DNA from: Nitrospirae bacterium JdFR-86
Lineage (GTDB): Bacteria > Nitrospirota > Thermodesulfovibrionia > Thermodesulfovibrionales > JdFR-86
Assembly (NCBI GenBank): GCA_002011815.1
Contig: MTOV01000024.1
Location: 73,943 to 110,957 of the forward strand
Direction: 5' to 3'
Length of the DNA: 37,015 nucleotides
The notes under the pieces are model-generated. The model ran no database searches. It had not been told where the DNA came from and was given only the letters and a program-made list of their open reading frames with translations. The translations under genes and the position numbers were made by a program. Below are positions 1 to 37,015 of this stretch, piece after piece (positions within the stretch are counted from its first letter, which is position 1; each line of letters begins with the position of its first letter).

Positions 1-248
1 TCATATGCCTTGGGGAAGATGTTGTCCGCCTTGTCGGTAAGCCTGTAGAGGAAGACCGGTCTGCCAATACCGGATTTCTTCACAACATAACGAATAATGC
101 CCTGCCTTTCAAGCGCCATGAGATGTTGTCTGACTGCCATCGGCGTGATACCTATCTGACGGCTCAGTTCAGCAACCGTCATGCACTCGGTCTTTTTTAG
201 AAGCATTATTATCTTCTGTCTTGAGGGCTTCTCGTCAATAACTGCCAT
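1..248 (-). CDS. Winged-helix transcriptional regulator, SufR/ArsR-like (C-terminus outside window)
   Basis: Reading the minus strand from the ATG at 248 gives an open frame to the window edge, about 82 codons. The N-terminal part is a winged helix-turn-helix: a recognition region with MTVAELSRQIGITPMAVRQH (about residues 24-43), followed by a wing and the segment GRPVFLYRLTDKADNIFPKAY. GRP...YxLT-KxxxxFPKxY is the hallmark of the COG2345/SufR group, whose members carry a C-terminal Fe-S or metal-sensing domain; that part is cut off here. It diverges from the corrinoid methyltransferase gene, so it may control that gene and itself through the TTTRCAAA repeats between them. A DeoR- or ArsR-type helix-turn-helix protein of other specificity is possible. 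Confidence 0.75.
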   Translation of the reverse strand, partial: MAVIDEKPSRQKIIMLLKKTECMTVAELSRQIGITPMAVRQHLMALERQGIIRYVVKKSGIGRPVFLYRLTDKADNIFPKAY

Positions 249-265
249 AGAAAAAACTACCATAA

Positions 266-282
266 TTTGCAAAATTTGTAAA
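266..282. promoter_or_regulatory. Candidate operator: two TTTRCAAA direct repeats
   Basis: TTTGCAAA (266-273) and TTTGTAAA (275-282) lie head to tail with a 9-bp period in the divergent gap between the regulator and the methyltransferase gene. A repeat next to an autoregulatory winged-helix gene is a plausible binding site. The assignment is inferred from position only, and the surroundings are AT-rich. Confidence 0.35.
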
Positions 283-330
283 CATAAAAAATTTTAAAAA
301 TGGTTTGTTCCCCTCTACAGAATGTGGTGC

Positions 331-336
331 TATAAT
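331..336 (+). promoter_or_regulatory. -10 element upstream of the methyltransferase gene
   Basis: A perfect TATAAT lies 38 nt before the ATG at 374. No convincing -35 is present at 17 bp; TTGTTC at 305-310 is 20 bp away, so activation by a regulator would make sense. A ribosome-binding sequence GGGAGGA follows at about 361-367. Confidence 0.45.
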
Positions 337-373
337 CTAATCAAAGAAAAATCCTGGCAGCGGGAGGACAAAA

Positions 374-1168
374 ATGATAGTAATCGCAGACAACCTAAAT
401 ACGAGAAATAAAACATATATGGAAGCCGTCAGCAAAAGGGATAAAAACACTGTCGCAGAACTTGCAGAAGAACTCTCGCAGGCAGGCGCTGACATTATAA
501 ATGTGCAGTGTTCTCTGGATGGCTCAGGGGACGAAGAAACCCTCCCGTGGGTAGTAGAAGTCCTGGAGGAAACAATACAAAAACCCCTGTCACTCGACTC
601 AAGAAATCTCTCTGCACTAAAAAAATCCATCGAACTGTGCAAAAGCCCCCCGCTGGTTAACTACATCTCAGAGACAGAGCCTGAAGACCATGAAGGATTA
701 CTTGAGGTTGTATCCCGCTCCGGCGCGTCTCTGGTCCTAAGGGCGTCTAAAACCACCCCGCCTACCTCACTGGAAGCCAAACTGCAGATAATCGAAAATC
801 TCCTTGAAGCAGCGAATGCAGCAGATATCCCCAATGAGAGACTCTTCGCAGACCCGTCCATCGTTCATATCGGAAGGGGCGTTGGACAGAAACATCTGGT
901 AAACTCCCATGAATGCATCAGAGTGCTTAAAGAGATAATTGACCCGCCGATAAACACCATTGCGTGGATCTCCAATGTGTCCGCAGGTATGCCTGCCGCT
1001 CTTAGAAAAACAGTCGATACCATATTCCTTTCCTATCTCGCCGGTGCAGGACTGGACGCCGCTATGGTCAATGTCCTTGATGCAGAAATAAGAAAAACAT
1101 TATACCTGTTAAAGTCATTCAGAGACGGAATAGTGTTTTCATCAGCGGACATAACTAATATAACTTAA
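374..1168 (+). CDS. Methyltetrahydrofolate:corrinoid methyltransferase-like protein (pterin-binding TIM barrel)
   Basis: 264 residues, the size of the pterin-binding (DHPS-like) barrel of AcsE/MtrH/MetH proteins. The barrel pattern is visible: a first strand with IADNLN, then ELSQAGADIINVQC (beta-2 region), PLSLDSRN (beta-3, the usual position of a conserved Asp), PPLVNYIS (beta-4) and LFADPSIVHIG further on. AcsE-type enzymes move a methyl group from methyl-tetrahydrofolate to a corrinoid protein in the Wood-Ljungdahl pathway. No corrinoid protein or CO dehydrogenase gene is present, so a related methyltransferase with another acceptor is possible. A GGGAGGA Shine-Dalgarno supports the ATG. 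It is followed after 15 nt by the ferritin-like gene and is probably co-transcribed with it. Confidence 0.75.
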   Translation: MIVIADNLNTRNKTYMEAVSKRDKNTVAELAEELSQAGADIINVQCSLDGSGDEETLPWVVEVLEETIQKPLSLDSRNLSALKKSIELCKSPPLVNYISETEPEDHEGLLEVVSRSGASLVLRASKTTPPTSLEAKLQIIENLLEAANAADIPNERLFADPSIVHIGRGVGQKHLVNSHECIRVLKEIIDPPINTIAWISNVSAGMPAALRKTVDTIFLSYLAGAGLDAAMVNVLDAEIRKTLYLLKSFRDGIVFSSADITNIT

Positions 1169-1183
1169 CGAAAGGAGAAACCC

Positions 1184-1681
1184 ATGGTCACAGGTAAAGA
1201 AGAACTCATGCAGGCTATGATTGAAGCCTTTATTATGGAAAAAGGAACAAACGAGTTTTATACTCAGGCAGCCGCAAAGGTCACGGACAAAGAAGCCAAA
1301 AGGGCATTTGAAGAACTCGCACAATGGGAAAAAGAACATATGCAATACATACAGTTTCTTTATCAGGCAATAAAAGATGAAAGGGAAACGCTTTCCTTTG
1401 AAAACTTTAAAAACACTGTCAAGGCAGAAACCGTGGAAGGTGCAATACCTGTAAGACACCTTGAAGAAAAGCTCGAAGAGGAGTATTCCTTCCTTGATAA
1501 CCTCGAGGCGCTTACAGCCGCACTTGAAATAGAAGGCAAAGCATATAACTTTTACCGGAAACTCTCTGAGACAGCAGAGGACACCAATACAAAAGAATTC
1601 ATGAAAGATATGATGCAGTGGGAGCATAAACACATGGAATACCTGAAGCAGCTCAGATACAGAATCTCAGAAGTATCATAA
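1184..1681 (+). CDS. Ferritin-like (rubrerythrin-type) di-iron protein
   Basis: 165 residues forming a four-helix bundle with two similar halves. Each half has a Glu in an early helix (EKGTNEFY; EIEGKAYNFY) and a later E-x-x-H pair (WEKEHMQY; WEHKHMEY), which are the di-iron ligands of rubrerythrin and ferritin-like proteins (COG1633). There is no C-terminal rubredoxin domain with CxxC pairs, so it is a stand-alone erythrin module. Such proteins usually reduce peroxide or handle iron in the anaerobe cytoplasm. An AAAGGAG Shine-Dalgarno precedes the ATG. Its place behind the methyltransferase gene suggests protection of oxygen-sensitive metabolism, but this is inference. Confidence 0.8.
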   Translation: MVTGKEELMQAMIEAFIMEKGTNEFYTQAAAKVTDKEAKRAFEELAQWEKEHMQYIQFLYQAIKDERETLSFENFKNTVKAETVEGAIPVRHLEEKLEEEYSFLDNLEALTAALEIEGKAYNFYRKLSETAEDTNTKEFMKDMMQWEHKHMEYLKQLRYRISEVS

Positions 1682-1755
1682 AAAATTCCTCCCCAAAGGG
1701 GCGCAAATCAACACAAAATAAAGTAAAATAGAGGGGTATTCCTGAGGAGGAAAGA

Positions 1756-2601
1756 TTGCTCAAACTTCGAGCCGGAATAGTAGAGCTTTACAAAAAAGTG
1801 GCTACTTCCCTTCCGCCGGATGTGGAAACCGCCCTTGAGGCTTTGTATGCCCTTGAAGCTGAAGGCTCCAGTTCAAAGCAGGCGCTGTCCATTATCCTTG
1901 AAAGCATAAGGCTTTCAAGGGAAACAGCAAGACCCGTGTGCCAGGATACAGGCGTGCCCGTGTTCTACGTAAAAGTGCCGAGAGGACTGAGCCAAAAGGA
2001 ATTGGAAAATACAATAAAAGACGCTACAAGGATAGCAACAGAGAAAGTCCCGCTCAGGGCAAATGCCGTGGACATCATCGCAGAGCAAAACACCGGGGAC
2101 AATACAGGGATTGGTTTCCCGATCATATACTTTGAAGAATCCGAAAACTCTACACTTATAATAGACCTTATGCTTAAAGGCTCAGGATGCGAGAATCTGG
2201 GACAGACTTATAAACTGCCGGTAGAGGAGCTCGGTGCAGAGCGAGACCTGGAAGGCGTAAGAAAATGCGTCCTGGATGCAGTCTTCAAGGCACAGGGCAG
2301 AGGCTGCCCGCCTTATACCATCGGCGTGGCAATAGGCGCACAAAAAGACCAGGTTGCAAAGCTTGCAAAACAGCAACTACTGAGAAAAATCTCCGACAAA
2401 AATAAAAACGAAGCACTCGCTGCACTTGAAGAAAAACTCCTTAACGACATAAACCAGCTTGGCATAGGCACACTCGGCTTCGGAGGACCTTCAACTGCAA
2501 TAGGCGTAAAGATAGGGGTCAATCACCGGCATCCGGCATCTTACTTCGTTGACATATCGTTTTCATGCTGGGCTAACAGAAGGGGAACACTTATATGGTA
2601 G
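1756..2601 (+). CDS. fumA: Fumarate hydratase class I, alpha subunit
   Basis: 281 residues, matching the N-terminal (Fe-S binding) half of class I fumarases, which is a separate alpha subunit in many anaerobes. Visible motifs include RPVCQDTGVPVFYV with the first cluster Cys, a central GSGCENLGQTYKL, and GRGCPPYTIGVAIG; the three cysteines in these motifs ligate the [4Fe-4S] cluster. It interconverts fumarate and malate together with the beta subunit. The start is TTG: GAGGAGGA at 1744-1751 sits about five bases before it and no nearby ATG is in frame. The frame overlaps the beta gene by 7 nt, so the two are translationally coupled. L(+)-tartrate dehydratase alpha is the main alternative, because the families are hard to separate by eye. 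Confidence 0.9.
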   Translation: MLKLRAGIVELYKKVATSLPPDVETALEALYALEAEGSSSKQALSIILESIRLSRETARPVCQDTGVPVFYVKVPRGLSQKELENTIKDATRIATEKVPLRANAVDIIAEQNTGDNTGIGFPIIYFEESENSTLIIDLMLKGSGCENLGQTYKLPVEELGAERDLEGVRKCVLDAVFKAQGRGCPPYTIGVAIGAQKDQVAKLAKQQLLRKISDKNKNEALAALEEKLLNDINQLGIGTLGFGGPSTAIGVKIGVNHRHPASYFVDISFSCWANRRGTLIW

Positions 2602-3179
2602 CGGACATTCAGGCAAAAGAAATAACACTGCCTTTAACCAAACAGGATGTCCTTAATCTGAACGCAGGCGATACAGTCCTTATAAGCGGACTGCTTGTTA
2701 CCGGAAGAGACAGAGTCCACAAATTTCTGTTTCACGAAAGACCGCCTAAAGAAGACCTGCCATTCCCCGAGGGCACTATACTGTATCATGCAGGACCGAT
2801 TATCAGAGGAAACAGGGTAATAGCAGCAGGACCAACAACAAGCATACGTGTAGAAATGTATGAACCATGGGTGATTGAACACTACGGCATAAGAGGCATC
2901 ATGGGAAAAGGCGGTATGGGGACAAAAACCCTTGAGGCAATGAAAAAATTCGGCTGCGTTTACCTGAACACAATCGGTGGTGCAGCCTCTTATCTTGCCG
3001 ACAGAATAAAAGGCATAATAGGTGGCTTTAAGGTCGAGGAATTCGGCGCAGCAGAAGCCATGTGGCTTCTTGAAGTAGAGGATTTCCCTGCAGTCGTCAC
3101 CATGGATGCGCACGGAAAAAGCCTCCATGAAGAAATAGAAAAACTCTCTCTCGAAAACCTCCAGAAACTCTTAAAATGA
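2595..3179 (+). CDS. fumB: Fumarate hydratase class I, beta subunit
   Basis: 194 residues corresponding to the C-terminal swivelling domain of class I fumarases (TtdB/FumA C-terminal family). The segments LFHERPPKEDLPFP, YHAGPI, GPTTSIRVE, GIMGKGGMG and YLNTIGGAASYLA are characteristic of the substrate-binding loop region. It partners the alpha subunit, whose stop codon it overlaps, and in turn overlaps the next gene by ATGA. The product would act in the cytoplasm in the TCA cycle, oxidative or reductive. The subunit split fits anaerobic bacteria and archaea; in E. coli the two halves are fused. The gene symbol marks the homologous half only, since nomenclature differs between organisms. Confidence 0.88.
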   Translation: MVADIQAKEITLPLTKQDVLNLNAGDTVLISGLLVTGRDRVHKFLFHERPPKEDLPFPEGTILYHAGPIIRGNRVIAAGPTTSIRVEMYEPWVIEHYGIRGIMGKGGMGTKTLEAMKKFGCVYLNTIGGAASYLADRIKGIIGGFKVEEFGAAEAMWLLEVEDFPAVVTMDAHGKSLHEEIEKLSLENLQKLLK

Positions 3180-4078
3180 TATTCATTGCAGGAAGCACAG
3201 GTTTCATAGGAAAACACCTTCTTAAAGCCTTAACGGAGAAAAACTACAAAATAAGATGTCTTATAAGAAAGCCTAAACAGGCAAGGACATACGAAAAACA
3301 AGGCATCGAAGCGATTATCGGAGACATCACCCAAAGAGACACCCTCTACGGCATACTCACTGGCGTACGAATGGTCGTTCACCTCGTGGGCATCATCGAG
3401 GAGAAAGGGAATCAGACATTTAAAAAAGTCCATGTCGAGGGCACGAAAAACCTTGTAGAAGAAGCAAAAAAAGCAGGTGTGGAACACTTCTTTTATCAGA
3501 GTGCACTCGGTGCATCCCTCGACTCCCCTGCTGCATACCACAGAACCAAGGCTGAAGCAGAGGAAATAGTCAGGGCATCAGGAATCCCTTTCACAATATT
3601 CAGACCTTCTCTAATCGTAGGAAAAGGCGACGGTTTCACAAAAAAGATTCTGGAACTGATAAAATTCCCTTCTCCTGTAATCCCTGTGCCTGGAAAAGGA
3701 AAAGCACTATTTCAGCCAATCTATATAGGCGACTGGGTAGAGTGCTTTCTGAGGATTATTGAAAACCCTAATGCCAGAGACAAAATCTACGAGTTAGGAG
3801 GTCCTGAACAACTAAGCTATAACGAAATAGTCAAATTAATTGCGGAAGCCTCTGGTGTAAGAAAGCCCCTGTTTCACATCCCAATGGGGCTCGCAAACAT
3901 CGGGGTAAGACTGCTTGAGAAAACCCCGCTTAGTCCTGTGACCTCAGAACAACTAATGCTCTTAAATGAAGACAATATATGTGATAAACAAAGTGTAAGA
4001 AAGAATTTCGGCTTTAAACCCCTTCCCTTCAAGGAAGCCTTAAGCCTTTTTATTTCACGACAAGCACAGGACAGCTAG
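3176..4078 (+). CDS. NAD(P)-binding NDUFA9-like atypical SDR protein
   Basis: 300 residues. The N-terminus MIFIAGSTGFIGKHLLKAL is a Rossmann GxxGxxG motif, and AAYHRTKAEAE supplies the Y-x3-K pair. FTIFRPSLIVGKGDGF and a C-terminal QPIYIGDWVECF are typical of the complex I NDUFA9-like/NmrA-like atypical SDR group. Such proteins bind NAD(P) and often lack a demonstrated reaction. The gene starts with ATGA overlapping the fumarase beta stop, so it is likely in the same transcript. Its last 29 nt overlap the convergent UspA gene on the other strand, which would make the two transcripts complementary at their 3' ends. Confidence 0.8.
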   Translation: MIFIAGSTGFIGKHLLKALTEKNYKIRCLIRKPKQARTYEKQGIEAIIGDITQRDTLYGILTGVRMVVHLVGIIEEKGNQTFKKVHVEGTKNLVEEAKKAGVEHFFYQSALGASLDSPAAYHRTKAEAEEIVRASGIPFTIFRPSLIVGKGDGFTKKILELIKFPSPVIPVPGKGKALFQPIYIGDWVECFLRIIENPNARDKIYELGGPEQLSYNEIVKLIAEASGVRKPLFHIPMGLANIGVRLLEKTPLSPVTSEQLMLLNEDNICDKQSVRKNFGFKPLPFKEALSLFISRQAQDS

Positions 4079-4469
4079 CGTAATCAACCACTTTAGAGGA
4101 AACACTGCCGAGGAGAAATTTTCTGGCCCCGTGTCTTCCATGCGAGCCTACCACCACAAGGTCAACCTTCATTTTCTGTGCTGTCTCAAGTATCTTCTCT
4201 GCCGGTGGTCCCTGCCTTATTATCGTCTTTGTCTCAACAGACCTGCTCGCCAATGACGACCGTATCTTCTCCATCGCTATCTTTGTCTCCTCTGTCAGCG
4301 CCCTTGTTATTCTTTCTCTGTCAAGGTCAGAAAGCTCTGTAAGATACAACTCAGGAATCACGGACAGCACTGTCAGTGAAGCATTGAAACTAAGTGCTAT
4401 CTCCATCGCTTTTTTCAATGCCTTGTCAGAGTGTTTTGAGCCGTCATGGGCAACCAGGATCTTCTTCAT
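4050..4469 (-). CDS. Universal stress protein (UspA family)
   Basis: 139 residues from the ATG at 4469; GGAGG ends six bases upstream, which makes this start better than the longer in-frame ATG at 4484. The N-terminus KKILVAHDGS is the usual beta-1/P-loop-like start with the conserved Asp. The C-terminal GSHGRHGARKFLLGSVSS fits the ATP-binding pattern G-2x-G-9x-G-S. It is therefore predicted to bind ATP as a cytoplasmic dimer. The function within the stress response cannot be inferred. Its 3' end overlaps the convergent NDUFA9-like gene. Confidence 0.88.
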   Translation of the reverse strand: MKKILVAHDGSKHSDKALKKAMEIALSFNASLTVLSVIPELYLTELSDLDRERITRALTEETKIAMEKIRSSLASRSVETKTIIRQGPPAEKILETAQKMKVDLVVVGSHGRHGARKFLLGSVSSKVVDYASCPVLVVK

Positions 4470-4540
4470 AAAACCTCCATCCAATTAATTTCCCAGCATA
4501 TATTTTAGCAAGAAAACAGATGAACTGCCAGCTTTAAAAA

Positions 4541-4738
4541 TTAACTTCCAGTGTAAACCCAGTATGCGTAACGAAACGACAACACTGCAAAGAACGCAGA
4601 GACAAGAGCCAGAAACAGATACATGATGCCCTTGCCTGTATATTTTAACCTCAAACAAATAATCCCTCTGGGCAATAAAGTAAACACTGCAAACAAAAGC
4701 GTTAACCCGAGGATTACCTGAGTAATCACCCTCACCAT
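4541..4738 (-). CDS. Small two-helix membrane protein, unknown function
   Basis: 65 residues with two hydrophobic stretches (about 5-22 and 36-57) separated by a basic loop containing RLKYTGKG. This is the look of a small inner-membrane hairpin protein with its loop inside. GGAGG precedes the ATG at a normal distance, supporting real translation. No family is recognised. It lies between a UspA gene downstream and a DNA glycosylase gene upstream on the same strand. Confidence 0.6.
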   Translation of the reverse strand: MVRVITQVILGLTLLFAVFTLLPRGIICLRLKYTGKGIMYLFLALVSAFFAVLSFRYAYWVYTGS

Positions 4739-4802
4739 GGTTTTATACCTCCTGTCAGCTTAGATCCAACGCCATACGTTTCAAATACAGAGTAAAAATA
4801 TA

Positions 4803-5435
4803 TCATATTCCGTTTAAAGGACATGCATCGCAAAGAGGCTGGGGTTTGCAAAAAGTCTTGCCCACCCGAACAAACAGAGCATGATACTCGTTAAAAAGTC
4901 GCACATCCGGCTTTAAAGATGAATGGAAAAGCCTCTGGAATCTTTCATAAGACTCATCATGGTCTATTATACCGTGTCTTGAAAGCACCCGCTTTGTATA
5001 TGCATCTATCACGAATATTGGTTTTTCAAGGGCATAGAGGATTATTGAATCAGCAGTCTCAGGACCTATGCCGTTTACATTAAGGAGCTTTTCCCTTATC
5101 AGATGCATGTCTTCGTTTTCCATCCTTTTAAGGCTTCCTCCGTAATCTTTCATTAAAAAATCCACGAATGCCTTAAGCCTCTTAGCCTTTATATTGAAAT
5201 AACCTGCCGGCTTTATAAGTCTGGAAAGCTTTTCATGCGGCATCTTATGAATGACCCTTGCACTCAAGGCTTTTTCCCTCTTGAGATTTTCTATCGCCTT
5301 TTCGACATTCCCCCAGTTGGTGTTCTGTGTGAGTATTGCACCGACTGCTATCTCAAAAGGCGTATCTCCAGGCCACCAGTGCTGAGGACCAAAAGCACTG
5401 TAAAGCCTGTCGTAGATTCTCATCAACTCGCTCAA
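4803..5435 (-). CDS. HhH-GPD DNA glycosylase, COG2231/MagIII-like
   Basis: 210 residues of the endonuclease III superfamily. The N-terminal helix motif FEIAVGAILTQNTNW matches Nth's substrate region. The helix-hairpin-helix is LNVNGIGPETADSIILYAL, and VIDAYTKRV carries the catalytic Asp. The Lys that makes Nth a lyase (GRKTA in Nth) is replaced by Glu (GPETA), pointing to a monofunctional base glycosylase like Helicobacter MagIII (3-methyladenine). The C-terminal cluster region has only three cysteines (C-x5-C-x2-C) before the stop, one fewer than the usual C-x6-C-x2-C-x5-C. The start is TTG at 5435, placed by GGGAGG; a later ATG at 5423 is possible. Confidence 0.82.
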   Translation of the reverse strand: MSELMRIYDRLYSAFGPQHWWPGDTPFEIAVGAILTQNTNWGNVEKAIENLKREKALSARVIHKMPHEKLSRLIKPAGYFNIKAKRLKAFVDFLMKDYGGSLKRMENEDMHLIREKLLNVNGIGPETADSIILYALEKPIFVIDAYTKRVLSRHGIIDHDESYERFQRLFHSSLKPDVRLFNEYHALFVRVGKTFCKPQPLCDACPLNGI

Positions 5436-5483
5436 AAAAACCTCCCTTATTGCCTACCACATTTCACAATATTAATTAAAAGA

Positions 5484-6816
<1,333 letters not shown>

Positions 6817-6830
6817 AACAATGCCTTCTT

Positions 6831-6839
6831 TGCTATAAT
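6831..6839 (+). promoter_or_regulatory. Extended -10 promoter giving a possible leaderless transcript
   Basis: TGcTATAAT (6831-6839) is a perfect extended -10. The ATG of the next gene begins only 5 nt downstream at 6845, where transcription would start, and no Shine-Dalgarno fits between. TTGCCT at 6809-6814 is a weak -35, 19 bp away. Confidence 0.5.
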
Positions 6840-6844
6840 ATTTT

Positions 6845-7075
6845 ATGGGACCACGCATATACCTGAGAGTCGGTGACAAGGTTAGACACCTGAAATACAA
6901 AAGGTGGGGGACAGGCGAGGTCATCGAGGAAAAACACTCCACACTGGCAGGCGGTTGCTGTCTCGTAAGAATCATGTTTGAAGACGGTATAGAAAGGGCA
7001 TTTATTAATGATATGGATAACGCCCTTTGCTGTTACTATGCAGGAGTCAGACTTCTTAATGAGACTGTGCTTTAA
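6845..7075 (+). CDS. DUF3553-like small protein
   Basis: 76 residues starting with VGDKVRHLKYKRWGTGEV, the opening of DUF3553-type Tudor/SH3-like folds, also seen at the C-terminus of PcrA/UvrD helicases where they contact RNA polymerase. Short strands follow (CCLVRIMFEDG, ERAF), with a CC pair in the middle. The family link is by pattern only. The coding frame is followed after two bases by ogt, so the two are almost certainly one unit, which hints at a DNA-repair or transcription role. There is no Shine-Dalgarno. Confidence 0.6.
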   Translation: MGPRIYLRVGDKVRHLKYKRWGTGEVIEEKHSTLAGGCCLVRIMFEDGIERAFINDMDNALCCYYAGVRLLNETVL

Positions 7076-7077
7076 GG

Positions 7078-7545
7078 ATGAAGTTTTTTGATACCTTCTC
7101 AAGTCCTTTTGGCGAACTCTATATTATATTTTCAGGAAAGGCATTAGCCGGCATTTCATTCAAAAAACCTCATATGAGAATGGGCAATGTGCCTGACTCA
7201 TTCAAGAAACAGCTCGCAGAATATTTTGAAGGAAAACTGAAAGAGTTCAAGCAGGACATCGTGCTTACAGAAGGGACAGAATTTGAAAGAAGAGTATGGC
7301 TTGCGCTCAGGAACATCCCCTACGGCGAGACAAGAACCTACAAGTGGCTTGCTGAAAAAATCGGAAAGCCGAAAGGCTCAAGGGCAGTCGGACAGGCGCT
7401 TTCAAAAAACCCCATACCTATAGTGCTTCCCTGCCACAGAATTATTGAATCCGACGGAGACATAGGCGGCTACTCATCAGGCGTGGATATAAAAAGAAGA
7501 CTCCTTGAAAGAGAATACTACTACTCCATAAATTCCAAAAGATAA
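7078..7545 (+). CDS. ogt: Methylated-DNA-protein cysteine S-methyltransferase
   Basis: 155 residues, the size of a single-domain Ogt/AGT. The active-site motif IVLPCHRII places the alkyl-accepting Cys at residue 119, and GTEFERRVWLALRNIPYGET with GQALSKNPIP are the DNA-binding helix-turn-helix and Asn hinge. It removes O6-alkyl from guanine in a suicide reaction. The N-terminal domain is short, as in minimal bacterial enzymes, and no Ada-type Cys-rich domain is present. It is translated right behind the DUF3553-like gene. Confidence 0.92.
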   Translation: MKFFDTFSSPFGELYIIFSGKALAGISFKKPHMRMGNVPDSFKKQLAEYFEGKLKEFKQDIVLTEGTEFERRVWLALRNIPYGETRTYKWLAEKIGKPKGSRAVGQALSKNPIPIVLPCHRIIESDGDIGGYSSGVDIKRRLLEREYYYSINSKR

Positions 7546-7645
7546 CAACTCTGTAACAAGCTGCCCGCCGGAAAACAGACTTAAAACGCCCTGAAGTCAG
7601 GACAGGAACCCTGCCCTCACTATCCCATCAGATAAAAATATTTAT

Positions 7646-7698
7646 TTGACAAGAATGATTCTTATATGATATTTTATTTTTGTTAAGAATTATTCTAA
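7646..7698 (+). promoter_or_regulatory. fur promoter with two AGAAT-N-ATTCT palindromes (PerR/Fur-box-like)
   Basis: TTGACA (7646-7651) is a consensus -35 with GATATT (7668-7673) as a likely -10. A perfect 13-bp palindrome AAGAATGATTCTT covers 7651-7663. A second, AGAATTATTCT, covers 7686-7696 and abuts the ATG at 7698. The centres are 34 bp apart. Both resemble the PerR/Fur family box with arms around one central base. One overlaps the promoter spacer and one the translation start, which predicts autorepression. Confidence 0.65.
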
Positions 7699-8099
7699 TG
7701 AAGAGGTACAGGAAGATAGGGTTCAAACTCACTCCCCAGAGACTTGCAATACTCGATTGTCTTGAAGGCAATACATCGCATCCTTCTGCGGAGGACATCT
7801 ACCGGAGGCTGAAAAAGAAATTTCCCACAATGTCCTTTGCAACTGTTTATAACACCCTTGACGCATTGACCAGAAAAGGCGAAATACTTGAGATTACAAT
7901 CGATCCGGAAAGAAAACGCTACGACCCGAACACTCAACCGCACCACCACCTCATATGCAATAAGTGCAAAAAAATCGTTGATGTCACCATTAACTTCAAA
8001 GTAACCATTCCGGAAAGATTCAGAAGGTCTTTTGAGATACTCGGCAACCACATAGAGTTTTACGGTTTATGCCGCGAGTGTAAAAAGAAAGGAGGCTGA
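7698..8099 (+). CDS. Fur/PerR-family metalloregulator
   Basis: 133 residues from the ATG at 7698; an in-frame TTG at 7680 would add six residues but lies inside the control region. The winged helix has FKLTPQRLAILDCLE and FATVYNTLDALTRKGEI, the usual recognition helix. The dimerisation domain has the metal-site signature QPHHHLICNKCKK and a second pair CREC near the end, giving the structural Zn(Cys)4 site. It senses iron or peroxide in the cytoplasm. PerR and Fur cannot be told apart safely; the AT-rich boxes and the lack of other Fur genes nearby slightly favour PerR. It begins a unit with the next two Cys-rich genes. Confidence 0.9.
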   Translation: MKRYRKIGFKLTPQRLAILDCLEGNTSHPSAEDIYRRLKKKFPTMSFATVYNTLDALTRKGEILEITIDPERKRYDPNTQPHHHLICNKCKKIVDVTINFKVTIPERFRRSFEILGNHIEFYGLCRECKKKGG

Positions 8100-8102
8100 A
8101 TT

Positions 8103-8546
8103 ATGGATTACACCATGAGCTGCGAATGCAACTCAAGAGAGGCAGGCTTTGATTTCAAGGACGGTATTATGCCTCCGGAGGTAATAAACAGGCTTTACTG
8201 TCCGGAGTGCTCAAAGGAGCTGGCATTCAACCCTGAGACCATGATTGCAGACAACGGATGGGTTATCGAATACGACATGGATGTCGCAGAGTTCTCCGCT
8301 GCCAAACTACCACCCACTTTAAGAGAGAATTTATCTCCTGAAATACTATTTGACAAAGGATACGCAACATGGTGCGGTATACACCCTGATGATCACTTCG
8401 TAAGCATATGCGAAAAGGCAGCACTTGCCAGGCTTGCAGAGGTTGATCCAGAAGGCTATGCCGAAAAAATGAAGACATGGTCTTCACAGAGAATAAAACG
8501 CCTTAAAGAAGAAGGCTGGAGGAAAGCAAATGAACAAAGAGTTTAA
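8103..8546 (+). CDS. Cysteine-rich protein of unknown function, in Fur/PerR unit
   Basis: 147 residues, no family recognised. There are three cysteine groups: SCECNS at the N-terminus, a zinc-ribbon-like YCPECSKE near residue 40, and TWCGIHPDDHFVSIC near residue 100. The C-terminal part is a basic helix (SSQRIKRLKEEGWRK). AAAGGAGG lies about eight bases before the ATG. It starts three bases after the fur stop codon and overlaps the next small gene by 17 nt, so all three are co-transcribed and probably under the same metal or peroxide control. A metal-binding or redox function is an inference. Confidence 0.7.
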   Translation: MDYTMSCECNSREAGFDFKDGIMPPEVINRLYCPECSKELAFNPETMIADNGWVIEYDMDVAEFSAAKLPPTLRENLSPEILFDKGYATWCGIHPDDHFVSICEKAALARLAEVDPEGYAEKMKTWSSQRIKRLKEEGWRKANEQRV

Positions 8547-8706
8547 GAAAAAACCGACACCCCCGGAGAAATTCACCCCGTTACTTTCCATAGTGGTTAC
8601 CTGCCCGAAGTGCGGGTTAAACATAGAACTATGGAACGACGAGGATGAAACAGTATGCAAATTCTGTGGGTATGCGGTGTTCAAACACGAAAAAACAATA
8701 AACTAA
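8530..8706 (+). CDS. 58-residue zinc-ribbon protein
   Basis: The small frame begins at an ATG inside the end of the preceding gene (17-nt overlap in another frame) and runs to TAA at 8704-8706. It encodes a two-CxxC zinc ribbon: TCPKCGLNIELW and VCKFCGYAVF. The ribbon spacing is like that of rubredoxin-type and Zn-finger stand-alone proteins. It has a basic N-terminus (KEFKKKPTPPEK). Translational coupling and co-location with the Cys-rich gene and fur suggest joint expression. Partner and role are unknown. Confidence 0.6.
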   Translation: MNKEFKKKPTPPEKFTPLLSIVVTCPKCGLNIELWNDEDETVCKFCGYAVFKHEKTIN

Positions 8707-8730
8707 GTAAAGCCGTCTGCTATTTGACAT

Positions 8731-9591
8731 ATGTCCGCTGAGGTCGAGAAAAACCTTAAGGCTACCGTAGAGTATCTTTCCGTCGAGATAGGGCAAAGGA
8801 GCTACCTTGACATTGACAAGCTCAATGCCTCAGCGGGATACATAGAGGATAGACTCTCCTCATGCGGGCTGAAAATCCGAAGACAGGAATTCTCCTATGA
8901 AGGCAACACTTACTACAACATAATCGGGGAAAAAGAAGGTGATGAAGACGAAGCGGCATTAATCATAGGGGCTCATTACGACACAGTCATCGGCACGCCC
9001 GGCGCTGATGACAATGCAAGCGGAGTTGCAGGACTCCTTGAAATCGCAAGACTTTCCATGCACATGCCGTCGAAAAGACCATTAAAATTCGCTGCCTTCT
9101 GCCTTGAAGAGCCTCCCCACTTCAGAACAAGCAAGATGGGAAGCTTCGTTTATGCAAAAAGCCTGAAAGAGCAGAAAGCCAAAGTCTTCGGAATGATTTC
9201 CCTTGAGATGATAGGCTTTTACACAGAAAAGGAAGGCTCACAATTCTACCCTCTTCCTTTCTTCAGATGGTTTTATCCGGACAAAGGCAACTTCATAGCC
9301 TTTGTGGGAAACCCTGCATCAAAGAGATTCACAAAGGCGATGGAAAAAGCCTTCAGAAACGCCTCGGACCTTCCTGTAGAATCCCTGAACGCCCCGTCCG
9401 TTGTCCCAGGGGTGGATTTCTCAGACCACAGCTCTTTCTGGAAAATGGGCTACCACGCATTCATGATTACGGATACGGCTTTCTACAGAAATCCCAACTA
9501 CCACGCCTCCGGTGATACAGCCGACACACTCAACTATAAAAACATGGCTAAACTCGTAACAGGACTCAGCAAGATAATATGCACAATATAA
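8731..9591 (+). CDS. M28-family zinc aminopeptidase
   Basis: 286 residues. The zinc-binding pattern of M28 peptidases is present: GAHYDTVIGTPGADDNASG (His, then the bridging Asp), CLEEPPHF (catalytic Glu followed by metal ligand Glu), LEMIGFY, and FSDHSSFWKMG with the distal His. M28 enzymes remove N-terminal residues from peptides. There is no signal peptide or lipobox, so it is predicted to be cytoplasmic, although some relatives are exported. No clear Shine-Dalgarno precedes the ATG; the frame gives no better choice. Confidence 0.85.
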   Translation: MSAEVEKNLKATVEYLSVEIGQRSYLDIDKLNASAGYIEDRLSSCGLKIRRQEFSYEGNTYYNIIGEKEGDEDEAALIIGAHYDTVIGTPGADDNASGVAGLLEIARLSMHMPSKRPLKFAAFCLEEPPHFRTSKMGSFVYAKSLKEQKAKVFGMISLEMIGFYTEKEGSQFYPLPFFRWFYPDKGNFIAFVGNPASKRFTKAMEKAFRNASDLPVESLNAPSVVPGVDFSDHSSFWKMGYHAFMITDTAFYRNPNYHASGDTADTLNYKNMAKLVTGLSKIICTI

Positions 9592-9637
9592 ACCGCTGTT
9601 TGAGATAGCATCCAAATCCCAGGCTCAAGGGCAGAGA

Positions 9638-9817
9638 CTGAAAAATGCCCTTGAGCGACATTACAAAATTTTTGGGCACCCCTGTTGGCGAAGAAAGCGT
9701 TCCCGAAGGGACGAATTTGCAGTGTCTGAGGTCGTTTCGACCGAGTTTTGCAAATTCGAGCGGATGAGCCTTACAGGGGTCAAAAATTTTGTCTAAAAGC
9801 GAAAGGGTATTTTTCAG
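9638..9817. repeat. 180-bp nested inverted-repeat element (REP/MITE-like)
   Basis: Four sets of arms fit inside one another. Outer arms 9638-9652 and 9803-9817 match in 14 of 15 positions (CTGAAAAATGCCCTT). Middle arms 9663-9685 and 9773-9792 share ACAAAATTTTTG and CCCCTGT. Inner arms 9712-9721 and 9749-9758 are a perfect 10-bp pair (CGAATTTGCA). The core GGTCG-TTT-CGACC is at 9730-9742. A side hairpin CGTTCCC-GAA-GGGACG is at 9698-9713. The whole would fold as one long multi-branched RNA or a cruciform. A non-autonomous mobile palindrome is the likeliest origin; a structured RNA is the alternative. Confidence 0.65.
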
Positions 9818-9869
9818 CCTGAGAATGCCATGCTTGATTCTTTGAATGCTTCTGCCATCCAGAATTAAC

Positions 9870-9902
9870 TTGACTTTAATTCAAACAAATGTTTTAATTA
9901 AA
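9870..9902 (+). promoter_or_regulatory. tetR promoter with TTTAATT operator-like repeats
   Basis: TTGACT (9870-9875) and TTTAAT (9893-9898) are separated by 17 bp, a good sigma-70 promoter. The 10-bp palindrome TTTAATTAAA (9893-9902) overlaps the -10, and another TTTAATT lies at 9875-9881. Such AT-rich dyads over the promoter suit autorepression by the TetR protein. Confidence 0.5.
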
Positions 9903-9939
9903 CGTATGATTTATTGATTACGTTATTCATTTATTAACA

Positions 9940-10572
9940 ATGAGCCGTTTGGATACAAAACAGAGAATTCTTGATGCTGCAGAACAGCTTTTCGCAAGGG
10001 ATGGGTTTCATCGCACCTCCCTGAGGGCGATTACCAGCAAGGCGAAGGTTAATCTTGCAGCAGTCAACTACCATTTTGGTTCAAAAAAGGCACTGCTTGA
10101 GGCAGTGTTCGAGCGCAGGCTCCTGCCTCTTAACCGGACACGCAAAGAAAGGCTCGAAGAAGTCCTGCAGAATGCCAGAAAAAGAGGAGTAAGACCTGAA
10201 GTCAGGGATATCATGCGTGCCTTCATAGAGCCTACGTTCAGGTTCAGGGAATCCGAACCGGGTGCACAAGACTTCATCAAGCTCATAGGGCGCTCCATTG
10301 TTACCCCGGACAGCACAGCAAAAACCGTTCTACTGCGGTTTATGAAGCCAATACTCAAAACACTGTCTGAAGCCTTAACCGAAGCCCTGCCTGAACTTCC
10401 GAAAGATGTCCTGCTGTGGAGGCTTTACTTCTCTATCGGTGCACTCGCTCACACCATGCACCTGGACAAAAGGTTTCAGTTTGAACCCTTAAATCTCAAG
10501 GCTGAAACCGATGTGAAATCACTTACCAACATGCTTATTACCTTTGTAACAGCAGGGATGGAGGCTTCATGA
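9940..10572 (+). CDS. TetR/AcrR-family transcriptional regulator of the efflux operon
   Basis: 210 residues. The N-terminal helix-turn-helix has TKQRILDAAEQLFARDGFHR, TSLRAITSKAKVNLAAVNYH and the closing FGSKKALLEAV, as in AcrR/CecR proteins. The C-terminal ligand-binding helices are variable. It lies immediately upstream of an RND pump and its stop codon overlaps the efflux lipoprotein gene (ATGA), so it is co-transcribed and very likely the repressor of the operon. The ligand is unknown. Confidence 0.9.
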   Translation: MSRLDTKQRILDAAEQLFARDGFHRTSLRAITSKAKVNLAAVNYHFGSKKALLEAVFERRLLPLNRTRKERLEEVLQNARKRGVRPEVRDIMRAFIEPTFRFRESEPGAQDFIKLIGRSIVTPDSTAKTVLLRFMKPILKTLSEALTEALPELPKDVLLWRLYFSIGALAHTMHLDKRFQFEPLNLKAETDVKSLTNMLITFVTAGMEAS

Positions 10573-11993
10573 AAACCCTTTGCTTGTTTTTAATACTGCT
10601 GTTTTCAGTGGGTTGCTCAGTGCACAGCACTCAAGCAAACAAAACCGCCCTGCCCTTGCCTGACTCCTTCTCAGAAACCAGAGGCGAAACCAGTCCGTCT
10701 TCAGACATCGGCAGATGGTGGGAACGTTTCGGTGATGAGCAACTGAACGCACTTATGGATGAAGCCTTCAGGCACAATCTTGACCTGACACAGGCATACG
10801 AACGGCTCAAACAGCTTGAAGCTGTTATTAAGATTACCGGTTCATCAGAATCCCCTTCATTAAATCTTAATGCATCTGCTGGACGGGTTCGTCAGCAGGG
10901 TCTCTCGGGTATGACAACATCAAACAGCTATACGCTTTCCATAGCAGCAGGCTACGAATTAGACCTGTGGAAAAAACTAAAATCCCGCACAAATGCTGCA
11001 CGTCTTAATGCACTTGCCTCTCGACAGGACATAAAAGCCCTTTATATAACTCTATCGGCGCAACTGGCTGACCTTTATTATCTGGCAGTAGAGCAGCGCG
11101 CTCAGCTTGAGCTTTCCGACCGTATTATTGCCTCATATGAGGACACACTAAACAGGATAAGGCAGCGCTATGAGGAAGGTCTGGTGTCGGCTTCCGAGCT
11201 TTATAAGGCGCGCCAGAGCCTTGCCGCTGTCAAGGCACAACGCCCTGTTTTCGAGACGAATCTTGCTGTTACACAGCACGCCCTCTCCGTATTACTCGGA
11301 CGCTTTCCTGAAAAGGAAACACTTAAGAGCATTGCACAGCTGCCAAAAGCACCTGAAGCCTTTCCTGCGGGCATTCCGTCGCAGTTACTCACCCGCCGTC
11401 CTGATATTGAAGCAGCACTCCTACGTCTCAGGGCAAGTGACGAACAAGTTGGGGCGGCTATAGCTGACAGGTTTCCGTCTTTCAATCTTACAGCAGGCTA
11501 TGGCGGTTCAAGCAGCACGCTTAAAAACATACTCGACTCTCCAAATATATTCTGGAATCTCCTTTTAAACATTGCCCAGCCTCTGCTGGATGGTGGAAAA
11601 CGCAAGGCTGAAGTCGAGCGCTCAAAAGCCGTCTTCAGAGAAAACCTTGCCCGCTATCACCAGACCGTACTCAGGGCATTTCAAGAAGTGGAAGATGCCC
11701 TTGCCCGCAACCATGCCACAGAACAGCGTATTGCCGCACTGGAGAAAAAAGCATCTGCGGCGTCTGATTCCCTTCGTCTTGCCATGAACAAGTATATGCA
11801 GGGGCTGACTGATTACCTCCCGGTGCTTGAAGCGCAACAGCGTCTTTATGAAGCTGAAGGCGCACTTCTTTCAGCCAGACGACAGCTTATATCCGACCGC
11901 ATCCAGCTTGCACGGGCACTTGGAGGAGACTGGGCAGAACAATTAATACAAAACCGCCTGACTGCTGACATAAGAAAGGAAAAAGCAAAATGA
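10569..11993 (+). CDS. Outer-membrane efflux lipoprotein (TolC/OprM/NodT family)
   Basis: 474 residues. The N-terminus MKTLCLFLILLFSVGCS is a lipoprotein signal with the lipobox Cys at residue 16. Two tandem OEP repeats follow, with RWWERFGDEQLNALMDEA at the first and LTRRPDIEAALLRLRASDEQ at the link between repeats, as in OprM/CusC. The second half has IAQPLLDGGKRKAEVERSKA and the long coiled-coil helix typical of the alpha-barrel. It would form the outer-membrane channel of the tripartite pump encoded by the next two genes. It overlaps the tetR stop by 4 nt. Confidence 0.92.
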   Translation: MKTLCLFLILLFSVGCSVHSTQANKTALPLPDSFSETRGETSPSSDIGRWWERFGDEQLNALMDEAFRHNLDLTQAYERLKQLEAVIKITGSSESPSLNLNASAGRVRQQGLSGMTTSNSYTLSIAAGYELDLWKKLKSRTNAARLNALASRQDIKALYITLSAQLADLYYLAVEQRAQLELSDRIIASYEDTLNRIRQRYEEGLVSASELYKARQSLAAVKAQRPVFETNLAVTQHALSVLLGRFPEKETLKSIAQLPKAPEAFPAGIPSQLLTRRPDIEAALLRLRASDEQVGAAIADRFPSFNLTAGYGGSSSTLKNILDSPNIFWNLLLNIAQPLLDGGKRKAEVERSKAVFRENLARYHQTVLRAFQEVEDALARNHATEQRIAALEKKASAASDSLRLAMNKYMQGLTDYLPVLEAQQRLYEAEGALLSARRQLISDRIQLARALGGDWAEQLIQNRLTADIRKEKAK

Positions 11994-13153
11994 CAAAACT
12001 GATGAAAATACTTTTGCCTTTTATCATCATCCTTACAGGAATAGGGGTTATGGCAGTCTTGATTGCTCACCGGCCAGTGCCTAAAAAAGAGATAAGACCT
12101 GACAGGGGAGCGCTTGTCAGCATACTTAAGGTTAAGAAGCAGGACTGGCAGGTAATTGTCTCTGGCACAGGCACAGTAGAGGCTACAGAGGAAGTCAATG
12201 TCATGCCTCAGGTAAGTGGCAGGGTTGCATATGTCTCTCCGTCTTTTGTAGCCGGCGGGTTCTTCCAGAAAGGAGACCTGCTTTTTGAAATCGAACAAAC
12301 CGATTACCTGCTTGCACTCAAGCAGGCAGAAGCTGCAAAAGCAAAGGCTGAACATGATCTTGCAGTTATAGAAAGCAAAGCCCGCATTGCCCGCAAGGAG
12401 TGGGAACTCATGGCAAAAGACGACCGAAAACCTAATCCCCTTGTGATTTATGAACCGCAGTTAAAGAACGCAAAAGCTGCACTTGCTTCGGCGTCTGCCG
12501 CAGTTGAGCAGGCAAGGCTTAATCTTGAGCGCACAAAACTCTATGCGCCATTTAACTGCAGAGTGCGCTCTGAAAAAATCGCTCTAGGGCAGTTCGTAAC
12601 AGCAGGAAGCAGTGTGGCAGTGCTCTCTGGCACAGACACGGCTGAAATCATCGTTCCCCTGCCTCTTGATGAACTTCAATGGATTGACATCCCAAAGCCA
12701 GGGACTGAAGGCCGCGGCTCTTCAGCCACCGTCAGCATAAGCATAGGAGACACTACACACCAATGGCAGGGACAGGTGGTTCGTTCAACAGGCGAAGTCG
12801 ACCTTAAGACCCGCATGATGAAAATCGTAGTGGCAGTAAAAGACCCGTATGGGCTTAAGAACAGCAAGCCAGCGCTTGCAATCGGCTCTTTTGTAAACGT
12901 CCGGATAAAAGGCAAGACACTCTCCGGTGTGTTCGTCATCCCGAGAAATGCCTTTAGAGACGGCTCCACGGTATGGACAATGGATGCAGACAACAAACTG
13001 CGTATTAAGAAAGTCACCCCCCTGCGCATCGAACGCGACGAGGTCATTATCAGCGAAGGGCTTAACGATGGAGACCTCGTAGTGCTTACCACGCTTTCAG
13101 GAGCCGCCGACGGTATGAAACTAAGACCTGTCGGACAAGAGGTTGAACAATGA
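11990..13153 (+). CDS. RND efflux periplasmic adaptor (membrane fusion protein)
   Basis: 387 residues. An N-terminal hydrophobic helix (about 6-24) anchors or exports the protein. The lipoyl half-motifs GTGTVEATEEVNVMPQVSGR and LYAPFNCRVRSEKIALGQFV flank an alpha-helical hairpin with ALKQAEAAKAKAEHDL. Beta-barrel and membrane-proximal domains follow. It bridges the inner-membrane permease and the outer-membrane channel. No metal-binding His-rich N-terminus is seen, so a heavy-metal (CusB-like) role is not supported. It overlaps both neighbours by ATGA. Confidence 0.92.
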   Translation: MTKLMKILLPFIIILTGIGVMAVLIAHRPVPKKEIRPDRGALVSILKVKKQDWQVIVSGTGTVEATEEVNVMPQVSGRVAYVSPSFVAGGFFQKGDLLFEIEQTDYLLALKQAEAAKAKAEHDLAVIESKARIARKEWELMAKDDRKPNPLVIYEPQLKNAKAALASASAAVEQARLNLERTKLYAPFNCRVRSEKIALGQFVTAGSSVAVLSGTDTAEIIVPLPLDELQWIDIPKPGTEGRGSSATVSISIGDTTHQWQGQVVRSTGEVDLKTRMMKIVVAVKDPYGLKNSKPALAIGSFVNVRIKGKTLSGVFVIPRNAFRDGSTVWTMDADNKLRIKKVTPLRIERDEVIISEGLNDGDLVVLTTLSGAADGMKLRPVGQEVEQ

Positions 13154-16100
13154 AAGCTCCGATAAGATGGATGGCTCATAATCATGTAGCTGCCAACCTC
13201 CTGATGATGATTTTTATCGTGGGTGGCATCTTGATGGGAATCTCGATAAAGCAGGAGGTCTTCCCTGAAATAACCCTCGACAGGATTGAAGTCTCAGTGG
13301 CTTACCCCGGAGCAGGTCCGGAAGAAATCGAAGAAGGAATACTGATTAAGATAGAAGAAAACATCAGCGGTATTGCAGGCATCAAGGAGATTCAGTCAGT
13401 AGCCACCGAAGGATTCGGAAAGGTAATAGCAGAGATTCTGCCCGGCGAGGATGTTGACCTGATAATGCAGGACATCAAGACAGAAGTAGACCGCATCAAC
13501 ACATTTCCAAAAGAAGCTGAAAAACCAGTCATCACAAAACTTGTCAACCGCCGTGAGGTTATCTCAGTAGTGGTATACGGCAATATCTCAGAGCGGAGTC
13601 TGCGCGAGCATGCAGAATCTATTCGCGATGACCTGCTGGCAATGCCTGAAATCACACAGGCGAGTTTAAAAGGAGTGCGCCCGTATGAAATCTCCATCGA
13701 AGTTCCTGAAGAAAACCTCCGCCGTTATGGTCTGACACTTGAACAAATAGCACAGAGGATAAGGCAGGCATCGGTTGACCTGCCTGCAGGGAGTGTCAAG
13801 TCCTCTGGAGGCGAAGTCCTGATAAGAACAAAGGAGAAACGCTACAAAGGCTTTGAATACGCTGATATTACCATCATCGAAAACAGTGACGGGACAGAAG
13901 TCAAACTCGGAGACATTGCCACTGTAAAAGACACCTTTCGGGAGACAGACGAGTTTTCCCGCTTTGACGACATGCCAGCAGCAATGGTAGCCGTCTACCG
14001 GGTGGGAGACCAGAAGCCTACAGAAATCTCCAGAGTCGTAAGACAATACGTAGAGCAGAAAAGACTGAGCCTTCCTGATTCAGTAAAGATAGCCACATGG
14101 AACGACTCCTCCGAGCTTCTTAAAAGCAGGATGAACCTGCTGCTTAAAAACGCTTTTTTAGGCTTGATTCTGGTGTTTCTTGTCCTCGGGCTTTTCCTCC
14201 AGATTCGTCTTGCCATGTGGGTAATGCTCGGCATACCTATATCGTTCCTCGGTGCACTGTTCATAATGCCTGCTCTGGATGTCTCCATCAATATGATTTC
14301 TCTTTTCGCTTTTATACTCGCACTTGGAATCGTTGTAGATGACGCAATCGTGGTTGGAGAAAACATCTATGAGAACCGGCGCAGGGGAAAACCCTATATG
14401 CAGGCGTCAGTGGACGGTGCCATTGAAGTCGCAACACCAGTGACATTCTCCGTGCTTACGACCATGGCGGCTTTCCTGCCTCTGTTTTTCGTCAGCGGAA
14501 GTATAGGAAAATTTATAGGGGTTATACCGTTTGTAGTAATCCCGATACTGGCGGTCTCACTCATAGAATCCCTTTTTGTTCTGCCTGCACACCTTAGCAC
14601 TGGAAAGCGCATAAAACCTTCAAAAGGCGTTATCGGCTTTATAGACCGCATTCAGCATGGCTTCAGCGTTAGACTGGACAGTTTTATAGCAGGTCCTTAC
14701 CGCCGTATTTTAAGATTCTGCACTCGTCACCGTTATAGCACGGTAGCTGCCGCAATAGCCGTCCTGCTTATAGCCGTAGGGCTTGTCGGCGGCGGGGTTG
14801 TAAAATTTCACTTCATGCCGGAGGTGGACGGAGACTTAATCACCGCCTCCCTTCAAATGCCTATAGGCACGCCTGTTGAAGAAACCATGAAGGCTCAGGA
14901 ATACATCGTGCGCAAGGCACAGGAAGTCGTCAAAGAGTATGACAGCAAGCGAACCAACGGGATTTCCATTCTGCGTCATATCTACTCCGTTGTAGGAAGC
15001 ACGCTTGCACTGGGGCACAGCGGGGAAAAGCCGTCATTCGGCGCTCATCTTGCAAGCGTAGCCCTGTTTCTTACGCCAAGTGAAGAACGAGGGATACCAG
15101 CCGCTGAGATAGCCAGCCGGTGGCGGGAAATGGTAGGCGATGTGCCAGGTGCTGACTCCATTATATTCACCTCCACCGTAATCCGCTTTGGCGCAGACAT
15201 AGACATCCGCCTTGCACATAATGACTTCCGTGTGCTTGAGAGCGCCGCAGACCGCATAAAGAAAGCCCTTGCACAGTATCCCGGAGTCAGTGACATTGCC
15301 GATAACTATACACGGGGCAAGCGGGAACTTAAACTGCGTCTTAAACCCGAAGCCCGCACACTGGGTATTACTGAAGAAGACCTTGGCCGGCAAATCAGAG
15401 CAGCATTTTACGGAGCAGAAGCCCTGAGACTGCAACGGGGCAGAAATGAACTAAAGGTCATGGTGCGCTATCCTGAAAAAGACAGAAAAAGCCTTGGAAA
15501 TCTCGAAAACCTGCGCATCCGCACTCCTGACGGCGGGGAAATCCCTCTTACGCAAGCCGCATTCATAACCGAAGGAAGGGGATTCAGTGAAATAAACCGC
15601 ACTGACCGTAAAAGAGTAATCAATGTAACCGCCAGTGTGGACAGCAAAATAGCCAATGCCGAAGAAATCCTGCTTGACCTTAAAAAGACAGTCCTTAGCG
15701 AGCTCTTGAGCGATTATCCCGGACTTTCATTCAGCCTCGAAGGAGAAGAAAAAGAACGCAGGGAATCAATGGAGAGCATGAAAAAAGGCTTCCTTATGGC
15801 TTTATTCTTAATCTATGCCCTGCTGGCGATTCCATTCCGCAGTTACAGCCAGCCGTTAATCATCATGGCTGCCATCCCCTTCGGAATAGTAGGAGCTATA
15901 ATCGGACACTGGATTATGGGCTTTAACCTGAGCATCCTCAGTATGTTCGGCATCGTGGCATTAGCCGGAGTGGTGGTGAACGACTCTTTACTTTTGATTA
16001 ACTACATAAACAGAAAGCGCAACAAAGGGATGGAACTGCATCAGGCGGTAATGGAGTCTGGTCAGCGCCGCTTCCGCCCTATTATCCTGACATCACTTAC

Positions 16101-16323
16101 GACCTCTCTGGGACTTACGCCTATGATTGCAGAAACAAGCGTGCAGGCACAGTTCCTTATCCCTATGGCGATAAGCCTTGGCTTCGGTATACTCTTCGCC
16201 ACTGGCATTATCCTGCTGCTTATCCCTTCGCTTTATCTTATTCTTGAAGATGTCCGCAAGGTCTTCAAACTGCGCCCTTCACACGCTGATTACAGAGATG
16301 ATGCTGAAGCGGAAAAAATATAG
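13150..16323 (+). CDS. RND efflux permease (AcrB/HAE1-like)
   Basis: 1057 residues, the usual length of an RND transporter with twelve membrane helices and two large periplasmic loops. TM4 carries the proton-relay pair in LGIVVDDAIVVGENIYENRR (D397-D398). In TM10 the segment ALAGVVVNDSLLLINYI has N944-D945 where AcrB has its essential Lys940. This variant TM10 occurs in a distinct RND branch. The pump would export a hydrophobic compound using the proton gradient. The full set tetR-OMF-adaptor-permease is present and tightly overlapping. The drug spectrum cannot be predicted. Confidence 0.93.
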   Translation: MKAPIRWMAHNHVAANLLMMIFIVGGILMGISIKQEVFPEITLDRIEVSVAYPGAGPEEIEEGILIKIEENISGIAGIKEIQSVATEGFGKVIAEILPGEDVDLIMQDIKTEVDRINTFPKEAEKPVITKLVNRREVISVVVYGNISERSLREHAESIRDDLLAMPEITQASLKGVRPYEISIEVPEENLRRYGLTLEQIAQRIRQASVDLPAGSVKSSGGEVLIRTKEKRYKGFEYADITIIENSDGTEVKLGDIATVKDTFRETDEFSRFDDMPAAMVAVYRVGDQKPTEISRVVRQYVEQKRLSLPDSVKIATWNDSSELLKSRMNLLLKNAFLGLILVFLVLGLFLQIRLAMWVMLGIPISFLGALFIMPALDVSINMISLFAFILALGIVVDDAIVVGENIYENRRRGKPYMQASVDGAIEVATPVTFSVLTTMAAFLPLFFVSGSIGKFIGVIPFVVIPILAVSLIESLFVLPAHLSTGKRIKPSKGVIGFIDRIQHGFSVRLDSFIAGPYRRILRFCTRHRYSTVAAAIAVLLIAVGLVGGGVVKFHFMPEVDGDLITASLQMPIGTPVEETMKAQEYIVRKAQEVVKEYDSKRTNGISILRHIYSVVGSTLALGHSGEKPSFGAHLASVALFLTPSEERGIPAAEIASRWREMVGDVPGADSIIFTSTVIRFGADIDIRLAHNDFRVLESAADRIKKALAQYPGVSDIADNYTRGKRELKLRLKPEARTLGITEEDLGRQIRAAFYGAEALRLQRGRNELKVMVRYPEKDRKSLGNLENLRIRTPDGGEIPLTQAAFITEGRGFSEINRTDRKRVINVTASVDSKIANAEEILLDLKKTVLSELLSDYPGLSFSLEGEEKERRESMESMKKGFLMALFLIYALLAIPFRSYSQPLIIMAAIPFGIVGAIIGHWIMGFNLSILSMFGIVALAGVVVNDSLLLINYINRKRNKGMELHQAVMESGQRRFRPIILTSLTTSLGLTPMIAETSVQAQFLIPMAISLGFGILFATGIILLLIPSLYLILEDVRKVFKLRPSHADYRDDAEAEKI

Positions 16324-16327
16324 GGAG

Positions 16328-16344
16328 CTAAAAAGAATGGCTCC
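16328..16344 (+). repeat. 17-bp direct repeat, left copy
   Basis: CTAAAAAGAATGGCTCC occurs here and again, identically and in the same orientation, at 36872-36888. The right copy includes the last bases of a tRNA-like 3' end, so this copy could be a partner attachment site or a chance match. Confidence 0.4.
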
Positions 16345-16386
16345 AAGGCAGGCAAATAACCTGAAGACAGGGTATTTGCTTTACCG
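16341..16386. repeat. Dispersed 46-bp repeat, copy 1 (hairpin-forming)
   Basis: The block CTCCAAGGCAGG...GAAGACAGGGTATTTG...CCG matches 30298-30343 with about five or six differences. Here it folds as GCAAATA-a-CCT / AGG-g-TATTTGC with a GAAGAC loop. It follows the RND operon and might act as its 3' end structure. No T-run follows. Confidence 0.6.
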
Positions 16387-16401
16387 GCTGTAGCCCTAGA
16401 T

Positions 16402-16423
16402 AAGACCTTCACATACAGGTCTT
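16402..16423. terminator. Hairpin after the RND operon
   Basis: AAGACCT (16402-16408) and AGGTCTT (16417-16423) pair perfectly around an 8-nt loop. A second perfect pair, TCGAAAAA/TTTTTCGA, covers 16449-16472. Neither has a clear U-tract, so termination is only possible. Confidence 0.3.
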
Positions 16424-16513
16424 CAAATCTCCCAATGTTTATATCAGGTCGAAAAATAAAAAACTTTTTCGAATATACACAACCGTTTCTGCTTCTTCGT
16501 CACCGTTAGATGT

Positions 16514-16519
16514 TAAAAT
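16514..16519 (+). promoter_or_regulatory. -10 element close to phoB start
   Basis: TAAAAT ends 7 nt before the phoB ATG and no Shine-Dalgarno intervenes, suggesting a leaderless start as for the gene at 6845. The -35 region (GCTTCT at 16491-16496) is poor, so activation, perhaps by PhoB itself, would be needed. Confidence 0.3.
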
Positions 16520-16526
16520 ATCCGTA

Positions 16527-17225
16527 ATGGCAGGAAGGAAGATACTTATAATTGAGGACGAACCAGACATCGTTGAACTCATACGCTACAACCTTGAAAA
16601 GCAGGGCTATGAAACCGATACCGCAGGGGATGGGAGGGTAGCCCTCGAAAAGCTCCATAAAGGCAACTACGACCTCATCATACTCGACCTGATGCTTCCA
16701 GAAATCGACGGACTTGAGCTCTGCAGAATCGTTAAAGCCGACAGGGCACTTTCTCACCTGCCTATTATCATGCTAACAGCTAAGAGCGAGGAGGTTGACA
16801 AGGTGCTCGGCCTTGAGCTCGGGGCGGACGACTATGTAACAAAGCCTTTCAGCCCACGTGAGCTCCTGGCACGAGTTAAGGCAGTACTGAGACGCACTGC
16901 CGAAAGGCCTCCGGAGGGTAAAGTTGTCCGTATCGGCGACCTCAAGATAGACAAGGAGACCTACAGGGTTACAAAAAGAGGTGTTCCCATTAATCTCAGC
17001 TCAACGGAGTTTAACCTGCTTCTGTATCTCGCCGAGAGAAAGGGCAAGGTGTTCAGCCGCGACTACCTCCTTGATGCCGTGTGGAAGGGTGAGACCTTTG
17101 TCGAGCCCAGAACGGTTGATGTGCACATCAGGAGGCTCAGGACTCAAATAGAGGATGACCCCTCAAAGCCGGTATACATCAAGACCAGGCGAGGCGTCGG
17201 TTATTACATGGAAGGGGAATTGTGA
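16527..17225 (+). CDS. phoB: Phosphate regulon response regulator PhoB (OmpR family)
   Basis: 232 residues. The receiver domain has the acidic pair E10-D11, phospho-acceptor D54 (LIILDLMLPEIDG) and the conserved Lys in GADDYVTKPF. The C-terminal winged helix has LSSTEFNLLLYLA and VDVHIRRLRTQIEDDPSKP, typical of PhoB/OmpR. It is read directly into phoR and stands at the head of a complete pst-phoU set, which identifies the phosphate function. It would bind Pho boxes upstream of pstS when phosphorylated under phosphate limitation. Confidence 0.93.
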   Translation: MAGRKILIIEDEPDIVELIRYNLEKQGYETDTAGDGRVALEKLHKGNYDLIILDLMLPEIDGLELCRIVKADRALSHLPIIMLTAKSEEVDKVLGLELGADDYVTKPFSPRELLARVKAVLRRTAERPPEGKVVRIGDLKIDKETYRVTKRGVPINLSSTEFNLLLYLAERKGKVFSRDYLLDAVWKGETFVEPRTVDVHIRRLRTQIEDDPSKPVYIKTRRGVGYYMEGEL

Positions 17226-18961
17226 AAAAAGGACTCTTCAGGCGGATGTTCCTTCTTTATGCCCTTGTACTTCTTGCCGCTGTTTTATTTGTAGAGATAT
17301 ATATCACAGGTGTCGTAAGGAAAAACTATATCGAAAACCTCAGAGAGAGTCTCTCGGTGCAGGCAACCCTTATCTCAGATAGCATACCCTTTGAGACCGC
17401 TACACCTCTCGACGACATCTGCAGGGATCTCAAGGAAAAGACCGGTGCAAGGGTCACCATAGTAGCCGCGGACGGAAAGGTTCTCGGTGACTCCGACAAG
17501 AACTCCGCCCTTATGGACAACCACGCCGACAGGCCGGAAATAAGGCAGGCCCACTTCGTGGGCACAGGCTCCTCAGTTAGATACAGTAAAACGCTCAAAT
17601 TGGACTTCCTCTACACAGCGGTAAAGGTAACAAAGGGGGAAGCCCTTGTGGGCTTTATTCGTCTGGCAGTACCCCTTACAGAGGTCAATAAGGCCGTAAA
17701 CCTCCTAAGGCTTAAAATCAACCTTGCCTTCATTCTGGTAATTCTGGCAACAGGGGCATTCTACCTATGGCAGACCGGCCGCCTTAGAGGGCTAACCATG
17801 CAGGTGGCAGACTTCTCAAGCTCCATAGTTCGGGGCGACTTCGAAAAGAGGCTCTTTTTCGAGGGCGTTGGAGAGTTCAACGAGATAGCAGACAACCTGA
17901 ACACGATGGCCGAGGAACTCAAAAAGATGATAGACGAAAGCGAGGAGGAAAAGAGCAGGCTCAATGTGATACTCAGGAGCATCCCTGACGCCCTGCTGAT
18001 AATCGATTCAAAAGGCACAATTGTGCTCTCAAGCTCTGCCTCAAGTGAGCTCTTCGGAGAAACCCCTCTTTCCGGCAAGCCTGTAGTGGAGGTCGTCAGG
18101 TCCCACGAGTTTTTCTTAATGATGGATACGGTGCGCCAGAGCCTCTTGCCTGAAGAGAAGGAGATAAAGCTCGACTATCCGGAGGAGAAATACCTGAAGG
18201 TGAGGGTCTCTCCCCTTTGTTTCAAGGGAGAAAAATTCTCCGGGTTTGTTGTCATCTTACATGATATTACCCAGCTTAAGAAGCTTGAGCAGGTCAGGAA
18301 AGACTTTGTCGCAAACGTCTCCCATGAGGTAAAAACACCGATAGCCTCCATCAAGGGCTTTGCAGAGACATTGCTTGAGGGCGCTCTGGAAGACAGAGAA
18401 AACGCAACGAGGTTCCTGCAGACAATAAAGTCAAACAGCGAAAGGCTGGACAACCTTGTCAACGACCTTATGACGATATCAAGCCTTGAGCTCGGCCGGA
18501 TAGGCATCGAAAAATCCCCTGTCAATGTTGCTGAAGTCATGGAGCACATCTTAACGATGCTCAGGGACAAGGCGGAAAAAAAGGGACTGAAGATTGGCAC
18601 TTCTATTAAGCCCGGGCTTGAGACAATAGAGGCAGACAGGGACAGGCTCATACAGATACTTACAAACCTCGTGGATAATGCAATAAAGTTCACAGAGAAA
18701 GGCAGTGTGACCTTCGGTGTCGACGAAGAAGAAGGAAGGCCGGTTCTGTTTGTCAAAGACACTGGCATAGGTGTTCCGAAAAAACATCTACCAAGGCTTG
18801 GTGAGAGGTTTTTCAGGGTAGACCCGTCGCGCTCAAGGGCGCTTGGGGGCACAGGCCTTGGCCTTGCCATCGTAAAGCATCTCGTTATGGCCCACGGCTG
18901 GAAGATGAAGATTGACAGCACAGAGGGCGAAGGAACGAAAGTCACAATAGAAGTCCAGTAA
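17222..18961 (+). CDS. phoR: Phosphate sensor histidine kinase PhoR
   Basis: 579 residues with a GTG start overlapping the phoB stop (GTGA). Two membrane helices (about 7-27 and 164-182) bracket a periplasmic domain of about 135 residues, unlike the E. coli PhoR, which lacks such a domain. HAMP, PAS (around LRSIPDALLIIDSKGTIVLS), HisKA with phospho-acceptor H368 (VANVSHEVKTPIASIK) and HATPase domains (LVDNAIKF, VKDTGIGVP, GGTGLGLAIV) follow. It controls PhoB, with PhoU and the Pst complex probably providing the phosphate signal. Confidence 0.92.
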   Translation: MKKGLFRRMFLLYALVLLAAVLFVEIYITGVVRKNYIENLRESLSVQATLISDSIPFETATPLDDICRDLKEKTGARVTIVAADGKVLGDSDKNSALMDNHADRPEIRQAHFVGTGSSVRYSKTLKLDFLYTAVKVTKGEALVGFIRLAVPLTEVNKAVNLLRLKINLAFILVILATGAFYLWQTGRLRGLTMQVADFSSSIVRGDFEKRLFFEGVGEFNEIADNLNTMAEELKKMIDESEEEKSRLNVILRSIPDALLIIDSKGTIVLSSSASSELFGETPLSGKPVVEVVRSHEFFLMMDTVRQSLLPEEKEIKLDYPEEKYLKVRVSPLCFKGEKFSGFVVILHDITQLKKLEQVRKDFVANVSHEVKTPIASIKGFAETLLEGALEDRENATRFLQTIKSNSERLDNLVNDLMTISSLELGRIGIEKSPVNVAEVMEHILTMLRDKAEKKGLKIGTSIKPGLETIEADRDRLIQILTNLVDNAIKFTEKGSVTFGVDEEEGRPVLFVKDTGIGVPKKHLPRLGERFFRVDPSRSRALGGTGLGLAIVKHLVMAHGWKMKIDSTEGEGTKVTIEVQ

Positions 18962-19006
18962 TTGAAGAAAATTTCACCAAACAAGCTTCACGCAAGATTA
19001 ACCCTC

Positions 19007-19024
19007 TTTTAATAATCCTGTAAC
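19007..19024 (+). promoter_or_regulatory. Candidate Pho box upstream of pstS
   Basis: TTTTAAT-AATC-CTGTAAC has the layout of a Pho box (two 7-bp CTGTCAT-like repeats, 4 bp AT-rich spacer). The right half matches 5 of 7 and the left half 4 of 7 positions. It lies about 90 bp before the pstS ATG, in the phoR-pstS gap. Confidence 0.4.
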
Positions 19025-19111
19025 AGAAGCCCTTTACCATGAAACTGATAAAGGTATTCATTGAATGCCTTGAGGGCACATATAAACTGGCTCTGGCTTA
19101 AAGGAGATAAG

Positions 19112-20122
19112 ATGAAGACGATTTTGAGATTAGTGGTTCTGGTAGCGATGATTCTTTTGGTTGGTGTTGCCCATGCAGGGGATACATTACACGGCGCAGG
19201 GGCGACGTTTCCCTACCCGGTGTATTCGGCATGGGCATATGAATACAACAAGATAAGCGGCGTCAAGCTCAACTACCAGTCCATTGGCTCTGGTGGTGGC
19301 CAGAGGCAGATTACTAACAGAACCGTGGACTTCGGTGCATCGGATGCGCCTCTCAAACCAGAAAAGCTCGCTGAATTGAAGCTCTATCAGTTTCCGGCAA
19401 TAATCGGCGGCGTTGTGCTGGTGGTGAATATCTCCAGGGTTAAGGGAGGACAGCTCAAACTGGACCCTGACACGCTCTGTAAGATATTCTTAGGAGACAT
19501 TAAGTACTGGGACGACCCCAGGCTTGCAAAGATAAACCCGGCTCTTAAGCTCCCGCACAAAAAAATAACCGTAGTGCACAGGTCCGACGGCTCAGGCACG
19601 ACAGCCATATTCACCAAATATCTCAGCGGCGTATGCCCTGAGTGGAATACCAAGGTCGGAGCAGGCAAGGCTGTTAAGTGGCCTGTCGGCATCGGCGGAA
19701 AAGGCAACGAGGGAGTTGCCAACTATGTAAAGAGGGTTAAGAACTCCATTGGTTATGTTGAGTTCGCCTATGCCAAGCAGAACAGGCTTGCACACACCCT
19801 CCTTAAGAACGCCGCAGGCAATTTTGTTGAGCCGAGCCTTAAGACCTTCAAGGATGCGGCAGCCACAGGTGACTTCGACCCTAAAAAGGACTTCTACCTC
19901 TGGCTCACTAACGCCCCTGGCAAGAACTCATGGCCAATAGCGGGTGCAACGTTCATCCTTCTAGCCAAGGAGAAAACCGACTCGAACAGGAAGGTGGTCA
20001 GGTTCTACGACTGGGCGTTTAAAAACGGAGACAAGACAGCCGAGAGGCTTGCATATATACCGCTTCCGGAGTCACTAAAGAAAAAGGTCAGGGAGTACTG
20101 GAAATCAGCAGGTATTTACTAA
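19112..20122 (+). CDS. pstS: Phosphate ABC transporter substrate-binding protein PstS
   Basis: 336 residues from the ATG at 19112, which follows AAGGAGA; a longer frame from 19061 has no ribosome-binding site and would bury the signal peptide. A Sec signal ends with VAHA before GDTLHGAGATFPYPVY. Phosphate-binding segments are visible: SIGSGGGQRQ, the anion loop RSDGSGTT, and FGASDAPL. No lipobox Cys, so it is a soluble periplasmic protein. It supplies phosphate to PstCAB and begins the pst operon. Confidence 0.95.
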   Translation: MKTILRLVVLVAMILLVGVAHAGDTLHGAGATFPYPVYSAWAYEYNKISGVKLNYQSIGSGGGQRQITNRTVDFGASDAPLKPEKLAELKLYQFPAIIGGVVLVVNISRVKGGQLKLDPDTLCKIFLGDIKYWDDPRLAKINPALKLPHKKITVVHRSDGSGTTAIFTKYLSGVCPEWNTKVGAGKAVKWPVGIGGKGNEGVANYVKRVKNSIGYVEFAYAKQNRLAHTLLKNAAGNFVEPSLKTFKDAAATGDFDPKKDFYLWLTNAPGKNSWPIAGATFILLAKEKTDSNRKVVRFYDWAFKNGDKTAERLAYIPLPESLKKKVREYWKSAGIY

Positions 20123-20158
20123 GGGTTTACAGCCTTCTAAAACTTGCAAAGATAGGGG

Positions 20159-20172
20159 CAGGGGCATCCCTG
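20159..20172 (+). other. Hairpin between pstS and pstC
   Basis: CAGGG-GCAT-CCCTG is a short stem-loop in the 86-nt gap. Such structures often stabilise or partly terminate the pstS message, giving more binding protein than permease. Weak stem, no U-tract. Confidence 0.3.
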
Positions 20173-20208
20173 ACTCCATCTCTACTGACTGTTTGGAGGT
20201 AAATATAG

Positions 20209-21150
20209 TTGCCGGTTAGTCTTAAGAAAAACCCGGTAGACCTCGCATTTCTCGTCATAACCGCTACTGCGTCGCTTTCTGTTTTGGTACTCATCCTTGG
20301 GATTGTGTTTGTCTTGTTTTCCGAGTCGGCTCTTTCCATAAAGGAATTTGGCATCCTCAGGTTTATCTTCTCTACCGACTGGAATCCGGTCATTGAATCC
20401 TACGGCGCGGCTACAAGCCTTTTCGGCACGGCTGTTACGACACTTCTTTCGCTTGTCCTGGCGATACCCGTGGCAATAGGGATAGCAATATTCGTAACAG
20501 AGATAGCCCCGGGCTTTCTTAAAGGTCCGATAGGTGTTGCCATAGAGCTTCTTGCTGCGATACCGAGCATCATATACGGCATGTGGGGACTCTTCACACT
20601 TGCGCCGATAATGGCTGACTATATCGAACCTGCACTGCAAGATACAGTAGGCAGGATACCCTTCGTGGGGATACTGTTTGAGGGTACGCCGATGGGTATC
20701 GACCTCCTTACGGCTAGCCTGATACTGAGCATCATGATAACACCATTTACTGCGAGCATCTCAAGGGATGCTTTTAACCTCACTCCTGCCATCGTAAAGG
20801 AGTCGGCCTATGCCCTGGGTGCGACAAAGTGGGAAGTCATGAAAAACATTGTCATCCCCTACTCAAAACTCGGTGTATTCGGAGGAGCGGTGCTTTCCCT
20901 CGGAAGAGCGCTTGGCGAGACAATGGCAGTGGCCTTTGTGCTTGGCAACAACCACCAGATAACCTCGTCGCTTCTTGATGCCGCGGCGACAATAACCGTC
21001 ACGCTCGCAAACGAGTTTACTGAGGCAGACACAGATTTATATCTTTCAGCGCTTTTTAACCTTGCCCTCATTCTTTTTGTTATGAGTTTTGCAATCCTTG
21101 CAGTGGCTAAGTTCTTTCTCCTGAGAGCAGAGAGGAAGTTTACGAGATGA
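20209..21150 (+). CDS. pstC: Phosphate ABC transporter permease PstC
   Basis: 313 residues. The start is TTG, with GGAGGT eight bases upstream and no closer ATG in frame. Six membrane helices are visible, beginning with LAFLVITATASLSVLVLILG. The ABC permease EAA loop is ESAYALGATKWEVMKNIVIP, followed by RALGETMAVAFVLG, typical of PstC. It forms the inner-membrane channel with PstA. The pstA ATG overlaps its stop (ATGA). Confidence 0.94.
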   Translation: MPVSLKKNPVDLAFLVITATASLSVLVLILGIVFVLFSESALSIKEFGILRFIFSTDWNPVIESYGAATSLFGTAVTTLLSLVLAIPVAIGIAIFVTEIAPGFLKGPIGVAIELLAAIPSIIYGMWGLFTLAPIMADYIEPALQDTVGRIPFVGILFEGTPMGIDLLTASLILSIMITPFTASISRDAFNLTPAIVKESAYALGATKWEVMKNIVIPYSKLGVFGGAVLSLGRALGETMAVAFVLGNNHQITSSLLDAAATITVTLANEFTEADTDLYLSALFNLALILFVMSFAILAVAKFFLLRAERKFTR

Positions 21151-21992
21151 CACGGGTTAGACTGAGAAAGATAGAGAGCTTCATTGCCCTTTCGTTATGT
21201 AGCCTTGCTGCCTTTGCAGGGATATTCTGGCTCTTCTTTATCCTTGGAGACGTAATTGTCCACGGGGCAAGCGCCCTGAGGCTTGAGTTGTTCACGAACG
21301 ACCCTGCGCCTCCTGGCATCGAGGGCGGAGGACTGAGGAACGCCTTCGTGGGACAGCTCTTAATAACGTTCTTTGCCACCATCATAGGTGTCCCGCTGGG
21401 GGTTCTGGGCGGCACCTTCCTTGCCGAGTACGCCCGCGGAAAGAGGATAGCAAAGCTGATAAGCATACTTTCTGACATCATGGTCAGCGTGCCATCAATA
21501 GTGGTGGGCACTTTTGTTTATGCCGTGCTCGTAAAGCCTGTGGGACACTTCAACGGCTGGGCAGGAGCAGTAGCCCTTGCAATAATAATGATCCCAGTGG
21601 TTCTCAGGACCACAGAGGACATGCTAAGGCTCGTGCCATGGACGCTAAGGGAGGCTGCTTTTGCACTTGGTGCGCCATATTACAGGGTAATCACACAGGT
21701 CGTCTACAGAGGGGCTGCAGCTGGAATCTTTACTGGAGTCTTGCTTTCCATTGCGAGGGTTGCAGGTGAAACCGCACCGCTTCTTTTTACCTCGTTTAAC
21801 AACTCGTTCTTCTCGATAAATATGAACGAGCCAATCTCATCCCTCACTGCAACCATATTCCAGTACGCCATGGGCCCCTATGACGACTGGCATTCGCAGG
21901 CATGGGCAGCCTCCCTTGTGATAACATTGTTCATCCTCCTTGTCACAATACTCGGAAGAATGATTATCAAGATGAGGTATGGCGGAAAATGA
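21147..21992 (+). CDS. pstA: Phosphate ABC transporter permease PstA
   Basis: 281 residues with six membrane helices. The EAA loop is [20 protein letters not shown], followed by [16 protein letters not shown], characteristic of PstA. It pairs with PstC in the membrane and is energised by PstB. Its stop overlaps the pstB ATG at 21989. Confidence 0.94.
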
Positions 21993-22747
21993 CAGTAAAA
22001 GTTGAGGTAAAAGGGTTGAATTTCTATTACCCTGGAGGGGTCCAGGCCCTCAAGAACATAAATTTTAGCGTCTACAAAAACACAGTAACCGCTCTCATCG
22101 GGCCCTCCGGATGCGGCAAGACCACCCTTCTTAGGTGTTTTAACCGGATGCACGACCTTTACCCTGGAAACAGGTACGAAGGCGAGATACTCCTTGACGG
22201 CAGAAACATCCTTAGCAAAAACATAGACCTTATCGACCTTAGAAGCCGGGTCGGCATGGTGTTTCAGAAGCCTACGCCCTTTCCGATGAGCATATTCGAC
22301 AACATATCCTACGGCTTGAAACTGAGGGGGATAAAGAAGAAGTCGGTGCTTTCAGAGCGCGTAGAGCACGCCCTAAAGCAGGCTGCCATATGGGATGAGG
22401 TCAAGGACAAGCTCTTTGAGAGTGCCTATACCCTCTCAGGCGGCCAGCAGCAAAGGCTGGTAATAGCAAGGGCACTTGCCGTAGAGCCGGAGATAATACT
22501 TTTTGATGAGCCCACCTCAGCCCTCGACCCAATATCGACAGCAAAGATAGAGGGACTCCTTGAACACCTGAAGAAATCTGTTACCATAATAATAGTCACT
22601 CACAATCTTCAGCAGGCGGCGAGGGTCTCAGACTGGACAGGTTTTTTGATGCTTGGCGAACTTGTGGAGTTTGACGCCACAGAGAAGATGTTTACATCGC
22701 CGAGAGAGAAACTGACGGAAGACTACATAACAGGGAGGTTCGGATAA
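21989..22747 (+). CDS. pstB: Phosphate ABC transporter ATPase PstB
   Basis: 252 residues from the ATG at 21989 (ATGA overlap with pstA); upstream in-frame codons would lie within pstA. Walker [13 protein letters not shown]-loop [12 protein letters not shown], signature [15 protein letters not shown], Walker [14 protein letters not shown] and the switch His in [13 protein letters not shown] are all present. It hydrolyses ATP to drive phosphate uptake. Confidence 0.96.
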
Positions 22748-23436
22748 TGACGATAAGGGAAGAAGAATTCAGGACCCTTAAGGAGAACATCCTCAAGATG
22801 GCCTCCTTGGTTACGGATGCAATAAGCAAGTCTGTCAAAAGCCTTGTCGAGAGAGACTCAGAGGCCGCAAGGGAGGTAATCTCCGGCGACAAGCGCATAA
22901 ACACCTACGATATAAAAATAGACGAGGAGTGCATAAGGCTCCTTGCCTTGAGCCAGCCGATGGGAAAAACCCTCAGGTTTATAACCACCGGCATGAAGAT
23001 TACAACCGACCTTGAGCGCATAGCGGACAATGCAGTAAACATCGCCGAGCGTGCGATTGAGCTAAACGAGGAGCCGATACTCAAGCCCTATATCGATATA
23101 CCGAGGATGTGCGAGATATCGCAGGGGATGGTCAGCGACGCCATCGAGGCCTTTGTAAAAGAGGACAGGCATCTTGCCCTCGACGTGATAAAGAGGGACA
23201 GCGAGATGGACGACCTCAACGAAGCTGTCTGCCTGGAACTCATGGCCATTATGACCCGAAACCCTGAGATGATTACTCGTGGAACAAAAATTACATACGT
23301 CTCAAAATACCTGGAGCGAATTGGGGACCATGCCACCAACATTGCCGAGATGGTCGTCTACATGGTCGAGGGAAAGATCATAAGGCACATGCTCCTTGAG
23401 GAGATAGAAGGACTCGAAGGAGAACAGCTAAATTAA
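22747..23436 (+). CDS. phoU: Phosphate regulation protein PhoU
   Basis: 229 residues of two tandem three-helix PhoU repeats. The metal-binding signatures are visible as TTDLERIADNAVNIAER in the first and SKYLERIGDHATNIAEMV in the second. PhoU connects the Pst complex with PhoR and lowers kinase output when phosphate is plentiful. The start ATG shares its A with the pstB TAA stop. Last gene of the operon. Confidence 0.95.
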   Translation: MTIREEEFRTLKENILKMASLVTDAISKSVKSLVERDSEAAREVISGDKRINTYDIKIDEECIRLLALSQPMGKTLRFITTGMKITTDLERIADNAVNIAERAIELNEEPILKPYIDIPRMCEISQGMVSDAIEAFVKEDRHLALDVIKRDSEMDDLNEAVCLELMAIMTRNPEMITRGTKITYVSKYLERIGDHATNIAEMVVYMVEGKIIRHMLLEEIEGLEGEQLN

Positions 23437-23440
23437 ACTA

Positions 23441-23459
23441 ACTAGTTACTTGAACTAGT
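23441..23459. terminator. Hairpin between convergent phoU and usp genes
   Basis: ACTAGTT (23441-23447) and AACTAGT (23453-23459) form a perfect 7-bp stem with a 5-nt loop, five bases after phoU. A symmetrical hairpin in a convergent gap could serve both directions, but no U-tract is seen. Confidence 0.35.
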
Positions 23460-23540
23460 AGGGCTGTGGCTCCCCCAGGCGTGACTCTCATCTTCCGCGC
23501 TTGGCCCTGAGATTGGGATAAGTAAGCTACAACCGATGAT

Positions 23541-23963
23541 TTATGCGTTAACAACAAGCACGGGACAGGGGGCATGGTTTATCACTTTATTAATAATATT
23601 GTAAACGAAAAACCGCCTGAAAAACCCACCGCCTTTTCTTGCCCCTATCATAATAAGGTCGCATCCTTCTTCAGAAGCAACTTGACTTATGGTCTCTGAA
23701 ATATCACCCTTCTCCACCCTTATTTTCGCGAGGGCACCCTCTGCCCGTACAGTATCTTCAATCATAGAGACGGCCTCCGAACTGCATGAATTCAGTACGT
23801 CACTGATGTTTTTTATGCCCGTCAGGTCAATATCCCCTTCATACGGTGGTAGCACCTTTAGCACCGTGACCCAGCACTTCTCGTCATAGGCAAGGGCAAG
23901 ACCTTGTTTTAAGACCTCCATGGAGCCGTCTACCGCTATAAGTATCTTCCTGTATCCTTTCAT
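23541..23963 (-). CDS. Universal stress protein with degenerate nucleotide motif
   Basis: 140 residues. KILIAVDGS at the N-terminus and HAPCPVLVVN at the end are typical of the UspA fold. The ATP loop, however, reads GARKGGGFFRRFFVYNII, which lacks the final Gly-Ser/Thr of the G-2x-G-9x-G-S/T pattern and is unusually aromatic and basic. It may not bind ATP, or may bind a different ligand. It is the last gene of the TauE/stress operon, seven bases after the tandem Usp gene. Confidence 0.85.
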   Translation of the reverse strand: MKGYRKILIAVDGSMEVLKQGLALAYDEKCWVTVLKVLPPYEGDIDLTGIKNISDVLNSCSSEAVSMIEDTVRAEGALAKIRVEKGDISETISQVASEEGCDLIMIGARKGGGFFRRFFVYNIINKVINHAPCPVLVVNA

Positions 23964-23970
23964 ATCCTTA

Positions 23971-24834
23971 TTAACTCACTACCAGGACCGGAACGGTGGA
24001 ATAAGCGATCACCCGCTCCGTTGTGCTCCCCATTATCGCCCTGTTAACCCCTCTCCAGCCATAGCTGCCCATCACTATCAGATCACTTCTGAGACCATTT
24101 GCTATCTCCACAATCTTGTCCGCTACATGCCCTTCTTCTACAATGGTGCTCACCGAGGTGCCCTTCTGGTATGCCAGCATCTCTCCCTCGGAAACAATCT
24201 TTCTCGCTTCATCAAAAAGCTTCTCCTGTATCGAGGTTGTCTTGAAAAACTCAAGCATTTCCTCGTAACGCGGGATCACATAGAGAAGGGTTATTACAAT
24301 GTCATCGGTTTCGCATAGTTCAACCGCCTTGAGTAGTGCCCTTTTGCTTGATTCAGAGCCGTCAAAGGGTACGAGTATGGAGTCGTACCTGCCTGTGTAC
24401 CCATTGTAGGGGTGCTTTACTACCAGGACATCGCAGGGGGAATCGACGATAACTCCGGACGTCACGCTCCCCATTATCATCCTCTTAATGCCTTTCCTCC
24501 CGTATGTGCCCATAGCGATAAGGTCTGCTCCTTTTTCCCTTGCGATGTCCACTATTACCTCATGGGGCTCGCCTTCACGGACCACGATATCAATATCTAT
24601 GCCCAACTCAGAGGAGTATTGCTCTTGTGCCTGATAGCATGCCTTCTTTCCCATCTCGAGTCTCTTGTCAAGCTGTCCCGGGGAAATACTGAACTCTTCC
24701 GTATCGAAATAGACAGCGTGGACAAGAATAATTTTGCCCCCGTGATTTTTTACCCAGTGTGCTACCTCGATGAGTGCGGCCCTGCTGTATTCAGTGTCGT
24801 CAAAACCGACTAAAATGTTCTCGTATACTCTCAA
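23971..24834 (-). CDS. Tandem-domain universal stress protein
   Basis: 287 residues containing two UspA domains. Domain 1 begins with NILVGFDDTEYS and ends with GTYGRKGIKRMIMGSVT; domain 2 begins with SILVPFDGSESS and ends with GSYGWRGVNRAIMGSTTE. Both have an intact G-2x-G-9x-G-S/T loop. The start is TTG at 24834, overlapping the upstream TGA (TTGA), with GGAGG six bases before. Tandem Usp proteins are intramolecular dimers that bind ATP. The position between a TauE-associated membrane protein and another Usp suggests a cytoplasmic partner of the transporter. Confidence 0.9.
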   Translation of the reverse strand: MRVYENILVGFDDTEYSRAALIEVAHWVKNHGGKIILVHAVYFDTEEFSISPGQLDKRLEMGKKACYQAQEQYSSELGIDIDIVVREGEPHEVIVDIAREKGADLIAMGTYGRKGIKRMIMGSVTSGVIVDSPCDVLVVKHPYNGYTGRYDSILVPFDGSESSKRALLKAVELCETDDIVITLLYVIPRYEEMLEFFKTTSIQEKLFDEARKIVSEGEMLAYQKGTSVSTIVEEGHVADKIVEIANGLRSDLIVMGSYGWRGVNRAIMGSTTERVIAYSTVPVLVVS

Positions 24835-25616
24835 TGCGCACCTCCGCCTTTTCTGAACACCATGCCCACGCCGAAGCCAGCAGCCAGCGCTATGACTATA
24901 GAGAGCACACCGTACAGGGCACCCTTGTTCTTTGCCATGTCTGCCAGCAGTTTGACAAATCCTACCTGCTCGACAACCACCTTCGCCTCTGCTTTATCAA
25001 CCACCTTGCCGTCCTTCACGGCATAAACCGTGACGGTGTATGTGCCAGGTGGCACCTCGTAGGGCCAGTACATCTCGGTATAATAGGCCTCTCCGTCGTC
25101 TTTCCGCGTAAATGAGATATTACCGTAAGAAATTGCAAAGAGCCTTGAGGACTCTTTGTATTTCACCAGTTCTTTAAACCATCTGCTCTTGCCGTCTTCG
25201 CCCATGTCCGGGGTTATCTCTGCCTGCCGCTCTAACGCACGGTATCCGATTGCATACTTGTCTAACTCCTCAGGTGTGAGAATGTCCTCGAGCTTTTTGG
25301 TGCTCCTTATAAAATAGACGTTTGGCACATGCTCGAATGTAAGCTTGTCGACATTCATCCACAAAATTCCCGCTACCTTGTCCTTTCTTCTTAATACCTG
25401 GTGGCCCTCCGGAGAGGTGATTTTTATCACCAGATCAGTCCCCGGATCGGTCTCTCCGCTTACACTCACAATGCTCCCGTGATAAGTGAAGTTAACTTTT
25501 ATGTGGTCGTGATTCGTCTTTGCGGTAAGTTTGGCTAAAACAGCCACCGGGAAGAGACATAATACCGACAATGCAGTAGCAACAAGTATGAGTTTCTTGA
25601 AGTATGGATAATTCAT
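24831..25616 (-). CDS. TIGR02186-like membrane-anchored protein associated with TauE/SafE
   Basis: 261 residues. A signal peptide (about 1-28, ending VAVLA) is followed by a beta-rich periplasmic region beginning KTNHDHIKVNFTYHGS, a segment YWPYEVPPGTYTVTVYAVKD, and a single C-terminal membrane helix (LYGVLSIVIALAAGFGVGMV) with a short basic tail. This architecture matches the TIGR02186 family, which is recurrently found next to TauE/SafE permeases. The function is undetermined; a periplasmic accessory subunit of the permease is the simplest reading. Its ATG shares a base with the TauE stop (TAATG). Confidence 0.75.
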   Translation of the reverse strand: MNYPYFKKLILVATALSVLCLFPVAVLAKLTAKTNHDHIKVNFTYHGSIVSVSGETDPGTDLVIKITSPEGHQVLRRKDKVAGILWMNVDKLTFEHVPNVYFIRSTKKLEDILTPEELDKYAIGYRALERQAEITPDMGEDGKSRWFKELVKYKESSRLFAISYGNISFTRKDDGEAYYTEMYWPYEVPPGTYTVTVYAVKDGKVVDKAEAKVVVEQVGFVKLLADMAKNKGALYGVLSIVIALAAGFGVGMVFRKGGGAH

Positions 25617-26539
25617 TAATGACCTCCCATTGGTGAAAGTAGTAGGTCAGGCGTAAGTGTAAGGTCAAAGATTATTTTTACCGTGACAGCGAGCACTATC
25701 ATCGCAAGCAAAATCTTTAGCTGCTCGCCTTTCAGTCTTCTTCCAATCACCGCCCCTACCTGCGCTCCTATGGTCGAGCCCAAAAGAAGCAATACGGCAA
25801 GAGTAAAGTCCACCGTATGGTTTGTATAGGACTGAAGGAAAGTGACCTCAGTACATGTAAAAAGGATCTGGAAAAGGCTTGTCCCCACCACGACATGCAT
25901 GGGCATCCTCAGGAAATATACCATGACGGGTACCATCAAGAAGCCGCCGCCTACGCCCATCACTGCAGCCAGGATGCCCACAAGGCACCCGAACACCACA
26001 GGCACCAAGGCCGAGTGGGTAACTCCGGATTTTTCAAACCTGGTCTGGAAGGGAAGGGATTTGAGAAACCTCCCGAATTTTGAATCTGACTTTGGGCTCG
26101 CCTCTTTCCCGTCCTGGTCTTTCTTCCTTATGTTCGAAAGGCTCTCAAGGAACATGTATGTGCCCACGCCTCCAAGCATCAGCACATAGGTCAATTTGAT
26201 GACAAAGTCGGCGTTGCCCATCATCCTGAGGACTTTAATGGCTTGAACCCCTAAAAGTCCTCCCAAGAACCCTCCGGCAAGGAGAAAAAGGCCCATTTTA
26301 AAATCCACATTGCCCAGCCTCCAGTGAGCGTAAGTTCCTGAAGTGGAAGCCGCCACTATCTGGTTGGAGTCAGTCGCCGCAGCCACCGTCGGGGGAATGC
26401 CTATCATGATAAGAAGCGGGGTCATCAAAAACCCCCCTCCCACACCAAAAAGCCCTGAAAGCAGTCCAACTGCCAAACCAAGCCCTATAGGCAGGAATAT
26501 GTTAATACTCGTTAACGCTACCGGTAAATAAAGATACAC
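25616..26539 (-). CDS. TauE/SafE-family anion exporter (DUF81)
   Basis: 307 residues. Two homologous halves each carry the glycine motif, LFGVGGGFLMTPLLI and VMGVGGGFLMVPVMV. About eight membrane helices are visible, with a charged cytoplasmic loop near residues 130-165. The family moves sulfite, sulfonates or organic sulfur anions across the inner membrane, and occasionally other substrates. The start is GTG at 26539, placed by AAGGAGGG. The pairing with a TIGR02186 gene and Usp genes is distinctive. Substrate unknown. Confidence 0.88.
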   Translation of the reverse strand: MYLYLPVALTSINIFLPIGLGLAVGLLSGLFGVGGGFLMTPLLIMIGIPPTVAAATDSNQIVAASTSGTYAHWRLGNVDFKMGLFLLAGGFLGGLLGVQAIKVLRMMGNADFVIKLTYVLMLGGVGTYMFLESLSNIRKKDQDGKEASPKSDSKFGRFLKSLPFQTRFEKSGVTHSALVPVVFGCLVGILAAVMGVGGGFLMVPVMVYFLRMPMHVVVGTSLFQILFTCTEVTFLQSYTNHTVDFTLAVLLLLGSTIGAQVGAVIGRRLKGEQLKILLAMIVLAVTVKIIFDLTLTPDLLLSPMGGH

Positions 26540-26570
26540 TCAAAGCCCTCCTTTTTCTGACTGGATGATT

Positions 26571-27053
26571 TCAATGTGAAACTTGCCTCCTTTGCTGAGC
26601 CATCGTAACCACAGGACGCGATGAAGCCTTCATCAGCCGACTCAGTATGTTGCCGCTGCGTGTCACATTCGGGCTTAGCAGGACCATATCAATCCTGCTC
26701 TTCTCTTTCAGAAGGTCCTTTACCGCGGAAACCGTATCCATAAGCCCGGTGTGGATGCTTGCCCTGATGCCTGCGCCGTTGCATCTTTCCTGAAGATAGG
26801 CGTGGACAGCAGCAGTGTCTTTGCCTGATCTCGCACTCCCTGACATTACCTGTCTCGCTGTCTCGTGCTCGTTCGCCTCCGCGAAGGTAATTGCGGTCAT
26901 TAAGTCCTCAAACATCTCCCCTATATTCCTTTTATTAATCAAGAGTATCCTCAACTTCTGACCAAGCATGCTTGCAAGGTAAATGGCATAGGAAAGTCCT
27001 TCCTCAAGAGTCTCGTCCATATAGGTAACGAATAATATCTCTTTCTCTTTCAT
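26571..27053 (-). CDS. Divergent universal-stress-like protein, first gene of the sigma-54 operon
   Basis: 160 residues from the ATG at 27053, which has GAGGGGTG at a normal distance upstream; a GTG at 27065 is less favoured. It begins KEKEILFVTYMDETLEEG, a Usp-like Rossmann start, but lacks the ATP-binding glycine loop (the C-terminal end is SRPVVTMAQQRRQ). It is the first gene downstream of the sigma-54 promoter. Role unknown; a Usp-derived regulator or ligand-binding protein. Confidence 0.7.
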   Translation of the reverse strand: MKEKEILFVTYMDETLEEGLSYAIYLASMLGQKLRILLINKRNIGEMFEDLMTAITFAEANEHETARQVMSGSARSGKDTAAVHAYLQERCNGAGIRASIHTGLMDTVSAVKDLLKEKSRIDMVLLSPNVTRSGNILSRLMKASSRPVVTMAQQRRQVSH

Positions 27054-27083
27054 CGCTTTTTTCACCCCTCAGTGACTTAAAGG

Positions 27084-27098
27084 GCAAAAATGGTGCCA
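27084..27098 (-). promoter_or_regulatory. Sigma-54 promoter of the Usp-TauE operon
   Basis: The minus strand reads TGGCAC-CATTT-TTGC, a consensus -24/-12 sigma-54 promoter with GG and GC ten bases apart. Transcription would start near 27072, just before the Shine-Dalgarno of the first Usp gene. The gene directly upstream encodes a sigma-54 activator, which makes the assignment strong. Confidence 0.85.
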
Positions 27099-27152
27099 GA
27101 GATAAGTTGTTGATTTTAAAGGAAATTAAAAAGGTAGGGAGATAAGATGTGT

Positions 27153-27164
27153 TTCAAATTTGAA
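27153..27164. promoter_or_regulatory. Candidate enhancer site for the NtrC-family regulator
   Basis: TTCAAATTTGAA is a perfect 12-bp palindrome, inside the wider GTTTCAAATTTGAAC (27151-27165). Its centre is about 86 bp upstream of the predicted sigma-54 start, a normal activator-binding distance. A similar but imperfect copy lies at 27328-27342 within the regulator's coding end. Confidence 0.5.
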
Positions 27165-27176
27165 CGGAGCTGGACG

Positions 27177-28508
27177 CTACTCGTTCTTAAGCATCCGCCA
27201 GAGACTGGTCCTTGAGATGCCGAGGAGCCTTGCGGCCTCTGCCTTATTGCCTCCCAGCAGCTCAACAACCGACCGCACATACTCTTTGACCAGTTCTTCG
27301 ACAGGCTTGATTTTGTCAGGCTCGAGTGTTTCAATTTGGAACATTTTAATTGTTTGAGGGAGGGAATCAGGCGTAATAAGGGATCCTTTCTCGAGGATAA
27401 TGGCCCGTTCGATGATATTTTCCAGTTCCCGGACGTTTCCGGGAAAACTGTAGTTCTTCAAGATTTCCATAGCCTCTTTCGTAAAGCCGGTGATGTTCTT
27501 CCGGTAATCAGGAAGGTGTTTCTTGAGGAAAAACCTGCTTAATGGCTCAATATCACTTTTCCTTTCCCTGAGAGGCGGGATGTATATTTCCATGACGTTC
27601 AGCCTGTAGTACAGGTCCCGCCTGAACCTGCCGCTGGCTATCATCCCGGCAATGTTCTGGTTTGTCGCTGCAATGAACCTGACATCGACCCTGATAGGCT
27701 TTGTTCCGCCCACGCGGAAAAACTCCTTCTCCTCAATTACCTTTAACAGTTTCGCCTGCAGGCCCGGAGACATCTCGGCTATCTCATCGAGAAAAAGGGA
27801 ACCGGTGTCAGCTATTTCAATAAGCCCTTGCTTCTGTGCAACAGCCCCGGTAAAGGCGCCTTTTTCATGCCCGAACAACTCACTTGCAAGCAGCTCTTCC
27901 GTAAAAGTGGCACAGTTTATAGACAGAAAAGGCTTGTCCTTTCTGGGGCTGGAAAAGTGGATTATTTTCGCCAGCAGGTTTTTGCCCACCCCGCTTTCGC
28001 CTGTGAGAAGCACTGAGCAGTCGGAGTCCTGTATGCTCTGGATTATCTCGATGATATTCTTCATGCTTTCGCTTTCTGCGATAATGGAGATGTCTTTTTG
28101 GATGTTGAGGAAGGTCTTCAAAGCGATATTTTCTCTTTTTAATATCCTCTGGTCATATACTTTATTCACCTTGAGTATCAGCTCGTCCAAGTCAAAGGGT
28201 TTAGGCACATAATCGGACGCCCCTTTCTTCATTGCTTCCACCGCGGAGTTTATGCTCCCGAAGCCGGTTATGACTATCACCTCGGTCTCAGGGGCTATCT
28301 TTTTTACACGGGAGAGAAGTTCAATGCCGTCCATGCCGGGCATCTTTATGTCTGCGATGAGGACGTCATAACTGTCCTTTTCTACCTTCTCAAGCGCATC
28401 GAGGCCATTACCAGTCCCCTCGACCTCATACCCCTCGTTTTGCAGCGCACGCAGGAGATGTTTTCTGGTTATCTCCTCGTCCTCGGCTATAAGAACCTTA
28501 AACGCCAT
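27177..28508 (-). CDS. NtrC-family sigma-54-dependent response regulator
   Basis: 443 residues. The receiver has D10 and phospho-acceptor D53 (YDVLIADIKMPGMDG). The AAA+ domain has Walker A LTGESGVGKNLLAKII, the sigma-54 contact loop HEKGAFTGA, Walker B GSLFLDEIAEM, and the arginine region FRRDLYYRLNV. The C-terminal Fis-type helix-turn-helix is NKAEAARLLGISRTSLWRML. It lies two bases after the sensor kinase gene and about 120 bp before the sigma-54-controlled operon. It would activate sigma-54 RNA polymerase after phosphorylation. Confidence 0.95.
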   Translation of the reverse strand: MAFKVLIAEDEEITRKHLLRALQNEGYEVEGTGNGLDALEKVEKDSYDVLIADIKMPGMDGIELLSRVKKIAPETEVIVITGFGSINSAVEAMKKGASDYVPKPFDLDELILKVNKVYDQRILKRENIALKTFLNIQKDISIIAESESMKNIIEIIQSIQDSDCSVLLTGESGVGKNLLAKIIHFSSPRKDKPFLSINCATFTEELLASELFGHEKGAFTGAVAQKQGLIEIADTGSLFLDEIAEMSPGLQAKLLKVIEEKEFFRVGGTKPIRVDVRFIAATNQNIAGMIASGRFRRDLYYRLNVMEIYIPPLRERKSDIEPLSRFFLKKHLPDYRKNITGFTKEAMEILKNYSFPGNVRELENIIERAIILEKGSLITPDSLPQTIKMFQIETLEPDKIKPVEELVKEYVRSVVELLGGNKAEAARLLGISRTSLWRMLKNE

Positions 28509-28510
28509 AT

Positions 28511-30091
28511 TTACGCGTTTCCTTTCTTTGGCAAGGTAATCTCAAAAGCCGTGCCCACGCCTTCCTCACTTACCACGGATATATTACCATTATGTTTCTT
28601 GATTATATTCAAAACAATCGCAAGTCCCAAGCCAGTGCCTTTTTCCTTTTTAGTGAAAAACGGGTCGAAGATCTTTTCTCTGTCCTCTTCAGACATTCCC
28701 TTGCCGGAGTCTGAGACCCAGATTTTCACACTGTCCTCTTCAGGGACCACCTTTACCACAAGGTCTCCTCCATTTTCCATGGCTGCCACAGCATTGGCAA
28801 ACAGGTTCACAAACACCCTTTCAATCTGCCCGGGGTCAGCATAGAGTGTAACTCCCTGAGGGACTGTGTCTAGAGTAAACCGGATTTTCCCTGTGTCTAC
28901 AGACTTTTTCAGGTGGGCAAAGGCCTCTGTTATAAGGCTGTTCAGTTCGACTTTTTGCAACTGGGGCTCCCGCTCCCTGGCAAATTCAAGGAGGTCTGCA
29001 ACAATTCCCTTAACCCTGACCGTCTGCCCGACGATATCGTCAACAATTTCTCTCATTGAGGGCGAAGCATCGTCGCTGAGCTGTTTCCTAAGCATCTGAA
29101 CGGATATATAAATATTGTTCAGGGGATTGTTCAGCTCATGGGCAATGCCAGAGGCCAGCGTCCCTATAGCGGCCAGTTTCTTGGACTGAAGCAGTTCCTG
29201 GTTTTTCTCGCGGAGTTCCTCTTCCCACTGGGCAAGCTGTTCGTCCATGCGGTTGAATTTTTCAACAAGTATTCCTACCTCATCCTGACTGCTACCTTCC
29301 GGGCGCGGAGCTGGAATATTGGACACATATCTGTTCCCGGTCTTCTCCACCAAATCCATCAGGGTCTTCAGGCGTTTCACCACATCATTGCTGATAAAAA
29401 AGAGCGCTCCGAGGCCAATAACTAAGAAAAGCGGAAAGATCACCAGTATCGCTAACTGCGATATGTGGATGCCTCTTTCGACATTTTCCCTTGCGGACTT
29501 GTCCAGTTTCTTTGAGGCGGTAATAATGCCCTCGCCGTTCTTTCTCAGCAGGTTTATCTCCGAGTCGAGCTTCCTCAGCTTCGTAATGAGTGGATGTCCC
29601 GAAGGCAGTGAAAAAATATCTTCCAGGAACTCCGCAGCGTAAAGCGGCCTGTCAAGGAAGTTTGCCTCAATGAGGGGAAGGAACTTGGCATACGGATCAG
29701 AGGATGCCCTCATGCCCTTGAGTTCATCTGATATCTCCTTCGACAGTCTTTCTATTCGTCTGAACCTCTCTTCATACTCATGAACGAGCTCTCTTAAAGG
29801 GGACGCTTTACCCGGAGCCTTTGCCTGAAGGCTGTTTGCAATGTTTTTCAGCTGATCTAGATAATTATATATCGCCTCCGTTTCTCCTCTAGTTGCAGGA
29901 TAAAGAAAGAAATTTTTTTCGTGTCTTCTGAGTTGAAGGGACTTGCTTCTCACAGTGTCGGTTATCTCAAGAAACCGCATTTCATTTTTGATCTGGACGA
30001 AGTTTACATATTCAAAGGCTGCGAGGATAGCGATAATGAAGGCACTGATGAAAAAACCAAAGATTATTTTCTTCCGTAACGACATTAACAT
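28511..30091 (-). CDS. Membrane sensor histidine kinase, NtrB-like
   Basis: 526 residues. Two membrane helices (about 9-27 and 205-228) flank a periplasmic helical sensor of about 175 residues containing RRHEKNFFLYP, a sequence typical of HBM/four-helix-bundle sensors of small organic ligands. A HAMP-like linker, a HisKA with H318 (IAHELNNPLNN), and a HATPase with VSDSGKGMSEED and GTGLGLAIV follow. It phosphorylates the adjacent regulator. The start may be ATG 30085 rather than 30091, because TATAAT lies 7 nt before it. Ligand unknown. Confidence 0.93.
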   Translation of the reverse strand: MLMSLRKKIIFGFFISAFIIAILAAFEYVNFVQIKNEMRFLEITDTVRSKSLQLRRHEKNFFLYPATRGETEAIYNYLDQLKNIANSLQAKAPGKASPLRELVHEYEERFRRIERLSKEISDELKGMRASSDPYAKFLPLIEANFLDRPLYAAEFLEDIFSLPSGHPLITKLRKLDSEINLLRKNGEGIITASKKLDKSARENVERGIHISQLAILVIFPLFLVIGLGALFFISNDVVKRLKTLMDLVEKTGNRYVSNIPAPRPEGSSQDEVGILVEKFNRMDEQLAQWEEELREKNQELLQSKKLAAIGTLASGIAHELNNPLNNIYISVQMLRKQLSDDASPSMREIVDDIVGQTVRVKGIVADLLEFAREREPQLQKVELNSLITEAFAHLKKSVDTGKIRFTLDTVPQGVTLYADPGQIERVFVNLFANAVAAMENGGDLVVKVVPEEDSVKIWVSDSGKGMSEEDREKIFDPFFTKKEKGTGLGLAIVLNIIKKHNGNISVVSEEGVGTAFEITLPKKGNA

Positions 30092-30164
30092 TATTATATC
30101 TCATTCTTTCGCGGTAATGTTTTAGGTCACGGTTAAACTATCTGTAAAAACGGGAAGGCCTTCG

Positions 30165-30230
30165 GGTATCCTTTTAAACCTGTCGAAAACTCATAAAGGA
30201 AGGAAACCAAAGCCTTATGAAAAGGATACC
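30165..30230. repeat. 66-bp inverted-repeat element
   Basis: GGTATCCTTTT (30165-30175) and AAAAGGATACC (30220-30230) are perfect 11-bp arms. An inner near-pair CATAAAGG/CCTTATG lies at 30192-30199 and 30213-30219. It would form a tall hairpin. Origin and role unknown; it resembles the palindromic elements elsewhere in the window. Confidence 0.6.
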
Positions 30231-30297
30231 ACCGAGCGAGAAAATTCGTAAGGGGCTCAGCAAAACTTTCTGAGATATGTTTTCTTCTTTGTGATGA

Positions 30298-30343
30298 CTC
30301 CAAGGCAGGAAAATAATCCGAAGACAGGGTATTTGTTTTGCCG
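30298..30343. repeat. Dispersed 46-bp repeat, copy 2
   Basis: Matches 16341-16386 with about five or six differences. The stem is partly eroded here: AAATA/TATTT still pairs, but the inner CCT/AGG does not. Suggests an old dispersed element. Confidence 0.6.
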
Positions 30344-30524
30344 AGGGCCTGACAGTTCCGCCAGCTAACCTCTTGATTTTAATGTATTATTCGACCATCT
30401 CTGGGGGTTATATTTTCACGGACATCCCGCACCCGTTCTATCGACATAATTTGAGAAATATACTACTTTCAGATTGAACTATGCAGGCAAGGCTTCTTCC
30501 TGAAACGTTGAGTTCTTAATTCTA

Positions 30525-31484
30525 TTAAAATCTTCCCATCTCTCTAAGAGCAAGATAGGATTCATCGCGGTTACTACGTCTATTTAGCTCATTACTATAT
30601 CTCAATCCAAGAGTTTCTGCATTACACTTAATCCACTCAGAGAATTTAGTTTTACCGGTAGGAGGTGAGTCTGTAAATAACAGGTTGCTCATTAGTCCCT
30701 TTATTTCATCCTGCGTAATTACAACATCTCCAAGAACGATACCAGCCAACTTGCCAAGCAAATAACCTATCTGAGGAGGTATTGAAATAATTGGTCTTGA
30801 TAAGCCAAGAGCGCTGCTTATTTCACGTACTAATTCCTTGTAAGTATACGTTTCAGGTCCGATCGCATCTATAATCCGATTTTTGTATGTCTTACTTGCT
30901 TCAACTGCCAGTTCCGCGAGATCTTCTACATAAATCGGTTGTAACTTATATTCTCCACTTCCGAAGACACCAAAAACAGGAAACTTCCTTAAGAACCAAG
31001 CAATGTTGTTTATTAAAATGTCTTCTTTCCCGAAGATAACAGCAGGTCGTAATATAACGTATGGAATACCGGATTCTATAAGAGCATGCTCTAATATAGC
31101 CTTTCCTCTAAAGTACTCAAATGGAGAATCCTCAGAAGGATTCGTTATGCTTATGTGCACAATTTTTTTAATTCCAGCTCTCTTCGCCGCCTCGAAAAGA
31201 ACAAGCGAGTTTTTTATTGCGTCCGAAAAAGAAAAGTTCTTATGATTGAATCTTACCCAGTAATTATTGAATAAAACAGATGCGCCTTCTAATGAAGATG
31301 TCAACTTATCAATATCATTAAAATTATAAGGATAAGCTTTTACACTTCCATTAAATGGATTGGATCGACCAATAGAATTAGTTAAGGTTCTCACCTCATA
31401 ACCTTCATTTAGTAGTCTAATTGCTATGTATTTTCCGGTATATCCAAATGCTCCTGTAACGACACATATTTCAGAATGTTTCAT
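30525..31484 (-). CDS. NmrA-like NAD(P)-binding SDR protein
   Basis: 319 residues. VVTGAFGYTGKYIAIRLL is the Rossmann glycine motif, and PYVILRPAVIFGKEDI with QPIYVEDLAEL is as in the other atypical SDR at 3176. EYFRGKAILEHAL carries the Y-x3-K pair. Third codon positions are visibly A/T-rich compared with the pst and pho genes, suggesting transfer. GGAGA precedes the ATG. It follows the GbsR/MarR-like regulator by 16 nt, likely as one operon. Substrate unknown. Confidence 0.75.
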   Translation of the reverse strand: MKHSEICVVTGAFGYTGKYIAIRLLNEGYEVRTLTNSIGRSNPFNGSVKAYPYNFNDIDKLTSSLEGASVLFNNYWVRFNHKNFSFSDAIKNSLVLFEAAKRAGIKKIVHISITNPSEDSPFEYFRGKAILEHALIESGIPYVILRPAVIFGKEDILINNIAWFLRKFPVFGVFGSGEYKLQPIYVEDLAELAVEASKTYKNRIIDAIGPETYTYKELVREISSALGLSRPIISIPPQIGYLLGKLAGIVLGDVVITQDEIKGLMSNLLFTDSPPTGKTKFSEWIKCNAETLGLRYSNELNRRSNRDESYLALREMGRF

Positions 31485-31500
31485 TTTGATGTCTCCAAAA

Positions 31501-32025
31501 TTATGCTTTTTTAGTTAGGTCCCAAAAGTTCTTTTTGAGATCTTCGAGTGTTATGAATACACTCACCATCTTATCCATGTTAGCGATGAACTCCTCTAAG
31601 TTCTTTAATCGTTCTTCAGTAAATGCTATATCTGCTGTCTTCGATATTCTCTTTAATTCCTTAGTTTGCTGACGCAATTTCCCTATAGATGATAGTGCTT
31701 GACTGAATTCCTTCTTCTCCCGTTCCCGAAGAACACCGCGAATTATCTTCCAAAAATCAGTTTCGGCTTCGTAATAATCCTTTCTATCTCCCTTAACCCA
31801 TACCCGTTTAACCATATTCCAACGGAGAAGATTGCGTATGTTGATGCTTACATTGCCTTTACTTATGGACAAACTCTCGGCCATCTCCTGAAGTGTCAAG
31901 GGCTTAGACGACAGATACAGCAGGCCGTAGAGTTGACCCATTATTTTGCTAAAACCCCAAAATGATGAAATTCGACCCATAGTTTCAATAACACTTTCGT
32001 GAATCTCAACGATCTTATTACTCAT
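31501..32025 (-). CDS. GbsR/MarR-family transcriptional regulator
   Basis: 174 residues. SSFWGFSKIMGQLYGLLYLS and LTLQEMAESLSISKGNVSIN are the diagnostic N-terminus and helix-turn-helix of GbsR (choline/osmolyte) repressors of the MarR superfamily. The C-terminal half is a long dimerising helix. AGGGGGT lies about eight bases before the ATG. AT-rich like its partner gene. It probably represses itself and the NmrA-like gene; the inducer is unknown. Confidence 0.85.
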   Translation of the reverse strand: MSNKIVEIHESVIETMGRISSFWGFSKIMGQLYGLLYLSSKPLTLQEMAESLSISKGNVSINIRNLLRWNMVKRVWVKGDRKDYYEAETDFWKIIRGVLREREKKEFSQALSSIGKLRQQTKELKRISKTADIAFTEERLKNLEEFIANMDKMVSVFITLEDLKKNFWDLTKKA

Positions 32026-32351
32026 GTGTCTTACCCCCTATTGGTTCCTCTTCCCTTTTGAATTTTCTGATAACCACCAAAAAGGACAAAAGATCAAGCT
32101 GCTCAAAAAATAATGGATTTCTGTCATATCCAACCCTATAATATTAATCGTTTAGAACAATCTAAATATATAATATTATATAAATAACTGCCTGTCGAGT
32201 GCTTTTTGAAGGCAGTTCGTAAACGCTCTGCCCTGTCTGGTTGGCGATGGCGAAGGCAATCGAGAACCTAATGGAAAAGATTGAGGTCTGACTTGCCTTA
32301 TACACAAATTTCTACTATATTAGGTGTATGACATGAAAGGAGGTTATCCAT
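32026..32351. other. Gene-free AT-rich interval with a possible gene remnant
   Basis: The stretch around 32150-32200 is strongly AT-rich. From 32247 a short open stretch encodes MAKAIENLMEKIEV followed by a stop at about 32290. It has no start context and may be a decayed C-terminus. The hairpin CTGCCT/AAGGCAG is near 32190-32217. The vapBC control region begins at 32294. Confidence 0.4.
32294..32329 (+). promoter_or_regulatory. vapBC promoter with flanking operator arms
   Basis: TTGCCT (32294-32299) and TATATT (32316-32321) form a 16-bp-spaced promoter. Inverted arms ATACAC (32300-32305) and GTGTAT (32324-32329) bracket the -10, as expected for VapBC autorepression. AAAGGAGG precedes the vapB ATG. 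Confidence 0.55.
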
Positions 32352-32552
32352 ATGTTAAGAACGAATATCGAACTTGACGAAAAACTCGTAAACGAAGCCA
32401 TGAAGCTCACCCGAAAGAAGACCAAAAAAGAGCTCGTAAATTACGCCCTCAAGGAACTCGTAAGCAAGCTAAAGAGGAAAAGTCTCCTTGAGCTTGAGGG
32501 TAAAGTGAAATGGACTGGCAATCTCGATAAGATGAGGAAGAGCAGGGTATGA
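32352..32552 (+). CDS. vapB: VapB-type antitoxin
   Basis: 66 residues. MLRTNIELDEKLVNEAMKLT is the ribbon-helix-helix DNA-binding start common in VapB (DUF2191-type) antitoxins, followed by a helix (KKTKKELVNYALKELV) and a basic, flexible tail that would wrap the toxin. It binds the operator and neutralises VapC. The vapC ATG overlaps its end (ATGA). Confidence 0.9.
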   Translation: MLRTNIELDEKLVNEAMKLTRKKTKKELVNYALKELVSKLKRKSLLELEGKVKWTGNLDKMRKSRV

Positions 32553-32947
32553 TCCTTGTTGACACCAGCGTCTGGGTTGACTTCCTGAGGGGCACAAACT
32601 CCCCCCAGCGACGGATGCTCCACAGGCTCATCGAAGAAGAGGAGGACATCTCCATCACGGAGATAATCCTTACGGAGATCCTTCAAGGGATAAAGGAAGA
32701 CAGAGATTTCAAGGCGGTGAAGGAGTATCTTCTGGAATTCCCAATCCATAGACCGAAGGGCATCGAGACCTACCTGAAGGCGGCAGATATTTACAGAGAC
32801 TGCAGAAAAAAGGGCAGAACCATAAGGAAAACCGTAGACTGTATTATTGCCGCCATATGCATTGAAAATAGCCTTACTCTCCTTCATAAAGACAGAGACT
32901 TCGACCTCATTGAGGAATGCGCCGGACTCAAGGTACTAAAGGTATAA
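32549..32947 (+). CDS. vapC: VapC-type PIN-domain ribonuclease toxin
   Basis: 132 residues. The PIN acidic residues are present: D5 in MILVDTSVWVDFL, Glu in LTEILQGI, and Asp in KTVDCIIAAIC and HKDRDFDLI. PIN toxins cut tRNA or rRNA when the antitoxin is degraded. It forms a complete pair with the upstream vapB, so is probably functional. Confidence 0.92.
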   Translation: MILVDTSVWVDFLRGTNSPQRRMLHRLIEEEEDISITEIILTEILQGIKEDRDFKAVKEYLLEFPIHRPKGIETYLKAADIYRDCRKKGRTIRKTVDCIIAAICIENSLTLLHKDRDFDLIEECAGLKVLKV

Positions 32948-33342
32948 AAGGTGGCAGGTGTTTTACAATTCTCTTTAATAAGGGTATGGCCCTTTTGCTG
33001 CCTAATTCTTCAAAAGCAAAAATGACTGTTCCCAGAGTGCCCTCAGGCGGTTGGAGAGGTGCCGCCTTTGTTGCCTATTCCCTCTCGAGGGCCTAACGTG
33101 CGGTTCATAAAATCGTATGCGGCTCCTGAAATGGACTTATTGAGAGCTTCCGCTGGAATCACTAAGCCTTCTAATATCATCAGGTTATCAAAGGGCGTGC
33201 AGCTCCCAAATGCAGAAAGCGGTGTTAATTACAACTTCCTTGCCGCCCTCTGGAGCTAGGAAAATGTCCGTGCCGCGATTTATCGCGATATTTCACAACG
33301 CATTTTCCTTCGCCTACGAGAAACTGATAGAGCAAGCCACCA
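32948..33342. other. Gene-free interval between vapC and the GH15 gene
   Basis: No coding frame has a ribosome-binding site or family likeness. A nested palindrome lies at 33258-33309. The rest, including the stretch around 33090-33240, is unassigned. Confidence 0.5.
33258..33309. repeat. Nested palindrome downstream of the GH15 gene
   Basis: Outer arms AGGAAAATG (33258-33266) and CATTTTCCT (33301-33309) pair over 9 bp. The core CGCGAT-TT-ATCGCG (33274-33287) pairs over 6 bp. It lies 34 nt after the GH15 stop in the minus direction and could be a 3' end structure, though no clean U-tract is seen. Confidence 0.5.
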
Positions 33343-35304
33343 TTATTTTTGTAAAGAATTGAACTTTTCCGTGTATTGTAGTACTGTCCATACGAAAGCG
33401 GAATGGCTCCATGTGAGCGGGGAAACAGAAAGGGGGCAACCGTTTGTAGGGTGCACCTGTTCTGCAAGCACACCAGAAGGAAGCGCATTCTTCGCACACC
33501 ATTCAAGGTAAGGTAGAGCTTCATGGAGTTCCTGAAGATTTTCGGCTCGAGCGATAACATACTCTCCTAACCAGAGCGTTGAGATAACCCAGGGATTGCC
33601 GGGGATATCCTTTGGGCTATCATCCGCCCGTTGATAGAGATCATCTTGGTATCGGGCACAACCCCCAACAGGAGTTTTGAGCCATAATTGCTGGCGTATG
33701 GCCTTCATCGTTTCAATCATCCGTGGGTCTCGGGGTGAAAATACTCCCAGAGTCGTGAGTCCCAAAAGGCTGACGTCGATTACTTCATCGAGTTCATAGC
33801 CCTTGCCCTTCCGGTAACCTGAGCGGGCGTACCTCTTCAGACCGGTGTGGTATAGGTGCTCAGTAAGCCCTTTCTTCATTTGATCGGCCACTTTGTCATA
33901 TCTCTCGGTCAAGGAGGTATCTTGAAAGAGTCTTGCAAAATTCGCCGCCGCTCTGAGGCCGGCAATCACCGCTGCGACGGTAAAGGAGTGCACTCCGTAA
34001 CGCTCTTCCCAGAGGTCAAAGGATGGGATAGGCAGCAGGGTCTCAGAATCACGGTGCTTTACCAAAAAATCGGCGGACTTTTGAATAAGCTTCTTGTAGA
34101 AATGCCTGATGAATTCTATGTCTTTCGAAATCTGGTAGTATATCCAAAGCGCCCAAAGAACCAAAGCGGTCGAGTCCTCCTGTATGGGAAGCACCTCCTC
34201 CCCATCCACTAACCAAGGGTGCCAATTGCTTGCCAGCGATCTATCCGGATTATAATGCTGGAAGAGATATCCCTCCTCTGATAAAACGCGAGAACAAAAG
34301 TCGAAAAAATTCCTGCATACATGCGAGTAGCCGGCCTTCGCCAGAGCGGCGACGACGAAAGCCCCGTCGCGCCCCCACATGTAAGAATAAGTATCCTTTC
34401 CAAAACGAACGATATCGGAGTCATTTGCGGCAATAATTGCTCCCCGGTTATCGATCTGTGTTCTCAAAACGAGGAGGCTTCGGTTGAAAACATCGGTGAC
34501 TGTTTTGGGCAGATCTCCAAAGGATCTGGACTCTTTTCGAACCCACGCTTCCCAGTAATCCGATGTCCGTTTGATCAGTTCTTCCGGCGTCCTCTTCTGT
34601 ACATCCTGATTGAGTTGAGCCACCTCATGGTATCGAGTGCCTGCAGCTATCCAGTAAAAGGCCGTTGCTTTCCCGCCTGGTGGCAGGCGCAACCATATTC
34701 CGATTGTAGAGTCGGCAGAGCCCCAGGCGACCGGATATCCACTAAGTTCGCCGTCCTCAGCATCTTTCCAGGTTCCCTCCTTTCCCTCTATTTCCTTGAT
34801 TCCGCAAGCGAAGTAATCGACACCACACTTTCCGCCCCCGGAACAATTGATGAGAAAATACCGATTAGCTTTATAATGGATGATGGAACGGGTTCGCGGG
34901 TCAAAATAAGCCGTGTCTCCGATATCATTGCCATAAAGGTGAAAGTCGTGAGTAAAAAAGAGCCTCACTTGACGCTCCTTCTCTTCCAGGTTTGTCACCT
35001 CGACCTTTTTAATATATACGTTTAAGTCCAGGTCAACCACATCACTGCAGCGAAGCTCCAAACACAAAGCCTCGTTTTTCAGGAAGACATCAGTCACGAG
35101 GCTGTCATCATGATACCTCAGGTCCCTTTTCCATTCCGGGCCCATCCAGGAGAAGCCTCCATCCACCCAAACCCCGAACCGAAAGGGATGTCCTTTTGAA
35201 TGGTTCTCTTGGCCTATCAAAGGGAAATACACATCCCGAATCCGGTAGTCCGAGTCAAAATTGAAAAGGAGATTGCCGTTGCTTACAGGAATGTCTTTGG
35301 GCAT
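33343..35304 (-). CDS. GH15 glucoamylase-like glycoside hydrolase
   Basis: 653 residues, as for bacterial and archaeal GH15 enzymes. An N-terminal beta-sandwich (GNLLFNFDSDYRIRDVYFP) precedes an (alpha/alpha)6 barrel. Active-site segments are DLWEERYGVHSFT (general acid Glu) and LAEQVHPTNG followed by PLTWSHSAF (general base Glu); GRDGAF and YSYMWGRD are also typical. No signal peptide, so it is cytoplasmic. It releases glucose from glucans such as glycogen-like polymers or hydrolyses trehalose in some family members. It follows the glycosyltransferase gene by 47 bp on the same strand. Confidence 0.88.
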   Translation of the reverse strand: MPKDIPVSNGNLLFNFDSDYRIRDVYFPLIGQENHSKGHPFRFGVWVDGGFSWMGPEWKRDLRYHDDSLVTDVFLKNEALCLELRCSDVVDLDLNVYIKKVEVTNLEEKERQVRLFFTHDFHLYGNDIGDTAYFDPRTRSIIHYKANRYFLINCSGGGKCGVDYFACGIKEIEGKEGTWKDAEDGELSGYPVAWGSADSTIGIWLRLPPGGKATAFYWIAAGTRYHEVAQLNQDVQKRTPEELIKRTSDYWEAWVRKESRSFGDLPKTVTDVFNRSLLVLRTQIDNRGAIIAANDSDIVRFGKDTYSYMWGRDGAFVVAALAKAGYSHVCRNFFDFCSRVLSEEGYLFQHYNPDRSLASNWHPWLVDGEEVLPIQEDSTALVLWALWIYYQISKDIEFIRHFYKKLIQKSADFLVKHRDSETLLPIPSFDLWEERYGVHSFTVAAVIAGLRAAANFARLFQDTSLTERYDKVADQMKKGLTEHLYHTGLKRYARSGYRKGKGYELDEVIDVSLLGLTTLGVFSPRDPRMIETMKAIRQQLWLKTPVGGCARYQDDLYQRADDSPKDIPGNPWVISTLWLGEYVIARAENLQELHEALPYLEWCAKNALPSGVLAEQVHPTNGCPLSVSPLTWSHSAFVWTVLQYTEKFNSLQK

Positions 35305-35351
35305 AGTTCCATTACGAGGCCATGTTGCTAAAAGGAAGAGGTTTCAAAGGA

Positions 35352-36578
35352 TTATTCGCCATGGCTGACTGATATTTTATACTCGTCGAGTATCTGCTGA
35401 TACAGCTCTGAATACTTTTGGGCCATACTTGTAACGGAGAAACGATTCTGCACATGCCTCTGACATTCACGAGGATCAATGCTGTCGATGCGGTCAACTG
35501 CCCCAATCATATCATCCAGAGAATTCACCACGAACCCTGTTTTTCCGTCCACTACAATTTCTGGAACGGCTCCCTCTCCGAATGCCAGGACTGGCGTGCC
35601 GCACGCCATTGATTCGATCAGAATGAGCCCAAATGGTTCCCCCCACTGTATAGGAAACAAGGTGGCCCGTGCATGCCCATACCATTGTTTCTTTTGCTCT
35701 CTGTTGAGTTCTCCGATGTAGATAATCTGTTTGTCGCAGTCCAGTAAAGGCTTTATTACCTTCTCATAATAGTCTTTATCAGCGGGATGTTCGGCAATGT
35801 CAACAAATAGGTCGATAGAACCCCTCAAGCTTTCTAAGAACTCTTGGTCTGCGGGTTTATTCTGGACATAACCGGCAATGATGAGTTTGGAACCAGTCTT
35901 TTTTGCAACTTCTATGGCTTTGTCCTGTCCCTTGACCGGGGTCACCCTGCCTATGGTGAATAAATAGTTATCTTTGACCGGCTTCTCTTTAAAATGCCAG
36001 TCTTGCATTTCGATTCCATGATGGATAGTTATAATATTCGCTAAGCCGTTATACTCTTGTTTTTGGTATTTGCTTATTGCTACGAAATGCATAGAGGGGT
36101 TTTGCATGGTGTTAAACCGCTGATAGCAGTCTTTTTTAATCCCAGTGTCTTCGGCGGGCACATGAAGAGTCATCACGATTGGCAGAAGCGGACTGAATAC
36201 CCCATCATAAATGTAATCCAACCATGCGTGCATGTGGATGATATCAATATCGCCCATCTCTGCCCTTTCCAGTGCCTTCGAAAGGTGCATCTTAACGATT
36301 TTTGTTTGCTCCGGGGTGCTTTCACGCACATAGTCACCGAGACTTCGCTGGACAGTGACGTATTGTTCCCCAGTGACACAGGAATCGGCGGAACAAGCAA
36401 CGATGGACCGATGACCTAAAGATCGAAGTCCTTTATCAATATTGTAAATAACAGTTTCTATTGGACCATAACCGAGATCCGGTTTGATCGGCTTGTTGAT
36501 TGTCGCCACTTGCAGCACTGTCAGCCTTTTAAACTTCGTCTTTGTTGTCATGGTAGATTTCTGTAGGTAAAGCCACAA
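35352..36578 (-). CDS. GT4-family glycosyltransferase
   Basis: 408 residues from a TTG at 36578 placed by AAAGGTGA; an ATG at 36551 gives a protein nine residues shorter. GT-B fold with an N-terminal glycine-containing start (DLGYGPIETVIYNIDKGL), MHAWLDYIYDGV, then YLFTIGRVTPVKGQDKAIEV and the donor-binding EPFGLILIESMACGTPVLAF with the E-x7-E motif. It transfers sugar from a nucleotide donor; acceptor unknown. The pairing with GH15 suggests intracellular glucan or trehalose-type metabolism. Confidence 0.88.
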   Translation of the reverse strand: MWLYLQKSTMTTKTKFKRLTVLQVATINKPIKPDLGYGPIETVIYNIDKGLRSLGHRSIVACSADSCVTGEQYVTVQRSLGDYVRESTPEQTKIVKMHLSKALERAEMGDIDIIHMHAWLDYIYDGVFSPLLPIVMTLHVPAEDTGIKKDCYQRFNTMQNPSMHFVAISKYQKQEYNGLANIITIHHGIEMQDWHFKEKPVKDNYLFTIGRVTPVKGQDKAIEVAKKTGSKLIIAGYVQNKPADQEFLESLRGSIDLFVDIAEHPADKDYYEKVIKPLLDCDKQIIYIGELNREQKKQWYGHARATLFPIQWGEPFGLILIESMACGTPVLAFGEGAVPEIVVDGKTGFVVNSLDDMIGAVDRIDSIDPRECQRHVQNRFSVTSMAQKYSELYQQILDEYKISVSHGE

Positions 36579-36871
36579 CTATCACCTTTCACATGTTTAC
36601 TACATCATACAGGAAATAAAAAAATTTACAACTGCATTTTGAATATTTCGACCTTCAACCGCAGTGAAACCTAGTTTTAACTTGCATGATTATTGCAGAA
36701 TTCTTATGTGAAAATAGGGACTTTCGGAGGTGCTGGGCACGAAGCTTCTTCATGCCCTCTAAGGCCGTTGCATCAATCCGTCCATATCAAGTCCTCTTAT
36801 AGAAAGGTTTCGTATGGACTTAAGCAAGAAGGATGTCTGGGCTCAAGCAGAGTAATCTTAATAAAAGGAAA

Positions 36872-36888
36872 CTAAAAAGAATGGCTCC
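36872..36888 (+). repeat. 17-bp direct repeat, right copy
   Basis: Identical to 16328-16344. Its minus strand reads GGAGCCATTCTTTTTAG, covering the 3' end of the tRNA-like remnant and the following T-rich stretch. Confidence 0.4.
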
Positions 36889-36916
36889 TGGGGAGGACTC
36901 GAACCCCCGGACACCT
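36882..36916 (-). pseudogene. tRNA 3'-half remnant (possible attachment site)
   Basis: On the minus strand a T-arm is present: stem GGGGG, loop TTCGAGT, stem CCTCC, then CCAGGAGCCA at the 3' end. No 5' acceptor strand, D-arm or anticodon arm can be found upstream, and the acceptor is one base short. This is the usual look of a tRNA 3' fragment left at an integrated element's boundary. The isoacceptor cannot be named. Confidence 0.6.
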
Positions 36917-37015
36917 TCAGTAAAAACAAGCACTTACAGCCTGCCTTTTCTCACAATTAATTCCTGCCGTTTATTCGTAAATCTCACCTGAGAAAATCAC
37001 AGAGATGTCTTAAAA

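Follow-up and report, generated by a model that had tools for sequence, protein, structure and literature searches.

In anaerobes, PerR operons are commonly interpreted as units of rubrerythrin, flavodiiron protein and superoxide reductase. The perR-rbr-roo operon of Geobacter and the perR-rbr-rdl operon of Desulfovibrio vulgaris bring a PerR-like regulator together with rubrerythrin and a flavodiiron/Roo or rubredoxin-like protein (PMC545781). In Clostridioides difficile, the rbr-perR-sor-CD0828 operon is repressed by PerR and includes an accessory rubredoxin-domain protein, whose possible role in donating electrons to Rbr and Sor has been investigated (PMC11980386).

The locus described here lies in a stretch of 37,015 nucleotides from Nitrospirae bacterium JdFR-86, positions 73,943 to 110,957 of contig MTOV01000024.1 (hereafter the window), and reads, from 5' to 3', -35, box 1, -10, box 2, perR, p147 and zr58. 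Like the Geobacter and D. vulgaris operons, it has a palindrome at the promoter and apparent local autoregulation, but its box (AGAAT-N-ATTCT, in two copies 34 bp apart) is unlike the sites tabulated for those organisms, scavenging enzymes are absent from its operon, and neither p147 nor zr58 is listed for those operons in the accessible part of PMC545781. The C. difficile operon resembles it as an anaerobe's PerR operon with an accessory protein; CD0828, however, is a rubredoxin/glutamate-synthase-like fusion (PMC11980386), whereas neither p147 nor zr58 matches such a family. The kind of system is familiar; its two small proteins are undescribed in anything we searched, the literature search having returned no description of the pair. 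Our best reading is that this is a known kind of PerR oxygen/peroxide defence cassette with two undescribed accessory Cys4 proteins, whose function we infer. That perR-p147-zr58 is a PerR-autoregulated operon, and that p147 and zr58 are accessory to reductive O2/peroxide defence, we consider rather probable.

The regulator and its operator

The perR gene (7698-8099, forward strand) encodes a Fur-family regulator of 133 amino acids with a PerR signature. The product matches PF01475 at 101.8 bits against a cut-off of 23.1 (E 3.6e-29), and its best solved relative is B. subtilis PerR, 2fe3 (E 2.5e-27). Alignment to B. subtilis PerR, the aligned part of which agrees with the PDB sequence 2fe3, places H28, D76, H82, H84, D95 and N52 of the window protein at His37, Asp85, His91, His93, Asp104 and Asn61, of which the first five are the regulatory ligands and the last is a recognition-helix residue, with roles as described (PMC4866751, PMC8638851). 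The structural CxxC...CxxC zinc site is present as C87, C90, C125 and C128, and all regulatory and structural metal ligands are common to the window protein and B. subtilis PerR (PDB 2fe3, 2rgv, 3f8n). The residues at the Asn61 and Asp104 positions tell PerR from Fur (PMC8638851, PMC4866751). Asp occupies the latter position in the aligned p147-linked regulators, while L072, the one further Fur-family protein detected in this genome, carries Arg and Glu at the two positions. With PerR-type residues in one and Fur-type residues in the other, we assign the window protein as the genome's PerR and L072 as the Fur type, H2O2 sensing by the former being predicted from its residues; the autoregulated Fur/PerR unit proposed in the initial annotation can in this way be narrowed to PerR. 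The score against the best NCBIfam PerR equivalog model (127.5 bits) is below the cut-off of 180, which we do not take as defining because these models are clade-specific.

The initial annotation had also pointed to two palindromes over the promoter and start codon, and these proved to be exact. AGAATGATTCT at 7652-7662 and AGAATTATTCT at 7686-7696 are the sole exact matches to AGAAT-N-ATTCT in the window, where 0.08 would be expected by chance and none of 100 shuffles had two. Extended to 17 bp, the predicted PerR boxes occupy 7649-7665 (ACAAGAATGATTCTTAT; matrix score 21.1 bits) and 7683-7699 (TTAAGAATTATTCTAAT; 20.7 bits), both on the forward strand. Box 1 overlaps the -35 element and the spacer; this element, TTGACA at 7646-7651 (forward strand), was found by consensus scan, and TTGACA adjoins a box in most perR promoters of relatives. 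A probable -10, GATATT at 7668-7673 (forward strand), was recognised by comparison with relatives' promoters, where it reads GATAAT. Box 2 lies over the inferred transcription start and touches the start codon (ATG at 7698); perR lacks a ribosome-binding site, and its predicted leader is just some 15 nt long. The B. subtilis PerR operator, TTATAATNATTATAA (PMC545781), compares with AAGAATNATTCTTA in the window.

This promoter architecture recurs across Nitrospirota. In a comparison of 36 perR promoters, taken mostly from p147-linked loci, the recurrent pattern is CTTGACAAGAAT-N-ATTCTAA ... TGATAAT ... AAGAAT-N-ATTCTAA, and the exact 34-bp spacing occurs in more than a dozen; some relatives have a single recognisable box and a few have none. 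Across the whole JdFR-86 genome, the 17-bp pattern is matched exactly three times, twice at the perR promoter and once inside a gene. Two pattern searches that allowed one mismatch, and that a looser operator could escape, revealed no other convincing PerR operator in the genome. We claim no wider regulon, since the one-mismatch matches outside the perR promoter fall nearly all within genes or between gene ends and are about as numerous as those of a reversed-pattern control. As a separate observation, an additional PerR-type box, TTTAGAAGCATTATTAT, occurs in the window at 196-212 (15.7 bits), some 160 bp upstream of a gene at 374, after which comes a rubrerythrin-like gene (1184-1681); the box lies within or close to the beginning of a divergent HTH gene and is a candidate site only.

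Two small cysteine proteins and their neighbours

The p147 gene (8103-8546, forward strand) starts 3 nt past the perR stop, with a ribosome-binding site, AGGAGG, read at 8090-8095, so that the Fur-family gene is followed by a 147-residue protein as originally described. Homologues occur in 66 of 296 genomes of Nitrospirota, the phylum that provides the nearest relatives of p147, and in 41 loci of a species-level collection, Desulfobacterota among them. An alignment of 46 sequences has 17 invariant columns, including C7, C9, C33, C36, W53, F83, D84, W90, W126 and G138-W139-R140. Of the three cysteine groups first noted in p147, those that form the C-x-C...C-P-x-C site are therefore invariant, while the third, C92 and C104, is not conserved and is mostly replaced by other residues in homologues. 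Beyond single chance matches, the 46 members have no Pfam or NCBIfam family match, and p147 has no PDB sequence match. Its model is confident (pLDDT 94, pTM 0.84), with strands in the N-terminal four-cysteine part followed by long helices; it has no fold match in the PDB or in viral models, and no catalytic site is recognisable.

The zr58 gene (8530-8706, forward strand) overlaps the end of p147 by 17 nt and has a ribosome-binding site, GGAGG, at 8518-8522, also read from the sequence. The 58-residue zinc ribbon proposed for this frame is conserved: its four cysteines are invariant in 31 homologues. The window copy lacks an extra N-terminal Cys that is frequent among family members. The protein is closer to the zinc ribbons of LysW, RNA polymerase subunits and TFIIB than to rubredoxin, matches to which are weak (E 0.006) and rank behind LysW and RPB12-type zinc ribbons; the bound metal cannot be told from sequence. 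The zr58 model, at a pLDDT of 73, does not allow a fold to be assigned firmly. A homology between p147 and zr58 was not accepted, because the two have only a CPxC knuckle in common. In most Nitrospirota loci, zr58 homologues, called by profile, come after p147, sometimes in two copies. The small frame is thus conserved and the p147-zr58 pair is linked to perR in other genomes, the two points on which the initial annotation stood or fell. An M28-family peptidase gene (8731-9591, forward strand; PF04389, E 5.3e-28) starts 24 nt after zr58 with no evident ribosome-binding site and may be the last gene of the transcript; its membership of the operon is uncertain because it has no match in other p147 loci.

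In 40 re-fetched Nitrospirota p147 loci, surveyed up to 6 kb on each side with families confirmed on representatives, perR was found in 30, zr58 in 29, rubrerythrin in 26, flavodiiron protein in 23, peroxiredoxin in 19 and superoxide reductase in 16, with ferritin-like protein (8) and hemerythrin (7) as minor neighbours. By map inspection, 39 of the 40 contain one or more of the four scavengers rubrerythrin, flavodiiron protein, superoxide reductase and peroxiredoxin. The initial annotation had placed both small proteins under metal or peroxide control, and it is these four neighbours that favour peroxide over general metal control, with PerR control itself predicted from sequence. A rubredoxin-tailed protein and FMN reductase are also recurrent in p147 loci. 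One locus (L103:6725-7201) encodes a protein of 159 amino acids whose undescribed N-terminal part precedes a C-terminal rubredoxin domain; in several Nitrospirota loci, genes for proteins of this type lie between zr58 and those of the scavenging enzymes.

Relatives' cassettes include rubrerythrin, flavodiiron protein or superoxide reductase in the operon; the window has the PerR-type palindromes at the perR promoter that mark such anaerobe PerR operons but none of these enzymes, and we therefore file it as a reduced relative rather than a full member. In this genome of 2.1 Mb, rubrerythrins and a flavodiiron gene are located elsewhere, no boxes were found at their promoters, and neither superoxide reductase nor the 1-Cys-Prx C-terminal domain was found. 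Between serS and an O6-methylguanine methyltransferase gene, the window also contains a 76-residue frame (6845-7075) that weakly resembles the PcrA/UvrD tudor domain (E 0.007).

None of the five other genomes of the window's family has p147, for which either loss or transfer would be an explanation. A PerR relative is present in two of them, and the other three have at most a distant Fur protein; since the first two keep such a relative without p147, PerR can work without it. The perR and p147 distances correlate (r 0.69, p 0.001), as shared species history alone could bring about. In one same-family genome that has no p147, the PerR relative is divergent from a gene named by eye as NuoE-like (L139:1492-2154 and 2154-2693), an arrangement suggesting that an NADH-linked or hydrogenase complex is under PerR control in that genome.

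In Desulfobacterota, p147 lies away from perR, beside unrelated genes. A matrix trained only on Nitrospirota perR promoters was used to scan the 200 bp upstream of genes in these loci, and boxes of at least 7.5 bits were found at 11 of 27 p147 promoters and at none of 121 promoters of other genes from the same loci (Mann-Whitney p 2.7e-8, or 5.9e-7 without near-duplicates, values that are optimistic as the loci are related). These boxes, often 110-120 bp before the start codon, are as Fur-like as PerR-like, the two types being indistinguishable there. Even so, p147 tends to stay under a Fur-family box when away from perR. In Desulfobulbales (L051, L057, L059, L061-L064, L066) the gene order is steady, with p147 between YgiQ-like radical SAM and D-alanyl-D-alanine carboxypeptidase-like genes, these neighbours having been named by eye.

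Possible roles of p147 and zr58

The promoter anatomy suggests a model in which PerR loaded with Fe(II) or Mn(II) would bind both boxes and silence perR-p147-zr58, one box blocking the -35/-10 region and the other the transcription start. Judging from the PerR residues, H2O2 would oxidise the metal-binding histidines, PerR would be released and the operon transcribed, with co-induction of p147 and zr58, both small Cys4 proteins. These would most likely have an accessory function, in the delivery of electrons to, or the upkeep of metal in, rubrerythrin, flavodiiron protein or superoxide reductase. In this genome, the cassette would be reduced to the regulator and the two undescribed proteins. 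Electron transfer or metal supply is our first choice of role and a zinc/thiol switch the second, the D. vulgaris system (PMC545781) being among the analogies; for p147, electron transfer or metal handling is suggested by the neighbours and the Cys4 site. A strict partner role is weakened because p147 occurs on its own in Desulfobacterota, and because in this genome the pair is retained apart from scavenging enzymes; it is the persistence of the pair in this genome that weakens the partner model most.

These same two observations speak for a reading in which p147 and zr58 would be PerR-controlled thiol/zinc switches or nucleic-acid binders, which tune expression or protect proteins during oxidative stress instead of serving scavenger enzymes, and the greater resemblance of zr58 to LysW, RNA polymerase and TFIIB zinc ribbons than to rubredoxin points the same way. 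We nevertheless regard such a function as possible but somewhat doubtful, given the strong linkage to rubrerythrin and flavodiiron genes in Nitrospirota and the fact that no DNA- or RNA-binding family was recognised in Pfam or NCBIfam. It is improbable that the regulator is a Fur responsive to iron or another metal, with p147 and zr58 taking part in iron/zinc homeostasis rather than peroxide defence. The AGAAT-N-ATTCT boxes are admittedly close to Fur boxes, those upstream of p147 in Desulfobacterota (e.g. ATAATAATTATTATTAA and ATAAGAATGGTTATCAT) are Fur-like, and both proteins have a Cys4 site; this explanation is nonetheless at odds with the Asn61- and Asp104-type residues of the window protein and p147-linked regulators, respectively, with the separate Fur-type protein of the genome, and with the O2/ROS enzymes that are the recurrent neighbours.

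Because the trio stands beside O2- and peroxide-destroying enzymes in dozens of relatives, p147 and zr58 are probably new parts of the oxygen survival of anaerobes. More tentatively, p147 may found a new metalloprotein fold that acts in the reductive O2/peroxide defence of Nitrospirota and Desulfobacterota and has zr58 for a redox or metal partner, PerR controlling only the pair in this genome; if this is true, the p147-zr58 pair would be a peroxide response of its own here. As an annotation-free family with a confident model that matches no solved fold, a regular companion of PerR units in one phylum that often keeps the box in another, p147 is a concrete candidate, amenable to testing, for a component missing from current accounts of how anaerobes and microaerophiles tolerate oxygen.

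Follow-up and report, generated by a model that had tools for sequence, protein, structure and literature searches.

Organization of the locus

The locus lies on the minus strand of the window, by which we mean the whole stretch of 37,015 nucleotides that was analysed. Seven genes follow one another in the order HK, RR, U1, TauE, PF09608 gene, UU, and U3, and the features are as follows:

28511..30091, minus strand: HK, membrane sensor histidine kinase with HisKA and HATPase_c domains (Pfam)
27177..28508, minus strand: RR, NtrC-family response regulator with receiver, sigma-54 activation domain containing GAFTGA, and Fis-type HTH
27151..27165, minus strand: putative UAS, the enhancer-like palindrome GTTCAAATTTGAAAC, conserved
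27103..27115, minus strand: IHF-consensus-like site AATCAACAACTTA with an A+T-rich flank upstream
27084..27098, minus strand: predicted sigma-54 -24/-12 promoter TGGCACCATTTTTGC, exact match, conserved
26571..27053, minus strand: U1, divergent protein of predicted Usp fold with an inserted TPR-like helical hairpin (MTAITFAEANEHETAR) and without the ATP motif
25616..26539, minus strand: TauE/SafE (TSUP) permease (PF01925)
24831..25616, minus strand: PF09608 (Alph_Pro_TM / TIGR02186-like) protein (Pfam and predicted structure)
23971..24834, minus strand: UU, tandem Usp (PF00582) with the ATP motif kept in both halves
23541..23963, minus strand: U3, single Usp (PF00582) with a degenerate ATP motif

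All seven genes of the initial annotation were recovered in the same order and at the same coordinates, and its description of overlapping or nearly touching genes was also correct, with neighbours in the five-gene operon (U1 to U3) overlapping or separated by no more than about 31 nt. Two alternative starts were found for U1, GTG at 27065 and ATG at 27053, and the transcription start predicted from the position of the -24/-12 box lies near 27072, so the ATG is the likelier start.

Pfam analysis of RR identified PF00072, PF00158, and PF02954, and GAFTGA was read in the translation, so RR has the receiver, the activation domain with GAFTGA, and the Fis-type HTH of a sigma-54-dependent NtrC-type regulator. 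NCBIfam matches of both HK and RR were all below cut-off. The N-terminal sensor region of HK is about 175 residues long and helical, and it contains a conserved LQLRRHEKNFFLY. An HBM-like domain had been suggested for this region, and we rejected that identity after Pfam and PDB profile searches gave it no support: HBM (PF16591) was not detected by Pfam at E values up to 10 in the window protein and three orthologues, HBM, 4HB, and CHASE3 gave no match, the helical periplasmic region matched no known sensor family in Pfam or PDB profile searches, and its helical PDB matches were unspecific.

Conservation of the operon in Nitrospirota

Profiles made from the window proteins served to annotate the loci. 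PF09608 was present in 25 of 61 relatives and in 80 of the 346 genomes of the phylum, and TauE adjoined the PF09608 gene in every one of the 81 non-duplicate Nitrospirota loci. All five genes were found in 41 of the 64 loci uncut by contig ends, and RR lay upstream in 30 of these 41 (39/81 loci overall). U3 came first rather than last in a few loci (L037, L040, L045). A search of other genomes for the gene order and the -24/-12 box, which had been proposed as a check, showed both to be conserved across the order, the class, and the phylum, so the idea withstood the gene-order part of the refuting condition set for it, a gene order confined to close relatives. The conserved gene order and box support the earlier suggestion of a sigma-54 two-component circuit dedicated to this operon, and judged from sequence, such a circuit very probably operates here.

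The sigma-54 promoter and its upstream elements

The exact TGGCAC-N5-TTGC box TGGCACCATTTTTGC is the sole exact -24/-12 match in the window and lies between RR and U1, where the initial annotation had placed a consensus sigma-54 promoter. Of the 53 orthologous upstream regions, 41 carried the box with at most one mismatch, where 0.008 would be expected per region, and 20 carried it without any mismatch, where 0.0005 would be expected; both expected frequencies were derived from flanking sequence. Thus, the occurrence of the box is not due to chance. The box has the -24 GG/-12 GC consensus of a sigma-54 promoter and is conserved in orthologues, and RpoN is encoded in the genome. The other 12 of the 53 operons had more than one mismatch in the box and no recognisable -24/-12 element, and no sigma-54 site was found in the f3 family loci L047, L048, and L050, in which the transporter is present.

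On reading the orthologous upstream regions, we saw a conserved enhancer-like palindrome, GTTCAnATnTGAAAC or GTTCATATTCTAAAC, whose centre is 57-62 bp upstream of the -24 box (TGGC). The strict palindrome pattern was present in 40 of 53 orthologous regions (shuffle frequency 0.0008 per region), a count that is descriptive, since the palindrome was discovered in the same 53 regions. In the upstream regions of 34 loci, the spacing between palindrome and promoter ranged from 57 to 62 bp with peaks at 57 and 62, and it seems tied to two palindrome forms, TTCTAAAC and TCTGAAAC. The IHF consensus is WATCAA-N4-TTR, and an IHF-like element lay between the palindrome and the -24 box in 28 of 53 regions (relaxed pattern, counted without a control).

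The combined UAS-spacer-promoter pattern matched 33 of 177 genomes of the order (backward-pattern control, 2 matches) and 36 of 346 genomes of the phylum (backward-pattern control, 1 match), and these scans gauge specificity rather than giving an independent prediction, because many of the matched genomes were among those whose loci had supplied the pattern. There was usually one site per genome, mostly at the Usp-TauE operon, and no site was found among the many listed genomes of families f22, f29, f30, and f32. Within the genome that contains the window, a palindrome search allowing two mismatches stayed at background (20 matches versus 33 for the backward control), so we claim no wider regulon there.

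The same promoter pattern was found in two genomes upstream of a Usp-Usp-SulP sulfate permease operon (L184, L186) and in other genomes before a receiver gene (L185, L187), near which a CBS protein, a member of the Na+:sulfate symporter family, and other membrane proteins are encoded. Paralogous HK-RR-U1'-TauE'-Usp modules (L042, L043, L077, L035) showed, by eye, a related palindrome, an A+T-rich spacer, and a -24/-12-like box. A second composite match, at G000:C1:231828-231900 (L183), precedes the gene of a secreted PEP-CTERM-like protein and has an HK-RR pair in its vicinity, and we treated it as another regulator's site or a chance match.

The transporter pair and its possible link to sulfur

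TauE matched PF01925 with an E value of 1.6e-52 (179 bits, cut-off 32.6). Its partner had been called TIGR02186-like, which is right at the level of the Pfam family, where it scored 198 bits against PF09608, above cut-off, and goes too far for the TIGR02186 equivalog of NCBIfam, where it reached 104 bits, below the cut-off of 255. In the predicted structure of this protein, a hydrophobic helix lies at the N terminus and a transmembrane helix at the C terminus, and the beta-sandwich region between them, which has a helical insert, is probably periplasmic. In a fold search, the resemblance to beta-sandwich or arrestin-like structures was weak, and no match reached E <= 0.001.

The window TauE shares about 50% identity with its TIGR02186-linked counterpart in Alphaproteobacteria and about 32% with other plasmid-borne TauE proteins, values that make the TauE-PF09608 pair look old. 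No Usp genes were annotated beside the alphaproteobacterial TauE-TIGR02186 pair in the three plasmid loci examined, so the transporter does not generally depend on Usps.

dsrA was found in 73 of 80 PF09608-positive genomes versus 83 of 266 others (Fisher p = 8e-23, uncorrected for phylogeny), the overlap being counted by hand from two genome lists, and this phylum-wide association between dsrA and the operon is confounded by descent. The comparison was made at the phylum level because dsrA is near-universal within the order (60 of 61 genomes matched) and is useless there as a discriminator. Sulfite exporters of the TauE type have been reported both for Cupriavidus (Weinitschke 2007, cited in PMC3949148) and for the bigR operon (PMC5823870).

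Usp proteins of the operon

Three universal stress proteins had been assigned to the operon. For UU and U3 this was confirmed by PF00582 matches above cut-off (212 and 73 bits), while U1 matched nothing in Pfam or NCBIfam and can be called a Usp only by its predicted fold and by a paralogue in L042 that matches PF00582. Profile comparison (hhalign) of U1 with U3 and UU gave weak similarity. The AlphaFold prediction of U1 was of fair confidence (pLDDT 80), and its best PDB matches in Foldseek were nearly all Usp proteins, TeaD among them (top E 4e-5, TM about 0.5-0.57), so the model points to a Usp fold for U1. The ATP motif G-2x-G-9x-G(S/T) is invariant or nearly so in both halves of UU across 38 aligned sequences; it is lost in U3 and not seen in U1. 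In the linker of UU, nearly all relatives have CxxC, and the window protein has Y..Y at residues 143 and 146 (alignment A5).

The short TPR-like hairpin motif M[ST]A[IV]xFAE[EA]GExxTA[RK] recurs in unrelated contexts: it is inserted in U1 and is placed N-terminal to other Usp-like proteins and C-terminal to CheY-like receivers, while a small protein has it in tandem and a PEP-utilising, PPDK-like enzyme carries it within its PPDK_N domain. Its places are 26571-27053 of the window, L194, L201, L203, L214, L197, L199, L193, L206, L217, and L090:3724-5796, and the backward-pattern control gave zero matches in 41 genomes.

Comparison with known systems

Like the NtrC-family systems AtoSC, ZraSR, and NtrBC, the locus has a kinase and a receiver-AAA+-Fis regulator with GAFTGA, together with an upstream palindromic site, an IHF-like element, and a -24/-12 promoter. 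Unlike those systems, HK and RR fall under every NCBIfam equivalog cut-off and the sensor domain is distinct, the putative site is only about 60 bp upstream, and there is one main target operon. The TauE/SafE sulfite exporters (TauE of Cupriavidus necator and the bigR-operon protein) are likewise PF01925 permeases of a sulfur-metabolising host, but here the permease, a putative exporter, is paired with a PF09608 subunit and three Usps. The alphaproteobacterial TauE-TIGR02186 pair also has adjacent genes and a TauE of about 50% identity, but no Usp genes were listed beside it in the three loci, and the PF09608 protein of the window falls under the TIGR02186 cut-off. TeaD of Halomonas elongata, which modulates the TRAP transporter TeaABC, is an ATP-binding Usp encoded with a transporter as well, but that system has a single Usp and a TRAP transporter, whereas here three Usps, two of them without an ATP site, accompany a TSUP permease.

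All parts of the locus belong to known families. What seems new is the way in which they are combined, together with the conservation of this arrangement across the phylum and the regulatory site now defined for it. The open-access literature that we searched, which leaves most subscription journals outside, contained no description of Usp-TauE-TIGR02186 operons or of Usp-TSUP coupling under sigma-54, in agreement with the initial annotation, which had called such coupling not a textbook arrangement.

Proposed mechanism and alternatives

We propose that an NtrC-type switch drives a TauE-PF09608 exporter operon with Usp regulators, and we give this overall reading a probability of roughly 0.55. 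The sequence itself shows the genes and their order, the promoter, the conserved palindrome and its near-fixed spacing, the ATP motifs, and the predicted folds, and the proposal is built on these. The membrane kinase would detect a signal via its helical sensor region and phosphorylate RR, which would bind GTTCAnATnTGAAAC, the palindrome that lies some 60 bp before the -24 box. Bending of the A+T-rich spacer is probably the work of IHF or a protein like it, and sigma-54 RNA polymerase would then transcribe U1-TauE-PF09608-UU-U3. The product would be a two-component TSUP transporter in which the TauE permease is joined by a beta-sandwich partner that is anchored in the membrane and probably periplasmic. 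This transporter most likely exports a sulfur oxyanion, with sulfite as the best guess, from cells with the Dsr pathway. We consider the chances of sulfur-oxyanion export by this pair to be about even. The co-expressed Usps may regulate the transporter much as TeaD, a Usp that offers the precedent, modulates its own (PMC9006882), with UU reporting the ATP or energy state and the ATP-site-less U1 and U3 acting as partner or docking subunits, and this gating is a tentative proposal.

The circuit and operon could be real and the permease could import or export some other small anion, such as thiosulfate, sulfoacetate, or organic acids, with the kinase sensing that ligand. This is quite possible, though it is not our favoured account: TSUP proteins are functionally diverse with widely varying substrates, the TauE of A. 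fulgidus has been proposed as a sulfite importer (PMC3949148), and the Salipiger TauE-TIGR02186 pair adjoins tripartite tricarboxylate transporter and sulfatase genes, but the dsrA association and the Usp-SulP operon under the same promoter grammar favour sulfur oxyanions.

In another account, which we regard as credible if rather less than probable, the Usps would have no contact with the transporter and would be general energy- or redox-stress proteins that are co-induced with it, so that the operon would be a stress regulon. Usp genes are commonly stress-induced, Usp-like and receiver proteins with the hairpin motif are found free-standing away from the transporter, and 8 of 64 TauE-PF09608 loci have none of U1, UU, and U3. 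Against this, the order of the three distinct Usp types and their place next to one transporter are maintained throughout the phylum, and other sulfate-type transporters (SulP and a second TauE) also accompany Usp genes.

It is distinctly improbable that the box and palindrome owe their conservation to something else, such as binding of the palindrome by a different regulator with the adjacent HK-RR acting elsewhere. L027 and L031 keep the palindrome with no HK-RR just upstream in the fetched flank, and several paralogous HK-RR pairs per genome are possible, but RR is upstream in 30 uncut five-gene loci, and the paralogous RR-U1' modules have a related palindrome in the same layout, as expected of related NtrC-type regulators.

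With the switch-driven exporter operon as the preferred reading, the locus represents a phylum-wide genetic link between Usps, few of which have an established molecular role, and one type of transporter, with a dedicated switch and a defined DNA site. If the reading is true, Usp gating of a transporter becomes directly testable, and the operon would offer uncultured dsrAB-bearing Nitrospirota a likely means of dealing with sulfite or related anions. A broader and unlikely extension is that the sigma-54 Usp-transporter modules of Nitrospirota form a paralogous family sharing one promoter grammar. Usps would then be ATP-reading and docking subunits of sulfur-oxyanion transporters, and the portable hairpin would tie U1, the Usp-like proteins, the receivers, and the PPDK-like enzyme to a common partner.

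A further observation concerned the neighbourhood of the operon: in 24 loci (for example L027:10679-13511), a conserved MshEN-DUF202 membrane protein pair is encoded near it, and this pair often precedes a HAMP histidine kinase and a single-domain receiver.
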